This document shows positions 1 to 64,000 of a stretch of 64,000 nt of DNA, piece by piece. Both the position numbers and the translations under genes were made by a program. The stretch covers positions 186,001-250,000 of the forward strand of contig NZ_FMUX01000005.1 in the NCBI RefSeq assembly GCF_900101345.1. The letters are read 5' to 3'. The notes beneath the pieces were generated by a model, which was given only the letters and a program-made list of their open reading frames with translations, was not told the origin of the DNA and made no database searches. The stretch comes from Desulfoluna spongiiphila. GTDB taxonomy: Bacteria > Desulfobacterota > Desulfobacteria > Desulfobacterales > Desulfolunaceae. Within the stretch, counting starts at the first letter, position 1. Each line of letters starts with the position of its first letter.

Positions 1-1121
1 TGCATGCGGTCCTCGTACCGGCTGCATTGAAGGATGAGGGAGAGGGCCCCTTCGGAGACGGCACGCTGGAACAGGAGCATGCGTTTGACATCTTGGTGTT
101 CGATGATGGGGATGGGCGCTCCCCCGGGGCCGTCGGTGAGGCGGCGGCCCTGTCTGCGGTTTTTGGCGTAGTCGAGGGAGGCATGGTAGGCCGCCGTGGC
201 AATGGCCGTGGCCCCTATGCCAACCTCCAGCCGGGCTCCGTTCATCATCTGGAACATATAGGAGAGGCCCCGGTTGGGTTCGCCCACGAGGTGCCCCGTG
301 CAGTCGTCCTTGTCGCCCAGGGAGAGGGCGGTGATGGGCGCCCCCCGGTATCCCATTTTGTGGAAGACCTGGGTGACGGTGACATCGTTTGACACGAGCT
401 CGTCCTTGCCGTTTTTCCTCAGCTTGGGCACGGCAAACAGGGAGATCCCCTTGACGCCCGCCGGGGCACCGTCGATGCGGGCCAGCATGAGGTGCACCAC
501 GTTGTCCACCCCGTCATGGTCCCCCGCGGAGATGAAAATTTTTTCTCCCTTGATGCGGTAGGTGCCGTCTGCCTGCGGGGTGGCGGCGGTGGTGAGGTCG
601 CCCAGGGAGGTCCCTGCTTCAGGTTCGGTGAGGGCCATGGTGCCCTGCCATCGTCCCTCCAGCATGGGGAGGAGAAATTGTTTGTGTAAGTCCTCCGAGC
701 CAAAGGTGAAGATAAGATTTGCCGCGCCCGTGGTGAGCCCGGAGTACACAGACGCCGAATAGTTGGCCGAGGCGAACACAAAGCAGACCGCATGCAGCAG
801 GCTTGGCGGCATGTTGTCCCCGCCCCACTCTTCGGGGAAAATGGCAGAAATCCAGCCGTCTTTTCCCAGGGTGGCGAGGATGGATCGCACATCTTTGTGC
901 ACGGCAACGGTGCCGTTTATCAGCTCAGGCGGGTTTCGGTCCATCTCTTCGAAGATGGGATGCAGGGCCTTTTTGGCAAAATCAAAGGCGGCATCCAGGA
1001 CCATGTCCATGGATTTGCGGGAGTGTCCGTTGACGGGGGAGCCCGGGGGAAGGGACTCCGTGCCCACAACCTCGTGGAGGGTGAATTTCAGGTTGCGCAT
1101 ACTCATGAATTTGTCTGCCAT
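1..1121 (-). CDS. Acyl-CoA dehydrogenase, long DmdC-like type, 3' end cut by window edge
   Basis: The minus strand stays open from an ATG at 1121 (GAGG nine bases upstream) to the left edge, giving 373 residues without a stop. The protein is a flavin-dependent acyl-CoA dehydrogenase, which oxidises an acyl-CoA to the 2-enoyl-CoA and passes electrons to ETF. The family signature TEPEAGTSLGDL lies at residues 165-176 and KGEKIFISAGDHD at 191-203, followed by the substrate/FAD region MMNGARLEVGIGA near residue 300. The N-terminal extension with a FTLHEVVG-like stretch at residues 13-20 is typical of the roughly 600-residue DmdC/AidB-like subfamily rather than the short 380-residue enzymes, so about 200 residues are probably missing. 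Substrate chain length cannot be read from this. It diverges from the sigma-54 regulator gene at 1316, which may control it. Confidence 0.9.
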   Translation of the reverse strand, partial: MADKFMSMRNLKFTLHEVVGTESLPPGSPVNGHSRKSMDMVLDAAFDFAKKALHPIFEEMDRNPPELINGTVAVHKDVRSILATLGKDGWISAIFPEEWGGDNMPPSLLHAVCFVFASANYSASVYSGLTTGAANLIFTFGSEDLHKQFLLPMLEGRWQGTMALTEPEAGTSLGDLTTAATPQADGTYRIKGEKIFISAGDHDGVDNVVHLMLARIDGAPAGVKGISLFAVPKLRKNGKDELVSNDVTVTQVFHKMGYRGAPITALSLGDKDDCTGHLVGEPNRGLSYMFQMMNGARLEVGIGATAIATAAYHASLDYAKNRRQGRRLTDGPGGAPIPIIEHQDVKRMLLFQRAVSEGALSLILQCSRYEDRM

Positions 1122-1315
1122 GATGAGCCTCTGTGTCTTGGGTTGATTTTCTCCGGTAGAACTCCGGCGGCATGGTCGTGAAGAGCAACTTGTATGCCAG
1201 TTTCAAGAGCTCCTGTTTTGGGGCACAGTGTGATTCCGTCTGGTGAATATCCGCGATATGTAGTAGTCCTTTTCTTTGGTATGTAGAACATCCACTGTAT
1301 TTCGCGGGAGCGCCC

Positions 1316-2896
1316 ATGACACAGGACGAGAGCAGACTGATTCGGGATATCACCCAGTGCCTTTACAGCAGCCTTGAGATCGAAAAATCGCTGCATGAAA
1401 CCCTCCTTTTACTCAAAGAGTATTTGCCCCTGGATCTGGTCCACGTGTTTGTGCTGGACACCTCCGCCCAGACCTTGCGGTACCTTGCCGAAGCCACGGT
1501 GAAGCGCGGGACCCTCATTGACGAGAGGATTCAGCTCTCCTGGGACCATTTCAAAGAGATCCGGGACTAGGCCCACGGGGACGTCCGGATTCTGGAGAGT
1601 TCGGAGAGCCCGATGCTCAAGAGTATCCACGCCCATTTCCTCGGTCATGTGGAAAAGCCGCTGTATTCGAGGAAAAATGATTTTTCCGTCATGACCATGG
1701 GCTTTGATATCGTTCCGCCCCTGGTGGGAGGGTTTGGGATGGTTGTGGGTGGAGACCACGCCTACGGGGCCTCACACCTCAACTGGATAAACCTCATCCG
1801 GCGCCCCTTGATCGGTGCGGTGCTGAACCTTCTGCACCACCGGGACCTGGTGTGCGAGAACGAGCGCCTCTCCTCCGAAAAAAAGCAGCTGGAGCATCGC
1901 CTGGGCCATGACGGTGACGGTCGGATCATCGGCACCGATTCCGGGCTCAGGGAGGTGTCGGCCATGATCCATCAGGTGGCGACCCTGGACAGTCCTGTCC
2001 TGATCCTTGGAGAGACCGGTACCGGAAAAGAGGTGGTGGCCAATGCCATCCACAGGGCTTCCGGGCGGAGCAAGGGCCCCATGATCCGCGTGAACTGCGG
2101 TGCCATTGCCGAAGGCCTTTTGGACAGCGAGCTTTTTGGCCACGAGAAAGGGGCATTCACCGGAGCCACCCGCCTGAAACGAGGCTATTTCGAGCAGGCC
2201 GATGGGGGCACCATTTTTCTGGATGAGATCGGGGAACTCCCCCCGGCTGCCCAGGTCAAGCTGCTGAGGGTGCTTCAGACCCTGGAGTTCAATCGGGTGG
2301 GGGGCAGCTGGCCTGTGTCCGTTGATGTGCGCGTGGTGGTGGCCACCAACCGGGACCTTTTTGCCATGGTCAAAGAGAAGCGCTTCCGTGAGGATCTCTG
2401 GTTCCGACTCAACGTTTTTCCCATCCGGGTGCCGCCCCTGAGGGCCAGGATGCAGGATATTTCTGCCCTGGCCTCGTATTTCGTGGGCCGAAAGTCGCGG
2501 GAACTGAACATGGAGCCTCCCCCCGAGGTCACCGATTCGGCCGTGCGCCAGCTCACCGCCTACGACTGGCCCGGCAACATCCGGGAACTCCAGAATGTCA
2601 TCGAACGAGCCCTCATCATCGGCAGGGGACGCCACCTCTCCTTTGACAACCTCCTCTGGGAGCCCGGGGCGGCTTCGGACAGTGCCGTGTCCGGGGCTAC
2701 CGCCGAAGGCTTCCCCTCCATGGACCAGGCGGTGACGGATCACATCCGGGCCGCATTGTCCCTGGCCGGGTGCAAGGTGGAAGGCCCGGGAGGGGCCGCA
2801 GAGCTCCTTGGGATGAACCCGTCCACCCTGAGGAGCCGGATGAAGAAACTGGGGGTGGGGGTAAAACAGGTATTAGATAAGACAGGTCATAGGTGA
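1316..2896 (+). pseudogene. Sigma-54-dependent transcriptional activator (GAF-AAA-HTH) interrupted by an in-frame TAG
   Basis: One reading frame runs from ATG 1316 to the TGA at 2894-2896 (526 codons) except for a TAG at 1568-1570. There is no frameshift. Both sides of the stop belong to one N-terminal GAF-like sensor region: about 84 residues before it, and a continuation from AHGDVRILES after it. The downstream part alone (ATG 1613) holds the AAA+ domain with Walker A GETGTGKE, the sigma-54 contact loop GAFTGA, Walker B IFLDEIGELP and a C-terminal Fis-type helix-turn-helix near AELLGMNPSTLRSRMKKL. The family opens sigma-54 promoters when its sensor domain is triggered. The gene diverges from an acyl-CoA dehydrogenase gene, so control of fatty-acid oxidation is a reasonable inference. 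It may be a true nonsense mutation, a sequencing error, or expression of a shortened activator from 1613. Readthrough is possible but unsupported. Confidence 0.8.
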
Positions 2897-2987
2897 TAGG
2901 GGAATTCTGGTTTCTGGCCCTTGGTATCATGGGGCTGCGCGTGGCCTGCACCGCCCGAGGACAGATAACGGAATGAGTACGCGGAAA

Positions 2988-3028
2988 GATCGCAAGAATT
3001 GCAAATGAGATCGCAACAATTGAAAAGA
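2988..3028. repeat. Two direct repeats with a 21-bp period upstream of the C45 gene
   Basis: GATCGCAAGAATTGCAAA begins at 2988 and GATCGCAACAATTGAAAA begins at 3009. The exact 21-bp period places the copies on the same DNA face. They lie about 95-135 bp upstream of the ATG at 3123, in a 226-bp intergenic stretch with no gene. A regulator-binding tandem site is possible. No known operator is recognised. Confidence 0.4.
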
Positions 3029-3122
3029 CACACGGGGTGTTGATGCCTATCGTAGCCGCATGTCGGGAGACACATCTATCGGATGTTTCCCATGGGTTGC
3101 ACCTTAAAAGGAGTAAGGCATC

Positions 3123-4115
3123 ATGTATCATCCCAGGTTCAAAGGCGATCACTACGGCATGGGGCTCAGATTCGGCGGGCTTCTGAAAAAAAACGGCATT
3201 GCACTTTTCGGTATGACAGAACTTGACGAGGTCCAGCGTGGCTACGGCATGGCGTCCGAAAACATCGTCAGAAAGTTTTTCCCGGGTGCGTGCGAAGAGA
3301 TGCGGGGCCTGGCAGATGGCCTGGGCGTTTCCTATGAGACCTTTTCAGCGTGGCTCCTGTGCATCAGTGTTTGCCTGGAGGTTCAGGGATGCTCCATGAT
3401 CGCCTGCAAAAGAGAGGGCCGCGTCGTGTTCGGGAGGAACAACGATCTTCCCCCGGTATTTCGAAAAATGAGCAGCAGCGCCTTGTACGCGCCGTCGGGT
3501 GGGTATGCCTTTATCGCCAACTCATCGGCCTTTGTGGGCGCCGAAGACGGCATCAACGAAAAAGGGCTGGCCGCGGGCATGACGTATGTGTGGGGCAGCG
3601 AGCTGAAAGCCGGTTTCAATTCCATGTTTTTCGTTCGTTATATCCTGGAACGATGCGCCACCGTGGCCGAGGGCCTGAAAGCCCTTGAGGAGATTCCCAT
3701 GGGCGGCGCATACCACCTGATCCTGGCGGACAGGGACGACATGGCGCATGTGGAGTGCAGTCCGCAAAAGATGCGGGTCCATCGCGGGGAGGTGGCCGTT
3801 GCCACCAATCATTTTGTGTCCGAAGAGATGGCTCCCTGTGAAGAGACGAAGGACCTCTACCAATCCTACGCACGGTACAAGACGGCCTCCGATGCCGTGG
3901 GTGATGGCTCCCGTGCCGTAAGCGTCGACAATGTCAAAGGGCTTCTGGGCGGAAAGCGGGGGTTCATGTGCCAATACGAAAAAGCCCTTGCGTTTGATAC
4001 GGTGTGGTCGTCAGTCTATGATCCGGCCAACAGGAAGGTGTACCGGGCAGAAGGGAACCCCTCAAGGTGCCGGTACAGGGAGGATGTTCGTTTTGAGAAG
4101 ATATGTGCTTTTTAG
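3123..4115 (+). CDS. C45-family autoproteolytic acyltransferase/amide hydrolase
   Basis: The 330-residue protein resembles the acyl-CoA:6-aminopenicillanic-acid acyltransferase / linear amide hydrolase family (peptidase C45, Ntn-hydrolase fold). The expected nucleophile is Cys90 in QGC-SMIA, with self-cleavage just before it. The downstream stretches GRNNDLPP (residues 107-114), a conserved GINEKGLAAGMTYV region and a late VATNHF match the Ntn core. No signal peptide is seen, so it is probably cytoplasmic. Members cut or form amide bonds of acylated amino acids, peptides, acyl-homoserine lactones or beta-lactam nuclei, and the substrate here is unknown. The start is supported by AAAGGAG about nine bases upstream. 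The 3' end overlaps the VanX-like gene that follows, which suggests one transcript and possibly a shared role in turning over D-amino-acid or cell-wall-derived compounds. Confidence 0.8.
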   Translation: MYHPRFKGDHYGMGLRFGGLLKKNGIALFGMTELDEVQRGYGMASENIVRKFFPGACEEMRGLADGLGVSYETFSAWLLCISVCLEVQGCSMIACKREGRVVFGRNNDLPPVFRKMSSSALYAPSGGYAFIANSSAFVGAEDGINEKGLAAGMTYVWGSELKAGFNSMFFVRYILERCATVAEGLKALEEIPMGGAYHLILADRDDMAHVECSPQKMRVHRGEVAVATNHFVSEEMAPCEETKDLYQSYARYKTASDAVGDGSRAVSVDNVKGLLGGKRGFMCQYEKALAFDTVWSSVYDPANRKVYRAEGNPSRCRYREDVRFEKICAF

Positions 4116-4758
4116 CATGGTGATGCTTCTGGTTGCAGGCGTTGCGTATGCAAATGAGGTTGAAAATAAATTCATCCGGGCAGGGCTTGTGGACGTGCAT
4201 CGTATTGACGAGACGATTCAGGTGGATCTGGTGAATTCCGATGCCGGCAAAAATTATTTCCGGGAAGATTTCTATGCCGGCCTCAAGGCGGCGTACCTGA
4301 GAAAAGAGGTTGCCGTCAAGCTTTCCAAAGCCCAGAAAGGGCTGAAGGCGCGTCACCCGGAGTACTCCCTGCTTATCCTTGATGCGGCGCGTCCAAGGAG
4401 CGTGTCACGGTTGATGTACGACAAAATGAAGGGGACGCGGTTCGAAAAATTCGTGGCAAACCCTGCCCGGGGCTCCATGCACAACTACGGCATTGCCGTG
4501 GATATTACCATCGTGGACGGCCGCGGCAACGAGCTGGACATGGGCTTTACCCCGTTTCGGAAGAGCAGGCTCCAACTCTGCGCCATGTTCGCCATGAAAA
4601 AGCTCGGACGCACCCTTTCCCCGGCGCAGCGCAACAATCGAAAACTCCTCGCCGATGTCATGGCGGGCGCGGGTTTTTTACCCCTTGCCTTTGAATGGTG
4701 GCATTTCAACGGCATGCCCAAGGCGGAAGCACGGGCCAGGTATCACATCATAGAGTAA
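4084..4758 (+). CDS. Exported VanX-like D-alanyl-D-alanine dipeptidase (peptidase M15D)
   Basis: The 224-residue protein starts with a signal peptide (hydrophobic residues about 8-21, likely cut after AYA), so it acts in the periplasm. It carries the zinc-site signature SMHNYGIAVD at 131-140 (His133, Asp140) and the catalytic EWWH at 204-207. The upstream Arg of the DAARP motif is near residue 103. VanX-family enzymes hydrolyse D-Ala-D-Ala. Outside vancomycin clusters they recycle D-alanine from peptidoglycan, and no van genes are present here. The gene overlaps the C45 hydrolase by 32 bases. GGGAGG directly abuts ATG 4084, whereas TTG at 4093 has ideal spacing and still gives a full signal peptide, so the true start may be 4093. 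Confidence 0.82.
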   Translation: MFVLRRYVLFSMVMLLVAGVAYANEVENKFIRAGLVDVHRIDETIQVDLVNSDAGKNYFREDFYAGLKAAYLRKEVAVKLSKAQKGLKARHPEYSLLILDAARPRSVSRLMYDKMKGTRFEKFVANPARGSMHNYGIAVDITIVDGRGNELDMGFTPFRKSRLQLCAMFAMKKLGRTLSPAQRNNRKLLADVMAGAGFLPLAFEWWHFNGMPKAEARARYHIIE

Positions 4759-4772
4759 GGCATAATAAAAGA

Positions 4773-4856
4773 GCCTCCGGCGGCAAGGTGTGCCACCTCG
4801 AAAGCAGGTAGCGACTGCGCTTTGCCCTTCGTTCCTCAGGGGAAATCGCATTCGAC
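4773..4856 (-). repeat. Intergenic GAGGAACGA-loop repeat, copy 1 (minus orientation)
   Basis: Read on the minus strand, this copy has a hairpin with arms around the conserved loop GAGGAACGA, then an AGGTG...CACCT hairpin and the terminal CCGCCGGAGGC. On the plus strand it begins GCCTCCGGCGG at 4773. It sits between the convergent VanX-like and thiE genes. The stem differs from the other copies, with three mismatches. Confidence 0.75.
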
Positions 4857-4876
4857 CCCTCCTGAGGTGGCTCCCC

Positions 4877-5515
4877 TCACGTTCCGTTTTTTTCAATTGC
4901 TTTTTTGAGGGCCCTTGCGGCCTTTTTCGGATCATCTGCGGCGACAATGGCTGAGACCACGGCGATGCCATCGGCCCCTGCCGTCATGACGCCAGCACCG
5001 TTTGACAGGCCGATGCCTCCGATGCCGACCAGGGGAATCCGTATGGCTTTACGCATCCGCCTTACCCCTTCAAGGCCCAAGGGCGGGGCGGTGTCCGTCT
5101 TGGTGGGGGTGGCAAACACGGGGCTGATGCCGATGTAGTCCCCCCCGTCCCTTTCTGCTGCGAGGGCATCTTCCTGGGATTCCGCAGAGATACCGATAAG
5201 GCTTCCCTCAGGAAGAAGGCATCTGGCATCGCGGATGTGCATGTCGCTCTGCCCGAGGTGGATCCCGGAGGCGCCCACGGCAAGGGCCACATCCACCCTG
5301 TCGTTGATGATCAGGGGAACCCCTTTTTGATCCAGCCATGCCTTTAGCGCGCGGGCCTGGTCGATGAACTCCCGGGTGGAACAGGCCTTTTCCCGGAGCT
5401 GGACGCAGGTCACCCCGCCGGAGACGGCCTTCTTGACGATTTCAAGGATGCTTCGTTCCTTTGCCAGGCCCCGGTCCGTTACCAGGTAGAGGGAGTAGTC
5501 CACGGGGCGGTTCAT
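4877..5515 (-). CDS. thiE: Thiamine-phosphate synthase
   Basis: The 212-residue TIM-barrel enzyme joins HMP-pyrophosphate and thiazole phosphate to make thiamine phosphate in the cytoplasm. The family motifs QLREK (pyrophosphate-binding lysine), NDRVDVALAVGASGIHLGQSD-like segment, and GISPVFATPTKTD followed by GIGGI are all present, and the length fits the family. The ATG at 5513-5515 overlaps the stop of thiM, so the two genes are translationally coupled. Both lie downstream of a TPP riboswitch. The pairing suggests salvage of thiazole alcohol, since no de novo thiazole or HMP genes are seen in this window. Confidence 0.95.
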   Translation of the reverse strand: MNRPVDYSLYLVTDRGLAKERSILEIVKKAVSGGVTCVQLREKACSTREFIDQARALKAWLDQKGVPLIINDRVDVALAVGASGIHLGQSDMHIRDARCLLPEGSLIGISAESQEDALAAERDGGDYIGISPVFATPTKTDTAPPLGLEGVRRMRKAIRIPLVGIGGIGLSNGAGVMTAGADGIAVVSAIVAADDPKKAARALKKAIEKNGT

Positions 5516-6360
5516 CGGGACAGCTTCCCTGTCTCTCCGGCAGTTTCGGCCGGGGGCAGGACGTCGATGTGGCATTCGCTTTTGAGTTCCTCGGGGGTGA
5601 GGGTGTACAAGGCGTCGAGGAGTGCGATCATAAAGCTTCCGGGGGCCGAGGCCTGTTCTCCTGCCCGTTGCCCGGCCAGCCCGAAAAAGGCCAGGGCGGA
5701 GCAGGCGGCGGTGAAGGGATCGGGGTCCACGGCCGCAAAGGCACCGGCAATGGCCGTGGCCGTGCAGCCCGTGCCCGTGACCTTAGCCATGAGGGGGTGA
5801 CCGCCCAGGATCCGTGCCGTGCGGGTGCCGTCGGTGACGATGTCCTCCGGGCCGGTGATGGCGATGGTGACGCCCAGCTCCGTTGCAAGATCTGAGGCCA
5901 TGTTGGCGGCATCTGCAACGGTATCCACGGCATCCACGCCGCGGGTTCCGGAGCCTTCCTGTTGCAGGGAGAGGATCTCTGAGGCGTTACCCCGGATGAG
6001 GGTAACGCCGGCCTCCCGGATGATGCGGGTGGCGGTGCGGGTCCGCAAGGTGGTGGCACCGGAGCCCACGGGGTCTAAGATAACGGGCGTTCCCATGGCA
6101 CGGGCCCTGGCACCGGCCGTGATCATCGCCCGGATCCAGGGATCGCTCAGGGTGCCGATGTTGAGAACCAGGGCGCCTGCAAAGGAGACCATCTCCTCCA
6201 CCTCGTTTTCCGCATGGGCCATTACCGGTGAGGCCCCTAAGGAGAGAAGGGCATTGGCCGTGTAGTTCATCACCACGTAATTGGTGATGTTGTGGACAAG
6301 GGGGTTGGATTCCCTGATTCGTGACAGATTCTCAGCTGCTTTTAGGGCAAGGTCATTCAC
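5512..6360 (-). CDS. thiM: Hydroxyethylthiazole kinase
   Basis: The 282-residue ribokinase-fold enzyme phosphorylates 4-methyl-5-(2-hydroxyethyl)thiazole with ATP for thiamine salvage. The start region PLVHNITNYVVMN and the GASPVMAH motif are diagnostic of ThiM, and DPVGSGATTLRT plus the late GTGCTATAIAGAF segment form the ATP/substrate site. The likely start is GTG at 6360, with AAGGA eight bases upstream. An upstream in-frame ATG at 6456 lies within the riboswitch region and is unlikely. The gene is first in a two-gene operon with thiE and is controlled by the riboswitch just upstream. Confidence 0.94.
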   Translation of the reverse strand: MNDLALKAAENLSRIRESNPLVHNITNYVVMNYTANALLSLGASPVMAHAENEVEEMVSFAGALVLNIGTLSDPWIRAMITAGARARAMGTPVILDPVGSGATTLRTRTATRIIREAGVTLIRGNASEILSLQQEGSGTRGVDAVDTVADAANMASDLATELGVTIAITGPEDIVTDGTRTARILGGHPLMAKVTGTGCTATAIAGAFAAVDPDPFTAACSALAFFGLAGQRAGEQASAPGSFMIALLDALYTLTPEELKSECHIDVLPPAETAGETGKLSR

Positions 6361-6454
6361 AATGCTAATCCTTAAATACGATGGGTTGAAAAACGGCTGA
6401 GGAGGGCTTGAAAGGAGGGATGCTTCCCTCAAAAAAAAGATCGACGCTTTTCGC

Positions 6455-6535
6455 AATTCCCTTCGCCGGTATGATCCGGATCAGGTTCGACGGGTATGAT
6501 CTCAGGCCTTAAGCCACCCCTGCGTGTGCGGCTTT
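6455..6535 (-). ncRNA. TPP riboswitch (THI element)
   Basis: On the minus strand the conserved TPP aptamer blocks appear in order: GGGGTGGCTT, GCCTGAGATC, ATACCCGTCGAACCTGATCC, and the closing GGATCATACCGGCGAAGGGA. It lies about 95 bases upstream of the thiM start. A run of eight Ts on the minus strand (6431-6438) follows shortly after the aptamer, which would suit control by transcription termination, although a clear terminator stem was not resolved by eye. TPP binding is expected to lower thiM-thiE expression. Confidence 0.95.
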
Positions 6536-6905
6536 TTTGAGGGCCGCATCGTGTGATGCCTGTTCATATAGGTTGGTCCGGCCCGGTTGTCAACTCATTC
6601 GCCCTTCATCACGGCTTCCCCCCTTGCCGCCGAAGTTATTCCGGTTAAAGCCAAGCGAATCCCATATGCCCTTCATCGTGTTTCTATAAGAATGAAATGG
6701 GCCTCTCCTGCATAAACGGATGGCATATGCCACACATCACGCGAATGCCCCGAGAACGATCGCATAATGGCTGCCTCAATGCATTTGCCATAGGATTTCA
6801 AGGTACCCCCACTTTGCCGGCGGAGACAGTCCGGTTAAAGATGTCTCCGCCGGCCAAACTTTTGATAAGTTTTTAAAAACAGATTCAGTTCAATCTGAAT
6901 CAAAG

Positions 6906-6988
6906 GCGAATGTGATTTCCCCTGAGGAACGAAGGGGAAAGCGCATTCGCAACCTGCTTTCAAGGTGGCACACCTTGCCGCCGGAGGC
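6906..6988 (+). repeat. Intergenic GAGGAACGA-loop repeat, copy 2
   Basis: The left arm starts GCGAATGTG at 6906 and the right arm ends GCGCATTCGC at 6950, with loop GAGGAACGA between. There follow AACCTGCTTTC, an AAGGTGGCACACCTT hairpin and CCGCCGGAGGC at the end, then a T-rich tract. A related fragment (TCTCCGCCGGCCAAACTTTTG) lies just upstream at about 6844-6864. The whole 6541-7038 gap between the riboswitch and the phosphatase gene holds no gene that I can support. Confidence 0.8.
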
Positions 6989-7038
6989 TTCTTTTTGTTT
7001 TTTCCCTGAGCCTTTTGGGCCCCCCCTATACAATTGGA

Positions 7039-8763
7039 TCATTTTGCAGCCGAGGGCAACGCGGTGCGGCTTGCCGTGACCCAGTTTTCCCCGGAGGCAT
7101 TCTGGTGCAGCACCTCGTCCAGGGGGGTGCCCACGGAGCCCGACGGGGGTTTGATATCAAGGAGGCTTGCAAGGGTCGGGGCGATATCGTACGGGGTAAC
7201 GGGCCGGGCGATGCGCTGGGCCGGGATGCCGTAGCCTGCGAAAAAGAGGGGGACATAGGTGTCGTAGGTCCAGGGCGAGCAGTGGATGGCGGCAATGTCC
7301 GTGGTGGTGTCCATTTCGTAGTAAAAGTACCAGAACTGGTCTGCGATCACATGGATGTTGCCGGAGCGTTTCCCATGGAAATTGTTTAAGATCGTCATGT
7401 TGGTGCGGGTGGGGGCAACGGCCCCTTTGAGCAGGTCGGTGCGGGTCAGGGCCCCGATGATCCCCGGGATGCGGGTGATTTCTTCTGCAAGTGTCGCTTC
7501 TACCCGGGCAACGCTGTACTCGGTTTTTCCGATCTCGTCTTCGTTGAGATAGACGTACGGGTGTTCGTAAAGCCGGATGACCGTTTCTGGAACGTTCAAT
7601 CGCTTTTTCAGTGCCTTTGCCAAGGTGTCCTTGACGATGGTCGCAGAGGTGAGGCGGCCCACCTCAAAGCCCAAGCTTGCCATGTATTCTGGTGCTTCGC
7701 ACATGCCGTGGTCGGAAGAGAGAATGATGAGCGTCCGGTCCAGGCCGACCTGCTCGTCCACATAGCGGAACAGGTCGGCAAGCAACTTGTCGACCCGAAG
7801 GATGTTGTCTTCTACCTCCAGGCTGGATGGACCGAACAGGTGGCCGATGTAATCGGTGACCGAGAAACTGACGGCCAGAAAGTCGGTGTGGGGGCCCTTG
7901 CCCAGTTTTTCTTCTTTGATGAGGGTCTTTGCAAAGTCTGCGGTCAGCTCATCCCCGAAGGGGGTGGCGATGAGGGAGGCATAGAAGTGCGGGGCGTTCC
8001 CCTTGACCGGGTGCGGGAAGGTCGTTCCCAGTCCGAACATGTCCACTTCAAAGGGGCGGTCGTCATCCTTTCCGAAGACGTAGGTGGATGGATCGTGCAG
8101 GAGCTCCCAGGCTTTGTCCTTGTATGTGTCGGCGTGTTTTTCTCCGTTCCACTTTGTAACCCAGTCGGGGTATGTTTTGTAGTAATAGCTGCTGCTGACA
8201 AAGGAGCCGTCGCCTTTGGAATACCAGAAGGCTTTGCCGGTGTGGCCCCCCGGGAGGATGGCGCCCCGGTCTTTGATGGAGACGCTGAACATCCTGGATC
8301 GGCTGTTGTTGGAGAGCATGAGCTCATCGCCGATGGTGGAGGACAGTATGTTCGTGGGGGCACGGCCCTCGCCTTGGGCAGGTTTTTTTCCGATGAGCGG
8401 GTAGCGATCATCCTCGCAATTGTAAATGACGCGTCCTTTGTCCTTGTCAAACCAGTTTCCGGCGACAATGCCGTTGTGGGCCGGGTACGTGCCGGTGAAC
8501 AGGGCGGCATGGCCCACGGGTGTCTCGGTGTCGGCATGGCGGAAGTGGGCGTTGGTGTAATGGGTTCCCTGCTGCATCAGGTATTGCAGGCCCCCCTTGC
8601 CCAGGCGGTCTTTGTATCGCATGGGAAAATCGCCGCGCATCTGGTCGATGGTGATCTGGAGGACAAGGGCGGGTTTCCCCTTGGCCGTTTTTGCATCGGC
8701 CCCAGTGATCAAGACAAGCATCAGGAGCGGGAACATCCAAAAAATGAGTCGGTTTGCTTTCAT
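7039..8763 (-). CDS. Exported alkaline phosphatase, PafA-like (phosphodiesterase/NPP superfamily)
   Basis: The 574-residue protein starts at ATG 8763 (AAAGGA nine bases upstream) with a signal peptide of about 24 residues ending GADA, so it is secreted or periplasmic. It belongs to the alkaline phosphatase superfamily: metal ligand Asp40 in ITIDQMRGD, probable nucleophile Thr81 in TPVGHA, and the later metal sites SSDHGM and a distal His region (HCSPWTYD). The sequence GHTGKAFWYSKGDGSF is the kind of insert seen in PafA, a monoester phosphatase for phosphate scavenging. Length fits PafA (about 550). It is a single gene with repeats downstream. Whether it prefers mono- or diesters cannot be decided from sequence alone. 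Confidence 0.85.
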   Translation of the reverse strand: MKANRLIFWMFPLLMLVLITGADAKTAKGKPALVLQITIDQMRGDFPMRYKDRLGKGGLQYLMQQGTHYTNAHFRHADTETPVGHAALFTGTYPAHNGIVAGNWFDKDKGRVIYNCEDDRYPLIGKKPAQGEGRAPTNILSSTIGDELMLSNNSRSRMFSVSIKDRGAILPGGHTGKAFWYSKGDGSFVSSSYYYKTYPDWVTKWNGEKHADTYKDKAWELLHDPSTYVFGKDDDRPFEVDMFGLGTTFPHPVKGNAPHFYASLIATPFGDELTADFAKTLIKEEKLGKGPHTDFLAVSFSVTDYIGHLFGPSSLEVEDNILRVDKLLADLFRYVDEQVGLDRTLIILSSDHGMCEAPEYMASLGFEVGRLTSATIVKDTLAKALKKRLNVPETVIRLYEHPYVYLNEDEIGKTEYSVARVEATLAEEITRIPGIIGALTRTDLLKGAVAPTRTNMTILNNFHGKRSGNIHVIADQFWYFYYEMDTTTDIAAIHCSPWTYDTYVPLFFAGYGIPAQRIARPVTPYDIAPTLASLLDIKPPSGSVGTPLDEVLHQNASGENWVTASRTALPSAAK

Positions 8764-9329
8764 GGGGGTGTCCTTTTCTTGGGTGGCGGGGTCTGGTGAT
8801 GGGTCAAAGAGCCGAGGTGTCTGTGGCATGCCGTGGTGCCCGGGAAACGAAACATGTGGCGGTGTTTGTGGTTAGTGAGAGAAACATTGTTGTGTGTTGT
8901 GATGGGTGTATTTTTTTAGCAAAGGCATCCTGTTCTGTCAATGCATTGCGGGCAGGGCCGTGATACCGGGTGACAGCGCTTTCATGGAGGGCATCGGCAT
9001 CTTTTGAGGTAGGTTTCTCACCGCAACTTGATTCTCAGGTTGTCCTCGGGTAAGATGTAACTCTGTTCAACCACAGGGATTTTGGCGGTACCTTTCGGGT
9101 GTGGCCTCCCTGGCATCGCGTGCCCATGTTTACTCCTTCTTATGTCTCGCCAGTGTTTCCCTTCAGGCGGGCGCGCACAGATATCCCCCCCGGGGCAACA
9201 TACATGCTCCTTCATCGACGCCTCATTACGGCGCTTTTTCCTGTGCATGTGCCGTTTTTTCCGGACGTGCCCTTGGCCTTCGGGAAGGGACGGCTCCTGT
9301 TCGATCACCACCAACCAAGGAGATGATGC
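8764..9329. other. Intergenic region without a supportable gene
   Basis: The 566 bp separate the divergent phosphatase and dihydroorotate-dehydrogenase-like genes. Several overlapping short open frames exist in many phases, but none has a ribosome-binding site or recognisable protein. The region presumably holds promoters for both flanking genes. I could not assign convincing -35/-10 boxes. Confidence 0.5.
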
Positions 9330-10358
9330 ATGGATACGTCCACCTCGTATCTGGGAATGTCGATCAAGAACCCTATTATCGTGGGCAGTTCCGGATTGTC
9401 CGGCACCGTGGAAGGGGTCAGGCGCCTTGCAGAAAACGGTGCAGGGGCCGTGGTGCTGAAATCCCTTTTTCAGGAAGAGATCAACCTTGAAAGCGACAAG
9501 GTGATTCGGGACACCAAGGCCGCGGATGCCTCGGTTAAGTATTTTGACTACGATGGTCGAAAAAATCCCATTGAGTTTTACGGGTACAAGGTGCGTGAAG
9601 ACAACCTGAACAGGTACACCACCTTGATCCGTGAGTCCAAGGCGGCCGTGGACATTCCCGTCATTGCCAGCATCAACTGCTATTCAGACTCCCTGGAGTG
9701 GATCGCCTTTGCCCGGGAGCTGGAGAGAGCCGGAGCCGATGCCCTTGAACTCAACATGTTTTTCCCCCCAACCCAGTTCAGCCAGGGTCGCAAGGACAAA
9801 GAGGAACTCTACTTTAAGATCATAGAAAAAATCCTGGGGGTCGTGACCATTCCGGTGGTACTCAAGATCTCCCACTATTTTACCGATCTCGGGCCGATGA
9901 TCCAGAAACTCTCCCGCACGGGGGTTCACGGTCTGGTGCTCTTCAATCGGTTTTTCAGCCCCGGGGTGGACATTAAAAAGGTCGAAGTGGTTCCCTCTTA
10001 TCTGTTCAGCACGCCCTCGGAGATGGCCCTGTCCCTTCGCTGGATCGCCATCATGGCCGAAAAGGTGGATTGCTCCCTGGTGGCCTCCACGGGTGTCCAC
10101 GACGGCGAAGGGGTGGTCAAGCAGATCCTGGCCGGAGCCGACGTGGTGCAGGTGGTATCGACCCTCTACAAAAACGGGGTCAAGCACCTGGGGGTGATGA
10201 TCGAGGAGCTGGAGACGTGGATGGGCAGCAAAGGGATACAAACCATCGCCGATTTTAGAGGGCGGCTTTCCCAGGAGAAGAGCAGCGACCCATCGGTCTA
10301 CGAGCGGGCCCAGTTTATGAAGTACTACGCGGATAAGAAACGGCTGACCGTGAGGTAA
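9330..10358 (+). CDS. Dihydroorotate dehydrogenase-like flavoprotein
   Basis: The 342-residue protein is a TIM-barrel enzyme of the DHODH-like group. It begins with a SYLGMSIKNPIIVGSSGLSG segment typical of class 1 PyrD, has INCYSDSLEWIAFAREL and LELNMFFPP (substrate/FMN side), and ends with ASTGVHDGEGVVKQILAGAD, which matches the phosphate-binding end of FMN barrels. The start has AAGGAG eight bases upstream. Proteins of this type are annotated dihydroorotate dehydrogenase-like and often stand alone, away from pyr genes, as here. The native reaction is unknown, and true PyrD activity should not be assumed because the Cys/Ser catalytic base loop is not clearly conserved. Confidence 0.8.
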   Translation: MDTSTSYLGMSIKNPIIVGSSGLSGTVEGVRRLAENGAGAVVLKSLFQEEINLESDKVIRDTKAADASVKYFDYDGRKNPIEFYGYKVREDNLNRYTTLIRESKAAVDIPVIASINCYSDSLEWIAFARELERAGADALELNMFFPPTQFSQGRKDKEELYFKIIEKILGVVTIPVVLKISHYFTDLGPMIQKLSRTGVHGLVLFNRFFSPGVDIKKVEVVPSYLFSTPSEMALSLRWIAIMAEKVDCSLVASTGVHDGEGVVKQILAGADVVQVVSTLYKNGVKHLGVMIEELETWMGSKGIQTIADFRGRLSQEKSSDPSVYERAQFMKYYADKKRLTVR

Positions 10359-10694
10359 GGGTCGGTACAAAACATACAATAGCGATGCCGCCAGCCTGGC
10401 GGGCATCGGTGTGTGGTTGGGGATTCTATCTGCCAAAAGGGCTGAACACGGGGGAAATTGAGGAAAGATCGGTTGCCTGACTGATCTGTGACCATGCGGG
10501 ATGTGCGATTGCTACAGATTTCCTGTGGTTGCATGAACCTTCCAAAATCAGGGGACTTTTTCCTTGACCCCCGTGCATTGTTTGGCATACGCCATTTCTA
10601 AGATCAGGTTTTTTGTATTTAAAAAATGCGCAATACGAAATCCTGACGCATTGTTTTGATGCGTTCGTTAATTCATCAAACAGGAAGATGCGAT
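10359..10694. other. Intergenic region with a hairpin at 10382-10407
   Basis: CGATGCCGCCA and TGGCGGGCATCG at 10382-10407 form a strong stem with a three-base loop just after the upstream stop codon. No long T-run follows, so it could be a weak terminator or mRNA 3' end. The remaining roughly 285 bp up to gdhA hold no supportable gene and likely include its promoter. Confidence 0.45.
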
Positions 10695-12023
10695 ATGCCA
10701 GACATTTTAGAGGTCGTAAAGAGCAGAGACCCTCACCAACCCGAGTTCCTCCAGGCCGTAACCGAGGTGGTGGAATCGGTGGCCCCCGTCCTTGAGCAGA
10801 ACCCCGAGTATCGCAGGCACAATGTGCTGGAGCGCATTGTGGAGCCCGAGCGGGTGATCATGTTTCGTGTGCCCTGGGTGGACGACGACGGGCAGGTCCA
10901 GGTTAACCGTGCGTTCCGCGTCCAGATGAACAGTGCCATCGGTCCGTACAAGGGCGGGTGCAGGTTTCACCCCTCCGTGAACCTTGGTATTTTAAAATTC
11001 CTTGCCTTTGAACAGGTCTTTAAAAATGCCCTGACCACCCTGCCCATGGGCGGGGGAAAAGCCGGTTCCGACTTCGACCCCAAAGGCAAATCGGACAACG
11101 AGGTGATGCGGTTTTGCCAGAGTTTTATGGCGGAGCTCTTTCGTCATATCGGTCCCAATACCGATGTCCCTGCAGGGGATGTGGGGGTGGGGGCCCGGGA
11201 GGTCGGCTACCTGTTCGGCATGTACAAAAAGCTCACCAACGAGTTTACCGGGGTGCTTACGGGCAAAGCCCTGAACTGGGGCGGCAGCCTGGTGCGTCCG
11301 GAGGCAACGGGGTACGGCGCTGTTTACTTTCTGGAAGAGATGCTCAAGCTTCGGGACCAGACCATGGAGGGCAAGGTCGTCACCATCTCCGGGTACGGTA
11401 ATGTCGGGACCTATGCCATCGAGAAGATCAATGAGCTGGGCGGTAAAGTCGTCACCCTTGCAGATGAGTACGGCTACGTCCATGACCCCGAGGGGATCAA
11501 GGGAGAAAAGCTCGCCTTTATGGCTGACCTCTGGACCATCTACCGAAGGCCCGCCAAGGATTATGCCGACAGGTTCGGCTGTGAGTGGGTTCCCGGCAGG
11601 CGACCCTGGGAGGTTCCCTGCGATGTGGCCATGCCCACGGCCCTTGAAAACGAACTGGACCTTTCGGATGCCGAAACCCTCGTGAAGAACGGGTGCCAGG
11701 CCGTGGTGGAGGTGGCCAACATGCCCTGCACCCTGGAGGCGGCCCATTATTTTAAAGAGAAGGGTGTCCTTTTTGCCCCTGCCAAGGCGGCCAACGCCGG
11801 AGGGGTAGCCACCTCGGGCCTTGAGATGAGCCAGAACAGCATGCGCCTCTCCTGGAGCCGTGACGAGGTGGACAGCCGTCTCAAGGGCATCATGAAGAAT
11901 ATCCATGCCACCTGCCTGCATGCCGCCGAACAGTACGGCATGCCCGGCAACTATGTGGCCGGTGCCAATATCGCCGGGTTCATCAAGGTGGTGGATGCCA
12001 TGATTGACCAGGGGGTGGTGTAA
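10695..12023 (+). CDS. gdhA: Glutamate dehydrogenase, hexameric class
   Basis: The 442-residue enzyme interconverts 2-oxoglutarate plus ammonia and glutamate. It shows the substrate-site block GPYKGGCRFHPSVN, the catalytic-lysine motif LPMGGGKAGSDFDPKGKSD, and a Rossmann fold at SGYGNVGTYAIEKINELGGKVV. Its overall pattern matches the NADP-dependent biosynthetic class, as in E. coli GdhA, at the same length. Coenzyme choice was not proven from the sequence. The start is ATG 10695, preceded by AGGAAG. An in-frame ATG lies 39 bases upstream without a good site. It is probably a monocistronic gene for ammonia assimilation. Confidence 0.95.
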   Translation: MPDILEVVKSRDPHQPEFLQAVTEVVESVAPVLEQNPEYRRHNVLERIVEPERVIMFRVPWVDDDGQVQVNRAFRVQMNSAIGPYKGGCRFHPSVNLGILKFLAFEQVFKNALTTLPMGGGKAGSDFDPKGKSDNEVMRFCQSFMAELFRHIGPNTDVPAGDVGVGAREVGYLFGMYKKLTNEFTGVLTGKALNWGGSLVRPEATGYGAVYFLEEMLKLRDQTMEGKVVTISGYGNVGTYAIEKINELGGKVVTLADEYGYVHDPEGIKGEKLAFMADLWTIYRRPAKDYADRFGCEWVPGRRPWEVPCDVAMPTALENELDLSDAETLVKNGCQAVVEVANMPCTLEAAHYFKEKGVLFAPAKAANAGGVATSGLEMSQNSMRLSWSRDEVDSRLKGIMKNIHATCLHAAEQYGMPGNYVAGANIAGFIKVVDAMIDQGVV

Positions 12024-12282
12024 GCCACCTGAATACGATACAACGCCTTGCCATCTTTCTGAACTGAAAGCAGGTGGTGCGGAACCGGGCGATCCGATTT
12101 GTTGAGCCCTTTCCGCACCCCCTGCATCGTTTGTCCTGCCTTTTTCCCCTGACCAGCACGCCGAGCCAGACACATTACCAGCTTCCTGCCTGACGGCCCG
12201 ACATTTTCGGCCGTCCCTGTGGCCACTCTTTGGATACGCCATGGCCCCCTGTGGGTGCCGTTTTCCTCCAACCGAGGTGTGT

Positions 12283-14925
12283 ATGCCCTTTAGACGCATC
12301 AAGACGATATCCCGCCGCCTCAAAGGCTCCCTGGCTGCAAAGCAGCTGTTTTATATCCTTATCTTCAGCTTTTTTATCACCTTTGTGGGGACCAGTTTCA
12401 ATCTTTTCCTGGAGTATAAAAAAGACCTGAGCGCCGTGGACGACCAGTTTACCCAGATCAGGGAAGGACACCTGGAGAGCCTTTCGGGGAGCTTGTGGCA
12501 GCTCGATGACCTTCAGATCTCAACCCACCTCAACGACATGCTCACCATGCGGGACCTGATCTATCTGGAAATTCGTGAGAACGGAGAGGTGCTGTTTTCA
12601 GCGGGGCGATTGAAGGAGGGTGAGCAATGGGTGCGAAGAGGGTTTGATATGTTTTTTTCCCACGGGGGCCAGCAGCGACATATCGGGGTCCTTGACGCCT
12701 ATGCTTCCCTTGAAGGGGTCCACCAGCGACTGTTCGAACGCCTCTTTGTCATTCTGGTGACCCAGGCGTTTAAAGTCCTTTTGGTCTCCATGGTTATTCT
12801 TGCGGTGCTTCACCGGGTGGCAACCCGGCACATCTCAGCCATCGCAGGGTACGCCACATCCATACGGCCCCATGAACTGGGCACGCGGCTGGAGCTGCCC
12901 AACCGGGAGGTTGATCCGGAGTACCCGGATGAAATCGACGAACTGGTGTCGGCGTTGAACCAGATGCGGCAGCGCCTGTTCCACGATATGGAGCGGCGCC
13001 AGGCCGTTGAGCACCAACTTGCCCGGAACCGCGCCCTGCTGGATGAAACCCAGAAGCTCAGCAATATCGGGGGCTGGGAATACCATGTGGACGACGAATT
13101 GTTTCTCTGGACCAATCAGCTTTATGAGATCCACGGGCTGGAGGTGGACCCGACCGTGGATCATTTTGAGGTCTCCATTGCCTGCTACAGCAAGGCCGAT
13201 GGGGAAGCGGTGGGCCGGGCGTTTACTGAATGCATCGACAGGGGCCGTCCTTATGATCTGGATTGTGAGATCACCACGTGCAAAGGGGAGAAGAAGTGGA
13301 TTCGCACCACGGGGCGCCCCGTCTTTGAAGGGGACAGGGTGGTCCGGGTGGTGGGCAACATGATGGATATTACGGAGTCCGTCAAGGCCGAGGAGGCTCA
13401 GCGACGCTCCCTCAAAACCCTGATGACCGTTTTGGACAGCGTGGATGCCATCATCTGTGTGTCGGACACCGACACCTTCAGGATCCTTTTTATGAACAAG
13501 GCCATGATCGAGAGTTTCGGGGAGGGGCTCACCGGTCAGGAATATCATGCCCTGTTCATGGCCGGTCGGGAAAAAGCGGGGCCCCCGGGGGTGTCTCCCC
13601 GGGCGGGCATCCCGGACCATGCCGGGGCCCTTGTGTGGGAAAGCCGCAACCAGGCCGGGGCGTTTTACATCAACTACGAACGGAGCATCCAGTGGGTGGA
13701 CGGGCGGCAGGTACGGTTCCACCACGGGGTGGACATCACCCAGATCAAAAAGATGGAGGAGGAGCTGCGCCAGTCCCACAAGATGGAAGCCATCGGTGGG
13801 CTGGCCGGGGGCATCGCCCACGACTTCAACAATATTCTCTCGTCGGTCTTAGGCTACACCGAGCTGGCCTTGGATGACGTCCCGCCGGAAACACGGCTGG
13901 AGGGCTATCTCCAGGAAATTTACTTGGCCGGGACCCGGGCCGTGGCGCTGGTGCGACAGATCCTCACCTTTGCCCGCCAGGGCGACGAGGAGATGGTGGC
14001 CATCCAGGTGAAGCCCATCGTAAACGAGGCCCTGAAGCTGATCCGGTCGTCCATTCCGAGTACGGTGGAGATCACCCGGGATATTGAGAGCGAGTCCCTG
14101 ATTTTCGGAAACGCGACCCAGGTGCACCAGATTCTCATGAATCTGTGCACCAATGCGGCCAGCGCCATGGAAGGGGAGGGCGGGGTTCTGGATGTGAAGC
14201 TCTTTGATACGGCCCTTGGCTACGGGGGCACCCCGGTGCCGGTCTCATTGCTCCCCGGGAATTATCTGAGCCTGAGGGTCGCCGACACGGGCTGCGGGAT
14301 TCCCCCGGAGGTGATGCCGTCCATCTTCGAGCCCTTTTTTACCACCAAGGCCCCGGGTGAAGGCACGGGCATGGGCCTTGCCATGGTCCACGGCATCGTT
14401 AAGAAGTGGGGAGGGGAGATCAAGGTGGAGAACAACACGCCCCGCGGGGCTGTGTTCACCGTGTACCTGCCCATTACCGAGGAGGAGAACGAGCCGTCGG
14501 AACCGCTTCCGGAGGACGACACCCTGCCCACGGGGGGGGAGCGGGTCCTGGTGGTGGATGACGAACCTGCCATTGCACGGATGATCGGCAAGATCCTGGG
14601 GCGCCTGGGGTACACCGCGGTGATCCGGACCGACAGCGTGGAAGCCCTGGAGCTTTTCCGGTCGGGCCCGGAACACTTTGACCTGGTGATGACGGACATG
14701 ACCATGCCGACCATGACCGGGGATCTGCTGGCAGCAGAGATGCTCCGCATCCGACCGGAGCTTCCGGTGATTCTCTGCACCGGGTACAGCAACAGAGTCA
14801 CCGACGCGGCCCTGGCTGAGATCGGGATCAAGGCGTTTATGACCAAGCCCATTGTCAAAAAGGAGCTGGCGCGTGTTGTCAGAACGCTGCTGGATGAGGC
14901 GGGAAAGGGGGCCGGGTCAACGTGA
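12283..14925 (+). CDS. Membrane hybrid sensor histidine kinase with receiver domain
   Basis: This 880-residue kinase has a first membrane segment at about residues 20-42 and a second near 165-185, enclosing a periplasmic sensor of about 120 residues. A HAMP-like linker, two PAS domains (about 270-380 and 385-500), a HisKA domain with phospho-acceptor in GGIAHDFNN, an HATPase domain (ADTGCGIP, then [13 protein letters not shown]) and a C-terminal receiver (VVDDEP...VMTDMTMP) follow. The HDFNN H-box type typically signals through its own receiver and a separate partner. The start is ATG 12283 with GAGG before it. The second hybrid kinase follows 105 bp downstream and an NtrC-type regulator after that, so the three probably form one signalling locus. 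No stimulus is identified. Confidence 0.88.
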
Positions 14926-15030
14926 CAGACGACCTTGCCGGGATCGGCTTTTGCTTGACGGTGTTTCTGGTTTCTGACATAGCTTGGGGTGCAGTGTGTC
15001 GTTTTTATACGGTAAATCAGCGGTGGGTGA

Positions 15031-17332
15031 ATGGGATATCAGAGAGTTTTCACGTTTTTGGCCCTGTGGCTCCTTTTTCTGGGCGGACAGGCGGGCGCCA
15101 CGGAGGCAGGGAAGTCGGCCCCGGTTCGTCAGGTGCTGGTTCTGAACTCCTACCACCCGGGGTATGTGTGGGCAGACTCGGTCACAGAGGGTCTACGCTC
15201 GGTGTTTGACGGCCGGGGGAGCTCCCTTCGGGTCAGTTTTGAGTACATGGACACCAAGCGGTATCGTCCCGATGAGATCTTCGAGACCTTGAAAGAGGTG
15301 TACCGGCTGAAATACGGGGCCGTGCGTTTTGATGTGATTGTGGCCGCAGACAACAACGCCCTGAATTTTCTCCTCCAGAACCGCCATGAGCTGTTCCCCG
15401 ACACCCCGGTGGTGTTTTGTGGGATCAACGGCTTTGACGAGTCGATGATCGCCGGTCACACGGGGTACACCGGTGTGGCCGAGGACTACGATCTGGCAGG
15501 CACCCTGGACCTGGCCCTGTCCATGCACCCGTCGACGCGGTATGTGGCTTATGTGAGCGGTGCCTCCACCTCCAGCCGCATCAACCGGAAGCGGCTCCTT
15601 GAGATCATTCCGGCCTACGAAGAACGTGTGGGCTTCATCGATCTCTCCCTGAAATCACTGGATGCGTTGAAGGCATCCCTTGCCACCCTTCCCGACGAGA
15701 CCCTGATTCTTTATCTCTCCTACTACCTGACCCCCGAAGGGGTGAGGCTGACGGTTCCCGAGAGCACCTCCCTTGTGTTCAACCATTCCGGGCGACCGGT
15801 ATACTCTCCCTGGGAGTACACCCTGGGCAGCGGCGTGCTGGGGGGGCGAATGCTCAGTGGTCGCAGGCAGGCCGAAGAGGCCGCACGCATTGCCCTTCGG
15901 ATCTTAAGCGGCGAGCCTCCTGCGGAGATCCCCGTTATTCGCCACAGCTCCATCCAGCCCATCTTCGATTACCGAATCCTTCGCCATTTTTCCATTTCCC
16001 ACAACTCCCTTCCCAAGGGAAGCCTGATCCGTAACGAGCCGGTGACGGTCTATTACCAGTACAAATACGTCATCTGGGCCACCCTGATCTTTCTTGTGTA
16101 CCAGTCCGTCACCATTGCGGTGCTCATGCGGATCATCGCGCGGCGCAAGAGGGCGGAGGCCCGGGAGAAAAAACTGGAGGCGCAGTTGCGCCAGTCCCAC
16201 AAAATGGCGGCCATCGGCACCTTTGCAGGGGGCATTGCCCATGACTTCAACAACATCCTGGGGGGGCATCACCACCTGCACGGAGCTGGCCGTGGAAGAG
16301 GTGGGGGAAGAGGGACCCGCATACGAAGACCTGACCCATGTGCTCAAGGCGGCACAGCGGGGCAAGAGCCTGGTACGCCAGATCCTGGCCTTCAGCCGGG
16401 ACAAGGATCAGGAGAAGCAGCCCGTTCAGATGAAGCAGCTGCTCAAAGAGTGCAGCCAGCTCCTGAAAAGCTCCATTCCGGCTACCATCGATGTCCGCCT
16501 CGATCTCCAGGCCGAGTCCGGCCTGGTGCTTGCCGACCCCACCCAGATCCACCAGGTGATCATGAACCTGTGCACCAACGCCAGCCATGCCGTGGAAAAC
16601 CAGAAGGGCCTCATTGAGATTACCCTGGATTCGGTGGACCTGGACAGGAACGTGGCCCTTATCCACCCGGACCTTTCCCCGGGGCGCTACTCGCGCCTCA
16701 GCGTCCGGGACAACGGAAAGGGGATTCCTCCAGACGACATGGATCGGATTTTTGACCCTTTTTTCAGTACCAGGAAAGAGCGGGGTGGCACCGGCTTAGG
16801 GCTCTCCATGTCCCACGGCATTGTCAAGCGGCACCAGGGGGCCATCACCGTGGCGAGCCACCCCGGTCGGGGGACCATTTTTTCCGTGTACCTTCCCTGT
16901 GCCCACGGCACGGAGCCGATGAAAGCCGGGGCTGAAGTACCCTTGGAGCGAAAGGGCAAGGAGAGGATCCTTCTGGTGGATGACGACGAACAGATGATCT
17001 ACGGCACCGAGAAAATGCTGTGCCGTATGGGCTACGAGGTGGTGGCCCATACCGGGAGCCTGGCCGCGTTGAAGGCCGTCCGCACGGATCCCGGCGGGTT
17101 TGACCTGGTGATGACCGATCACATGATGCCCTATCTCAACGGCATGGAGCTGGCAAATGAGATCCGGGCCCTCTGCCCGGAGATGCCCATTATCCTGTAC
17201 AGCGGCTACCAGGACGGCACGGTGGACATCACCCCGGGGCTCCTTGAACGCCACGGCATCCTGGCCTTCATGAGAAAACCCTTTAACCGGGCAGAGCTTG
17301 CAAAGACCATCCGTAATGTGCTGGTTGCGTGA
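15031..17332 (+). pseudogene. Hybrid sensor kinase with ABC-substrate-binding-like sensor, frameshifted in a G7 tract
   Basis: The frame from ATG 15031 encodes a signal peptide, an extracytoplasmic domain of the ABC_sub_bind type (starting RQVLVLNSYHPGYVWAD), a membrane segment near residue 345, and a HisKA start [13 protein letters not shown]. At the seven Gs at 16260-16266 the kinase frame moves: the original frame then runs through nonsense to 16617. Another frame continues perfectly with [16 protein letters not shown], an HATPase domain (NGKGIPPDDMDRIFDPFFSTR, GGTGLGLSMSHGIV) and a receiver (LLVDDDEQ...VMTDHMMP) to 17332. Removing one G would restore a roughly 766-residue hybrid kinase. 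A real mutation, phase-variable tract, translational slippage or homopolymer sequencing error are all possible. It lies between another hybrid kinase gene and an NtrC-type regulator gene. Confidence 0.82.
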
Positions 17333-17452
17333 TATGGGTGCATACTGCAATTCGAACAGTCACGTCTTTGTAACTATCTAGTTTATGCCTTCTATGGCTA
17401 AAGTCGGATGAACGACAGGGGCAAGAGGGCTCAGAGTAAAAACCAAGAAGAT

Positions 17453-17486
17453 GCCTCCGGCGGCAAGGTGTGCCACCTTGAAAGCT
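17453..17486 (-). repeat. Partial intergenic repeat (GCCTCCGGCGG end plus AAGGTG hairpin)
   Basis: GCCTCCGGCGG is followed by CAAGGTG-TGC-CACCTTG and AAAGC, the end module of the repeat family without the GAGGAACGA-loop hairpin. It lies 41 bp upstream of the NtrC-type regulator start. Confidence 0.65.
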
Positions 17487-17527
17487 GAATAGTAATATAT
17501 TTTTTAAAGATCAGAGGTGATGTACCC

Positions 17528-18934
17528 ATGGCAACGGTCCTGATTGTGGATGATGATGAAACCCTCTGTTACTCCCTTTCCAGGGTGATAACGGCCAAGG
17601 GGCACCTGGCAGTGACGGCGAAGACCCTGACGGAGGGCCTCGACAAGGCCCGGCAGGCCTCCTTTGATGCGGTGTTTCTCGATGTGCGGCTGCCCGACGG
17701 GAACGGCCTGGAGGCCATCTCCGAGCTGGAGCAGATGCCCTCCTCTCCGGAGGTGATCATCATGACCGGCCTGGGAGACCCGGACGGGGCAGAGCTGGCC
17801 ATGATCAACGGGGCGTGGGACTACCTTGAAAAGACCTCCTCCACCCGGGAGATCTCCCTCACCCTTGCCCGAGCCCTTCAGTACCGGGAGGAGAAAAAGA
17901 GCGCCGCGGCTTCGGCGCCCGTGGTCTCCCTGGTGCGGGAGGGTATCATCGGGAGCAGCCCCGGGATCAAGGGCTGCCTGGACCTGGTGGCCCGGTCGGC
18001 GGTGAGCGACGCCAATATCCTGATCACAGGGGAGACGGGGACGGGCAAGGAGCTCTTTGCCCGGGCCGTGCATGAAAACAGCGCTCGCAAAAAGGGACCC
18101 TTTGTCATCGTGGATTGTGCCTCCATTCCGGAGACCCTGGTGGAGAGTCTGCTCTTCGGACACAACAAAGGGGCCTTTACCGGAGCGGAGCGGGCGCGCA
18201 CCGGCCTTATCGTGGAAGCCCACGGGGGCACCCTTTTCCTGGACGAGGTGGGGGAGCTGCCCATGGCCCTTCAAAAGGCGTTTTTACGGGTACTTCAGGA
18301 GCGTACCGTGCGCCCCCTGGGGAGCCGGCATGAGGTGGAGAGCCACTTTCGCCTGGTGGCCGCCACCAACCGGAACCTTGAGGCCATGGTGGACGAGGGG
18401 ACGTTCAGGAAGGACCTTTTGTATCGTATCCAGTCCTTTACCATGGAGCTGCCCGCCTTAAGGGACCGCACGTCAGACGTCAAAGAGATTGCGGCCTATC
18501 ACATTCACCGGTTCTGCGATCGCTACGGCATGGATTACAAAGGGGTCTCCGCCGATTTTTACGGTACCCTGGAGGCCCATGCCTGGCCGGGCAATGTGCG
18601 GGAGCTGGTGAACATCCTTGATCAGGCCCTGATCTCGGCACGGCATGAATCCACCCTGTTTCCAAAGCACCTGCCGCCCCGCCTGAGGGCCCGGGTGGCC
18701 CGGGCCAGGCTCGGCTCGGCACCCCGGGATGACGAGAGCCCTCAAAACGGTTACAGCCTGGATGAGATGCCGACCCTGCAGGATTATCGCGATGCCGTGA
18801 GCCGGGAGGCGGAAAAGCGGTACCTTGATGACCTGATGCGGGTCACCGCCGGAAACGTCAAAAAGGCCTGCGATCTGGCAGGTCTTTCCAAATCCCGCCT
18901 TTATGCCCTGTTGAAGCAGCACGGGCTAAAGTGA
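17528..18934 (+). CDS. Sigma-54-dependent response regulator, NtrC family
   Basis: The 468-residue regulator has an N-terminal receiver (VDDDETL, phospho-Asp in FLDVRLPDG near residue 55), an AAA+ domain with GETGTGKE, the sigma-54 loop GAFTGAE, Walker B LFLDEVGELP, and a Fis-type HTH at the C-terminus (VKKACDLAGLSKSRLYALLKQ). It activates sigma-54 promoters when phosphorylated. It follows two hybrid kinase genes, which are candidate partners. The malic enzyme/2-hydroxycarboxylate transporter genes start 590 bp downstream on the same strand, so malate uptake is a plausible but unproven target. GAGGTGATGTACCC precedes the ATG. Confidence 0.9.
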   Translation: MATVLIVDDDETLCYSLSRVITAKGHLAVTAKTLTEGLDKARQASFDAVFLDVRLPDGNGLEAISELEQMPSSPEVIIMTGLGDPDGAELAMINGAWDYLEKTSSTREISLTLARALQYREEKKSAAASAPVVSLVREGIIGSSPGIKGCLDLVARSAVSDANILITGETGTGKELFARAVHENSARKKGPFVIVDCASIPETLVESLLFGHNKGAFTGAERARTGLIVEAHGGTLFLDEVGELPMALQKAFLRVLQERTVRPLGSRHEVESHFRLVAATNRNLEAMVDEGTFRKDLLYRIQSFTMELPALRDRTSDVKEIAAYHIHRFCDRYGMDYKGVSADFYGTLEAHAWPGNVRELVNILDQALISARHESTLFPKHLPPRLRARVARARLGSAPRDDESPQNGYSLDEMPTLQDYRDAVSREAEKRYLDDLMRVTAGNVKKACDLAGLSKSRLYALLKQHGLK

Positions 18935-18986
18935 AGGCAGGTGACAGACCGTAGATGAAAGGTTAATACGTCACTGTTCAGCGTAT

Positions 18987-19118
18987 GCCTCCGGCGGCCC
19001 TGCCGGGGGCCAAACGTTTAAACAGGTCTTAAATACGGATGTGTTTTGACCCGAGGAACGAGGGGGCAAAGCGCATTCGTAACCCGCTTTCAAGGTGGCT
19101 CACCTTGCCGCCGGAGGC
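18987..19118 (+). repeat. Composite intergenic repeat bounded by inverted GCCTCCGGCGG ends, copy 3
   Basis: GCCTCCGGCGG at 18987 and CCGCCGGAGGC ending at 19118 bound 132 bp. The left part (GCCCTGCCGGGGGCCAAACG) matches fragments at 22230-22269 and 34737-34776. The right part (19035-19118) is a full GAGGAACGA-loop unit with arms ACGGATGTG.../...GCGCATTCGT, then AAGGTGGCTCACCTT and CCGCCGGAGGC followed by seven Ts. Confidence 0.8.
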
Positions 19119-19159
19119 TCTTTTTTTGGGGGCTGAATAGTCGCGTAAATACAGTGCTT

Positions 19160-19382
19160 TTTGCATCCCTGAGCCCATGCACCTGGCCGGAAAGCCCTCG
19201 GCCTGTAGGGTGCACTCTGTGCACCATGTTCGGGTATCGGGGCGTTCGGATTTATCCGGGCATGGGAGAAGCACCAGGCCGTCACGTTGGTTCCCGTCTA
19301 TCCCCCCTCCCTCATTCCTGCCCCCCGGGAAAAAGTCCTGCCCAGCAGGAAAAAGCCCGCTTTTCTGAAAAGCGGGTTTTTT
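19160..19382 (+). ncRNA. Candidate structured RNA or leader ending in a terminator
   Basis: The stretch has nested complementarity: CCCATGC (19174-19180) with GCATGGG (19260-19266), TGCACC (19178-19183) with GGTGCA (19209-19214), GGCCG with CGGCC (19185-19203), GTGCAC-TCT-GTGCAC, and CGGAT-TT-ATCCG. It ends in a clean terminator at 19355-19382 (CCCGCTTTT, CTG, AAAAGCGGG then Ts). No protein gene precedes that terminator on this strand. It could be a stand-alone small RNA; the CCCTGAGCC and GAGAAGC blocks faintly recall 6S RNA. Alternatively it could be a cis leader of the malic enzyme gene 140 bp further on. The class is not recognised. Confidence 0.35.
19355..19382 (+). terminator. Rho-independent terminator upstream of the first malic enzyme gene
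   Basis: CCCGCTTTT and AAAAGCGGG pair around a short loop and are followed by TTTTTT. It stands 140 bp before the malic enzyme start and ends the candidate structured RNA. Confidence 0.8.
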
Positions 19383-19521
19383 GCGTTTGGTGCCTAATTT
19401 ATCGAATATATGCCGCATCTAAAAAAACGGGCCTGCTGGTACGGGGGCTGCAATACATCCTGGCACATGACGCATTCGCACCATGGAGGTGCAGGATGAA
19501 CCGGAGGGGAAGGATATCAGG

Positions 19522-20697
19522 ATGGATTACAATGCTGAAAGTTTAGCGCTTCACGCAAAGAGCGTGGGCAAAATCGAAGTGGTCTCCAAGGTTGCCATCG
19601 GGACCCGGGACGACTTGAGCCTTGCGTACACCCCGGGGGTGGCTCAACCGTGCCGGGAGATCAGCGACGTGAAGGATGAGGTCTACCGGTACACAGCCAA
19701 GGGCAACCTGGTGGCGGTGGTTACCGATGGAACCGCGGTTCTGGGCCTGGGGGACATCGGCCCGGAGGCGGCCATGCCGGTGATGGAGGGCAAGGCCATT
19801 TTATTTAAAGAGTTTGCCGATGTGGACGCGTTTCCCATCTGCCTTGCCACCTGCGATGTGGATGAGATCGTGCAGTCGGTTAAGATGATCGCCCCCACTT
19901 TCGGGGGGATTAACCTGGAGGACATCTCAGCGCCACGCTGCGTGGAGATCGAAGAGCGGCTCAAGGCAGAGCTGGACATTCCCGTTTTCCATGATGATCA
20001 GCACGGCACCGCCATTGTGGTGGCCGCAGCCCTTATCAACGCCTTGAAGGTGGTGGGCAAAGAGCTCGCCGACATTCGGGTGGTGGTCAACGGGGCCGGA
20101 GCCGCCGGAGGCGCCATCATCAAGATGCTCCTGGACCTGGGTGTCACGGATATTCTCGCCTGCGACAAAAGCGGCCTGCTTCGGGAAGGAGATGCGGAGA
20201 ACCCGCCCCATCTGGAGGCCCTGGCCCGGAAGACCAACCGGGGCAAGCGCACGGGAGACCTGGCCGATGCCATGGTGGGTTCCGATGTCTTTATCGGGGT
20301 CTCCGCGGGCAACGTGGTGAGTAAGGAGATGGTTGCCTCCATGAACCCCGGTGCCGTGGTGTTTGCCATGGCCAACCCCACCCCTGAGATCATGCCCGAC
20401 GATGCCCGGGCCGCAGGAGCTGCGGTGGTGGGCTCGGGGCGTTCCGATTTCCCCAACCAGGTGAACAACGTCCTGGCCTTCCCCGGTATTTTCAGGGGCG
20501 CTCTGGACGCCAGGGCAGGGGAGATCAACCCGGCCATGACCCTGGCCGCAGCCTACGCCATTGCCGGGATCATTGGAGAGGACGAACTGTCCGCAGAGTA
20601 TGTCATCCCCGACGCCCTGGACCGGCGCGTGGGCAGGCAGGTGGCCGATGCTGTGAAGCAGGCGGCGTATGAATCCGGTGCAGCCATCAGGAAATAA
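19522..20697 (+). CDS. Malic enzyme (malate dehydrogenase, decarboxylating), copy 1
   Basis: The 391-residue enzyme oxidatively decarboxylates malate to pyruvate and CO2 with NAD(P)+. It shows the malic N-domain ([40 protein letters not shown] with metal ligands) and the nucleotide domain [22 protein letters not shown]. It lacks the C-terminal phosphotransacetylase domain of E. coli MaeB, so it is the short single-module type. ATG 19522 follows GGGGAAGG, and an upstream in-frame ATG at 19483 is less likely. It is 20 bp from a 2-hydroxycarboxylate transporter gene, so imported malate would be fed to pyruvate. A near-identical copy lies beyond the transporter. Confidence 0.93.
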   Translation: MDYNAESLALHAKSVGKIEVVSKVAIGTRDDLSLAYTPGVAQPCREISDVKDEVYRYTAKGNLVAVVTDGTAVLGLGDIGPEAAMPVMEGKAILFKEFADVDAFPICLATCDVDEIVQSVKMIAPTFGGINLEDISAPRCVEIEERLKAELDIPVFHDDQHGTAIVVAAALINALKVVGKELADIRVVVNGAGAAGGAIIKMLLDLGVTDILACDKSGLLREGDAENPPHLEALARKTNRGKRTGDLADAMVGSDVFIGVSAGNVVSKEMVASMNPGAVVFAMANPTPEIMPDDARAAGAAVVGSGRSDFPNQVNNVLAFPGIFRGALDARAGEINPAMTLAAAYAIAGIIGEDELSAEYVIPDALDRRVGRQVADAVKQAAYESGAAIRK

Positions 20698-20717
20698 CGA
20701 ACCAAGGAGAGATGACG

Positions 20718-22025
20718 ATGTCAACAGCAACGACCGCCGTTATGCCCGCACAGGGCCTTCGTGACTACAAGATCATGGGGATTCCCCTTCCATTTTTTCT
20801 CGTTTTAACCGGTGTGGTGTTTCTCACCACCTACCTTCAGGTGCTGCCCAAGGGCATGGTCGGGGCCTTTCCCCTGATGATGGCCCTGGGTGCTATTTTC
20901 AATGAAATCGGCGACCGCACTCCCGGCATCAAGGACTACCTGGGAGGCGGCCCCATCCTGATTATTTTCGGCTCTGCGGCCCTGGTCACCTACGGCGTGC
21001 TGCCCCAGCCCTCCGTGAAGATCATGACCAGCTTCATGAAGAGCGAGAGCTTCTTGAGTTTTTACATTGCCGCCCTGATCACGGGCAGCATCCTGGGCAT
21101 GGACCGAAAGCTCCTGATTCGTGCCTCGGTGAGGTATCTGCCGGTGATTCTGGGCGGGGTGGCCGTCTCCATCGTGATGACCGGTACCGTGGGGATGCTC
21201 ATGGGCTACGGTTTCAAAGAGGCCATCCTCTACATCGCCATTCCCATCATGGGCGGCGGCATGGGCGCAGGGGCGGTTCCCCTGTCCCAGATCTTCGGCA
21301 GCACCCTGAACCTCGATCCCGCAGCCATGATGTCCCGTATGGTTCCCGCCCTGGCCCTGGGCAACGCCTTTGCCATCGTGGCCGCCGGTATCCTGGACAA
21401 GATCGGTAAATCTTCTCCCTCCCTGACGGGCAACGGTACCCTGATGAAGAATCAGGACGCCGTGGCCGAGGAGAAGGAAGAAGAGCCCACCATTGATTAC
21501 CAGCTCATGGGCATCGGGCTGCTCATGGCCACCACCTTTTTCGTCTTCGGCAAACTCCTCGGGAGCTTTATCCCCCTGCACTCCTACGCTTTGATGATCA
21601 TCAGCGTGGCCGTGGTCAAGGCCCTGGGGATCCTCCCCCGCAAATACGAGCTGGGTGCCTTCCAGTGGTTCCGTTTCGTCATGGTCAGCATGACCCCGGC
21701 CCTTCTGGTTGGCATCGGCGTGGCCTACACCAACCTGAACCAGGTGATTGACGCCTTCTCCATTCAGTATGTGGTTCTGGTGGCCGTCACCGTTGTGGGC
21801 TCCATCATCGGCTCCGGCTTTGTGGGCCGCCTCTTCGGTTTTTACCCCATCGAAGCGGCCATCACCGGCGGGCTCTGCATGGCCAACATGGGCGGCACCG
21901 GCGACGTGGCGGTTCTTTCTGCCTCCAAGCGCATGGACCTTATGCCCTTTGCCCAGATCTCATCACGCATCGGCGGGGCCTTTATGCTGATCCTGGCTAC
22001 AGCGGCACTGAAAATGATTGTCTAA
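20718..22025 (+). CDS. 2-hydroxycarboxylate transporter (CitS/MaeP family), probable malate carrier
   Basis: The 435-residue inner-membrane protein has about eleven hydrophobic segments and both hallmark GGxG-type re-entrant loops of the 2HCT family: MGGGMGAGAVPLSQIFG near residue 180 and GGLCMANMGGTGDVAVLS near residue 395. Family members move malate, citrate or lactate with Na+ or H+, or exchange them. Flanking malic enzymes point to malate. ATG 20718 has AAGGAG at good spacing, while an ATG six bases upstream is too close. It probably forms an operon with the upstream malic enzyme, closed by the terminator at 22053. Confidence 0.93.
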   Translation: MSTATTAVMPAQGLRDYKIMGIPLPFFLVLTGVVFLTTYLQVLPKGMVGAFPLMMALGAIFNEIGDRTPGIKDYLGGGPILIIFGSAALVTYGVLPQPSVKIMTSFMKSESFLSFYIAALITGSILGMDRKLLIRASVRYLPVILGGVAVSIVMTGTVGMLMGYGFKEAILYIAIPIMGGGMGAGAVPLSQIFGSTLNLDPAAMMSRMVPALALGNAFAIVAAGILDKIGKSSPSLTGNGTLMKNQDAVAEEKEEEPTIDYQLMGIGLLMATTFFVFGKLLGSFIPLHSYALMIISVAVVKALGILPRKYELGAFQWFRFVMVSMTPALLVGIGVAYTNLNQVIDAFSIQYVVLVAVTVVGSIIGSGFVGRLFGFYPIEAAITGGLCMANMGGTGDVAVLSASKRMDLMPFAQISSRIGGAFMLILATAALKMIV

Positions 22026-22052
22026 GACACCCCTCACGTGACAACGGATAAC

Positions 22053-22087
22053 AAAACACCCTCCGGCAGTGAGTCGGGGGGTGTTTT
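22053..22087 (+). terminator. Terminator after the transporter gene
   Basis: AAAACACCCTCCG pairs with CGGGGGGTGTTTT across a nine-base loop, 28 bp after the transporter stop codon, ending in a short T-run. Confidence 0.8.
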
Positions 22088-22128
22088 GCCGTTGGGTCCG
22101 GTGAAAAAAAACGTCTCTAACCGGCAAA

Positions 22129-22269
22129 GCCTCCGGCGGGTCGCTTTTTGAAAAAAGCTCCGCAAAAACGTTCCGGTTGCATCACGTTAAAACAGCCGGT
22201 TCGAATCGTTGGTAAGACCTGTTTGTCAAACTTTTTAAAAGTTTGGCCCCCGGCAGGGCCGCCGGAGGC
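22129..22269 (+). repeat. Intergenic repeat bounded by GCCTCCGGCGG ends, copy 4 (variant interior)
   Basis: GCCTCCGGCGG at 22129 and CCGCCGGAGGC ending 22269 enclose 141 bp. The right end carries CAAACTTTTTAAAAGTTTG and GGCCCCCGGCAGGGCC, as at 34734-34776. No GAGGAACGA-loop hairpin is present. The rest of the 22088-22547 gap up to the second malic enzyme has no supportable gene. Confidence 0.7.
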
Positions 22270-22547
22270 ATGTTTGAGCTGACTAGTGACGTTTTTTTAT
22301 AAAAGGCAGGCTTGCCGGGGGATGACAAAAAGTACTGTGATCTCACAGGTCTCTTTCATGCGGGAGCCGATGTTTTGTTGAGACGCCCTGCGTTTTTCCA
22401 AATAAGCGCGGGACATGGCACGCCACCTTGAGGTAAAGAGGGACCCGAATCCATGGATTCAGGTAGTTTGTTATAAATGATCGCAATGACTCCGGTCGGA
22501 TAATGAGCACTTCGGAGCGGAACGGACCGGAGGGGAAGGAAACGGAA

Positions 22548-23726
22548 ATGGATTACAACGCGGCGAGCTTAGCGCTTCACGAGAAGAGTGTGGGTAAAAT
22601 CGAGGTGGTCTCCAAGGTGGCCGTCGAAAATCGGGATGACTTGAGCCTTGCATACACCCCCGGGGTGGCCCAGCCATGCCGGGAGATCAGTGGCGAGCGG
22701 GACGAGGTGTACCGGTACACGGCAAAGGGCAACCTGGTGGCGGTGGTCACCGACGGAACGGCCGTACTCGGTTTGGGGGATATCGGCCCGGAAGCCGCCA
22801 TGCCGGTAATGGAGGGCAAGGCCATTCTATTTAAAGAGTTTGCCGACGTGGACGCCTTTCCCATCTGCCTTGCCAGCACCGATGTGGAGGACATCGTCCA
22901 GTCCGTGAAGATGATCGCCCCCACCTTCGGTGGCATCAACCTGGAGGACATCTCCGCGCCCCGCTGCATGGAGATCGAAGAGCGGCTCAAGGCCGAGCTC
23001 GATATCCCCGTTTTCCATGACGATCAGCACGGAACGGCCATTGTGGTGGCAGCGGCCCTTATCAACGCCTTGAAGGTGGTGAAGAAAAATCTTTCCGAGA
23101 TCCGCGTGGTGGTCAACGGCGCCGGAGCCGCAGGGGGAGCCATCATCAAGCTGCTCCTGGACCTGGGCGTTTCGGACATCCTGGCCTGCGACAAGAGCGG
23201 AATCCTCTGCAAGGGTTGCGGAGACAACCCTGCCCACCTGGAGGCCCTGGCGTGCCTGACCAACCAGGGAAAATGCACAGGGGACCTTGCCGATGCCATG
23301 GTGGGGGCCGATGTGTTTATCGGGGTCTCGGCGGGCAACGTGGTGAGCAAAGAGATGGTGGCCTCCATGAACAAAGGCGCCGTGGTGTTTGCCATGGCCA
23401 ACCCCACCCCCGAGATCATGCCCGACGATGCAAGGGCCGCCGGGGCCGCGGTGGTGGGCTCCGGACGCTCGGACTTTCCCAACCAGGTGAACAACGTCCT
23501 GGCCTTTCCCGGTATCTTTCGGGGCGCCCTGGACGCCCGGGCCCGGGAGATCAACAGCGCCATGACCCTTGCCACCGCCTACGCCATCGCAGGTATCATC
23601 GAAGACGATGAACTCACCGCCGAGTATGTCATCCCCGATGCCCTGGACCGCCGGGTGGGCAAGAAGGTGGCCGAAGCCGTGAAACAGGCGGCCTTTGAGT
23701 CGGGCGCCGCCACGCAGAAGTCATAA
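22548..23726 (+). CDS. Malic enzyme, copy 2
   Basis: This 392-residue paralogue aligns without gaps over nearly its full length with the enzyme at 19522; by eye roughly nine residues in ten are the same. All motifs are kept: [37 protein letters not shown] and [19 protein letters not shown]. One difference is a cysteine-rich patch [25 protein letters not shown] (in pieces around residues 217-243), where copy 1 has LLREGDAENP. The ATG at 22548 follows GGGGAAGG as in copy 1, so the ribosome-binding region was duplicated too. It has its own upstream region behind a terminator, so the two copies are probably expressed separately. Confidence 0.93.
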
Positions 23727-23732
23727 AAAAGC

Positions 23733-24015
23733 GCCTCCGGCGGCCAAGCTTTTGAAAAGTTTGATAAACAGTTTTTTTGATTGGTACCGAAGCTGTCGGA
23801 GACACCAAGACTGAATCATTGGGCGTGATCAAAGTAAGCCTCATACCCAGGCAATTGAATTGCCTGGGTATGTTTGTTTTGGCTTTCACCACAGTGCATG
23901 CCACGTCTCATCTCCACGAACTTCACACGAATGCCATTGCGATTTGCCCTGAGGAACGAAGGGCGAAGCGCAATGGCAACCAGCTTTCGAGGTGGCTCAC
24001 CTCGCCGCCGGAGGC
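23733..24015 (+). repeat. Intergenic repeat pair with GCCTCCGGCGG ends, copy 5
   Basis: A left end GCCTCCGGCGGCCAAGC at 23733 and a complete GAGGAACGA-loop unit at 23933-24015 flank about 180 bp. The unit has arms GCCATTGCG.../...GCGCAATGGC around loop GAGGAACGA, then CGAGGTGGCTCACCTCG and CCGCCGGAGGC. Its outer stem (GCCATTGCG) differs from other copies (GCGAATGCG) but stays paired. It lies between convergent malic enzyme and nitric oxide reductase genes. Confidence 0.8.
23848..23877. terminator. Bidirectional terminator between convergent genes
   Basis: ATACCCAGGCAATT and AATTGCCTGGGTAT form a perfect inverted repeat with a minimal loop, followed by a T-rich tract on the plus strand. It lies between the second malic enzyme and the nitric oxide reductase genes. 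Confidence 0.8.
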
Positions 24016-24047
24016 ATGCTTTTTGTTTCTCCTGCGGCTACCCTTAC

Positions 24048-26300
24048 TTAAGCAAAGGGCTCTCCCGAGCCGATGGTCACCTTTTTTAAATTCCCCATGG
24101 CTTTGAGCATAAACAGGAGAAAGGCCCCGGATCCGATGATGATCATGAAATCGGGCACCATGCGGGTGTTTCCGATAATCCGGACGATGTCCCTGGACCA
24201 GAAGGCGTCGGAGCGGGCGTGCCAGAATCCGTGGTTGATGTTGTCCAGCACCTGGAGGATCCCCGTGGGCAGGAGGGTGGCGGTGAACATGACAAAGAGC
24301 CCGATGTTGATGCTCCAGAAACAGAGCTTGAGCAGGTTCGGGCTCCAGCCCTTGTCTTCCACCAGGCCGCGCATGGAAAACAGGGAGAGACCGATGCCCA
24401 GGATCCCGTAGGTCCCGAACAGAGCGGTGTGGCCGTGGTTGACGGTGAGGTAGGTGGCGTGCTCGTAGTAGTTGACCACCGGGGTGGTGATGGAGAGTCC
24501 CATGACGCCTGCTCCCACGAATTCCCAGCAGATGGCGGCCATGAGGAACATCAGGGGGTATTTGTAAGGAAAATCGCTGCCTCCTTTGACCAGGGCGCTC
24601 TGGCCGTGCCACACCTCGGAGAGGAGAAGGAGAATGGGAACGGGTTCCAGGGCCGAGATGGTGGAGCCCAGGGCGAGCCAGAGGGACGGCTCGCCGAACC
24701 AGTAGTAGTGATGTCCCACGCCGATGATACCCGCAAAAAGGGCCAGGCCCACGGTGAGATAGACGGCCCTGAGGCCGGCCTCCAGGCGCACCAGCCCGAG
24801 GTTGACCATGACAAAGGCCACGGCGGCGGCTGCGAAGAATTCAAAGGCTCCTTCCACCCAGGTGTGGACCACCCACCAGCGCCAGAAGTCGGCGATGGTG
24901 ATGTGGGTCTGGGGGTCGTAGGTGAGCCCGAAGCTGAAAAATCCCACCACGGCCACTCCGGAGTAGGCCAGGAAGTTGGGGAGCCCCCATTTGTCCTGGC
25001 CTGCCTTGAAGTGGTCCTTCAAGGCCCTCACCACCAGAAAAAGCCAGAGAATGAGGCCGATAAAGAGAAGGATCTGCCAGAGCCTTCCCAATTCAAGGTA
25101 TTCCCATCCCTGGTGTCCCAGCCAGAACCAGTAGTCGGCCAGTTTTCCTTTGATACCCAGGACCTCGCCGGTGAGGCTGCCCACGGCAACCACCAGAACC
25201 GCAAAGAAGAGCAGGTCTACGAGGAATCCTTGTCCTTTGGGCTCCCGGTTGCCCACCATGGGGGCCACGAACAGGGTCATGCCGATCCAGGAGACGGCAA
25301 TCCAGAAGATCGCCAATTGAAGGTGCCAGGATTTGACCCAGTTGTAGGGGATAAAGGCGGCGATGGCCTTGAGGCCGTAAAAGGAGTCCGGGCTCACGGT
25401 GTAGTGGGCCATGAGCCCCCCGACGTTGACCTGCACAAAGAAGAGGGCCGCCACCACCAGGAAGAATTTGGCGGCTTTCTTCTGGCTGGACGAGATGGGG
25501 GCACCGGCCAGGGCCATGGCAGGTTCCGGTTTATAGGGAAGGGCTCCCTTGTTGAACCCGTATTTGTGGTAAAGGTAGATCATTCCCCCCAGGCAGAGAC
25601 CGAAAGCCACCAGGGAGATGGCCGACCAGACCAGGGACTTGCCCGAGACCGCGTTTCCCACGCTGGGGTCGTGGGGCCAGTTGTTGGTGTAGGTGTGGGT
25701 GTCTCCGGGGCGGATGGTGCCCGCGCACCAGGCCGTCCAGAAGAAAAAATCGGCCAGGTTCCGGAGTTGGGTGGGGTCTGTGATGGTGCCGGGGTTGATG
25801 GGGCCGTTTTCGTCCCCGTCGGTGAAGAGCCGGTGGTAAAAATCGCGATTTTTAAAAAGGGCGGCCACCTGGAGAGGCGTCAGGGTGAGGGTGTCGCTCT
25901 CTTTGTCGTAGCGGTTGGTCTTGATCTGTTTGATGACCACCGCGTCCACGGCACCTCTCTCTTCCGTTGAGAGATTGGCGTAGTTTTTCCGGAAGCGCTG
26001 CAGGGCCATCACCTCCCGCATGGTCACCCCCATGTTGTGCAGGGCCTGGGCGGTGAAGTCGGGACCCCGGTAAGTGCCGTGGCCCCAGACGCTGCCCAGG
26101 TCCATGAGGCCGAAGCGCTGCCATACCTGCTGGCCGGCCATGATGTCCCCTTTGCCTGAAAGGGGCTGGCCGTACATGGATGCGACGGTGCCGGGGTAGG
26201 GGGGGAGGTCTTTTTTGGTGTAAACGAATCCGATCAGTGCAATGGCAATGGAGCTGAAAATGGCGATGAGAAAATAGAGCTTCATCCGTTGGCTGAGCAT
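24048..26300 (-). CDS. norZ: Quinol-dependent nitric oxide reductase (single-subunit qNOR)
   Basis: The 750-residue membrane protein reduces two NO to N2O using quinol. It has the qNOR architecture: an N-terminal membrane anchor and about 190-residue periplasmic domain (GQQVWQRFGLMDLGSVWGHG), then about twelve further membrane segments of the heme-copper oxidase core. Visible core motifs are FWRWWVVHTWVEGAFEFF, GVGHHYYWFG (paired histidines for the heme/non-heme iron centre) and NHGHTALFGTYGILG. No CXXCH is present, so it is not the cytochrome c-linked NorB/C type. The start is ATG 26300, with GAGG six bases before. It is a single gene, presumably for NO detoxification in an anaerobe rather than denitrification, since no nitrite or N2O reductase genes are seen. 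Confidence 0.93.
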   Translation of the reverse strand: MLSQRMKLYFLIAIFSSIAIALIGFVYTKKDLPPYPGTVASMYGQPLSGKGDIMAGQQVWQRFGLMDLGSVWGHGTYRGPDFTAQALHNMGVTMREVMALQRFRKNYANLSTEERGAVDAVVIKQIKTNRYDKESDTLTLTPLQVAALFKNRDFYHRLFTDGDENGPINPGTITDPTQLRNLADFFFWTAWCAGTIRPGDTHTYTNNWPHDPSVGNAVSGKSLVWSAISLVAFGLCLGGMIYLYHKYGFNKGALPYKPEPAMALAGAPISSSQKKAAKFFLVVAALFFVQVNVGGLMAHYTVSPDSFYGLKAIAAFIPYNWVKSWHLQLAIFWIAVSWIGMTLFVAPMVGNREPKGQGFLVDLLFFAVLVVAVGSLTGEVLGIKGKLADYWFWLGHQGWEYLELGRLWQILLFIGLILWLFLVVRALKDHFKAGQDKWGLPNFLAYSGVAVVGFFSFGLTYDPQTHITIADFWRWWVVHTWVEGAFEFFAAAAVAFVMVNLGLVRLEAGLRAVYLTVGLALFAGIIGVGHHYYWFGEPSLWLALGSTISALEPVPILLLLSEVWHGQSALVKGGSDFPYKYPLMFLMAAICWEFVGAGVMGLSITTPVVNYYEHATYLTVNHGHTALFGTYGILGIGLSLFSMRGLVEDKGWSPNLLKLCFWSINIGLFVMFTATLLPTGILQVLDNINHGFWHARSDAFWSRDIVRIIGNTRMVPDFMIIIGSGAFLLFMLKAMGNLKKVTIGSGEPFA

Positions 26301-26434
26301 GGCACACCTCATGAGAAGTTAAATGGAGACGTTAGGGGATTGCGCTTGTGCGGCCGCTGGGGCCTGTGGGGACATGCTGGCAGGAGAAGGGCTCCGGAGC
26401 ATCTGCCGGTGGCTCAATGGGTTGAATTTAAGAG

Positions 26435-26463
26435 ATAATACTCTTTTTGGTGGGGGGAGTCAA
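26435..26463 (-). promoter_or_regulatory. Sigma-70 type promoter with overlapping inverted repeat, upstream of norZ
   Basis: On the minus strand TTGACT (26463-26458) and TATTAT (26440-26435) are separated by exactly 17 bp. The -10 box lies inside AAGAG-ATAATA-CTCTT on the plus strand, a five-base inverted repeat that could bind an NO-responsive repressor. No known NsrR, NorR or HcpR consensus was recognised. Confidence 0.6.
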
Positions 26464-26504
26464 TGTGGCATGCGGGCAGGAAGTTAAAAGGGAAGATAAA
26501 AAAA

Positions 26505-26536
26505 ACGCCCTGTGTGCCCATACGGGCACAGGGCGT
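26505..26536 (-). terminator. Terminator of the FKBP gene
   Basis: ACGCCCTGTG and CACAGGGCGT form a long stem. On the minus strand the hairpin is followed by eight Ts (26498-26505), 60 bp after the FKBP stop. Confidence 0.85.
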
Positions 26537-26598
26537 TTATATTTATACGGTCAAGCCGCCGAGGGAAGGCCCCTAAGCAGCATGGAACCTGGGTTGGA

Positions 26599-27099
26599 TC
26601 AGTGGCAGCCGCCTCCGCATCCGCTGCAGTCGCTGGGGGAGCATCCCCCTGCCGGCTGCTGGGTGGCTTCCTTGGTGATGCCCACAACCTCGATGTCAAA
26701 GGTGAGGGTTTTTCCGGCCAGGGGATGGTTTAAATCCACGGTGACCTTCTCGTCATCCACGCTGATGATGACAGCGGGAACCTGCTGGCCCTGGGGGGTG
26801 GAAAGGGCAATGGCCTGGCCCACCTGGGGGTTCATTTCCGGGGGGACGTCGGAAGCGGGGAAGTCCATGGTGTGCTCGTCGGAACGCTCGCCGTAAGCAT
26901 CTTCAGGACCCAGGGTGAAGGTTTTCTTGTCACCCACTGTCAGGTCCATCAGGGCAGCTTCAAATCCGGGGATCAATTGGCCGGTTCCCATCTGGACTTC
27001 AAGGGGATCGCGTCCTTCACTGCTGTCAAACACTTCACCGTCGGCAAGGGTCCCTTTATATGCTACCTGAACGAACAATCCGTTTTCTACTTTTTCCAT
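26599..27099 (-). CDS. FKBP-type peptidyl-prolyl isomerase, SlyD-like
   Basis: The 166-residue cytoplasmic protein has the FKBP core split by an insert-in-flap domain, as in SlyD: VQVAYKGTLADGEVFDSS, then GTGQLIPGFEAALMDLTVGDK, an IF domain (about residues 70-125) and a closing LTFDIEVVGI strand. The tail ends CSPSDCSGCGGGCH, a short Cys/His-rich metal-binding end comparable to the nickel-binding tail of SlyD. The family speeds proline isomerisation, acts as a chaperone and may deliver nickel to hydrogenase. ATG 27099 has AAAGGAG at good spacing. It is a single gene with its own terminator. Confidence 0.9.
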   Translation of the reverse strand: MEKVENGLFVQVAYKGTLADGEVFDSSEGRDPLEVQMGTGQLIPGFEAALMDLTVGDKKTFTLGPEDAYGERSDEHTMDFPASDVPPEMNPQVGQAIALSTPQGQQVPAVIISVDDEKVTVDLNHPLAGKTLTFDIEVVGITKEATQQPAGGCSPSDCSGCGGGCH

Positions 27100-27337
27100 G
27101 GGGTCTCCTTTTTGGAAGACTTGTGATGGCCCGGGGGGTAACCAGACCGGGTGAAGGCGGTTTCCGGGGCATCCATAGGTATCCAACCCTTGAGCCGTGG
27201 ACCCGCTTTTAAAGGGATAATACAGCAAAAGAATTGATGAGTCCTGGGTCATTAATGTTCCGCAGGACATGAACTCCCGTTAAAGATAGGCTTGATAAAT
27301 CGATTGTCAAGGAAGGTTTGTGTACAGCCGGTCTGCC

Positions 27338-28081
27338 CTACATATCCCCGAACAGGTACTGGACGATGGAGAGTGCCGCCAATGGGGCTGTTTCGGCTCT
27401 CAGGATGCGCGTTCCCAGCCCGGCGATGAGAAAGCCCGCCTCTTTGGCCATGTCCGCCTCTTCCCGGGTAAATCCCCCCTCGGGGCCGATGATCAGGGTG
27501 ATGTCGGTGAGGCCGTTTGTGTCCAGGGCTTCGAGCTGTTTAAAGGAGACCTGGGCCTCTTCCCAGAAGAAGAGCTTCAGGGTGTGGGGGCCGGAGGGCA
27601 GCTCCTGTAGCAGGGCTTTCAGCTCGGTGGTACGGCAGATGGCAGGGGCTGTTGTGCGGCCGCACTGTTTGACGGCTTCACCGGCGATCTTCTCCCAGCG
27701 GGCCTCGCGTTTTTCCAGCTTGTCCCCTTTGGGCCGGGCCACCACGCGGCTGGAGAAAAAGGGCTGGAAGGCCGCCATGCCCAGCTCCGTTAAGTGGCGC
27801 ACCAGATCGTCCATTTTCTTCTCTTTTAAAAAGGCCTGGCAGAGGGTGATGGACGGCAGGGAGGAGACGGCTTCCTCCCGGGAGGCGGTGAGGGTCACGG
27901 CGACGCTTTTTTCCTGGATCTCATCGATGACGGCATCGTATTCTCCCCCCTGGCCGTCCAGGAGAATGATGTGGCCGCCGGTTTTTAAACGGAGCACTCG
28001 GATCATGTGCCGTGCCTCGTCTCCTTTGATGATGCCGTGGTTTTCCGTGATGTCCTCTTTCTTGATAAAAAAGCGTCTCAT
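27338..28081 (-). CDS. rsmE: 16S rRNA (uracil-1498-N3)-methyltransferase
   Basis: The 247-residue SPOUT-family enzyme methylates U1498 of 16S rRNA with SAM. It begins MRRFF and has HMIRVLRLKTGGHIILLDGQG in the N-terminal PUA-like part. The C-terminal knot contains the diagnostic IIGPEGGFTREEADMA and the late LGTRILRAETAPLAALSIVQYL, which match RsmE closely. The length is typical. The start is taken at ATG 28081; a longer frame upstream has no family similarity. It diverges from the aromatic operon leader, so 28082-28346 should carry both promoters. Confidence 0.94.
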   Translation of the reverse strand: MRRFFIKKEDITENHGIIKGDEARHMIRVLRLKTGGHIILLDGQGGEYDAVIDEIQEKSVAVTLTASREEAVSSLPSITLCQAFLKEKKMDDLVRHLTELGMAAFQPFFSSRVVARPKGDKLEKREARWEKIAGEAVKQCGRTTAPAICRTTELKALLQELPSGPHTLKLFFWEEAQVSFKQLEALDTNGLTDITLIIGPEGGFTREEADMAKEAGFLIAGLGTRILRAETAPLAALSIVQYLFGDM

Positions 28082-28346
28082 GGGGCTTTTGCGTTCCTTT
28101 TTAGCTGAAAAAGCCGGGGCGAAACCGGCGATGGCCAATGGGCTGAAATGCGCGCTGTTACTGTCTGTAGTAACGAATTCGGGTGCCGGGAGCCTCCCCC
28201 GGGCTGCACCTTTCGGTAAATAACATCTTGACAACCTCATTTCCATAGATTAATTCTTCACGAAAGTTTTATCGCTAAGTGTGACGGAAGGCGATGTTCG
28301 CCTTTCGCATGTGCAGACCAAACGTCATGTGGACAAAGAGAAAAAA

Positions 28347-28436
28347 ATGATTCGATTTTTTAGCGCATTTTATTATTTTTATTACTGGTATCACATCGGT
28401 GTACCCAGGCATGCGCTGAACCACACACACTTGTAA
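28347..28436 (+). CDS. Aromatic-amino-acid leader peptide (29 residues) of the aro/phe/tyr operon
   Basis: The short frame ATG 28347 to TAA 28436 begins MIRFF and continues SAFYYFYYWYH. Within its first 15 residues there are four Phe, five Tyr and one Trp, an extreme bias unlike any other frame here. A modest AAAGAG ribosome site lies about seven bases upstream. It stands 163 bp before the first gene of an operon making chorismate, phenylalanine and tyrosine, and a terminator separates the two. This fits a transcription-attenuation leader in which ribosome stalling at aromatic codons reports shortage of charged tRNAs, as in enteric pheA and trp leaders. A preceding seven-codon frame (ATG 28326) overlaps its start as ATGA and contains a Trp codon. 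Its significance is unclear. Confidence 0.75.
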   Translation: MIRFFSAFYYFYYWYHIGVPRHALNHTHL

Positions 28437-28540
28437 GCGTAAAACAGCCGTGGGTAGACCAAACACAAGGTCCCACGGCACTCCAGATCAGCAAAAAGAA
28501 GCATCCAGGCCGTGGAAGATACCTTTCACGGCCTTTTTTT
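28399..28540 (+). promoter_or_regulatory. Attenuator region with competing hairpins upstream of the aromatic operon
   Basis: Complementary segments occur in series. GGTGTACCCA (28399-28408) can pair, with one mismatch, with TGGGTAGACC (28451-28460). GCCGTGGG (28447-28454) pairs perfectly with CCCACGGC (28471-28478). That same CCACGGC can instead pair with GCCGTGG (28509-28515), which is also the left arm of the terminator at 28508-28533. Such mutually exclusive pairing is the hallmark of attenuation. Which segment a stalled ribosome would mask cannot be settled by eye, because the aromatic codons lie more than 50 bp before the second hairpin. Confidence 0.65.
28508..28540 (+). terminator. Leader terminator (attenuator) before the aromatic operon
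   Basis: GGCCGTG and CACGGCC (28508-28514, 28527-28533) form a stem that extends through GAAG/CTTT and is followed by seven Ts. It lies 58 bp before the first structural gene and after the leader peptide, so full transcripts require readthrough. Confidence 0.85.
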
Positions 28541-28598
28541 ATGCTTCGAACCCTCGGGCGCCTCTGATGAGAGGGCCCATCCTCTGGAGGAGAACACC

Positions 28599-29405
28599 AT
28601 GAGCAGCATCGGCAAGATGATTCGTTTTGAACGGATTTTCAACAGATCCACCGGCCGCACCATCATCGTCCCCATGGACCACGGGACCACCGTGGGCCCC
28701 ATCAAGGGGGTCATCGACATGAAAACCACCATCCAAAAGGTCGCCAACGGGGGCGCCAATGCCATTGTGGAGCACAAAGGCCTCGTGGCCGAAGGGCTTC
28801 GCGGCACCGGCCCCGACATCGGCCTGATCATTCACCTTTCCGCTTCCACCTGCCTTTCCCCTTTTCCCAACGCCAAAACCCTGGTCTGCAGTGTTGAAGA
28901 GGCCATCAAGCTCGGGGCGGACGCCGTCTCCCTTCACCTGAACCTTGGCGATGCCGACGAAAAGGAGATGCTCCACGACTTTGGCCGGGTCAGCGCCGAC
29001 TGCCGCACCTGGGGCCTGCCACTTCTGGCCATGTGCTACGCACGCGGCGAAAAGATCACCAACAGCTACGATGTCAATTTCGTCAAGCATGCGGCCCGTG
29101 TGGGCGGTGAGCTGGGGGCGGACATCGTCAAGGTGAACTACACGGGGAGCCCCGAGAGTTTCCGGGAGGTCACCGAGGGGTGCAACGTGCCCGTGGTCAT
29201 CGCCGGTGGCGAAACCATGGACTCCGATCGCGAGATCCTGGAGATGGTGAAGGGCTCCATCGATGCGGGCGGTGCCGGTATCTCCATCGGTCGCAACGTG
29301 TTCCAGCATCGCGACCCCGAAAACCTTGTGAAGGCCATGCACATGATCATCCATCAGGGGCTGTCCGTGGAAGAGGCCCTGGACCATTTGGAGAGCATGG
29401 CGTGA
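28599..29405 (+). CDS. 2-amino-3,7-dideoxy-D-threo-hept-6-ulosonate (ADH) synthase, class I aldolase family
   Basis: The 268-residue protein is of the DhnA-type class I fructose-bisphosphate aldolase family: [21 protein letters not shown] near the N-terminus, Schiff-base lysine in [15 protein letters not shown], and phosphate-site [12 protein letters not shown] and [11 protein letters not shown]. Directly beside type II dehydroquinate synthase, this family makes ADH, the first step of the alternative (archaeal-type) route to dehydroquinate that starts from aspartate semialdehyde and a methylglyoxal-derived sugar phosphate. Simple aldolase function is the alternative. ATG 28599 follows GGAGGAG. 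It is the first gene of the aromatic operon behind the attenuator. Confidence 0.88.
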
Positions 29406-29542
29406 GAGCCAGTGGCTTGATAAAACGATACAGACGATGACGGGACGTGTTCACGGGAAGACGGCCCACAGCGTTTGGCCTGAATGAGATTATTATTTTC
29501 GATCCCTGACAGCAGGATGTACTTTAATTAAAGGACGGTTTG

Positions 29543-30538
29543 ATGATGAGAAAAATATGGGTGAAAGCAGACCCCTGGGACAAAGAGCTGGTGCTCACAG
29601 CCCTGGAATCCGGAGCTGATGGCATCATGGTGCCCGACGGCTGCTCGGAAAAGATCAAGGAGCTGGGCCGCGTCACCACCATCTGTGCCGACGGCGATCT
29701 GGTGCCGGGCAAGGATGTGGAAATTTTCACCATCACAAGCGGCGACGACGAGGAGGCGATCTGCCGCCTTGCCGCACAGAAGCTGGTGGTTCTGGAATGC
29801 ACGGACTGGACCATCATTCCCCTGGAGAACCTCATCGCCAAGGGAGCCGACGTGGCCGCCCTGGTGCACTCCTTTGACGAAGCCCAGCTTGCCTTCGGCA
29901 TCCTGGAAAAAGGGGTGAAGCAGGTGATGCTCGATACCCGCGACCCCATGGAACTGAAAAAGACCCTGGACCTTCTCAAGGGAGAGACCGGGAGCCTGTC
30001 CCTGGTGGAGGCGGAAGTCATTGACGTGAAAAACATCGGCATGGGTGATCGCGTCTGTGTGGACACCTGCCGGAACATGGAGAAAGGGGAGGGCATGCTG
30101 GTGGGGAATTCAAGCAGCGCGCTGTTTCTGGTCCATGCGGAGACCGTGTCCAACCCCTACGTGGCCCCGAGACCTTTCAGGGTCAACGCCGGTGCCGTCC
30201 ATGCCTACACCCGCGTTCCCGGCGGGCGCACCCGGTACCTGAGCGAACTGGAGGCCGGCGATGAGGTGGAGATTGTCAGCCACGACGGCACGATCTCAAG
30301 CGCCGTGGTGGGCCGCCTTAAAATCGAGAAACGGCCCATGCTCCTGATCAAGGCCCGCATCGGAGATAAAGGGGTGGCCACCATCGTGCAGAACGCCGAA
30401 ACCATCCGCCTGACCTCCCCCGAAGGCGAGCCCGTATCCGTCGTGACCCTTGCGCCGGGGGATCGCGTCATGGCCTTCCACGAAGAGGGCGGGCGCCATT
30501 TCGGTCACAAGGTCGACGAAACCATTACGGAGAAGTAA
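29543..30538 (+). CDS. 3-dehydroquinate synthase II
   Basis: The 331-residue protein belongs to the AroB' (MJ1249-type) family, which oxidatively deaminates and cyclises ADH to 3-dehydroquinate using NAD+. Conserved blocks include KIWVKADPWDKELVLTALESG, VGNSSSALFLVHAE, PRPFRVNAGAVHAYTRVPGGRTRYLSEL and a C-terminal GDRVMAFHEEGGRHFG. It is unrelated to the ordinary bacterial AroB, which is not seen here. The start is one of TTG 29540, ATG 29543 or ATG 29546; AAAGGA fits the ATGs. It is downstream of ADH synthase and 5 bp before pheA. Confidence 0.95.
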   Translation: MMRKIWVKADPWDKELVLTALESGADGIMVPDGCSEKIKELGRVTTICADGDLVPGKDVEIFTITSGDDEEAICRLAAQKLVVLECTDWTIIPLENLIAKGADVAALVHSFDEAQLAFGILEKGVKQVMLDTRDPMELKKTLDLLKGETGSLSLVEAEVIDVKNIGMGDRVCVDTCRNMEKGEGMLVGNSSSALFLVHAETVSNPYVAPRPFRVNAGAVHAYTRVPGGRTRYLSELEAGDEVEIVSHDGTISSAVVGRLKIEKRPMLLIKARIGDKGVATIVQNAETIRLTSPEGEPVSVVTLAPGDRVMAFHEEGGRHFGHKVDETITEK

Positions 30539-30543
30539 CCACC

Positions 30544-31686
30544 ATGGATAAGCCTCAACCCGATGGGGATCCCTTTGAAAAAGAGCTGGCCGGGCTGCGG
30601 GAGAAGATCGACGGCATCGACACCCGGATCGTGGCTCTCATCAACGAACGCCTGGACGTGAGCGCCTCCGTGGGGGACCTGAAACGCCGTTACGACAGCA
30701 AGGTCCTCGACAGGTCCCGTGAATCCCTGATCATGGACCGCATCTGCCGCCTGAATCAGGGACCGGTGGACAACACCGTGCTCCAGTACATCTTCAGCGT
30801 GATCATGGCGGCGTCCCGGGAACTCCAGAAGCCCCTGACCATCGCGTACCTGGGCCCGGAGGCCACCCACAGCCACCTGGCGGCCCTGAACCACTTTCGC
30901 CACTCGGGGCGTTTTGCCCCCTACCGCAACATTGCCGAAATTTTTGCGGAGGTGGAACGCGGAGGTTGCCAGTACGGGGTGGTGCCCGTTGAAAATTCCA
31001 TCGAGGGGGCGGTGACCCACACCCTGGACCTTCTGTTTGAGTCGGATGTCACCATCACGGCGGAGTACTACCAGACCATCAGCCACGACCTTCTCTCCCT
31101 CTGGGGGAACCTTGACGAGGTGGAGGTGGTCTACTCCCATCCCCAGCCCTTTGCCCAGTGCCGGAGCTGGCTCCAGCGGAACCTGCCCGACGTGGTGCTG
31201 GAAGAGTGCAGCAGCACGGCCCAGGCCGCCCTGAAAGCCGCGGCCAATCCCAAGTCGGCGGCCATCGCCAGCACCAAGGCCGCCCAGGTGTATGGTCTGA
31301 GGGTGGTGGAGTCCAAGATCGAGGACTCCTCCCGCAACGAAACCCGGTTCCTTGTGCTGGGCAAAGAGGAGCAGGCCCCCACCGGCGACGATAAGACCTC
31401 GGTGATGTTCGTGACCTCCCATATCCCCGGTGCCCTGTTCACCACCTTGGAGCCGGTGGCCGATGCCGGGCTCAACATGGTGAAGCTGGAGTCCCGGCCC
31501 ACCAAGCGGGAGAACTGGAGCTACTTCTTTATCATGGACATCGAAGGCCACAAAGACGACGCCCGGGTGAAGCGGGTGCTGTCCACCATGAAGGGGCTCT
31601 GCCTCTACCTCAAGGTGCTGGGCTCCTACGCCAAGGGTGCCCACGGCGGGTACCGAAGCGCCGATGAAAGCCCCCGGGAGGTATGA
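30544..31686 (+). CDS. pheA: Bifunctional chorismate mutase/prephenate dehydratase
   Basis: The 380-residue protein has an AroQ-type chorismate mutase at residues about 15-95 (LREKIDGIDTRIVALINERLD). A prephenate dehydratase domain follows from about 100 to 275 (IAYLGPEATHSHLAAL; PVENSIEGAVTHTLDL; the catalytic region ETRFLVLG). A C-terminal ACT domain (about 285-370, HIPGALFTTLEPVADAGLNMVKLESRP) normally gives phenylalanine feedback inhibition. It converts chorismate to phenylpyruvate in the cytoplasm. It starts 5 bp after DHQS II and its stop overlaps the aroE start. Placement in an operon with an aromatic leader peptide is consistent with control by Phe/Tyr supply. Confidence 0.96.
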   Translation: MDKPQPDGDPFEKELAGLREKIDGIDTRIVALINERLDVSASVGDLKRRYDSKVLDRSRESLIMDRICRLNQGPVDNTVLQYIFSVIMAASRELQKPLTIAYLGPEATHSHLAALNHFRHSGRFAPYRNIAEIFAEVERGGCQYGVVPVENSIEGAVTHTLDLLFESDVTITAEYYQTISHDLLSLWGNLDEVEVVYSHPQPFAQCRSWLQRNLPDVVLEECSSTAQAALKAAANPKSAAIASTKAAQVYGLRVVESKIEDSSRNETRFLVLGKEEQAPTGDDKTSVMFVTSHIPGALFTTLEPVADAGLNMVKLESRPTKRENWSYFFIMDIEGHKDDARVKRVLSTMKGLCLYLKVLGSYAKGAHGGYRSADESPREV

Positions 31687-32510
31687 CGGCCATGGGGATC
31701 GATGCAAAAACACGGCTTTTCGGGGTGTTCGGGAACCCCGTCACCCATAGCCTGGGGCCGGCCATGCACAACGCGGCCTTTAACGCCTTGGGTCTGAACG
31801 CCGTCTATCTTGCCTTCGGCCTGGATGAGGCCAAAGGGGCCGCAGAGGCCATGAGGCATCTGAACATGGGGGGGGCAAGCGTCACCATTCCCCACAAGAC
31901 GGATATCATGGCCCATCTGGACGAGGTGGACGACACCGCCCGGACCATCGGCGCGGTGAACACCATCGTCAACCGCGACGGAAGGCTCCTGGGGTCCAAC
32001 ACGGATGCGGAAGGGGCCATGCGGGCCCTTGAGACCCAAGGCACCATCGCCGGAAAAAAGGTGACCCTCATCGGCGCAGGCGGTGCCGCCCGCGCCATCG
32101 GGTACGGGATCCTTCAAAGAGGCGGCGCCCTTGTGATCGCCAACCGCAGCGAAGAGAAGGGGCGGGCCCTGGCACGTGACCTGGGGGCCGGGTTTTCCCC
32201 CCTTGCCTCCCTGGATCTGGACGGGGTGGATATCCTTATCAACGCCACCTCCGTGGGCATGGTTCCCCGCATCGAAGCCATGCCGGTGTCGGTGGAGGGC
32301 CTTACCCCCCGCACCCTGGTCATGGACATCGTGTACAATCCCCTGGAGACAGCCCTTCTGGCTGCGGCCCGGGCCAAGGGGTGCCCCACGGTGGACGGCA
32401 CGGCCATGTTTGTCTTCCAGGCCGTGGCCCAGTTTGAACTCTGGACCGGCCGGACGGCCCCGGTGGACCTCATGCGGCGGACCGTTCTGGAGGCATTGAA
32501 CAGTGAGTAG
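31683..32510 (+). CDS. aroE: Shikimate dehydrogenase
   Basis: The 275-residue enzyme reduces 3-dehydroshikimate to shikimate with NADPH. It shows LFGVFGNPVTHSLGPAMHNAAF, the catalytic lysine in VTIPHKTDIM, NTDAEGAMRAL and the nucleotide loop LIGAGGAARAIGYG followed by NRSEEK, whose Arg fits NADP preference. ATG 31683 overlaps the pheA stop as ATGA; ATG 31692 is better spaced from GGGAGG and may be the real start. No dehydroquinate dehydratase (aroD/aroQ) gene is found in the operon, so that step must be encoded elsewhere. Confidence 0.95.
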   Translation: MTAMGIDAKTRLFGVFGNPVTHSLGPAMHNAAFNALGLNAVYLAFGLDEAKGAAEAMRHLNMGGASVTIPHKTDIMAHLDEVDDTARTIGAVNTIVNRDGRLLGSNTDAEGAMRALETQGTIAGKKVTLIGAGGAARAIGYGILQRGGALVIANRSEEKGRALARDLGAGFSPLASLDLDGVDILINATSVGMVPRIEAMPVSVEGLTPRTLVMDIVYNPLETALLAAARAKGCPTVDGTAMFVFQAVAQFELWTGRTAPVDLMRRTVLEALNSE

Positions 32511-32602
32511 TGAATGGCTACGCCGTGGCATGAGCGCCCTTCGGATTTCATGAGGGATGTTGTAAAAAAATATCAGCGGCCTCCCACGGGCGCAGCCCGT
32601 CA

Positions 32603-32684
32603 GCGAATGTGACAACCCGAGGTACGAGGGGTGGAGCAGTCGCGAACCTGGGGTCCAGGGGATTATCCCCCGGCCGCCGGAGGC
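32603..32684 (+). repeat. Intergenic repeat inside the aromatic operon, copy 6 (GAGGTACGA loop)
   Basis: Arms GCGAATGTG and AGTCGC surround the loop variant GAGGTACGA, with a more decayed stem. In place of the AAGGTG hairpin it has GGGGTCCAGGGGATTATCCCCC, then CCGCCGGAGGC and five Ts. It lies between aroE and aroA, 42 bp before the aroA start. Confidence 0.75.
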
Positions 32685-32726
32685 ATTTTTATAATCGATT
32701 TTCTCAGATCACAGATGAGGCAGACC

Positions 32727-33986
32727 ATGAGAGAGATAACGCCCGGCATGGGCAGAGACAATATGGCGGTGACCCTTCCGGGGTCCAAGAGTTACTCCCA
32801 CCGGCTGCTCATTGCAGCGGCGCTGGCAGAAGGGGAGAGCCGGATCACCGGGCTCTTGCGGAGCGAGGACACCCTGTTGACCCGTGACGCCTTAAGGGCC
32901 TTCGGGGCGGTGATTGAAGACGACGGGGAGGCCATGGTGGTGACGGGCACCGGCGGCAGGTTTCAAGCCTGTGCCGAGCCGATTTACCTGGCCAACTCCG
33001 GGACCTCCATGCGGCTGCTTACCGGCATCGCCGCCCTGGGTCAGGGAGAGACGGTCCTGACCGGGACAAAGCGCATGGGGGAGCGGCCCATTGAGGATCT
33101 CCTTGTGGCCATGCGCCAGGCAGGGACCCCGGCCCAGTGCGTGAACCCTACCCAGTGTCCCCCTGTGAAGGTGACGGGGGGCCATTTTGAGGGCGGCAAG
33201 GTGACCCTGGACTGCCGCATCAGCAGCCAGTTTCTCTCCTCCCTGCTCCTGGCCGGACCCTACGCCCCCAAGGGGATCGAGGTGACGGTGGCAGGCGAGC
33301 TGGTCTCCAGGCCCTATGTGGAAATCACCCTGGATATCATGGCCCGCTTCGGCATTGAGGTGACCCACGATGACTTTCAGGTCTTTCGGGTGGCACCGAA
33401 TCAGAGCTACAAACCGGGAACCTACCACTGCGAGCCCGACGGCTCCAATGCCAGCTACTTCTGGGCGGCGGCGGCCGTTACCGGCAAGAGCGTCAAGGTG
33501 ATGAATGTCACCAAAAAATCCCGTCAGGGGGACGTGGGCCTTGTGGACGTGCTGGAGAAGATGGGGTGCACCGTTACCCACGAGGACGACGGCACCACCG
33601 TCACCGGGGGCGAGCTGTCCGCCGTCACCGTGGACATGGCCCTGATGCCCGATGTGGTGCCCACCCTGGCCGTGGTGGCGGCCCACGCCAAGGGGACCAC
33701 GGTTATTGAGAATGTGGCCCACCTGCGTGAGAAGGAGTGCGATCGCCTGGGTTGCGTGGCCGTGGAGCTCCGAAAGATGGGCATCGACGCCGTGGCAAAG
33801 GAGAGCAGCCTGGAGATCACCGGAGGCACCCTGACGGGCTCCGAGGTGGAGACCTATGACGATCACCGCATGGCCATGAGTTTTTCCGTTGCCGGACTCA
33901 CGACCCCGGGGGTTCGGATCCTGGATCCCGGCTGCGTCAAGAAGTCTTTTCCCTCCTACTGGGACGTGTTTGATTCGTTGCAGTAA
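32727..33986 (+). CDS. aroA: 5-enolpyruvylshikimate-3-phosphate synthase
   Basis: The 419-residue enzyme joins shikimate-3-phosphate and PEP. Family motifs are complete: LPGSKSYSHRLLIAAALAEG (substrate lysine), LANSGTSMRLLTGIAAL (PEP site), RPIEDLLVAM, SSQFLSSLLLAGPYA, MPDVVPTLAVVAAHA (catalytic Asp), LREKECDRL and DDHRMAMSFSVAGL. ATG 32727 is preceded by GAGG; an ATG 12 bases earlier lacks a site. A repeat copy occupies the 216-bp gap from aroE, so read-through of that element is needed if the genes are co-transcribed. Confidence 0.97.
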   Translation: MREITPGMGRDNMAVTLPGSKSYSHRLLIAAALAEGESRITGLLRSEDTLLTRDALRAFGAVIEDDGEAMVVTGTGGRFQACAEPIYLANSGTSMRLLTGIAALGQGETVLTGTKRMGERPIEDLLVAMRQAGTPAQCVNPTQCPPVKVTGGHFEGGKVTLDCRISSQFLSSLLLAGPYAPKGIEVTVAGELVSRPYVEITLDIMARFGIEVTHDDFQVFRVAPNQSYKPGTYHCEPDGSNASYFWAAAAVTGKSVKVMNVTKKSRQGDVGLVDVLEKMGCTVTHEDDGTTVTGGELSAVTVDMALMPDVVPTLAVVAAHAKGTTVIENVAHLREKECDRLGCVAVELRKMGIDAVAKESSLEITGGTLTGSEVETYDDHRMAMSFSVAGLTTPGVRILDPGCVKKSFPSYWDVFDSLQ

Positions 33987-34051
33987 ACAGGTACGGCGCC
34001 TGTGGCACAGGCATTATTTAGAAACCCAAGACACAGCGAGGCAACCCTTAC

Positions 34052-34576
34052 ATGTTCAACAACATCTACCTGACAGGCTACCGATGCACGGGCAAGACCA
34101 CCGTGGGAAGGATCCTGGCCGAGCGCATGCACCGGCATGTCGTGGATACCGACGGATTTATCGTCGGTTATGCCGGGGCCAGCGTGGATGAGATCGTAAA
34201 AAGGGACGGATGGGAAGGGTTTCGAAAGCTGGAGCGGTTTGCCCTGAGGCAGGTGGCCGATGGGGAAAAAGCGGTGGTGGCCACCGGGGGCGGGATTGTG
34301 TTGAGCCCTGAAAACAGGCGCCTCATGCGCGGCTCCGGTGTGGTGATCTGGCTCAAGGCCCGGGTCCACACCCTGGCCCGGCGCATGGCCGCCGATGAAG
34401 CCACCGCCACCCAGCGGCCGTCCCTCACCGGGGCCCGGGTGGAAGATGAGATCGCCTCGGTCCTCGCCGAAAGGGATCCTCTGTACCGTGAGGCCGCCCA
34501 CGTGACCATCGAGACCGACGGCATGTCCCCGGACGAGGTGGCCGAAGAGATCCTGCGGCAGGTGAAAGACGTTTAA
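34052..34576 (+). CDS. aroK: Shikimate kinase
   Basis: The 174-residue P-loop kinase phosphorylates shikimate with ATP. It has the Walker A sequence GYRCTGKTTVGR, DTDGFIVG with the shikimate-binding Asp, and VATGGGIVLS; a lid arginine lies in the TQRPSLTGAR segment. AroK family members usually read RPLL here, so RPSLTG is a mild variation. The start follows GCGAGGCAACCC. It sits between aroA and aroC, completing the chorismate route in the same operon. Confidence 0.93.
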   Translation: MFNNIYLTGYRCTGKTTVGRILAERMHRHVVDTDGFIVGYAGASVDEIVKRDGWEGFRKLERFALRQVADGEKAVVATGGGIVLSPENRRLMRGSGVVIWLKARVHTLARRMAADEATATQRPSLTGARVEDEIASVLAERDPLYREAAHVTIETDGMSPDEVAEEILRQVKDV

Positions 34577-34614
34577 GACAAGCTTTCTATGGTTGAAGTA
34601 GGCAGGAAAAGCCT

Positions 34615-34826
34615 GCCTCCGGCGGCCAGGGGATGATCCCCTGGACCCCAGGTTGCGAATGCCTTCTCCCTTCGTTCCTCAGGGCGAGGGCATTCGCGAA
34701 GGCTTTTGGGGGGATTGAGCAAAATCTGTTTGTCAAACTTTTTAAACGTTTGGCCCCCGGCAGGGCCGCCGGAGGCGTCTTTTACCAAGCTGCCTCCGGC
34801 GGCGAGGTGTGCCACCTCGAAAGCAG
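34615..34826 (-). repeat. Compound intergenic repeat inside the aromatic operon, copy 7
   Basis: Three related pieces follow each other. 34615-34697 is a full unit in minus orientation: GCCTCCGGCGG, the CAGGGGATGATCCCCTG hairpin variant, and the stem GCGAATGCC.../...GGCATTCGC around loop GAGGAACGA read on the minus strand. 34734-34776 is the CAAACTTTTTAAACGTTTG/GGCCCCCGGCAGGGCC fragment ending CCGCCGGAGGC. 34792-34826 is GCCTCCGGCGG with an AGGTG-TGC-CACCT hairpin. It fills the gap between aroK and aroC. Confidence 0.8.
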
Positions 34827-34904
34827 TTCGTATTTATTTTGATTTTTGACCGGGCGATGCCCGACGCGAGTGGGAAAATATTCGCATACCAGGGAGATAG
34901 ATAT

Positions 34905-35966
34905 ATGGCAGGCAACACCCTTGGCGGTTTGTTTCGCATAACCACATGGGGCGAATCCCATGGAGAGGCCGTGGGCGTGGTGATCGACGGCGCTCCGGCA
35001 GGGATTCCCTTTACCGAAGGCCACGTCCAGGCGTGGCTCGATCGCCGGAAGCCCGGGAAGGGCAAGACCAGCACCTCCCGCAAGGAGCCGGATCAGGCGA
35101 AGATCCTGTCGGGGACCTTTGATGGCAAAACCACGGGGACCCCGGTCTCCATCATGGTGGCAAACAAGGACGCCCGGTCAAGTTCCTATGCCGATATCAT
35201 GGACCTCTACCGGCCCGGCCACGGGGACATCACCTACGATGCCAAATACGGGATCCGGGACTACCGGGGCGGGGGACGGGCCTCGGCCAGGGAGACCGTG
35301 GGACGGGTTGCCGCGGCGGCACTTGCCCATGAGATCCTCAACGCTGCCGGGATCTCCGTGCGTGCCGCAACCGTTGAACTCGGCGGGGTGAGGGCCCAGG
35401 CACGCGACTATGCGAGCATGGCGGAAAACCCCTACCTCTGTCCCGATGCCGAGGCCGCCGAGGCCATGGATGCCCGGGTGGATGAGGTGAGGCGTCAGGG
35501 CGACTCCCTGGGAGGGGTGGTGGAGATCATCGCCGACGGCGTGCCCGCAGGCCTGGGCGAGCCGGTATTCGAAAAACTCGACGCCGCCCTGGCCGGGGCG
35601 CTCATGGGCATCGGCGCCGTCAAAGGGGTGGAGATCGGTGACGGCTTTGAGGCGGCACGGCTGACGGGCTCTGAAAACAACGACCCCATTACCCCCGAAG
35701 GGTTTGCCAGCAACCATGCAGGGGGCGTGCTGGCAGGCATTTCAAGCGGAGCTCCCCTGGTGATGCGTGTGGGGGTGAAACCCATCCCCTCCATCACGCG
35801 GGAGCAGGCCACCATCAACACCAAAGGGGAGCCGGCAACCATTCGGACACGCGGTCGCCATGACGTGGCTGCCATTCCCCGGGTAAATGTGGTGTGCGAA
35901 GCCATGGTGGCCCTGGTCCTGGTGGATCATTTCTTAAGGCAGAGGGCGGTGGCATGGAACAGGTAA
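34905..35966 (+). CDS. aroC: Chorismate synthase
   Basis: The 353-residue FMN-dependent enzyme makes chorismate from EPSP. Signatures are present: [23 protein letters not shown] at the start, [29 protein letters not shown], and the C-terminal [16 protein letters not shown] 34905 is preceded by GGGAG nine bases upstream. It overlaps tyrA by 13 bases, which indicates coupling. It is the last common step before Phe/Tyr/Trp branching, and no trp genes are in this window. Confidence 0.97.
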
Positions 35967-36781
35967 CCCTTGGGATCGTCGGAGGAAAAGGGGGCATGGG
36001 GCGTCTTTTTGATGCCTGGTTTGTCAGGCGGGGCCACCGGGTGCTCCTGGCCGATGTGGACACGACCACCACGGCCGAAGAGCTCACCCGGCGATGCGAC
36101 CTTATCATGATCGCCACGCCCATGGATGTGGCGCCGACCGTTGCCGAAGCGCTGGGCCGCCGCATGTCCCGGGAGCAGGGGCTCTTTGACATCTGTTCCC
36201 TTAAAGAGGAGATCACCGCTGCCATGCTTGATGCCACCTCCTGCGAGGTGGTGGGGACTCACCCCATGTTCGGGCCCCACACCGATGGGCTTTCCGGGCA
36301 GAACATTATCCTTAGTCAGGGCCGGGGGGAGCGGTGGCTCACCTTCCTTGAGGCGGAATTCTCCGCAGGGGGGGCCAGGGTCTCGCGCATGACCCCCAAA
36401 GACCACGACCGGTCCATGGCCCTGGCCCAGGGGCTGACCCACGTCGTCACCATCGCCATGGGCCGGACGCTTCAAAAACTCGGGGTCACCCCGGATGATG
36501 CCCTCTCCTATGCCACGCCCATCTTCAAGCTGAAGAACGATCTCATCGGGCGCCTCTTTGCCCAGGACCCCGACCTGTATGCGGCCATGGTGGGGGACAA
36601 CCCCTATGTGGCGGAGATGGTGGAGACGTTTGGCGGTGCGCTTTCGGAGACCGCACGGGAAATGGTGGACGCCGAGCGACGCGGGGCTCTGGATTACATG
36701 GCGGATATCCGTGGGTTCCTGGGGCCCTGTTGCGAAGCCGGCCTTGAGGAATCCAACAAAATCCTGAAGTCCATGGTCTAA
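35954..36781 (+). CDS. tyrA: Prephenate dehydrogenase
   Basis: The 275-residue protein has an N-terminal Rossmann motif [36 protein letters not shown], the catalytic [12 protein letters not shown] with its histidine, and an all-helical C-terminal dimer domain. It oxidatively decarboxylates prephenate toward tyrosine. No ACT or chorismate mutase domain is attached. ADVDTT after the second strand (an acidic residue) fits NAD+ use. It overlaps aroC and closes the aromatic operon, followed by a terminator 160 bp later. Confidence 0.93.
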
Positions 36782-36940
36782 TCCACCCCCTGCGGCATGG
36801 GCACTCAAAAAGCCGGAGGGGAACACCCGGTAACGGGGCATTTGATTTTTAGGGCAGGGTCTCACCCCGTTTCGCTGGGTTTGCGATGCGTTTTTTCAAG
36901 GGGCGCAGGGGGCTGGCTACTTCCCACACCATCAAAACCG

Positions 36941-36987
36941 GCTGCATGTTTTCCTCGCTTCATTTGGGGAAATGTGCAGCTTTTTTT
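36941..36987 (+). terminator. Terminator after the aromatic operon
   Basis: GCTGCA (36941) and TGCAGC (to 36980) with inner TTTCC/GGAAA pairs form an imperfect stem followed by seven Ts. It lies in the 413-bp tyrA-acyl-CoA ligase gap, which otherwise holds no supportable gene. Confidence 0.65.
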
Positions 36988-37195
36988 GTTCCGGTCCGGT
37001 CGGTGGATTTTTTGTTCCCGTTGAGCAATCGGGGTTGGTGGTGTGGCGCCGGCTGTGGCGCGTTGAGGAGACGGGCCTCTTAAATAGAAGGCAATTAAGG
37101 AATGGGGTTGATAATGTTACCGCGAGAGGCTAACATGAGTTTGTCCTTATAAACCATGTTTCACTCCTGCTCAACCCACTTTCCATGGAGGACCC

Positions 37196-38902
37196 ATGAC
37201 CGAGACCACTTACCAGGATAAACCGTGGCTCAGCAGTTACGGGGAGGGCGTTCCCTCCCATGTGGACTATGAAGAGATTTTCCTCACCGATTTTCTGGAG
37301 CGCTCCGTAAGCGAGTTCCCGGACAACCCCGCCCTGAACTTCCAGGGGTTTCGCCTCTCTTACCGGGAGACCGACCGGATGGTGAAATCCGTGGCCGCGT
37401 GGTTGAAGTCCATCGGTGTCGAGAAGGGCGACCGGGTCGCGGTGCTTTTGCCCAACGTCATTCCCTGTCTCGTGGCTTACTATGCCATCATGCGTGTGGG
37501 GGCCATCTGTGTGATGAACAACCCCTTGTACACAGACCGTGAATTGCTGCATCAATTCAATGACTCCGGGGCGCGGGTCCTCTTTACCCTGGATCTTCTG
37601 GCCGACCGCATGACGGCTCTTCGAAGCAAGACCTCCATCAAAGAGATTGTCTACACCTCCATCGGTGACTACCTTCCCTTTCCCAAGAGCCTCCTCTTTC
37701 CCCTGGTGGGGAAGCGGAAAAAACTGGCCGCCGACGTGGCTCCGGCCCCGGACGTGATGAAGTGGAAGGAGATGGTTGCTGCCAACGCACCCACGGAGTT
37801 TCGTGAGACGTTGAGCCTGGACGACGTGGCCATGTACCAGTACACGGGGGGGACCACCGGCCCCGCCAAGGGGGTGATGCTTACCCACCGCAACCTCTCC
37901 TTTCAGATTCAGCAGGCCAGCGTCTGGTTTTCCGAGTTCGACAGGGGAGGCGAGTGCTGCATCGCGGCCCTGCCGTGGTTTCATATCTTCGGCCTCACCT
38001 GTGCCCTGAACTATCCCGTGTCCATGGGCTGGGAGATGGTCCTGGTGCCCAAGCCCCAAGGGCCTCAGCTTTTGGAGACCATCAGCAAATTCAGGCCCAC
38101 CTATGCCCCCCTGGTGCCCACCATGTACATCGGCATGCTCAACGATCCGGCCATTGATCGCACCGACTTAAGCTCCATCAAAGGGTGCTTCTCCGGTAGC
38201 GCCCCCCTTCCCCTGGAGGTGACCAAAGAGTTCGAGAGGCGCTCCGGGTCTGTTATCGTGGAGGGGTTCGGCATGACCGAATCCAGCCCGGTGACCCACA
38301 TGAATCCCTTCAGCGGCGGCAAGCGGAAGGTGGGAAGTGTCGGGATTCCTGCCCCTGATACCGAGGCCCGGGTGGTGGATCTCACCGACGGGGAGACCGA
38401 TATGCCCGTGGGCGAGGTAGGAGAGTTGTTTGTGCGGGGCCCCCAGGTGATGAAGGGGTACCACAACCGCCCGGACGCCACGGCCGAGTCCCTCACCGAT
38501 GGCTGGTTGCATACAGGCGATATCGCCCGGATGGACGAGGAAGGGTACTTTTTTATCGTGGACCGCAAGAAGGACATGATCCTTTCCGGGGGATACAACG
38601 TCTACCCCAGGGACATTGATGAGGTCTTCTACGAGCATCCCAAGGTGCAGGAAGTCTGTTCCATCGGTGTTCGTCATCCCCACAGGGGGGAAGCCGTGAA
38701 GGCCTTTGTGGTGCTGAAAGCAGGGGAGAGCGCCACGGAGCAGGAGATGATCGATTTCTGCAGCGACAAGCTGGCCAAGTACAAATGGCCGGTGGCCGTG
38801 GAGTTTCGTGAGGCCCTTCCCAAGTCCACGGTGGGCAAGATTTTGAGAAAGGACCTCCGGGAGGAAGAGGAGGGGAAAAGCGTCAGCGCAAAAGGAGCCT
38901 GA
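37196..38902 (+). CDS. Long-chain-type acyl-CoA ligase (AMP-forming), tandem copy 1
   Basis: The 568-residue enzyme activates a carboxylic acid to its CoA thioester through an acyl-adenylate. Motifs are the P-loop YTGGTTGPAKGVMLTHRN (about residue 220), the FGMTESSPVTH block (about 360), the GDIARMDEEGYFFIVDRKKDMIL region (about 440), GGYNVYPRDIDEVFYEHP, and catalytic lysine in STVGKILRKDLRE at the end. It resembles FadD/long-chain ligases in the membrane-associated group, but chain length is not readable. It is the first of three homologous tandem genes. ATG 37196 follows GGAGG. It is the most diverged of the three: its start reads TETTYQDKPWLSSYGEG versus TYQSKPWLSSYETG in the others. Confidence 0.93.
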   Translation: MTETTYQDKPWLSSYGEGVPSHVDYEEIFLTDFLERSVSEFPDNPALNFQGFRLSYRETDRMVKSVAAWLKSIGVEKGDRVAVLLPNVIPCLVAYYAIMRVGAICVMNNPLYTDRELLHQFNDSGARVLFTLDLLADRMTALRSKTSIKEIVYTSIGDYLPFPKSLLFPLVGKRKKLAADVAPAPDVMKWKEMVAANAPTEFRETLSLDDVAMYQYTGGTTGPAKGVMLTHRNLSFQIQQASVWFSEFDRGGECCIAALPWFHIFGLTCALNYPVSMGWEMVLVPKPQGPQLLETISKFRPTYAPLVPTMYIGMLNDPAIDRTDLSSIKGCFSGSAPLPLEVTKEFERRSGSVIVEGFGMTESSPVTHMNPFSGGKRKVGSVGIPAPDTEARVVDLTDGETDMPVGEVGELFVRGPQVMKGYHNRPDATAESLTDGWLHTGDIARMDEEGYFFIVDRKKDMILSGGYNVYPRDIDEVFYEHPKVQEVCSIGVRHPHRGEAVKAFVVLKAGESATEQEMIDFCSDKLAKYKWPVAVEFREALPKSTVGKILRKDLREEEEGKSVSAKGA

Positions 38903-39072
38903 GCCTCCGTCCGCGGGTGCCTGACGGGCCCGCGGATAACCGACCCATTGTGTTTTGCCGTGAAGGAGAAGCTGCCTGACAGGGATCCCTCAGGTTCCAT
39001 GGGGTGTTACCGGCTGTGAAAAATGTTTTATAAAGATAACTTGATAATGTGAGTGTGCTGCGCCAAATCCTG

Positions 39073-39101
39073 TTGACAGGGCTTCGTCACTCCCTTAATT
39101 C
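39073..39101 (+). promoter_or_regulatory. Sigma-70 type promoter of acyl-CoA ligase copy 2
   Basis: TTGACA (39073-39078) and TAATTC (39096-39101) are 17 bp apart. The same pair with the same spacing precedes copy 3, and the surrounding sequence (AACTTGATAA upstream; CATACGCCTTA downstream) is also shared, so the promoter was duplicated with the gene. Confidence 0.65.
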
Positions 39102-39156
39102 ATACGCCTTACGATCCGACTTATTAATCCCAAGTATAACGTGTGGAGGACAGGGC

Positions 39157-40866
39157 GTGACCAGCAAGGTGACATACCAGAGCAAGCCGTGGTTGAGCAG
39201 CTACGAAACGGGGGTTCCTGAATCCCTTGAGTTTGAAAATATTTTTATCGCTGAGTTCCTGGAACGCTCGGTGCGTCGGTTTCCAGACAATACCGCCTTG
39301 GTTTTTCAAGGCTTCAGGGTTTCGTACCGCGAGTTCGACACCATGGTGGGGTCCATGGTGGCCTGCCTCCGGGGGATGGGGATTAAAAAAGGGGACAGCG
39401 TGGCGATTCTTCTGCCCAATGTGATCCCCTGTGTGGTGGCCTATTATGCCATCATGCGCTTAGGGGCCGTGGCCGTCATGAACAATCCCCTGTATACCGA
39501 CCGGGAGCTGACGCATCAGTTCAACGATTCCGGTGCCGTGATGCTCATCACCCTGGACCTGCTGGCCGATCGCATGGTGGCCCTTCGCGAGAAGACGGGC
39601 ATCAAGACGATTATCTACACCTCCATCGGGGATTACCTGCCGTTTCCAAAAAATCTGTTTTTCCCCCTTGTGGCCAAGCGGAAAAAGATGGCCGCCTCCG
39701 TTACCCCCGCCCCGGACCTTTACAAGTGGAAGGAGGTGCTCGCCTCTCATGCCCCGTCTGATTTTCGTGAAGAGCTGCACTGGGACGACGTGGCCATGTA
39801 CCAGTATACCGGGGGCACCACGGGCGTGTCCAAGGGGGTCATGCTGACCCACCGGAACCTGAGCTGCCAGGTGCAGCAGCTCACGTCATGGTTTTCAGGC
39901 CTGGTTGACGGGGAAGAGATCTTTATCGGCGGGCTTCCTTTTTTCCATATTTTCGGGTTGACCACCACCCTGAACTTTCCCATCGCCATGGGGGCGGCCA
40001 TCGTGCTGGTTCCCAAGCCCCAGGGGGCTCAGCTCCTTGAAGCCATTCGGAAGTTTCGGCCCACCTTTTCCCCCCTCGTGCCCACCATGTACATCAGTAT
40101 GATGCATGATCCCGCCATCGAAAAGACGGACCTTTCCTGCATCAAAGGCCTGTTTTCGGGCAGTGCCCCCCTTCCCGTGGAGGTGATCCGCGAGTTTGAA
40201 AGGCGTTCCGGGGCTGTCATCGCCGAAGGCTTCGGCATGACCGAATCATGCCCGGTGACCCATATCAACCCCTTTGACGGCGGGCCCCGGAAAGCAGGCA
40301 GTATCGGGGTGCCCATCAGCAACACCGAAGCCCGTATCGTTGACCTTGCCGACGGGGTGACCGAGATGCCGGTGGGGCAGGTGGGTGAGCTTGTCATCAG
40401 GGGGCCCCAGGTGATGAAAGGGTACCTGAACAATCCCGGTGCAACCCAAGAGGCCCTGGCAGGTGACTGGCTCCACACAGGGGATATCGCGAAGATGGAC
40501 GAGGACGGCTACTTTTACATCGTGGACCGCAAGAAGGACATGATCATCTCCGGGGGCTACAATGTCTATCCCCGGGATATCGACGAGGTGCTCCACGAAC
40601 ACCCCAAGGTTCAGGACGCCTGCTCCATCGGTGTTCCCCACGCGCACCGGGGGGAAGCCGTGAAGGCCTTTGTGGTGCTTAAGGATGGGGAGAGCGCCAC
40701 TGAGCAGGAGCTGATCGATTTTTGCAGCGGCAAGCTGGCCAAGTATAAGTGGCCGGTGTCCGTGGAATTTCGGGGGGAACTTCCGCGTTCTACGGTGGGA
40801 AAGATTCTGCGAAAGGACCTCCGGGAGGAGACCCTGGGCGGGGGCTCCCGGGATGATGAAGAGTGA
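39157..40866 (+). CDS. Long-chain-type acyl-CoA ligase (AMP-forming), tandem copy 2
   Basis: The 569-residue enzyme carries the same adenylation motifs: YTGGTTGVSKGVMLTHRN, FGMTESCPVTHINPFDGG, GDIAKMDEDGYFYIVDRKKDMI, GGYNVYPRDIDEVLHEHP and STVGKILRKDLRE. A GTG at 39157 preceded by GGAGG is the likely start, since the upstream ATG frame lacks similarity to its neighbours. It is very close to copy 3; the two share even intergenic sequence. It has its own promoter, so it can be expressed independently of copy 1. Confidence 0.93.
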   Translation: MTSKVTYQSKPWLSSYETGVPESLEFENIFIAEFLERSVRRFPDNTALVFQGFRVSYREFDTMVGSMVACLRGMGIKKGDSVAILLPNVIPCVVAYYAIMRLGAVAVMNNPLYTDRELTHQFNDSGAVMLITLDLLADRMVALREKTGIKTIIYTSIGDYLPFPKNLFFPLVAKRKKMAASVTPAPDLYKWKEVLASHAPSDFREELHWDDVAMYQYTGGTTGVSKGVMLTHRNLSCQVQQLTSWFSGLVDGEEIFIGGLPFFHIFGLTTTLNFPIAMGAAIVLVPKPQGAQLLEAIRKFRPTFSPLVPTMYISMMHDPAIEKTDLSCIKGLFSGSAPLPVEVIREFERRSGAVIAEGFGMTESCPVTHINPFDGGPRKAGSIGVPISNTEARIVDLADGVTEMPVGQVGELVIRGPQVMKGYLNNPGATQEALAGDWLHTGDIAKMDEDGYFYIVDRKKDMIISGGYNVYPRDIDEVLHEHPKVQDACSIGVPHAHRGEAVKAFVVLKDGESATEQELIDFCSGKLAKYKWPVSVEFRGELPRSTVGKILRKDLREETLGGGSRDDEE

Positions 40867-40993
40867 CCTCTCCCGAAGGGCACACTCTGCGGGGCGCGTC
40901 GAATAGAATACCTTGTTTAATCAGTCGCTAGTGCGCGTAAAAAATGTTTAATAAAAATAACTTGATAAAGTAACCTGGCAACGCCGAATCCTG

Positions 40994-41022
40994 TTGACAC
41001 CGAATCGCCACTCCCATAATTC
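40994..41022 (+). promoter_or_regulatory. Sigma-70 type promoter of acyl-CoA ligase copy 3
   Basis: TTGACA (40994-40999) and TAATTC (41017-41022) with a 17-bp spacer match the promoter of copy 2 in sequence and distance to the GTG start. Confidence 0.65.
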
Positions 41023-41076
41023 ATACACTTTAGAAATGACTTTCAACGCCAGTATGAATATATGGAGGACAGACGC

Positions 41077-42783
41077 GTGACCAACAAAGTGACTTACCAG
41101 AGCAAGCCGTGGCTGAGCAGTTACGAAACAGGGGTTCCGGAATATCTCGATTTTGAACAGCTTTTTATCTCGGATTTCCTGGAACGTTCGGTGGGTCGAT
41201 TCCCTGATAACACCGCTTTGAATTTTCAGGGATACAAGGTCTCGTACCGTGAGCTTGACCGCATGGTACGCTCCATGGTGGCCTGCCTTCAGGGGATGGG
41301 GGTCAAAAAAGGGGACAGCGTGGCGATTCTGCTGCCCAATGTGATTCCCTGTGTCGTGGCCTACTACGCCATCATGCGCTTAGGGGCCGTGGCTGTCATG
41401 AACAACCCCCTGTATACCGATCGGGAGCTGACGCACCAGTTCAACGACTCCGGTGCCGTGCTCCTCATCACCCTGGATCTTCTGGCCGAACGGATGGTGG
41501 CCCTCCGAAGCAAGACAGGCATCAAGAAGATTATTTACACCTCCATCGGAGATTACCTGCCCTTTCCCAAGAACCTTCTCTTTCCCCTGGTGGCCAAGCG
41601 CAAAAAGATGGCCGCGTCCGTCAGCCCCGCCCCCGACCTTTACAAGTGGAAGGCGATGATCGCCTCCCATGCCCCGTCGGATTTTCGCGAAGAGCTGGAC
41701 TGGGATGACGTGGCCATGTACCAGTACACCGGGGGCACCACCGGTGTCTCCAAGGGGGTCATGCTCACCCACCGGAACTTAAGCTGCCAGGCCCAGCAGG
41801 CCACAGCCTGGTTCCCCGGCCTGGAGGAGGGCGCCGAGAGTTTTGTGGGGGCCCTGCCGTTTTTCCATATTTTCGGCCTCACCACCGCCATGAACCTGCC
41901 GGTGTCCATGGGATGGGGGATCGTTCTGGTTCCCAAGCCCCAGGGGCCGCAGCTCCTGGAAGCCATCCAGAAGTATCGCCCCACCTTTGCCCCTCTGGTG
42001 CCTACCATGTACATCAGCATGGTCCACGATCCCGCCATAGACAAGACCGATCTGTCCTGTCTCAAAGGTTGTTTTTCCGGCAGTGCCCCCCTGCCCGTGG
42101 AAGTGATTCGCGAGTTTGAAAAACGTTCCGGTTCCGTCATTGCCGAAGGTTTCGGCATGACCGAATCCTCTCCGGTGACCCACGTCAACCCCTTCCACGG
42201 GGGGCCGCGAAAGGTGGGCAGCATCGGGGTGCCCATCAGCAACACCGAAGCCCGCATCGTGGATCTTGCCGGCGGGGTGACCGAGATGCCGGTGGGAGAG
42301 GTGGGAGAGCTTGTGGTCCGGGGCCCCCAGGTGATGAAGGGGTACCTGAACCGTGAGGACGCCACCGCCGAGACCCTCTGTGACGGCTGGCTCCATACCG
42401 GGGACATTGCGAAGATGGACGAGGACGGCTATTTCTACATTGTGGACCGGAAAAAGGACATGATCATCTCCGGCGGGTACAATGTCTATCCCCGGGACAT
42501 CGACGAGGTGCTCTTCGAGAACCCGAAGGTCCAGGAAGCGTGTACCATAGGCATCCCCCATGCCCATCGCGGGGAAGCGGCCAAGGCCTTTGTGGTCCTG
42601 AAGGAAGGGGAGACCGCCACCGAAAAAGAACTCATCGACTACTGTTCCGGCAAACTCGCCAAGTACAAGTGGCCGGTGGCTGTTTCATTCCGTTCAGACC
42701 TTCCCAAATCCACCGTGGGAAAAATCCTGAGAAAAGACCTGAGGGACGAAGAGGTCGCCAAAGAGACGGAAGAGGAAAAATAG
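41077..42783 (+). CDS. Long-chain-type acyl-CoA ligase (AMP-forming), tandem copy 3
   Basis: The 568-residue enzyme is the closest relative of copy 2, with YTGGTTGVSKGVMLTHRN, FGMTESSPVTHVNPFHGG, GDIAKMDEDGYFYIVDRKKDMI and a final STVGKILRKDLRDEE. GTG 41077 with GGAGG eight bases before is preferred over an in-frame ATG 15 bases earlier. It ends at a strong terminator. Differences from copy 2 cluster in the middle domain (residues 240-300), where substrate specificity usually lies, so the copies may differ in preferred acid. Confidence 0.93.
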   Translation: MTNKVTYQSKPWLSSYETGVPEYLDFEQLFISDFLERSVGRFPDNTALNFQGYKVSYRELDRMVRSMVACLQGMGVKKGDSVAILLPNVIPCVVAYYAIMRLGAVAVMNNPLYTDRELTHQFNDSGAVLLITLDLLAERMVALRSKTGIKKIIYTSIGDYLPFPKNLLFPLVAKRKKMAASVSPAPDLYKWKAMIASHAPSDFREELDWDDVAMYQYTGGTTGVSKGVMLTHRNLSCQAQQATAWFPGLEEGAESFVGALPFFHIFGLTTAMNLPVSMGWGIVLVPKPQGPQLLEAIQKYRPTFAPLVPTMYISMVHDPAIDKTDLSCLKGCFSGSAPLPVEVIREFEKRSGSVIAEGFGMTESSPVTHVNPFHGGPRKVGSIGVPISNTEARIVDLAGGVTEMPVGEVGELVVRGPQVMKGYLNREDATAETLCDGWLHTGDIAKMDEDGYFYIVDRKKDMIISGGYNVYPRDIDEVLFENPKVQEACTIGIPHAHRGEAAKAFVVLKEGETATEKELIDYCSGKLAKYKWPVAVSFRSDLPKSTVGKILRKDLRDEEVAKETEEEK

Positions 42784-42890
42784 TGCCCGGGACCACGCGG
42801 CAGACCGGCGGCGCCAATGAATTATGATACCGGCGTGTTGCGGGAGATGTGTCCGGTAAAGAAAAAGGGTCCCTTTTCAAGGGGCCCGTC

Positions 42891-42919
42891 AAGGGGGGCG
42901 AGAAGACGCCCCCCTTTTT
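42891..42919 (+). terminator. Terminator after the acyl-CoA ligase cluster
   Basis: AAGGGGGGCG and CGCCCCCCTT pair around a six-base loop and run into five Ts. Confidence 0.9.
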
Positions 42920-43090
42920 GTTTTTTAAGGTCTTTCAACGCTCCTGAATACAGGGTGTAAAATGACTTTTTTGTTTTGAAAATTAAGGGATTCGAGAACG
43001 GCCGAAAAGGAAAATACCTTGCAAAATAAGGCCTGATCGTATATTTCCCATACGTTTCAGATTAAACCACTACACCTTAAGGAGACTGTT

Positions 43091-43876
43091 ATGAAGAGAG
43101 CGGTTGTTTTCCTGATTTGTCTGTTCGCCATGACGACCATGGCCTTTGCAGGAGACGGATCCTTTGATCGCGTCAAGAAAGAAGGCAAGCTTGTCCTCGG
43201 CCTGGATGACTCATTCCCTCCCATGGGATACAAAGTCGCCGACGGCACCATTGTAGGTTTTGACATCGACGCCGCCAAAGAGGTCTGCAAGCGCCTTGAC
43301 ATTGAGCTGGCCCTGCAGCCCACGGCATGGAAAGGTGTGATCAACTCCCTGTATGCGAAGAAATTTGACTGCATTTGGAACGGCATGACCATCACCAAAG
43401 AGCGTGTTGCCCGTGTCAACTTTACCAAGCCCTATATCCTCGACGGTCAGGTCGTGGTGGTTCGCTTTACTGAAAAGCGTTTTGCCGATTACAAGGATCT
43501 CGGCGGCATGATCGTCGGTTGCCAGGAAGGCTCTCCCGCTGTTACCGCGGCCAAGAAGCTTCCCAACGCCCCCAAGGCCATCAACGAGTACGAAGACAAC
43601 CCCAAGGCTCTTCTGGACCTCAAAGCGGGTCGTCTTGACGCCGTGGTTATCGACAACGTCACCGGCCGTGACGCCATCGCCAAGCAGGTGGGATCCTTCA
43701 AGACCCTGCCCGGTTTTATCAGCAAAGAGCCCTTTGGTGTGGCCTTCAGAAAAGAGGACAACGAGCTCCGTGGCGCTGTCCAGAAGGCCTTAGACGAGAT
43801 GGTGGCCGACGGGACCATGGCCAAGATCTCCGAAAAATGGTTCGGTGAGGACATCACCGATCCCACCAAGTGGTAA
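43091..43876 (+). CDS. Amino-acid ABC transporter substrate-binding protein
   Basis: The 261-residue protein starts with a signal peptide (hydrophobic to about residue 19, cut after AFA), so it is periplasmic. It is a family 3 solute-binding protein: KLVLGLDDSFPPMGYKVADGTIVGFDIDAAKEV, then NGMTITKERVARVNFTKPY and a C-terminal KISEKWFGEDIT. These features are typical of receptors for polar amino acids such as glutamine, histidine, arginine or cystine, and the exact ligand cannot be told. AAGGAG precedes the ATG. It is the first gene of a three-gene transporter operon and is followed by a strong hairpin that may favour its higher expression. Confidence 0.92.
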   Translation: MKRAVVFLICLFAMTTMAFAGDGSFDRVKKEGKLVLGLDDSFPPMGYKVADGTIVGFDIDAAKEVCKRLDIELALQPTAWKGVINSLYAKKFDCIWNGMTITKERVARVNFTKPYILDGQVVVVRFTEKRFADYKDLGGMIVGCQEGSPAVTAAKKLPNAPKAINEYEDNPKALLDLKAGRLDAVVIDNVTGRDAIAKQVGSFKTLPGFISKEPFGVAFRKEDNELRGAVQKALDEMVADGTMAKISEKWFGEDITDPTKW

Positions 43877-43904
43877 TTGATACCCGACCATAGAAAGATC
43901 CCGG

Positions 43905-43931
43905 GGAGAGGGCGGCGATGCCGTCCTCTCC
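43905..43931 (+). promoter_or_regulatory. Intercistronic hairpin after the binding-protein gene
   Basis: GGAGAGGGCGGC pairs with GCCGTCCTCTCC (one G-T wobble) across a short loop, with few following Ts. Such hairpins often stabilise the upstream mRNA or attenuate downstream genes. A second stem, CGGTTCTCAGT/ACTGAGACCG, lies at about 43956-43980. Confidence 0.6.
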
Positions 43932-44023
43932 TGTTTGGTGAGTACGCCCCACCATCGGTTCTCAGTGTGACTGAGACCGGTTATCCACGCTACACAGCCG
44001 TCAAATGAAGGCGAGACATATCC

Positions 44024-45046
44024 ATGAGACCCACGATACGCAGAGGCTTTCTGCTTTTTATATGGCTGGTTCTGCTGGCCCTGCCGACAGCGGCCCTTGC
44101 CGCAGGTGACATCAACCCGGACAAGGTGTTCAGGGAGGCGAGCAACCTCATCGCCACCGGTGATTACCAGAGCGCCCTTGAGGTTCTGGATCGGATTCCC
44201 GCACCCAGCGGCACCGACAACGCCGGGGATTTTGTCAAGAGTCGCATCCAGAAGGCCCAACTCTACCATGCCCTGGGCATGTCCGATGAGGCAGAAGCCT
44301 CCTGCAACGAGGTGCTGGCCCTTTTTCCCGATCACATGGAGGCCAAAAACGTCCTGGCCTCCCTGGCCAAATCCAAAAAGCCCAAGTGGGTTCTCTTTAT
44401 CGACGACATGAAGATGTTTCTGCCTTCCCTTATCCAAGGGGCGGGCATCACGCTTTTTCTTGTGGTCATCACCATGGTTATTTCGCCCATCGGAGGGCTT
44501 CTCATCGCCCTGGGGCGCATCAGCGGCCTGCCGCCCATTCGCGGGTTCTGCTGGTTTATTATCTGGTTTTTCAGGGGGACGCCGCTTCTTCTGCAGCTTT
44601 TCTTTATTTACTACGGCCTGCCCTCCCTGGGCGTGACCCTGTCCCCCACCACCTCGGCCATCATCGGCCTGGGAATCAACTACTCGGCGTATCTGGCGGA
44701 AATTATCCGGGCGGGCATCGAGAGCATCGACAGCGGTCAGATGGAGGCGGCCAAGGCCATCGGCATGACCTACACCCAGGCCATGCGCCGGGTCATCGTT
44801 CCCCAGACGTACAAGCGGCTCATGCCCCCTGTGGGCAACGAGTTCATCGCATTGATCAAGGACACCGCCCTGGTCTCCACCATTGCCATGGTGGAGTTGA
44901 TGCGCTCAGCAAACCAGATGTTCAACACCTACTTCAACGTGAACGTCCTGATCATTGCCGCCATGATTTACCTGTTGTTTACCACCGTGTTTACGGTGAC
45001 CTTCGAGAAAATTGAAAAGCGAGTCGGAGCCTATGAAAACAGATAA
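44024..45046 (+). CDS. Amino-acid ABC transporter permease with an N-terminal TPR-like domain
   Basis: The C-terminal 220 residues are a His/Glu/Gln/Arg-type permease: LIQGAGITLFLVVITMV, FFRGTPLLLQLFFIYYGLP, and the ABC-contact loop EAAKAIGMTYTQAMRRVIVPQ. About five membrane segments are seen. Unusually, it is preceded by a signal-peptide-like segment (residues 8-27, ending ALAA) and a roughly 90-residue helical region with TPR character (SNLIATGDYQSALEVLDRIP; KAQLYHALGMSDEAEASCNEVLALFPDH). This would lie on the periplasmic side. Ordinary permeases of this family are near 220 residues, against 340 here. The stop overlaps the ATPase start. Confidence 0.9.
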   Translation: MRPTIRRGFLLFIWLVLLALPTAALAAGDINPDKVFREASNLIATGDYQSALEVLDRIPAPSGTDNAGDFVKSRIQKAQLYHALGMSDEAEASCNEVLALFPDHMEAKNVLASLAKSKKPKWVLFIDDMKMFLPSLIQGAGITLFLVVITMVISPIGGLLIALGRISGLPPIRGFCWFIIWFFRGTPLLLQLFFIYYGLPSLGVTLSPTTSAIIGLGINYSAYLAEIIRAGIESIDSGQMEAAKAIGMTYTQAMRRVIVPQTYKRLMPPVGNEFIALIKDTALVSTIAMVELMRSANQMFNTYFNVNVLIIAAMIYLLFTTVFTVTFEKIEKRVGAYENR

Positions 45047-45833
45047 CGTTACAAACCCGACCCCGGGCAATGCACCGATTATCAGCCTGTCGAAGATCAC
45101 CAAACGCTTCGGAAAAACAACGGCCGTGGATGCCGTGGACCTGTCCGTCATGCCCGGAGAGAAGGTGGTGATCATCGGGCCCTCCGGTTCCGGAAAGTCC
45201 ACCCTGTTGCGAGCCGTGAATATCCTGGAAGAGATCGACGACGGAGACCTCATTTTTGAAGGTCGGACGGTGGGTTATGTCGAGAAAAAGGGAAAACGGG
45301 TTTTAGATACTCAGAAGAATATCTGTGCCCTGCGAGCCGAGATCGGCATGGTGTTCCAGCATTTTCACCTGTTTCCTCACATGACCGTCCTTGAAAACAT
45401 CATGGAAGGGCCCGTTACGGTCCAGGGCAAGAGCCGTGAAGAGGCGCATATCATCGCAGAGGACATGCTGGAAAAGGTGGGCCTTTCGGAGAAGCGCAAG
45501 GTCTACCCGGCCACCCTGTCCGGCGGTCAGAAGCAGCGGGTGGCCATTGCCCGCGCCCTTGCCATGAAGCCCAAGATCATGCTTTTTGACGAACCCACCA
45601 GCGCCCTGGACCCCGAGCTTGTGGGTGAGGTGTTCAATACCATCAAAGGCCTGGCAGATGAGGGGATGACCATGATCATCGTCACCCATCAGATGGGGTT
45701 TGCACGGGAAATCGCAGATCGCGTTATCTTTATGGAAAAAGGGCAGTTTGTCACCGAGGCGCCCCCGGATGAGTTCTTCGGGTCCTGCATGACCCACTCC
45801 CGTGTGGCAAGTTTTGTGGATTCCATTCTCTGA
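45033..45833 (+). CDS. Amino-acid ABC transporter ATP-binding protein
   Basis: The 266-residue ATPase has Walker A GPSGSGKST, signature LSGGQKQRVAIARAL and Walker B IMLFDEPTSALDPE, then the H-loop VTHQMGFA. It matches the GlnQ/HisP group and energises the permease upstream. A small insert GYVEKKGKRVLDTQKN follows the first strands. ATG 45033 is inside the end of the permease gene with GGAG upstream, so the two are coupled. It is the last gene of the operon, before the terminator at 45876. Confidence 0.95.
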   Translation: MKTDNVTNPTPGNAPIISLSKITKRFGKTTAVDAVDLSVMPGEKVVIIGPSGSGKSTLLRAVNILEEIDDGDLIFEGRTVGYVEKKGKRVLDTQKNICALRAEIGMVFQHFHLFPHMTVLENIMEGPVTVQGKSREEAHIIAEDMLEKVGLSEKRKVYPATLSGGQKQRVAIARALAMKPKIMLFDEPTSALDPELVGEVFNTIKGLADEGMTMIIVTHQMGFAREIADRVIFMEKGQFVTEAPPDEFFGSCMTHSRVASFVDSIL

Positions 45834-45875
45834 AGAACAGGCCGCAGTCATCTCACCGGTTGTGAAACCGGAAGA

Positions 45876-45911
45876 CCCCCATCGCTTTTTGCAAGCGGTG
45901 GGGGTTTTTTT
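45876..45911 (+). terminator. Terminator after the amino-acid ABC operon
   Basis: CCCCCATCGCTT and AAGCGGTGGGGG pair (one mismatch) and are followed by seven Ts. The following 320 bp up to lon contain no supportable gene and no heat-shock promoter that I could recognise. Confidence 0.92.
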
Positions 45912-46231
45912 ATGGCAGGCGGAAACACCGGGGAGAAAACAAACGCGCTGTTTTTGAGGATTCCATCCGTGATTTTGAGTGGTTGTTGACAGATTGCGAA
46001 GTTCACAGACGGCGGGCTTTGTGCAATAATGACTCATCGGCTTGAAATGATGAGAAGGTGCCTTACCTTTTATCAATCAGCGATCGGTCTTGAAGGCATG
46101 GGGTTCCTTAAAGGCCCGAAGAGTCATCTTTGCAAGCCCGTCTCCCGTCGACCCATTTTCCGGTCCCGCTGAATCCATAGCATAATTCCTTAAGCAGACA
46201 ACCCATGCTTATTCGTGAAAGGAGCCTGACC

Positions 46232-48634
46232 ATGGAAAACGATGAGCCCATTACTCCTGAAGTCGTGTCTGAAAACGAGGCAGATCAGACCTCAAGCCTT
46301 GCCATTCCTCATCAGATTATGCCCGATAACCTGGTGATCCTTCCTGTCACCGGGCGTCCCTTCCTGCCGTTTCAGGCCCAGCCCCTTATTATCAGCCAGG
46401 ATAAGTGGCAGCCCACCATAGAAAAAGCCATCAACGAGAGCAACGGTCTGGTGGGTTTGGTGCTGGTGAGGCCCGAAGCCGGAGAGGTGCTCGGTCCCGA
46501 CAGTTTTTTCCGCATGGGGTGCGTGGCGCAGATCCACAACGTCATGGCCGACGGCGAAAAACTGCAGGTGGTGGCCCAGGGGGTCCGGCGGTTTACCATT
46601 GAGGACTTTTTGTCCAAGGAGGCCCCCTTCCATGTCCGGGTGACCTATCCCGTGGAGACAAGGGGGGACACGGAAAAGCTCAGGGGGTACTCCGTTGCCG
46701 TGATCAAGGGCATTCGCGAGATCATCCCCTTGAACCCCCTGTACGGGGAGGAGGTCAAGAACTTCGTTACCCGGTTCAGCCCCAACGATGCCTCGCCCCT
46801 GGCCGATTTCGGGGCGTCCATCACCACCGCCCCGGGCAAGGACATCCAGGACATCCTGGAGACCACCTCTCTGATGGATCGCATGAAAAAAGTGCTGGTC
46901 CTGTTGAAAAAAGAACACGAGTCCCTGAAACTCCAGAGCGAAATCAGCCAGGAGGTGAACAAAAGCCTCAATGACAATCAGCGAAAATTTTTCCTCCGGG
47001 AGCAGCTGAAGGTGATCCAGAAGGAGCTGGGCATCGCCAAGGATGATCGCACGGCAGACATCGATCAGTTCCGTGAGCGCCTGGAGAAGCTGGACCCGCC
47101 CGAGCATGTCCTGGAGCGGGTGGAAAGCGAGATAGACAAGATGCAGGTCCTTGAAAAGGGCTCGCCCGAATACGCCGTGTCCCGCAACTACCTCGACTGG
47201 ATCACCTCCGTGCCCTGGGGGGTCTCCTCCGAGGACAAGCTGGATATCAAGGGGGCGCGAAAAATACTCGACCGGGACCACTCGGGGCTCATGGACGTCA
47301 AAGACCGCATCATCGAGTTCCTGGCCGTGGGGGTCTATAAACAAGAGGTTTCGGGCTCCATCATGCTTCTGGTGGGCCCTCCGGGGGTGGGCAAAACCTC
47401 CATCGGAAAATCCATTGCCGAGGCCCTGGGGCGGAAATTTTACCGGTTCAGCGTGGGGGGCATGCGCGACGAAGCGGAGATCAAGGGGCACCGCCGAACG
47501 TACATCGGGGCCCTGCCGGGCAAGTTCGTTCAGGCGCTCAAGGACACCGGCGTCTCCAACCCCGTAATTATGCTTGATGAGATCGACAAGGTGGGGGCCT
47601 CCTACCAGGGAGATCCCGCCTCTGCCCTTCTGGAGGCCCTGGACCCCGAACAGAACAGCGAGTTCCTGGACCATTACTTCGATTTGAGGCTGGATCTGTC
47701 CAAGGTGCTTTTTATCTGCACGGCCAACCAGCTGGACACCATCCCCCAGCCCCTTTTGGACCGCATGGACATGACAAGGCTCTCCGGGTACATCACCGCC
47801 GAAAAGGTGGAGATCGCCCGCAAGCATCTCTGGCCCCGCCTCATGGAGCGGAGCGGGATTCCCAAAAAACAGCTGAAGATCACCGATGCGGCCATTCGGA
47901 CCATTGCCGACGGCTACGCCAGGGAAGCCGGGGTCAGGAACCTTGAAAAACAGATGAACCGCATCGTCCGAAAAGCGGTGGTGAGCTTTCTCACAACCGG
48001 GGACAAGCCTGTCTCCGTGGGGGTTAAGGACATCCCGGAGTACCTGGGGCCGCCCATTTTCCGGAAAGAGCGTCCCATGGAAGGGGTGGGCATCGTCACG
48101 GGCCTTGCCTGGACCACCATGGGGGGCGCCACCTTATCGGTGGAGGCCACCAAGATCCACGATCTTGCCAAGGGCTTCAAGCTCACCGGGCAGCTGGGGG
48201 ACGTCATGAAGGAATCAGCGGAGATCGCCTACAGCTTTGTCTCCTCCCACACACGGGATTTCTCCGTGGACAAGGCCTACTTTGATTCGGCCTTTGTCCA
48301 CCTGCATGTGCCGGAAGGGGCCACCCCCAAGGACGGCCCCAGTGCCGGGGTGACCATGAGCACGGCCCTGATCTCCCTTGCCACCGGACGAAAGATTGAC
48401 CGGCCCCTGGCCATGACAGGGGAGATTACCCTGACGGGAAAGGTTCTTCCCGTGGGAGGCATTCGCGAGAAGGTGATCGCGGCCCGTCGTATCGGTATCC
48501 GGGAGCTGGTGCTTCCCGACGACAACCGGCGGGATGTGGACGAGTTGCCCGATTACATCAGCAAGGGCATGACCTTTCATTTTGCAAAGGTCTACAAAGA
48601 TGTCTACAAGGTGGTGTTTGGCAACTCGAAATAA
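46232..48634 (+). CDS. lon: ATP-dependent protease Lon
   Basis: The 800-residue cytosolic protease degrades misfolded and regulatory proteins. It has the LAN substrate domain (about residues 40-235, starting NLVILPVTGRPFLPFQAQP), a coiled middle region, AAA+ with Walker A GPPGVGKTS, and the protease domain with catalytic Ser704 in KDGPSAG and Lys747 in GGIREK. The 43-residue spacing equals that of E. coli Lon (679/722). ATG 46232 follows AAAGGAG. An in-frame ATG 27 bases earlier is less likely. An N-terminal extension of about 35 residues rich in Glu precedes the LAN domain. Confidence 0.97.
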   Translation: MENDEPITPEVVSENEADQTSSLAIPHQIMPDNLVILPVTGRPFLPFQAQPLIISQDKWQPTIEKAINESNGLVGLVLVRPEAGEVLGPDSFFRMGCVAQIHNVMADGEKLQVVAQGVRRFTIEDFLSKEAPFHVRVTYPVETRGDTEKLRGYSVAVIKGIREIIPLNPLYGEEVKNFVTRFSPNDASPLADFGASITTAPGKDIQDILETTSLMDRMKKVLVLLKKEHESLKLQSEISQEVNKSLNDNQRKFFLREQLKVIQKELGIAKDDRTADIDQFRERLEKLDPPEHVLERVESEIDKMQVLEKGSPEYAVSRNYLDWITSVPWGVSSEDKLDIKGARKILDRDHSGLMDVKDRIIEFLAVGVYKQEVSGSIMLLVGPPGVGKTSIGKSIAEALGRKFYRFSVGGMRDEAEIKGHRRTYIGALPGKFVQALKDTGVSNPVIMLDEIDKVGASYQGDPASALLEALDPEQNSEFLDHYFDLRLDLSKVLFICTANQLDTIPQPLLDRMDMTRLSGYITAEKVEIARKHLWPRLMERSGIPKKQLKITDAAIRTIADGYAREAGVRNLEKQMNRIVRKAVVSFLTTGDKPVSVGVKDIPEYLGPPIFRKERPMEGVGIVTGLAWTTMGGATLSVEATKIHDLAKGFKLTGQLGDVMKESAEIAYSFVSSHTRDFSVDKAYFDSAFVHLHVPEGATPKDGPSAGVTMSTALISLATGRKIDRPLAMTGEITLTGKVLPVGGIREKVIAARRIGIRELVLPDDNRRDVDELPDYISKGMTFHFAKVYKDVYKVVFGNSK

Positions 48635-48729
48635 CGCACAGCTGCCTGCTGCGGCGTTGACAGGGCTGTTCCTTTCCAGCCGCAGCGGGCATGGCATGCT
48701 TCAACCCAAGGGCAACGGAGGGTCGAGCC

Positions 48730-49863
48730 GTGGATCAAGCGGTGACGCAATTTGCTTCGGTGGAGCGACTTGGGCCAGGTGAAATCAGGGCTCAGAGCCA
48801 GCTTTTCACGAGTTTTGAAATGCGCGAACTGGCCGAGGCCCTCCCCGTGGTGTTTCTGGTCCTTAACCGGTGCCGCCAGATTGTCTGTGTGAACCAGCGG
48901 TTCCTTGAACTTGCCGGGGTCAAGGACTCGGAGCAGGTGTACGGCAAGCGTCCCGGGGAAGCACTGGGGTGCGTCAACGCCCTCTCCTCGGAGTCTGGCT
49001 GCGGCACCACCGAGTTCTGCAGCGTCTGCGGAGCCGTGAAATCCATCCTGGCCTCCCAGGATGAGAAGCCTTCGGTGATGGAGTGCGTCATCACCAGTCA
49101 GGGGGGCGGGGTTCTGGAACTGCGGGTCCGGACCTCACCCATCTGGCGTGGGGGGGAGCTGTTTACTATTTTTTCCGCGGTGGATATCTCCGACGAGAAC
49201 AGGAGGAAAAGCCTGGAACGCACTTTTTTCCATGATATCTCCAATACCGCAGCCGCCATCTCCGGTACCGCCGAGCTGTTGATGGACGGCCCTGGCTTCG
49301 GGCCGGATGCAGGGGAAGTGGAAACGGTTTTTTACGCGTCCCAGTGGCTGTTGGACGAGATCCGTTCCCACAAGAATCTCCTGGAGGCCGAGGCCGGTGA
49401 GCTTCAGCCCCAGTTCATACCGGTCTCCGCCCTGGAAACCCTCCGACAATGCCTGGGGCTTTACACCCGGAACAAATCCACCCATTCCCGCACCCTGAGT
49501 CTCTCCCCGGATTCCCGGGACGCCGTCGTCGAAACCGACCCGGTCCTTTTGCGGCGCATCCTTATCAACATGTTCAAAAATGCCCTGGAGGCGACCCCCG
49601 AAGGGGGCCGCGTGGATACCGGCTGTACCCCCTGCGGCGATGCCGTTCATTTTTCAGTAACCAATGCCGGCTACATCCCCCGCGATATTCAACTTGGGAT
49701 TTTTCAGCGTTCCTTTTCCACCAAGGGCAGCGGGCGGGGGGTGGGCACGTACTCCATGAAGCTTTTTGCCGAGCGATATCTCGGTGGCACCGTCAGTTAT
49801 ACCTCTTCGCCGGATTCCGGCACCACCTTCTCCCTTTTCCTCCCTTGTCGCAACGAGGAGTAA
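48730..49863 (+). CDS. PAS sensor histidine kinase with a cysteine cluster
   Basis: The 377-residue kinase has no membrane segment and is probably cytoplasmic. A PAS domain (about residues 30-150) contains a cysteine cluster: CVNALSSESGCGTTEFCSVCGAV, with four Cys in about 20 residues, suggestive of metal or redox sensing. The phosphorylation region is FFHDISNTAAAISGTAEL (H-box HDISN), and the HATPase domain has NMFKNALEATPEGG and GRGVGTYSMKLFAERYLGG. It has no receiver, so a separate partner is needed, and none is adjacent. The start is taken as GTG 48730, with GGAGGG eight bases upstream. An ATG at 48691 is possible but lacks a site. Confidence 0.85.
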   Translation: MDQAVTQFASVERLGPGEIRAQSQLFTSFEMRELAEALPVVFLVLNRCRQIVCVNQRFLELAGVKDSEQVYGKRPGEALGCVNALSSESGCGTTEFCSVCGAVKSILASQDEKPSVMECVITSQGGGVLELRVRTSPIWRGGELFTIFSAVDISDENRRKSLERTFFHDISNTAAAISGTAELLMDGPGFGPDAGEVETVFYASQWLLDEIRSHKNLLEAEAGELQPQFIPVSALETLRQCLGLYTRNKSTHSRTLSLSPDSRDAVVETDPVLLRRILINMFKNALEATPEGGRVDTGCTPCGDAVHFSVTNAGYIPRDIQLGIFQRSFSTKGSGRGVGTYSMKLFAERYLGGTVSYTSSPDSGTTFSLFLPCRNEE

Positions 49864-49994
49864 CGAATACCTTGATTCCTCGCATGCATGGTGTATGATC
49901 CCCTGTAGTCCCATGGTTCATGAATGCTTGTTTGTGTTTCTCTTGATTTCCAGTGTGTTGTTCTCAATTTAAATCGCACGGCAAAGGAGCGGAG

Positions 49995-50819
49995 ATGTCT
50001 GAAAAGAAGCGAATTGTGATCACCGGAGGAGGCTCCGGACTGGGAAGGGCCCTGGCCCTTGTCTATGCGAGAAAAGGGTGGCGGGTCTGTGTCGCGGATA
50101 TGGACGCGCGAACCGTTGAGGAGACGGGGCGGATGATTGGCGACGCGGGCGGCGAAGGGCTGACCCGGCTGTGCGATGTCACGGCGGAGGGGGCTTTCGA
50201 AGAGCTGGCCCGGACGGTTAAAGACCAGTGGGGGGGCCTTGATGTCCTGGTCAACAATGCCGGGGTGGGTGCTGCCGGGACCCTGGATGCCATCCCCGAG
50301 GATCGCTGGGAGTGGATCATGGATGTGAATTTAAAGGCGGTGATCCAGGGGTGTCGTCACTTTATCCCCTTCATGGAGGCCCAGGGCAGCGGCCACATCG
50401 TCAATGTCGCCTCCAGCGCGGGCATCGTCTCCTTCCCTGAGATGAGCAGCTACAACGTGACCAAGGCGGGGGTGATTTCCTTGTCCGAGACCCTTTTTTC
50501 AGAACTCGCGCCCCAGGGCATCGGTGTTACTGTGGCGGCTCCTACTTTCTTCAAGACGAACCTGATGGAACGTTTCCACTCCACGGACGAGCAGCAGCGA
50601 AAAGTCGCCGAAGGGCTTTTCGCAAAGACAAAGTATACCGCTGAGGATGTGGCCCGGGAGATTGAGAAGGCCGTGCGAAAGAAGAAGCTTTATGTTATTC
50701 CTCAATGGGACGGCAAGATCATGTGGTGGATGAAGCGGCTGAGTCCCGAGCTTTTCCACAGGGGCATGGCTGTGTTTACAAAAAAAAGAGGCTTTGAGCG
50801 GATGTTCGCCAGGGCATGA
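49995..50819 (+). CDS. Short-chain dehydrogenase/reductase
   Basis: The 274-residue classical SDR has the nucleotide motif TGGGSGLGRALAL (residues 9-21), DVTAEG, NNAGVG, and active-site VASSAGIVSFPEMSSYNVTKAG, i.e. Ser and the Tyr-x3-Lys pair. The acidic ADMDART after the second strand fits NAD preference. The C-terminal extension, with a WWMKRLSPELFHRGMAVFTKK segment, may be membrane-associating and resembles SDRs acting on lipids. Substrate unknown. AAAGGAG precedes ATG 49995. The flanking genes (a kinase and a GNAT) give no clue. Confidence 0.9.
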   Translation: MSEKKRIVITGGGSGLGRALALVYARKGWRVCVADMDARTVEETGRMIGDAGGEGLTRLCDVTAEGAFEELARTVKDQWGGLDVLVNNAGVGAAGTLDAIPEDRWEWIMDVNLKAVIQGCRHFIPFMEAQGSGHIVNVASSAGIVSFPEMSSYNVTKAGVISLSETLFSELAPQGIGVTVAAPTFFKTNLMERFHSTDEQQRKVAEGLFAKTKYTAEDVAREIEKAVRKKKLYVIPQWDGKIMWWMKRLSPELFHRGMAVFTKKRGFERMFARA

Positions 50820-50866
50820 TAAGACAGGGCTCCCTGGCCCGCGGAATTTTTTAAGAGAAGGTGGGT

Positions 50867-51409
50867 ATGGATTTGATCAGTTCCCGGTTGCGTTTTCGCC
50901 CCATGGAGGAACAGGACCGGCGCTTTATGCAGCGTTTTTTAAGCGATGGAGAGCTGACACGCTGGCTCCCCGTGGATTACCCCTGCCCCATAGAGCAGGT
51001 CCACCTCCATGTGGACCGTCGGCTTGAACACTGGGACCAGTACGGTTTCGGGACCTTTGTGCTGGAAGAGCTGCACGGCAGGGAGCCCGTGGGGTACTGC
51101 GGGCTGGAGCATGTGGTGGAGAGCCCCTTCATCGATCTGCGTTACGGTTTGATCCAGACGGTGCAGGGCCGGGGGCTGGCCTTTGAGGCGGCCATGCGGC
51201 TTGTTCTGTATGGCTTTCAGGGGCTTCAGCTGCCTCGGATTTACGGGGCGGCCATGCCGGAAAACAGGGCCTCGGTGGCGGTGCTGACCAAGGTCGGCAT
51301 GCGTCCGGACAAGCGGTTCGATTGCTACGGATCCAATCTGTTTACCGCCTCCGTGGACCGGGCCACCTTTGAGCAGGCCATCCTGGCAGGTGTGGAGCAG
51401 GGGACGTGA
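50867..51409 (+). CDS. GNAT-family N-acetyltransferase
   Basis: The 180-residue protein resembles the RimJ/RimL-type GNAT group: SSRLRFRPMEEQDRRFMQRFLSD at the start, GYCGLEHV in the central sheet, the acetyl-CoA loop VQGRGLAFEAAMRLV (Q/R-x2-G-x-A/G), and a late PENRASVAVLTKVGMRP that is typical of the family. It would acetylate a protein N-terminus or small amine. ATG 50867 has AGAAGG before it. The C-terminal part is somewhat longer than minimal GNATs. Confidence 0.87.
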   Translation: MDLISSRLRFRPMEEQDRRFMQRFLSDGELTRWLPVDYPCPIEQVHLHVDRRLEHWDQYGFGTFVLEELHGREPVGYCGLEHVVESPFIDLRYGLIQTVQGRGLAFEAAMRLVLYGFQGLQLPRIYGAAMPENRASVAVLTKVGMRPDKRFDCYGSNLFTASVDRATFEQAILAGVEQGT

Positions 51410-51443
51410 CCACTTGACCCGTCAGGGCTCAGGCACAAAAAAT

Positions 51444-51526
51444 GCCGCTGCGCTTTAACCCGAGGGACGAGGGTTAAAGCGCAGCGGCAAACAGCTTTCA
51501 AGGTGGCTCACCTTGCCGCCGGAGGC
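51444..51526 (+). repeat. Intergenic GAGGGACGA-loop repeat, copy 8 (perfect 18-bp stem)
   Basis: GCCGCTGCGCTTTAACCC (51444-51461) and GGGTTAAAGCGCAGCGGC (51471-51488) are perfect reverse complements around loop GAGGGACGA. An AAGGTGGCTCACCTT hairpin and CCGCCGGAGGC follow. This stem sequence differs from all other copies yet is fully paired, the clearest sign of selection for structure. Confidence 0.85.
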
Positions 51527-51562
51527 ATCGCTTTTGAATGTTTTATTTTTGTCCCGTTTTGC

Positions 51563-51593
51563 AAAACCGCTTCGATACCGAAGCGGTTTTTTT
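51563..51593. terminator. Bidirectional terminator between GNAT and DUF3783-like genes
   Basis: AAAACCGCTTCG and CGAAGCGGTTTT form a 12-bp stem with tetraloop ATAC, with a T-run to the right and an A-run at the left, so it can serve both convergent genes. Confidence 0.9.
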
Positions 51594-51656
51594 ATTGTCT
51601 GCAGGCAAAGCGGCGTCAGGATAGAACGGCACCGGATGAACGGATTCGTCTTGCTT

Positions 51657-52082
51657 CTATCTTTTGCGGCGGGCGGCCTTGGCCATCTCCTTCTGCTCTT
51701 CGGAAAGGTGCTTGAGGAGGGTGCCCAGGGGCCAGGTCTCACTGGTTTCGGTGAGGGTGGCCCACAGGGTTCGGGGAAGGGCGTTTTCGCGCCAGCTTTT
51801 CATGAGCTGCTGGAGCTGGTTTCCAGTGATACCGGCCATGACCACGGCCACCCCGCCCAGGGCTTCCCAGTTGTTCGGCTGCTCGGTAAAGAGCTTTCCC
51901 ACCGGGGTCGCCAGATCGTCTCGTCCCGCAAAGGCGATGGGCAGGTCGCTCCACCCGAGTTGTCCCACCAGGGACACCAGGGCGTCTGCCGTTTCGGTTT
52001 CAAGGCCGCAGACCAGAAGGCCTTTGGGGCCGTAAAGCGGGGTGTCGTCGATGTCCATGGGCTGCATGGTGCCGTCGGTCAT
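51657..52082 (-). CDS. DUF3783-like small protein
   Basis: The 141-residue protein starts at ATG 52082 with AAAGGAG. It has an N-terminal Rossmann-like half (LLVCGLETETADALVSLVGQLG) and a C-terminal half VVMAGITGNQLQQLMKSWREN, then LPRTLWATLTETSETWPLGTLL, which recalls DUF3783 proteins. A basic tail KAARRKR ends it. Function unknown. It is the last gene of the minus-strand lipoprotein operon, 19 bp from the LPP20-like gene, but has no signal peptide itself and is presumably cytoplasmic. Confidence 0.75.
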   Translation of the reverse strand: MTDGTMQPMDIDDTPLYGPKGLLVCGLETETADALVSLVGQLGWSDLPIAFAGRDDLATPVGKLFTEQPNNWEALGGVAVVMAGITGNQLQQLMKSWRENALPRTLWATLTETSETWPLGTLLKHLSEEQKEMAKAARRKR

Positions 52083-52101
52083 GGTTGCTCCTTTCAAGGC
52101 G

Positions 52102-53229
52102 TTAGTTGAAATAGGCGACAATTTCAGCGGACAGAGCACCTGCGAGGCTGCGGGTGGCTTTGACGCCGGCTTCCTGATAGGTGATGTGGCCTTCGCGTTT
52201 GTTTTCGTTGAAGCTTCCCACCATCTTGCCTGTTGTGGGGTCGATGATGGCCACATCGGCTGTTGCGCGCATGAATTTGAAATTGGGGTTGTTGAGCTCC
52301 ACCCGGGAAAGGGTCATGGAGATGTGCAGGGTGGCATCGCCGCCGCGCCCGTTGGATTCCACAAGGAAACCGGCTTCGGTGAGCTTTTTGGCCAGCTTGC
52401 GGGATAGCTCCTCGCCGTTGGGTGCATCGACCTTGAGGTTGAGCCGGAAATCTGTTTTGACCTTCTGAAGGGTTGAGACAAGGGCCTCGAACTCCTTGTG
52501 GTCAGCTCCCCGGGTCGGACGGTTGATGACGCGGAGGCGGCTCACCAGGGCCTCGCGCTCAATGAAGAGGTCCATGGCTTCGTTGAGGTGCTTGAGCTGC
52601 ATCAGCTTTCCGCGGCTGGCCCGGGCTGCCTGTTCCTCCACCTCGATGCGGGCGTTGAGCCGGTTGATGTCGTGTTGCCATTTCTCAGCGGCACGTGCCC
52701 GGTCCAGGCCCGCCTCGGCCATATATTCCCGTCCGTCTTTGGTGACGGACCCTATCTCCACGCCTTCCAGTTCAACGGAAGAAGCCACACGGATTTTGGA
52801 CTGCACGTTTTTGTAGAGGGTGTCCCCCTGGGCGGAGTCCGTGACGGCCCGGGTGACCGAAGAGATGTCGCTTTCGATGCGGGACTCGAAAATATTGGAG
52901 AGCTCCGCTTTGGCCCGACGCACGGCTTCGGGACGGGATTGCCCGTACCCTTTGGCGATGAGATGGGTGGACTCGGAAAAGTCTGGCGCAGGGGTCCCCT
53001 TGGCCGGGGCGGGCCTGTACTCTTCACGGTGAGGGGGCTCAGGGGCCGGTTTGGACGCAGGGGCCGCGGCCTGGGCCGGAGGACGCCCTTCCAGTTCGTC
53101 AAAGGCTTGTCTGGCGCGCTCTCGCTGGGCCTCACTGCTGCTGCTGGTTCGGGCCTTGCCCGGAGTGGAGGCCACGCAGCCGGAAAGGGCCAGTGAGGTG
53201 GCAAGTATCAGGGGCATCAGTCGTTTCAT
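52102..53229 (-). CDS. LPP20-like lipoprotein
   Basis: The 375-residue protein has a lipoprotein signal with lipobox LSGC at residues 15-18. A Pro/Ala-rich linker (about 45-85) is followed by an LPP20-type domain (LIAKGYGQSRPEAVRRAKAEL through YMAEAGLDRARAAEKW, about 90-185). A coiled helical stretch (190-235) and a C-terminal beta domain follow (ELNNPNFKFMRATADVAIIDPTTGKMVGSFNE). LPP20 domains occur in Helicobacter LPP20 and Vibrio FlgP-like surface proteins. The neighbours are a COG3014-like lipoprotein and an LpoB-like lipoprotein, a trio found together in other proteobacteria. It probably acts at the outer membrane; the role is unknown. Confidence 0.82.
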   Translation of the reverse strand: MKRLMPLILATSLALSGCVASTPGKARTSSSSEAQRERARQAFDELEGRPPAQAAAPASKPAPEPPHREEYRPAPAKGTPAPDFSESTHLIAKGYGQSRPEAVRRAKAELSNIFESRIESDISSVTRAVTDSAQGDTLYKNVQSKIRVASSVELEGVEIGSVTKDGREYMAEAGLDRARAAEKWQHDINRLNARIEVEEQAARASRGKLMQLKHLNEAMDLFIEREALVSRLRVINRPTRGADHKEFEALVSTLQKVKTDFRLNLKVDAPNGEELSRKLAKKLTEAGFLVESNGRGGDATLHISMTLSRVELNNPNFKFMRATADVAIIDPTTGKMVGSFNENKREGHITYQEAGVKATRSLAGALSAEIVAYFN

Positions 53230-53306
53230 GTGTTCACTTATCTCCCTTGCTGGGCGGGCATCATGGGCGTGTCCGGTGCCTTGCTGGGCACCGGACGTAC
53301 CGGTGG

Positions 53307-54611
53307 TTAATGCATGGTATGGTTAAAGACAAAGACGGTCTCTCCCGCCTTGACGTTGACCGTTTCAAGGTAGGCGTCGACCCCTGCGCAGGTGATGGCC
53401 GAGGCCTTGTATTCGCCGGGTTCCACAAACCGGCTTGCGAGATAGATTTCACCGGGCAGCGTGCGCCAGGAGCGGGTGTCCGCTTTTTCCGTTGCACTGG
53501 CTGCCACCTGGCCCGCAAGCTGGGCCAGCATCCCGGCAAATTCGCCCTGTTCTTTTTCTATCTGCTTGGCCGCCGCATGAACGGCCACCTGTTTGGCAAC
53601 GGCCCGGGCAATGGTCTTGGTCCAGATGCGGGTTTTTCTGTCGTCCAGGTTCTTGACGGCAATGGCGGTGATGTTTTCCGCCAGGGCCGACGGCGTGGTG
53701 AGGGTGCTGCCGTTTGTGTCGGTCAAGACCAGGCCGCTGTCCCTGCACCCCGGCGGAAAGGTGACGTATCGGGGAAAGGCGATGGAGACGGGGCCTGTGG
53801 GGGCCAGGTGGGTGATCTTGTTTTCCACCTTTTTGGGGGCCTTCCCGTTTAACTGCACATAGACGATGCGTCCCTTTTTACGGGTGGCACGGTGGGAGGG
53901 CACCGTACCGGTGTAGCCCTTTGTCAGGCGCTTGGCTTCCCGGACCCTGTCTGCGGGAACAGCCACGCGCAACAGGTCGGCATACAAAGAGGGCGGGGTG
54001 GGGGTGCCGTAAGCCGCGTTGTAGTCTTTGTAGGCCCTGAACGCCTCGTAATAATAGATGTAGGCGTCGCTGTATTCGCCGTCCATTTCGCTCAGGATTC
54101 CGCTGATGTAGCGGCCCAGTGCGTCTTCTTTGTACACGTTTTTCGACTCGTACTGGTCGTTGTACTCCGTCAGGAGGGTGTTGAGCTTCCGGCACTCCAC
54201 AAGGGCGCTTTCGTAGTCGCCCCCGCGGATATAGGTGAAGGCGGCCATCATGTTGATGAGGGCCCGTTCAAAGTCTTCACCCGGGTAGTCGATGATCAGG
54301 TCGTTCACCAAGAACGAGGCGGCACCGGCGCTGAGGCTTTTGGTCCAGAGGGCCTGGGCCATTTCATCGGCTTGGCTGAACTCGGCCGCGGCACTTTTGA
54401 GGTCGCCGCACTCGTAGAAGATCATGGCGCAGTCGAGGTGATAGAGCAGCTGGGCATGTTTGCCGTAGTCGGATTGCCTGGTTTTGATCATCTCCTTGGA
54501 GGCGACGCAGTCACCGGCCTTGAGAAGGCTGTCCAGGTTGGCGTAGTTAAATGTAGGAGCACATCCGGTGGTGGCGATAAGAAGCGCCACCAGAAGAACA
54601 AGTCGTTTCAT
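53307..54611 (-). CDS. COG3014-like TPR lipoprotein
   Basis: The 434-residue lipoprotein has lipobox TTGC near residue 16. Helical repeats follow over residues 30-210 (TPR-like, e.g. LLYHLDCAMIFYECGDLKSAAAEFSQA and RYISGILSEMDGEYSDAYIYYYEAFRAY). A C-terminal beta-rich part from about 235 includes GRIVYVQLNGKAPKKVE and SWRTLPGEIYLASRFVEPGEY. The pattern fits the COG3014 family of unknown function that accompanies LpoB and LPP20 genes. ATG 54611 is preferred (AGGAAGG upstream); a GTG nine bases earlier is too close to that site. It is the middle gene of the operon. Confidence 0.8.
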   Translation of the reverse strand: MKRLVLLVALLIATTGCAPTFNYANLDSLLKAGDCVASKEMIKTRQSDYGKHAQLLYHLDCAMIFYECGDLKSAAAEFSQADEMAQALWTKSLSAGAASFLVNDLIIDYPGEDFERALINMMAAFTYIRGGDYESALVECRKLNTLLTEYNDQYESKNVYKEDALGRYISGILSEMDGEYSDAYIYYYEAFRAYKDYNAAYGTPTPPSLYADLLRVAVPADRVREAKRLTKGYTGTVPSHRATRKKGRIVYVQLNGKAPKKVENKITHLAPTGPVSIAFPRYVTFPPGCRDSGLVLTDTNGSTLTTPSALAENITAIAVKNLDDRKTRIWTKTIARAVAKQVAVHAAAKQIEKEQGEFAGMLAQLAGQVAASATEKADTRSWRTLPGEIYLASRFVEPGEYKASAITCAGVDAYLETVNVKAGETVFVFNHTMH

Positions 54612-54760
54612 GGGGGTCACACCTTCCTCATGAGAGCATTACACGGAGCGAGTGGACGGGCAGCCGGGCTGGCCGGAGACCGACCAGCCGGAATGCCGCC
54701 GATCTCCTGATGGAGATCGGGCGGTTTTTCGTCAATCGATACGCTGGGAAAACAGGCAGA

Positions 54761-55363
54761 TTAAAATTTGAAACGGCTCTGCTTGATCACTTTTTTGATC
54801 TGTTTTTCCCCGATCCATACTTTTTTGTTTTTTTCCAGGTCAATAAGGGTCAGGTCTACCTGGTAGAACCGTACGGATTTCCCCCCGTCCTTGTTGACGA
54901 TGCTGTTCAGTTCCCCCTGCAGCATAAAGTCGGCCCCCACCTCCTGGCCGGCTGATTTGGCGGTCTCTTCCGAAGCGTGGGACGCCTGGTCCAGACGTTC
55001 GTCGCGAATTTCGTCCCGCTCGCTGCGACTTGCGGCGAACTCCACCTGGCCGGAGTTGAGCAGGGCACGTTCCAGGTTGCGGACGAAGGTTTTCACGTTG
55101 ATGTGCTCGTGGCTCTTGTTTTTTACCGAGCCGATGATGACCACGGGGTTCTCGCCGTTGTTTGCCTTGTAAAACCGGTTCAGCCAGGGGCGGGAGAGCA
55201 CATCGTCGATCATTTCGTCGGCAACGAGCCGGGAGTCGGTATCGTTCCATTTGTCCCCCACGTCCGTGACGCTGTCGGTCTCCACGCGCTGGGTGGAGAC
55301 GGTCTGGCATGCCGTCAGGAGGGCAAGCAGGACGAAGGCAACAAGAAGGGCACTTTTTTTCAT
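54761..55363 (-). CDS. LpoB-like penicillin-binding-protein activator lipoprotein
   Basis: The 200-residue lipoprotein has lipobox LTAC at residues 15-18, then RVETDSVTDVGDKWNDTDSRLVADEMI and PVVIIGSVKNKSHEHINVKTFVRNLERALLNSGQVEFA, which match the LpoB/YcfM family. It ends EKNKKVWIGEKQIKKVIKQ. E. coli LpoB is an outer-membrane lipoprotein that reaches through peptidoglycan to activate PBP1b, but this protein lacks a long disordered linker, so the partner may differ. It is the first gene of the four-gene minus-strand operon. Confidence 0.87.
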   Translation of the reverse strand: MKKSALLVAFVLLALLTACQTVSTQRVETDSVTDVGDKWNDTDSRLVADEMIDDVLSRPWLNRFYKANNGENPVVIIGSVKNKSHEHINVKTFVRNLERALLNSGQVEFAASRSERDEIRDERLDQASHASEETAKSAGQEVGADFMLQGELNSIVNKDGGKSVRFYQVDLTLIDLEKNKKVWIGEKQIKKVIKQSRFKF

Positions 55364-56312
55364 GGGCTACGGTTCCTCGATTTGTCTGAATAAAAAAAAC
55401 GGTCCCCGGGGATGCCCCGGGAGCTGGTTGCAGGCCAAAGGGACGCTTGGTTGTCCCCTGAAGGGTCGCCGAGGCAGTGAACAGGTAACCATCGGTTTTC
55501 ACTTCGTGACGAAGGGTGTCCCCCCTCCTATTTCTCAGGCACCCGTGCCTGAAACTTAGAAATTATAGGAAGCCGCATCAAGTGATGTCAACATGAAAAA
55601 CGGTTTCTCGTAAAGTGACGGCAATGGAAAGAATGCCCTGTGAATTTCGAGTGATATAGATCACAGCGTTCCCTTTCGCATGAAGGAAATATGGCTGTCG
55701 GTTGAGGCCGTGGGGCGAGGGCGGTCGATATGTCCTTAGAAAGCGATGAGATGGGACTGGACCAGGGGCACCTTGGGCAGGAAGAAGAGGTATGTTTGGT
55801 TGAATTGTCCGATTGTAAAATTTTTGCATAGGGATATAATGGGGGCCTTGTCGGGGTCCAGGGGCTTCGGTGGGCTCCGGCCTTGCGTGTACTTAAGGGG
55901 GTGGCGTTTTGTCCGCAATATGTGGCACGCAAGGGGGCTGTGAAGACAAATGTTTAGCTATTGCTGCAGGTGTTCCTTGCGTGGTGATTCCGTTATTAAT
56001 TTGAACTCTTTCTTGTTTTGAAAGGGTTTCAGGATTGGCTACGAAGAAATCAAAAGTTGAGTTTTATAGTTACTTGACATCAGAAGTCAATTTGCGTATT
56101 GAAAGTATCACGTGTCTGATAGGTGTGCTTGAGGCTGAACGGTGTACGCTTAGGGCGGGCCCGGCATCGCGCGTTGCGATTCAGGACACGATCCGTGCAT
56201 TTTCTCTCTCTTATTGTTTTTTCCTTTGACGACACCTGGTTGTGATGGCTGGAAGGGATGCTTCCACCATCATCTTATGTTCATCCATATCTGCGAGGAG
56301 TGTGACAATCCC
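55364..56312. other. Long intergenic region, locally AT-richer, with one doubtful short frame
   Basis: This 949-bp gap separates the divergent lipoprotein operon and the cytochrome/MetF cluster. Base composition becomes noticeably AT-richer from about 55920 to 56220. A 64-codon frame from TTG 56035 to 56229 (begins MATKKSKVEFYSYLTSEVN) has no good ribosome site and no recognised family; it may be a gene remnant. No other gene can be supported. Confidence 0.4.
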
Positions 56313-56732
56313 ATGGATAAAATCAGAACACGATCTTGCGTAACGTCGTTTTTCATGCTCGCGGCACTGGCCCTGTGCCCGGTGGCGCCGACTGCCGGGG
56401 CAGCGGAGGCGGACGCCAAGCAGAGACCTTCGGTCTCCTTTCCCCATGAGATGCATTTTGATGTGGCCGAGGACTGCCTGTCCTGCCATCACGACTACCA
56501 GGACGGGGAGAATGTCCTTGATGAGGACCTTCTCATGGAGACGGAGCCGGAGGAGACCATGGTGCTCAACAGCATGGACCGGGAGGAGCTCAGTGCCGTG
56601 TCCTGCGTCTCCTGCCACGGAGATGATGCGAAAACAGGACCCATGGATGCCTTTCATAACCAGTGTATCTCCTGCCATGAAGCCGAAAAAGCCGGTCCGG
56701 TCATGTGTGGTGAGTGCCATGTAAGGCCGTAA
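56313..56732 (+). CDS. Periplasmic acidic tetraheme cytochrome c, c3-like
   Basis: The 139-residue protein has a signal peptide (residues about 9-31, cut near AGA-AEA) and four CXXCH heme sites at 55-59, 98-102, 118-122 and 132-136. Extra histidines at 45, 48, 60 and 115 suit bis-His ligation, as in cytochrome c3 (FPHEMHF motif). An acidic insert at 62-91 (ENVLDEDLLMETEPEE) resembles the acidic type II c3, TmcA, which partners a membrane redox complex in sulfate reducers. It would carry electrons in the periplasm. It starts the cluster with MetV, a cytochrome b, a 2[4Fe-4S] protein and MetF. Confidence 0.88.
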   Translation: MDKIRTRSCVTSFFMLAALALCPVAPTAGAAEADAKQRPSVSFPHEMHFDVAEDCLSCHHDYQDGENVLDEDLLMETEPEETMVLNSMDREELSAVSCVSCHGDDAKTGPMDAFHNQCISCHEAEKAGPVMCGECHVRP

Positions 56733-56844
56733 CGGTTCGTCATGGAAAGATGCCGCCGGGCAGCCGCCTGGTCGGCGAGGGATCATGCCAGATGACAGCC
56801 TCATCCGGGGATGGGGTTGAGATAACTTATAATGGGAGGGAACC

Positions 56845-57516
56845 GTGGTTAAAGCCAAGAGAAAACCGTTGGAAGAGATCGCAGATGCCATATCCGCTTA
56901 CGGCAAGGTGCTGACCGTGGGGTGCGGCGGCTGCGTATCGGTGTGTCTGGCCGGAGGGCAGCGGGAGGTTTACGAACTCAATGCCGAGCTTGAGCTGACG
57001 TTCAAGCAGAGCGGCACCTCCAAACAGCTGGGCAACTACACGGTGGAACGGCAGTGCAACATGGACCTGATGCAGGAGCTGGACGACATCGCCGTGGACT
57101 ACGACTGTATCCTCTCCATGGCCTGCGGGGCCGGGGTGCAGCTCATGGCCGAGCGCTACCCCGACAAGCCTGTCTTTCCGGCGGTCAACACCATGTTCAT
57201 CGGTGTGGACCGGAGCCTGGGGATGTACGAAGAGAAGTGCAGGGCCTGCGGGGAGTGCGTCCTGGCCTACACCGGCGGCATCTGCCCGGTGACCCGATGC
57301 GCCAAGGGCCTGTTCAACGGTCCCTGCGGCGGCACCAACAACGGCATGTGCGAAGTGAGCCAGGAGGTTCCCTGTGCCTGGCTGGATATTTACGAACGGC
57401 TCAAGGCTCAGGATCGCCTGGACGATATCCTTAAACTCCAGAAGGTGATGCAGTGGCAGAACCAGCTCCAGCGCACCGTGGTTCAGCCGAAATACGAGAA
57501 ACGCTATTACAAGTGA
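56845..57516 (+). CDS. metV: MetV-type methylenetetrahydrofolate reductase partner (Zn/Fe-S protein)
   Basis: The 223-residue protein has an N-terminal cysteine block (TVGCGGCVSVCLAGG) with a Rossmann-like half (YDCILSMACGAGVQLMAERYPD). The C-terminal MTHFR_C region follows: CRACGECVLAYTGGICPVTRCAKG, then GPCGGTNNGMCEV, a Cys-rich metal and [4Fe-4S] site. In acetogens and sulfate reducers MetV forms a complex with MetF and mediates electron transfer. GTG 56845 follows GGGAGGG. MetF is four genes downstream with membrane redox genes in between, an unusual arrangement. Confidence 0.9.
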   Translation: MVKAKRKPLEEIADAISAYGKVLTVGCGGCVSVCLAGGQREVYELNAELELTFKQSGTSKQLGNYTVERQCNMDLMQELDDIAVDYDCILSMACGAGVQLMAERYPDKPVFPAVNTMFIGVDRSLGMYEEKCRACGECVLAYTGGICPVTRCAKGLFNGPCGGTNNGMCEVSQEVPCAWLDIYERLKAQDRLDDILKLQKVMQWQNQLQRTVVQPKYEKRYYK

Positions 57517-57641
57517 TGCCGTGGTGCCTCCTCAGCAAGGAGCCTTCGGGCCGATGGTGCATCGGCGGCTCCGGGTACCGGTGAAAGGGGCATCCCTTTT
57601 CACGCAGACGTCAACCCATTGAAAAGGAAAGTGGGGCTCTC

Positions 57642-58301
57642 ATGTATGATTTTATAAGGGGTCCGATGGTCTGGATTTCCATTGCGATCTTCTTCGGCGG
57701 CATCATCTGGCAGGTGATTCGGTTTCTCTCCCTCTCCAGTCCCGTTGAGGATCCGAAACTGAAGCGTCCGCAGGGCCTGGCGGCCGAGGTGCCGCCTGCC
57801 GGGGCGGGGGGATTTCTCCATGCCCTGAAGCTCTCCATCTTTAAAACGAGCCCGGGAATGATCATCGTCACCTCGGTCTTTCATTTTTGCCTTGTGGCTG
57901 TGCCGCTGTTTCTCCTGGGGCACAACATCCTCATCGAGCGGGCCATCGGGTTTTCCCTGTTTTCGCTCAGCGAACGAACCTCGGATGTGCTCACCGTGGT
58001 GTTTCTGCTCTGCGGCGCGTTTTTTCTCTACCGCAGGCTCTTTCTTGCCCGGGTCCGGATTATCACCAGCGGGTACGATTACCTGATGCTGCTCCTGGCC
58101 ACGGCTCCGTTTATCACGGGGTTTCTTGCGTATCACCAGGCGTTTGACTACAAACTGATGATCGTTTTGCATATCCTGGCCGGTGAGGCGATGCTGATTT
58201 TTGCGCCCTTCACCAAATTTGTCCACATGGTCTACTTCTTTGCGGTGCGGTTTTCCGTCAAGGGCGAGTGGGCTCTGGGCAGCGGCAACAGAAACTGGTA
58301 G
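57642..58301 (+). CDS. Membrane cytochrome b (NarI/HdrE/TmcC-like)
   Basis: The 219-residue protein has five hydrophobic segments (about 8-30, 72-95, 112-132, 147-165 and 172-200). Histidines at 81 and 94 and a pair at 177 and 195, spaced 18 as in NarI, are candidates for two b hemes. This architecture is that of the quinone-reactive subunits TmcC, DsrM, HdrE and NarI. It would exchange electrons between menaquinone, the adjacent Fe-S protein on the inside and perhaps the periplasmic tetraheme cytochrome. It is 36 bp upstream of the Fe-S gene. Confidence 0.85.
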   Translation: MYDFIRGPMVWISIAIFFGGIIWQVIRFLSLSSPVEDPKLKRPQGLAAEVPPAGAGGFLHALKLSIFKTSPGMIIVTSVFHFCLVAVPLFLLGHNILIERAIGFSLFSLSERTSDVLTVVFLLCGAFFLYRRLFLARVRIITSGYDYLMLLLATAPFITGFLAYHQAFDYKLMIVLHILAGEAMLIFAPFTKFVHMVYFFAVRFSVKGEWALGSGNRNW

Positions 58302-58337
58302 CCCGTTCAGGGGCTCCCTTCCATACGGAGAGTCGAC

Positions 58338-58736
58338 ATGTTCAAGAAAAACACAGCCGGGGTTGACACCGACCTTATCAAGAAACGGCTCGACAGCAGA
58401 AAGGCAAAGATGAAGCTCTCTCTGGCCGCATGTGCCCACTGCACCCTGTGCGCCGAGAGCTGTTTTCTCTTCAACGCCCGGGACAACGATCCCACCTACA
58501 TGCCCTCCTACAAGTTCATCAACTCCATCGGGGTGCTGTACAAGAAAAAGGGGATGGTGGACCGGGCCACCCTGCAGGATATCCGCGACGTGGTGTGGGA
58601 GCGATGCGTGCTCTGCACGCGGTGCTATTGCCCCTTCGGCATCGATATCCCGGAAATGCTCGCCTTTGCCCGCACCATCTGCCGCGAGCAGGGCGTTTTT
58701 CCCGATTTTGAGAAAGAGCAGAAACATGCGGGTTAA
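58338..58736 (+). CDS. HdrC/TmcB-like protein with two [4Fe-4S] motifs
   Basis: The 132-residue cytoplasmic protein has CAHCTLCAESC at residues 32-42 and CVLCTRCYCPFGI at 90-102. The second motif is C-x2-C-x2-C-x-CP instead of the usual C-x2-C-x2-C-x3-CP. HdrC and the first part of TmcB/HdrD share the two-cluster layout, but the CCG domains of HdrB/HdrD are absent here. It is a likely electron wire between the cytochrome b and the MetV/MetF proteins. Confidence 0.82.
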   Translation: MFKKNTAGVDTDLIKKRLDSRKAKMKLSLAACAHCTLCAESCFLFNARDNDPTYMPSYKFINSIGVLYKKKGMVDRATLQDIRDVVWERCVLCTRCYCPFGIDIPEMLAFARTICREQGVFPDFEKEQKHAG

Positions 58737-58811
58737 CTGAACGTCGATATGGCTTGTTCTACCTTTTGCGAGGCCATGGAAACATAACACACAGCGAAGG
58801 AATGTGCCGAT

Positions 58812-59738
58812 ATGAAATCAGGAAGCAATCTTGAGAAAATTCTCGCAGCAGGACACTTTGCATTTACCGGCGAGCTGGGTCCCCCACGCGGTTCCAACGT
58901 CGAGCATGTCAAGGAGAAGGCCCAGCACCTGGTCGGCCATGTGGACTCAGTGAACATCACCGACAACCAGACCGCCATGGTGCGTATGTCCAGCTGGGCC
59001 GCCGCGCTCCTGGTCAACGAGATGGGGCTGGAGCCCAACTACCAGATGGTGTGCCGGGACCGAAACCGCCTGGCCATCCAGGCCGATGTCTTAGGGGCCT
59101 CGGCCATGGGCATCCGCAACATGCTCTGCCTCACCGGCGACCACCAGATGTTCGGGGACCATCCCAACGCCAAGGGTGTGTTTGATATCGACTCCATTCA
59201 GCTCATCAACACGGTCAAAACCATGCGCGACGAGGGGACCTTCCTCTCCGGCGAAGAGATCGACGGGCCCCCGAAGATGTTCATCGGGGCGGCGGCCAAC
59301 CCCTTTGCCGATCCCTTTGAGTGGCGGGTTCACCGCCTGGCCAAGAAGGTGGAGGCCGGGGTGGATTTTGTCCAGACCCAGTGTGTCTACAACATGGACA
59401 AGATGCGGGAGTGGGTGAAGCAGGCCGTGGACATGGGCCTCACCGAAAAGGTGCACATCCTGGCCGGCATCACCCCCATGAAGAGCGTGGGTATGGCCAA
59501 GTACATGAAAAACAAGGTGCCCGGCATCGAAGTGCCCGATGATGTGATCAAGCGGCTCCAGGGCGCGGGCAAGGGCAAGGTGGCTGAGGAGGGCATCAAG
59601 ATCGCCTGCGAGCAGATCGAGGAGTTCAAAGAGATGAAGGGCGTTAACGGGGTGCACCTCATGGCCATTGAGTGGGAGCACCGGGTGCCGGAGATCGCCG
59701 AGCGTGCGGGCGTTCTTCCCAGGCCCGTTGTGGAGTAA
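58812..59738 (+). CDS. metF: Methylenetetrahydrofolate reductase
   Basis: The 308-residue TIM-barrel flavoprotein interconverts methylene-THF and methyl-THF. It begins FAFTGELGPPRGSNVEHV and has VNITDNQTAMVRM, RDRNRLAIQADVLGASAMGIRNMLCLTGD, the FIGAAANPFADPFEW block and VDFVQTQCVYNM. These are characteristic of the MetF type found in Wood-Ljungdahl organisms. No NAD(P)H-binding extra domain is present, consistent with electrons coming through MetV. The preceding genes supply cytochromes and an Fe-S protein. The operon ends at the terminator at 59796. Confidence 0.95.
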   Translation: MKSGSNLEKILAAGHFAFTGELGPPRGSNVEHVKEKAQHLVGHVDSVNITDNQTAMVRMSSWAAALLVNEMGLEPNYQMVCRDRNRLAIQADVLGASAMGIRNMLCLTGDHQMFGDHPNAKGVFDIDSIQLINTVKTMRDEGTFLSGEEIDGPPKMFIGAAANPFADPFEWRVHRLAKKVEAGVDFVQTQCVYNMDKMREWVKQAVDMGLTEKVHILAGITPMKSVGMAKYMKNKVPGIEVPDDVIKRLQGAGKGKVAEEGIKIACEQIEEFKEMKGVNGVHLMAIEWEHRVPEIAERAGVLPRPVVE

Positions 59739-59795
59739 CGTCTGGGTGTGTGCATGATGTGAGTGTTCAGAACAAAGCACTGGATTTAATGTTGA

Positions 59796-59839
59796 GGCCG
59801 CGATGCAATCGGAAGACCGTTGTACGCGGCCTTTTTTTT
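59796..59839 (+). terminator. Terminator after metF
   Basis: GGCCGCG (59796-59802) pairs with CGCGGCC (59825-59831) and is followed by eight Ts. It separates the MetF operon from the kinase genes. Confidence 0.85.
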
Positions 59840-59856
59840 GATGGAGCCGACTCACT

Positions 59857-61326
59857 GTGTATCCGGACAAACGCGATGGAACCATACGGGCCATTGAGGA
59901 GAAGAAGCGAAACCTGATGCTGGTTTCGCGGGATCTGCGGGTGATTGCCACCAACTTCCGCCCGGGCCTTCGCCGCATGGGCCGGCAGTGCCTGGGCCGG
60001 ACCTGCCATGAGCTTCTCTACCGGCGAGGCCTGCCCTGCAGCCCCTGCCTTGCCGTGGAGGTGTTTCGAACGGGCATGCGGGCCGTTCGAAAGGTGGAGG
60101 CGGTGGACGGCAAGCCCCTGCCTGAAGCCTGCCACTACGCCTACCCCCTCTACAGCGGCGATGAGGTCGCCTATGTGGTGTTGCTGGACTACGATGTCTC
60201 CTCCTTTGAGGAGATGGAAGAGAGCCTCGTTCGCTCCAACGCGTTTTTGAAAAACCTCATCAACAGTGCCGTGGACGGGGTGATCGCCGCCGACATCCAG
60301 GGCCGGATCCTGATCTTCAACGACGCGGCCTCGGACATCTGCGGGTTTTCCGTGGAGGAGGCCGTGGGCGGTATGGACATCCGCAAGGTCTATCCCCCGG
60401 GCGTGGCCGAAGAGATCATGAAGAAGATGCGCGGTGCGCCCCACGGAGGCCCGGGCAAGGTAAAGGCCCTTCGGGTGGACGGCATGAACAAGAGCGGGGA
60501 GCGCGTGCCCATCAACCTGGACGCGGCCATTGTCTACGAGGAGGGCAGGGAGGTGGCCTCCATCGGGTTTTTCCGGGACATGCGCGAGGTGCTGCGCATG
60601 GAAGCCGAGCTCAAAGGGACCCAGCTTCAGCTCCTCCAGGCCGAGAAAATGGCCTCCCTCGGGAAGCTGGCTGCGGGCGTGGCCCATCAGATCAACAACC
60701 CCCTGGGCGGGATCCTGCTGTTTGCACGCCTCCTTTTGGAGGAGTACGAGCTCCCCGAAGAGGCCCAGCAGGACGTCAAGCGGATCCTCCGCGACGCAGG
60801 CCGGTGCCGGGACACGGTGCGCGAGCTTTTGGAGTTTGCCCGCCAGACCCAGCGGGAGATGTCTCCCCTGGACATCAATCGGGCCATCAGCCGGACCCTC
60901 TACCTTTTGGAGAGCCAGACCATTTTCCAGAACATCGAGATCCGCCAGGAGCTGGACGCTTCCCTTCCCCAGGTGGTGGCCGACGGCCAGCAGATGAACC
61001 ACCTGTTCATGAACATCATCTTAAACGCCGCCGATGCCATGGACAACGAAGGCGTGCTCACGGTCAAGAGCGGCGTGGCGTCCAAGGGCCGGGTCTTCGC
61101 CGAGGTCTCGGATACCGGTTCCGGGATCCCCGAAGCCCTTCTCAAGCGGATTTTCGAGCCCTTTTTTACCACCAAGGCGGCCGGGGAGGGTACGGGCCTG
61201 GGGCTGAGCCTGGCGTACGGCATCGTGGAGAGCCATGGGGGGACCATCACCGCGTCCAACAACGAGGGGGCAGGTGCCACATTCCGAGTGGAGATTCCCT
61301 GCAGCCGATCACAAGGAGAGCCATGA
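59857..61326 (+). CDS. PAS-PAS sensor histidine kinase (soluble)
   Basis: The 489-residue kinase has no membrane segment. The first PAS-like region (about residues 10-125) holds a cysteine cluster CLGRTCHELLYRRGLPCSPC (residues 46-65). A second PAS domain (about 130-250) contains LINSAVDGVIAADIQGRILIFNDAA. The HisKA domain has KMASLGKLAAGVAHQINNPLGG and the HATPase domain [34 protein letters not shown] and GTGLGLSLAYGIV, giving an NtrB-like layout. The likely start is GTG 59857 with GGAG upstream. Its stop overlaps the ATG of the receiver-kinase gene. The Cys cluster suggests redox or metal sensing by inference only. Confidence 0.87.
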   Translation: MYPDKRDGTIRAIEEKKRNLMLVSRDLRVIATNFRPGLRRMGRQCLGRTCHELLYRRGLPCSPCLAVEVFRTGMRAVRKVEAVDGKPLPEACHYAYPLYSGDEVAYVVLLDYDVSSFEEMEESLVRSNAFLKNLINSAVDGVIAADIQGRILIFNDAASDICGFSVEEAVGGMDIRKVYPPGVAEEIMKKMRGAPHGGPGKVKALRVDGMNKSGERVPINLDAAIVYEEGREVASIGFFRDMREVLRMEAELKGTQLQLLQAEKMASLGKLAAGVAHQINNPLGGILLFARLLLEEYELPEEAQQDVKRILRDAGRCRDTVRELLEFARQTQREMSPLDINRAISRTLYLLESQTIFQNIEIRQELDASLPQVVADGQQMNHLFMNIILNAADAMDNEGVLTVKSGVASKGRVFAEVSDTGSGIPEALLKRIFEPFFTTKAAGEGTGLGLSLAYGIVESHGGTITASNNEGAGATFRVEIPCSRSQGEP

Positions 61327-62840
61327 AAGCGATGGACGAGGATGCCGTCAAGGTCTTGATCATCGATGACGAAGAGGACATCCGGGAAGGGTGTCGGCGT
61401 TCGCTCTCCAGGGGAGAATGCGAGGTGCTCACCGCGGCGGACGGGGCCGAGGGCCTTTCCGTCCTGGAGGCAGAGAGCCCCCGGGTGGTTTTTCTGGACC
61501 TGAAGATGCCGGGCATGGACGGCATGGAGGTCCTGGCCATGATCCGGGAGACGGCCCCTGCCTGCCTGGTGATCATCATGACCGGGTTTGCCACCGTGGA
61601 GTCCGCCATCATGGCCATGAAGAACGGGGCCTATGACTTTATCGCCAAGCCCTTTGAGCCCGAGCAGATCCGGTTGGTTGCCGGGCGGGCCCTGGCCCAT
61701 ATCCGTGTGGTCCGCAGAGCCGAAGAGCTCAAGCGGGAGCGGGAACGCACCCTGGCGGACCTGGGGACCGAGCAGAGCCGGGTGGCTGCGATCCTTGAGT
61801 CCCTGCCCAACGGGGTGGTGGTGACCAATGCCTTTGGCATGGTGGTGCTGATGAATTCGGTTTTTCAGCGGCTTTTTGCGGGTGGGGTTCCGTTGACGGG
61901 GCAGGACCACATTTCACGCTACATCGACAATGCCGATTTCTGCCTCTGGATCAACAGCATCTCCACCGGGGTGTTCATGACCGACGGCAAAATCCCCTCG
62001 TGTGAACTCCAGGTGCCGGGAAACGGCTTTTTCCTTGCCAGGGGCCAGCATGTGCTCTCGGCGGAGGGGGAGTGCCTGGGGGCGGTGGTAACCTTGACGG
62101 ACATCACCGACCTCAAGACCTTCGACCAGATGAAGTCTGAGTTTGTCTCCAAGGTCTCCCATGAACTCCGCTCCCCCCTGACGGCCATCTGCGAGCAGCT
62201 CTCCATGGTGGACGAGGAGGCAGGGGACGCCATGGGGGAGGAGAACAGGGGCATGGTCCGCCGGGCCCGGGACAAGACCGGGGCTCTGATCTCTCTTATC
62301 GGCGATCTTTTAGACCTTCAGCGCATTGAAGGGGGGGCGGAGTTCTCCCAGCCCCGTGAGGTGGAGCCTGCCGGTCTGCTATCCGCCATGGTGGATTTTC
62401 TGAGGGCACGGGCCCAGGCCCAGGGGGTCTCTCTGGAGCTGGCGCTTCCTCCCGAGTCCCTGCCCATCCTCTACGCCGACCCCACGGCCCTTGAGAGCAT
62501 TTACGGCAACCTCATCACCAATGCCATCAAGTACACGGGGAGCGGGGGGCATGTGACGGTGACCGTGTCCGTGCCGGATGCCGGGGGACTCCGTGTGGCG
62601 GTCACCGATGACGGCTTTGGTATCGAAAAAAAGCACCTGGAAAAGATTTTTGACAAGTTTTACCGCATCAAAGATGATAAAAGGCGGTTTATCGTGGGGA
62701 CGGGGCTCGGGCTCTCCATTGTCCGCCAGCTTGTGGACGGACTTGCCGGGGCCATTGAGGTGACAAGCCAACCCGGTGTGGGCAGCACCTTTACCGTCAC
62801 GCTTCCAGCTAAAAACCAGGTCGCTGCAGAGGATGCATGA
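61323..62840 (+). CDS. Receiver-PAS-histidine kinase hybrid
   Basis: The 505-residue soluble protein has an N-terminal receiver (IIDDEEDIREG; phospho-Asp in FLDLKMPGMDG; K in IAKPFEPEQI), a coiled linker, and a PAS region (about 155-270). A HisKA/HATPase kinase of the PhoR/ResE class follows: EFVSKVSHELRSPL H-box, NLITNAIKYTG, DDGFGIEKKHLEKIFDKFYRI and GTGLGLSIVRQLV. The upstream kinase probably phosphorylates its receiver, making a relay; its own output regulator is not adjacent. ATG 61323 overlaps the upstream stop, and it overlaps the small gene at 62837. Confidence 0.9.
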   Translation: MKAMDEDAVKVLIIDDEEDIREGCRRSLSRGECEVLTAADGAEGLSVLEAESPRVVFLDLKMPGMDGMEVLAMIRETAPACLVIIMTGFATVESAIMAMKNGAYDFIAKPFEPEQIRLVAGRALAHIRVVRRAEELKRERERTLADLGTEQSRVAAILESLPNGVVVTNAFGMVVLMNSVFQRLFAGGVPLTGQDHISRYIDNADFCLWINSISTGVFMTDGKIPSCELQVPGNGFFLARGQHVLSAEGECLGAVVTLTDITDLKTFDQMKSEFVSKVSHELRSPLTAICEQLSMVDEEAGDAMGEENRGMVRRARDKTGALISLIGDLLDLQRIEGGAEFSQPREVEPAGLLSAMVDFLRARAQAQGVSLELALPPESLPILYADPTALESIYGNLITNAIKYTGSGGHVTVTVSVPDAGGLRVAVTDDGFGIEKKHLEKIFDKFYRIKDDKRRFIVGTGLGLSIVRQLVDGLAGAIEVTSQPGVGSTFTVTLPAKNQVAAEDA

Positions 62841-63121
62841 ACCCGAAGAACCCCTTTAGAAACGAAAAAGTCGAAGGCCTCATCACCGAGTTAAGGGGTG
62901 CTGCCACGCGCATGGAGCGCCTCATCAGAGAACTGCCCACCACGGATTCCGCGGTGCTGGGGGAGCTTCACAGCCTCTCCATGCGCATCGACCGCATGGT
63001 CTCGGAAGACCCGGGCAGGGAGCGTCGCTCCATGCTTCTGGACCAGGCCAGGCGAAAAGCCATGTTCCAGAGGCAGCGGTACATGAAAATAACCCACTCG
63101 GGCTACCTTCGAAATCGCTGA
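62837..63121 (+). CDS. Small helical protein, unknown
   Basis: The 94-residue basic, mostly helical protein (RNEKVEGLITELRGAATR; LRSL-like heptads through LGELHSLSMRIDRMV) ends in a strongly basic tail (RRKAMFQRQRYMKITHSGYL). Its ATG overlaps the receiver-kinase stop, so it is co-translated with the signalling pair. No family is recognised. A coiled-coil adaptor or output is possible. Confidence 0.7.
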   Translation: MNPKNPFRNEKVEGLITELRGAATRMERLIRELPTTDSAVLGELHSLSMRIDRMVSEDPGRERRSMLLDQARRKAMFQRQRYMKITHSGYLRNR

Positions 63122-63142
63122 AAAGGGTGGCCGTGCCCTTTT
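63121..63142 (+). terminator. Terminator of the kinase operon
   Basis: AAAAGGG (63121-63127) and CCCTTTT (63136-63142) form a seven-base stem at the stop codon of the small gene. The T-run is short. The following 305 bp to the next gene hold no supportable coding sequence. Confidence 0.55.
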
Positions 63143-63447
63143 CTCCTCTCCGTATTCCTGCCGCAGGTTTGCCCCCCTTTGTGGCGCGTCAGAGCCTGTT
63201 CATCACCGCATAGTCCGGTTCGTCGCCGAAAGTTCGAAATGCCGTGCCGTTTGTGGCTCTCTGGGGGTGCGGCGAGGCGGGGTTGCCCCGGGTTTTCCGA
63301 AATGCGGGATGGACATTTCGGGGCAAGTCGGGTATATCCATTTTTTGCCGCCTGTAAAAAAAGACAGACGGCCGGTGAACAAAGTTCTGTGTGTTTATAT
63401 AGGTATTTTTGTGTATTTTGTGACCATTGGTCGTTTCGGAGGGAATT

Positions 63448-64000
63448 ATGATTAAGGAAAGAGTCGAAGACGGAATCGTCATTATCACCTTGTCCCATGG
63501 TGCCACCAACTCCATTACCCTTGACACCCTGCGCCAGATGGATGCCATCGTCAAGAAGGTCAATGAAGACGACGCCTTGAAGGGAATCGTTTTGACCGGG
63601 GACGGGCGTTTCTTCTCCAGCGGGTTCCATCTTCCGGATTTTATCGGGTTCCAGTCCCATGAAGAGGCGGTTGCCTGGTTTGAAGAGGAGGAAGAGCTTC
63701 TCACCAACTTTTTTACCTGCGAAAAGCCTGTGGTCTCCGCCATCAACGGCCACTGTGCCGCCGCCGGTCTGATCTGGTCCTTTGCCGCCGACTACCGCCT
63801 GGTTAAAAACCATCCCAAGATCCGTATGGGCATGAGCGAGATCAAGATCGGCCTGCCCCTGTCCATCGCCCAGTACCATGTGGTTCGCTATGGCCTGAAT
63901 GACGACCGCACCTATCGCAACGTCATGTTCTTCGGTGAGATGATTGGCGTTGAAAAGGCCCTTGAGATCGGCATGGTGGACGAGATTGTCGAAGAGGACC
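63448..64000 (+). CDS. Enoyl-CoA hydratase/isomerase family protein, 3' end cut by window edge
   Basis: The frame from ATG 63448 (GGAGGG upstream) gives 184 residues before the edge. It is a crotonase-fold protein with oxyanion-hole segments FFSSGFHLPDF (residues 55-65) and INGHCAAAGLIWSFAADYRL (99-118). In the second, AAAG replaces GGG and the usual hydratase glutamate position is Ile109, a pattern seen in enoyl-CoA isomerases such as plant peroxisomal ECI rather than hydratases. Activity as a delta3-delta2 isomerase or another crotonase reaction is likely. It fits the fatty-acid theme of the acyl-CoA ligases and acyl-CoA dehydrogenase in this window. Confidence 0.87.
   Translation, partial: MIKERVEDGIVIITLSHGATNSITLDTLRQMDAIVKKVNEDDALKGIVLTGDGRFFSSGFHLPDFIGFQSHEEAVAWFEEEEELLTNFFTCEKPVVSAINGHCAAAGLIWSFAADYRLVKNHPKIRMGMSEIKIGLPLSIAQYHVVRYGLNDDRTYRNVMFFGEMIGVEKALEIGMVDEIVEED

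Follow-up and report, generated by a model that had tools for sequence, protein, structure and literature searches.

A putative ribosome-mediated attenuator with an aromatic leader peptide upstream of the ADH-synthase operon in Desulfoluna spongiiphila and its relatives in Desulfobacterota

The window analyzed here is a stretch of 64,000 nucleotides from Desulfoluna spongiiphila. It contains an aromatic operon of eight genes, all on the plus strand and identified by NCBIfam matches (Table 1). In front of the operon is a strong intrinsic terminator (28507-28540), formed by a 12-pair stem (28507-28534) with a T-run behind it. The upstream neighbor rsmE is divergent, so this terminator cannot be its own. 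Ahead of the terminator, the initial annotation had recognized a frame of 29 codons with ten Phe, Tyr, or Trp codons among the first 15, and had placed it upstream of an aromatic operon beginning with ADH synthase and DHQ synthase II. The frame (28347-28436) was borne out on the sequence, and the identity of the operon was confirmed by the NCBIfam matches. In the control region (28356-28391), 10 of 12 codons are aromatic, and five further Desulfoluna genomes carry the ORF with identical ATG and length and a near-identical sequence. TTGACA and TAATTC, separated by 17 nt (28228-28256), are a possible promoter of the leader, one that the consensus scan did not return. Elsewhere in the window, a TPP riboswitch (RF00059, 61.2 bits) was detected on the minus strand at 6440-6531.

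Table 1. Leader features, predicted RNA segments, and operon genes in the window
Feature	Coordinates	Strand	Remarks
Leader peptide ORF MIRFFSAFYYFYYWYHIGVPRHALNHTHL, 29 codons, TAA stop	28347..28436	+	ORF reading; kept within genus
Control region TTT TTT AGC GCA TTT TAT TAT TTT TAT TAC TGG TAT	28356..28391	+	aromatic run conserved across Desulfobacterota
Segment S (GGUGUACC; consensus GGUCUGCC), predicted first antiterminator arm, within leader ORF	28398..28405	+	pairs with 28453-28460
Segment b (UGCGCU), lengthens S helix	28412..28417	+	pairs with c
Segment c (AGCGUA), partner of b, shares last base of stop codon	28436..28441	+	
Segment P1 (GCCGUGGGUAGACC)	28447..28460	+	28447-28454 to P2 (OFF), 28453-28460 to S (ON)
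Segment P2 (CCCACGGC)	28472..28479	+	partner P1 (OFF) or P3 (ON); without U-tract here
Segment P3 (AGGCCGUGGAAG), terminator 5' arm	28507..28518	+	28509-28515 to P2 in ON state
Segment P4 and U-tract, 3' arm of intrinsic terminator	28523..28540	+	12-pair stem, then Ts
2-Amino-3,7-dideoxy-D-threo-hept-6-ulosonate (ADH) synthase, first regulated gene (putative)	28599..29405	+	NF005556, TIGR01949 above cut-off
3-Dehydroquinate (DHQ) synthase II	29543..30538	+	NF002627 above cut-off
Chorismate mutase-prephenate dehydratase (AroQ-PheA)	30544..31686	+	NF008865 above cut-off, and chorismate mutase domain
Shikimate dehydrogenase AroE	31683..32510	+	TIGR00507, NF001319
EPSP synthase AroA, start approximate	32715..33986	+	TIGR01356
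Shikimate kinase AroL	34052..34576	+	NF002988
Chorismate synthase AroC	34899..35966	+	NF003793, TIGR00033
Prephenate dehydrogenase-like protein (TyrA)	35954..36781	+	best match PRK11199, below cut-off

The search for conserved Phe/Tyr/Trp-rich frames upstream of ADH synthase, which the initial annotation had suggested, returned a Phe/Tyr-rich leader at 30 of 30 loci in relatives sampled across the order, mostly from different families. At least seven aromatic residues within ten were present in 29 of the 30 real leaders and in 0.3% of 2,900 shuffles (29 relatives), and none of 1,000 dinucleotide shuffles of the 300 nt upstream in the window reached eight aromatic residues in ten. On the opposite strand at the relatives' loci, the maximum aromatic score was 6. 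Among 80 named ADH-synthase loci, the leader was found in most Desulfobacterota, Syntrophaceae and other classes included, and no leader was seen in the scanned stretch at a few Desulfobacterota loci, such as L107 and L116. ADH-synthase loci of Aquificota, Planctomycetes, Omnitrophota, Nitrospirota, Actinomycetota, and methanogens showed no leader (best score, 5). The feature thus goes with the lineage of the bacteria rather than with the gene family.

Phe and Tyr codons are present in all 30 leaders and Trp codons in 22, and the order and number of the aromatic residues differ among leaders. A response to all three aromatic amino acids, as had been proposed, is thus a fair reading of the Desulfoluna leader but does not extend to the 8 of 30 relatives in which Trp codons are missing. 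The leaders lean toward TTT and TAT: TTT makes up 91% of their Phe codons versus 55% in the ADH synthase genes (p = 1e-10), and the corresponding TAT shares are 79% and 62% (p = 0.003). Sensitivity or an unstructured region may be the role of this lean.

Alignment of 28 leaders revealed a block, GGTCTGCC, directly 3' of the aromatic run; its complement, GGCAGACC, lies within the first hairpin, in the inner half. The block, segment S, is separated from the last aromatic codon by 6 nt; it reads GGTGTACC in the window and GGTCTGCC in its commonest form among the leaders. The alignment supports two folds, one (OFF) composed of b:c, P1:P2, and the terminator P3:P4, and the other (ON) of S:P1, b:c, and P2:P3. 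The predicted OFF and ON folds are mutually exclusive, and each covaries over the 28 leaders: 94.1% of cells are paired in the OFF fold, with two-sided changes at 14 pairs, and 91.5% in the ON fold, with two-sided changes at 13 pairs. By share of paired cells, number of two-sided changes, and covariation score alike, none of 500 shuffles came up to either fold, and pairing fell to 35-51% once the partner was slid by one to three columns. Both sides had changed at 6 of 8 pairs in the S:P1 helix, at 6 of 9 in the P3:P4 stem, and at 3 of 4 in b:c (29-32/57-60 of alignment A1), with compensatory pairs such as GGTTTGCC/GGTAAACC (L007), TATCTGCC/GGCGGATA (L030), and CGATCTGCC/GGCGGATCG (L024). In the window, the S:P1 helix (28398-28405 with 28453-28460) contains one G-G mismatch. 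Folding of the RNA at 28437-28545 gave z = -7.2, and 0 of 200 shuffles folded equally well. We also noted that 28359-28368 in Desulfoluna (UUAGCGCAUU, leader codons) can pair with 28411-28418 (AUGCGCUGA); this UUAGCGCAUU:AUGCGCUGA hairpin would mask segment b on a ribosome-free leader, a possible protection upon translation failure.

Folding with a ribosome mask, another check that the initial annotation had called for, separated the two states when done in stages, considering what can pair at a given length of emerged RNA with S free or masked. With RNA out to P3 and P4 not yet emerged, the probability of P2:P3 averaged 0.88 over the 28 leaders (median, 0.99) when S was free and 0.28 (median, 0.03) when S was masked; for the window, the values were 1.00 and 0.45. 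P1:P2 at its own stage rose from 0.44 with S free to 0.88 with S masked. The full-length RNA, in contrast, was insensitive to masking, adopting the terminator fold at equilibrium under any mask, so that the states are separable only by staged folding and the ON state must be kinetic. A kinetic ON state is the usual situation in attenuators.

Conservation and covariation strongly support the earlier proposal of leader-peptide attenuation by aromatic codons, and judging from the sequence, the element is very probably a ribosome-mediated transcription attenuator in which the position of the ribosome on the leader would set transcription of the operon. It combines a short translatable leader ORF, with a codon run for the operon's product, an intrinsic terminator between this ORF and the first gene, and a mutually exclusive antiterminator pairing, in which S:P1 and P2:P3 covary. 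Stalled and finished ribosomes are predicted to expose different segments, though for the stop codon of Desulfoluna the fit is less straightforward.

From the observed conservation, alternative helices, and gene context, we infer where the ribosome would stall, in which direction the operon would respond, and with what kinetics. As RNA polymerase moves along the leader, a ribosome would follow and translate the Phe/Tyr/Trp-rich peptide. Scarcity of charged tRNA-Phe or tRNA-Tyr (here also tRNA-Trp) would stall the ribosome in codons 4-14, leaving S, just downstream, free to capture the inner part of P1 (28453-28460). With P1 taken by S, P2 would pair with P3, P3:P4 would form too late, and polymerase would read through into the operon. 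With plentiful aromatic amino acids, the ribosome would pass S and reach the stop codon, where S would be hidden or, in Desulfoluna with its more distal stop, cut off from P1 by the intervening ribosome. S being unavailable, P1:P2 and P3:P4 would form and transcription would end near 28540. In most relatives, P1:P2 may itself act as a terminator, so that a single ribosome decision would govern two serial terminators.

The Desulfoluna stop codon is displaced downstream by about 18 nt from its usual place. A ribosome masked at the Desulfoluna TAA leaves S uncovered, and mask folding does not give the OFF state (P2:P3, 0.80 before P4 emerges); steric separation, with the ribosome between S and P1, is therefore assumed. 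A ribosome stalled on the last Trp/Tyr codons already contacts S.

The initial annotation had described a switch of three segments. Two of them, GCCGTGGG at 28447-28454 and GCCGTGG at 28509-28515, lie where it placed them, and CCACGGC is present one base away from the position given, at 28473-28479; all three are real, and the model was incomplete in that S was absent from it. Without S, a stall in the aromatic run, short of 28447, would let P1:P2 and the terminator form, so that starvation would turn the operon off. S restores the sense of the response, since an upstream stall would free S and give readthrough, and the switch is thus most likely set by stalling and not by release. Both the wrong sign obtained without S and the covarying S:P1 helix led us to reject the three-segment model; the switch predicted from the alignment has five arms and is gated by S.

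Release had been suggested on the grounds that the stop codon (28434-28436) lies only 10 nt 5' of GCCGTGGG, a distance that we confirm; given the S:P1 pairing, stalling is the more likely switch-setter. In a related reading, a ribosome at the stop codon blocks P1, releasing P2 for P3. In Desulfoluna the geometry would allow this, as a ribosome on a stop 10 nt before P1 would end at about 28446, and release timing affects basal readthrough in the trp and his models (PMC1183508). We nevertheless regard it as very unlikely, because it predicts readthrough upon complete translation, which is the wrong sign, and leaves the covarying S:P1 helix unexplained; moreover, the stop of most relatives sits 20-30 nt further upstream, at the S region.

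Equally improbable to us is nascent-peptide arrest of the TnaC or SecM type, in which the aromatic run and a GLPG tail would bind the ribosome tunnel with a free amino acid as ligand. An STGLPG tail is indeed conserved in leaders that read S in the GLP frame. Elsewhere, S is framed as VCP (L050, L060, L061) or RFAWG (L052, L053, L056), and since all three frames of S are in use among the leaders, it is the RNA and not the peptide that is conserved; the tail, explained by the S RNA, was accordingly rejected as a conserved peptide motif. No conservation of the peptide independent of the RNA constraint was found, the aromatic order varies freely, and a biosynthetic operon must be induced when amino acids run short rather than when they abound.

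Ribosome-independent sensing by a T-box or metabolite riboswitch, with the ORF incidental, would agree with the conserved structure and terminator, and yet we give it hardly any probability. The leader matched none of the Rfam families at the gathering threshold, the Phe, Trp, and His leaders and T-box included, nine loci compared with Rfam at E up to 1 gave chance matches only, besides a tRNA in one locus, and the codons of the ORF vary with the operon behind it. Attenuation combined with a trans action of the released leader RNA or peptide, suggested by analogy alone with the Sinorhizobium trp leader, where a trans role of peTrpL is described (PMC7298713), appears extremely unlikely, as conservation beyond what the switch needs was not apparent.

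Among known systems, the logic of the ribosome-mediated attenuator proposed here is closest to that of the his attenuator, of which it is a new tandem form. In the his leader, an extra hairpin before the terminator keeps the antiterminator from forming as long as no ribosome is held up in the control region (PMC1183508). The run of control codons in a leader peptide, the serial alternative hairpins, and the extra hairpin are common to the Salmonella and E. coli his attenuator and the element described here. Unlike in his, the Desulfoluna leader pools three aromatic residues, the first arm of the antiterminator is part of the terminal stretch of the ORF, the terminator stems have a GCCGUGG motif in common that lets P2 pair with either neighbor, and in 18 of 28 leaders the extra hairpin, P1:P2, doubles as a terminator. 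In these 18, P1:P2 also carries a U-tract (T at five or more of the eight bases after P2), giving two terminators in series, and the terminator 1 U-tract, facing an A-run ahead of P3, can extend the P2:P3 helix. No U-tract follows P2 in Desulfoluna, in the two members of its family that were sampled (L007, L009), or in L016, L017, and L020; in Desulfoluna, the first terminator is lost and the switch retained. The enteric pheA (PheL) and trp (TrpL) leaders likewise have aromatic control codons, a terminator before a biosynthetic gene, and a decisive ribosome position, but here the Phe, Tyr, and Trp codons are mixed and the operon covers the whole common pathway, not just a terminal branch.

In Desulfovibrio vulgaris, a putative attenuator of the aroA'-aroB'-aroQ/pheA-aroF-tyrA-trp operon, whose first two genes, as here, encode ADH synthase and DHQ synthase II, was tabulated in 2005 from the Merino database (PMC1173090 Table 7). 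The view that such control had not been described needs qualifying to this extent, and it holds in that the table entry gives no leader peptide, control codons, structure, mechanism, or taxonomic depth (PMC1173090). The open-licence papers searched contained no description of such leaders. A Pseudodesulfovibrio leader (L169) is Phe-only, with one terminator.

A covariance model, R1, applied to the order with an E threshold of 0.001, found matches in 169 of 194 genomes; at the phylum level, 129 of 297 matched, a number that includes weak matches (E of about 1e-5) and is not a tally of proven members. Of the strong or second-tier matches, 48 were read; they follow directly on Phe/Tyr/Trp or Trp codon runs, and nearly all precede aromatic genes. 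Genes behind R1 matches comprise those for ADH synthase, both DAHP synthase types, shikimate dehydrogenase, TrpE, TrpD, an aminotransferase, and PaaK, with the DAHP synthase versions belonging to genomes with the ordinary route. The ORF codons follow the operon, being WWW before trpE, Phe-rich before paaK, and Phe/Tyr/Trp before aro genes.

The genome of the window itself holds at least two further leaders of this type, both conserved in the genus. Upstream of trpE (G000:C21 near 243539-244906, minus strand; L193) are the WWW leader MAHVNQTFTLSAPFCWWWRTRLNGLPTHPLPC and a pair of serial terminators; the trpE loci L189-L192 of the genus are alike, and a GGTCTGCC-like S was seen in the genus. A second, stand-alone ADH synthase, 64% identical (G000:C30:49600-50385, minus strand; L031, also L173-L177), has the leader AFFWFFWFF, with Phe and Trp and no Tyr in the run, and a single terminator, again conserved in the genus. 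Phe-rich tandem-terminator leaders lie ahead of paaK, encoding phenylacetate-CoA ligase (L082 634-770, L091 1609-1757), which suggests that Phe supply controls this aromatic-acid activating enzyme. At L070 (1501-1629), an element with the leader MSFFYFFYFYFNRGHP precedes a gene for a PLP-dependent aminotransferase of the PRK06836 family, a candidate aromatic aminotransferase.

Taken by their sequences, these elements probably form a sizeable unnamed RNA family. We think it somewhat likely that Desulfobacterota as a phylum possess a previously undescribed family of tandem-terminator attenuators: one segment at the end of the ORF would gate two terminators, and the leader would be re-coded as Phe/Tyr/Trp, Phe/Trp, Trp-only, or Phe-rich, so that a single genome would use copies of one device to sense pooled as well as single aromatic amino acids. 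The tandem layout offers a natural experiment in switch design, the U-tract having been lost in one genus with the switch kept. For sulfate reducers with the archaeal-type ADH route, our analysis provides a testable account of how the aromatic pathway may be controlled, and leader-peptide attenuation would constitute a phylum-wide regulatory layer beyond the groups in which it has been worked out. The family could enter Rfam and help to annotate small leader ORFs overlooked by gene finders.
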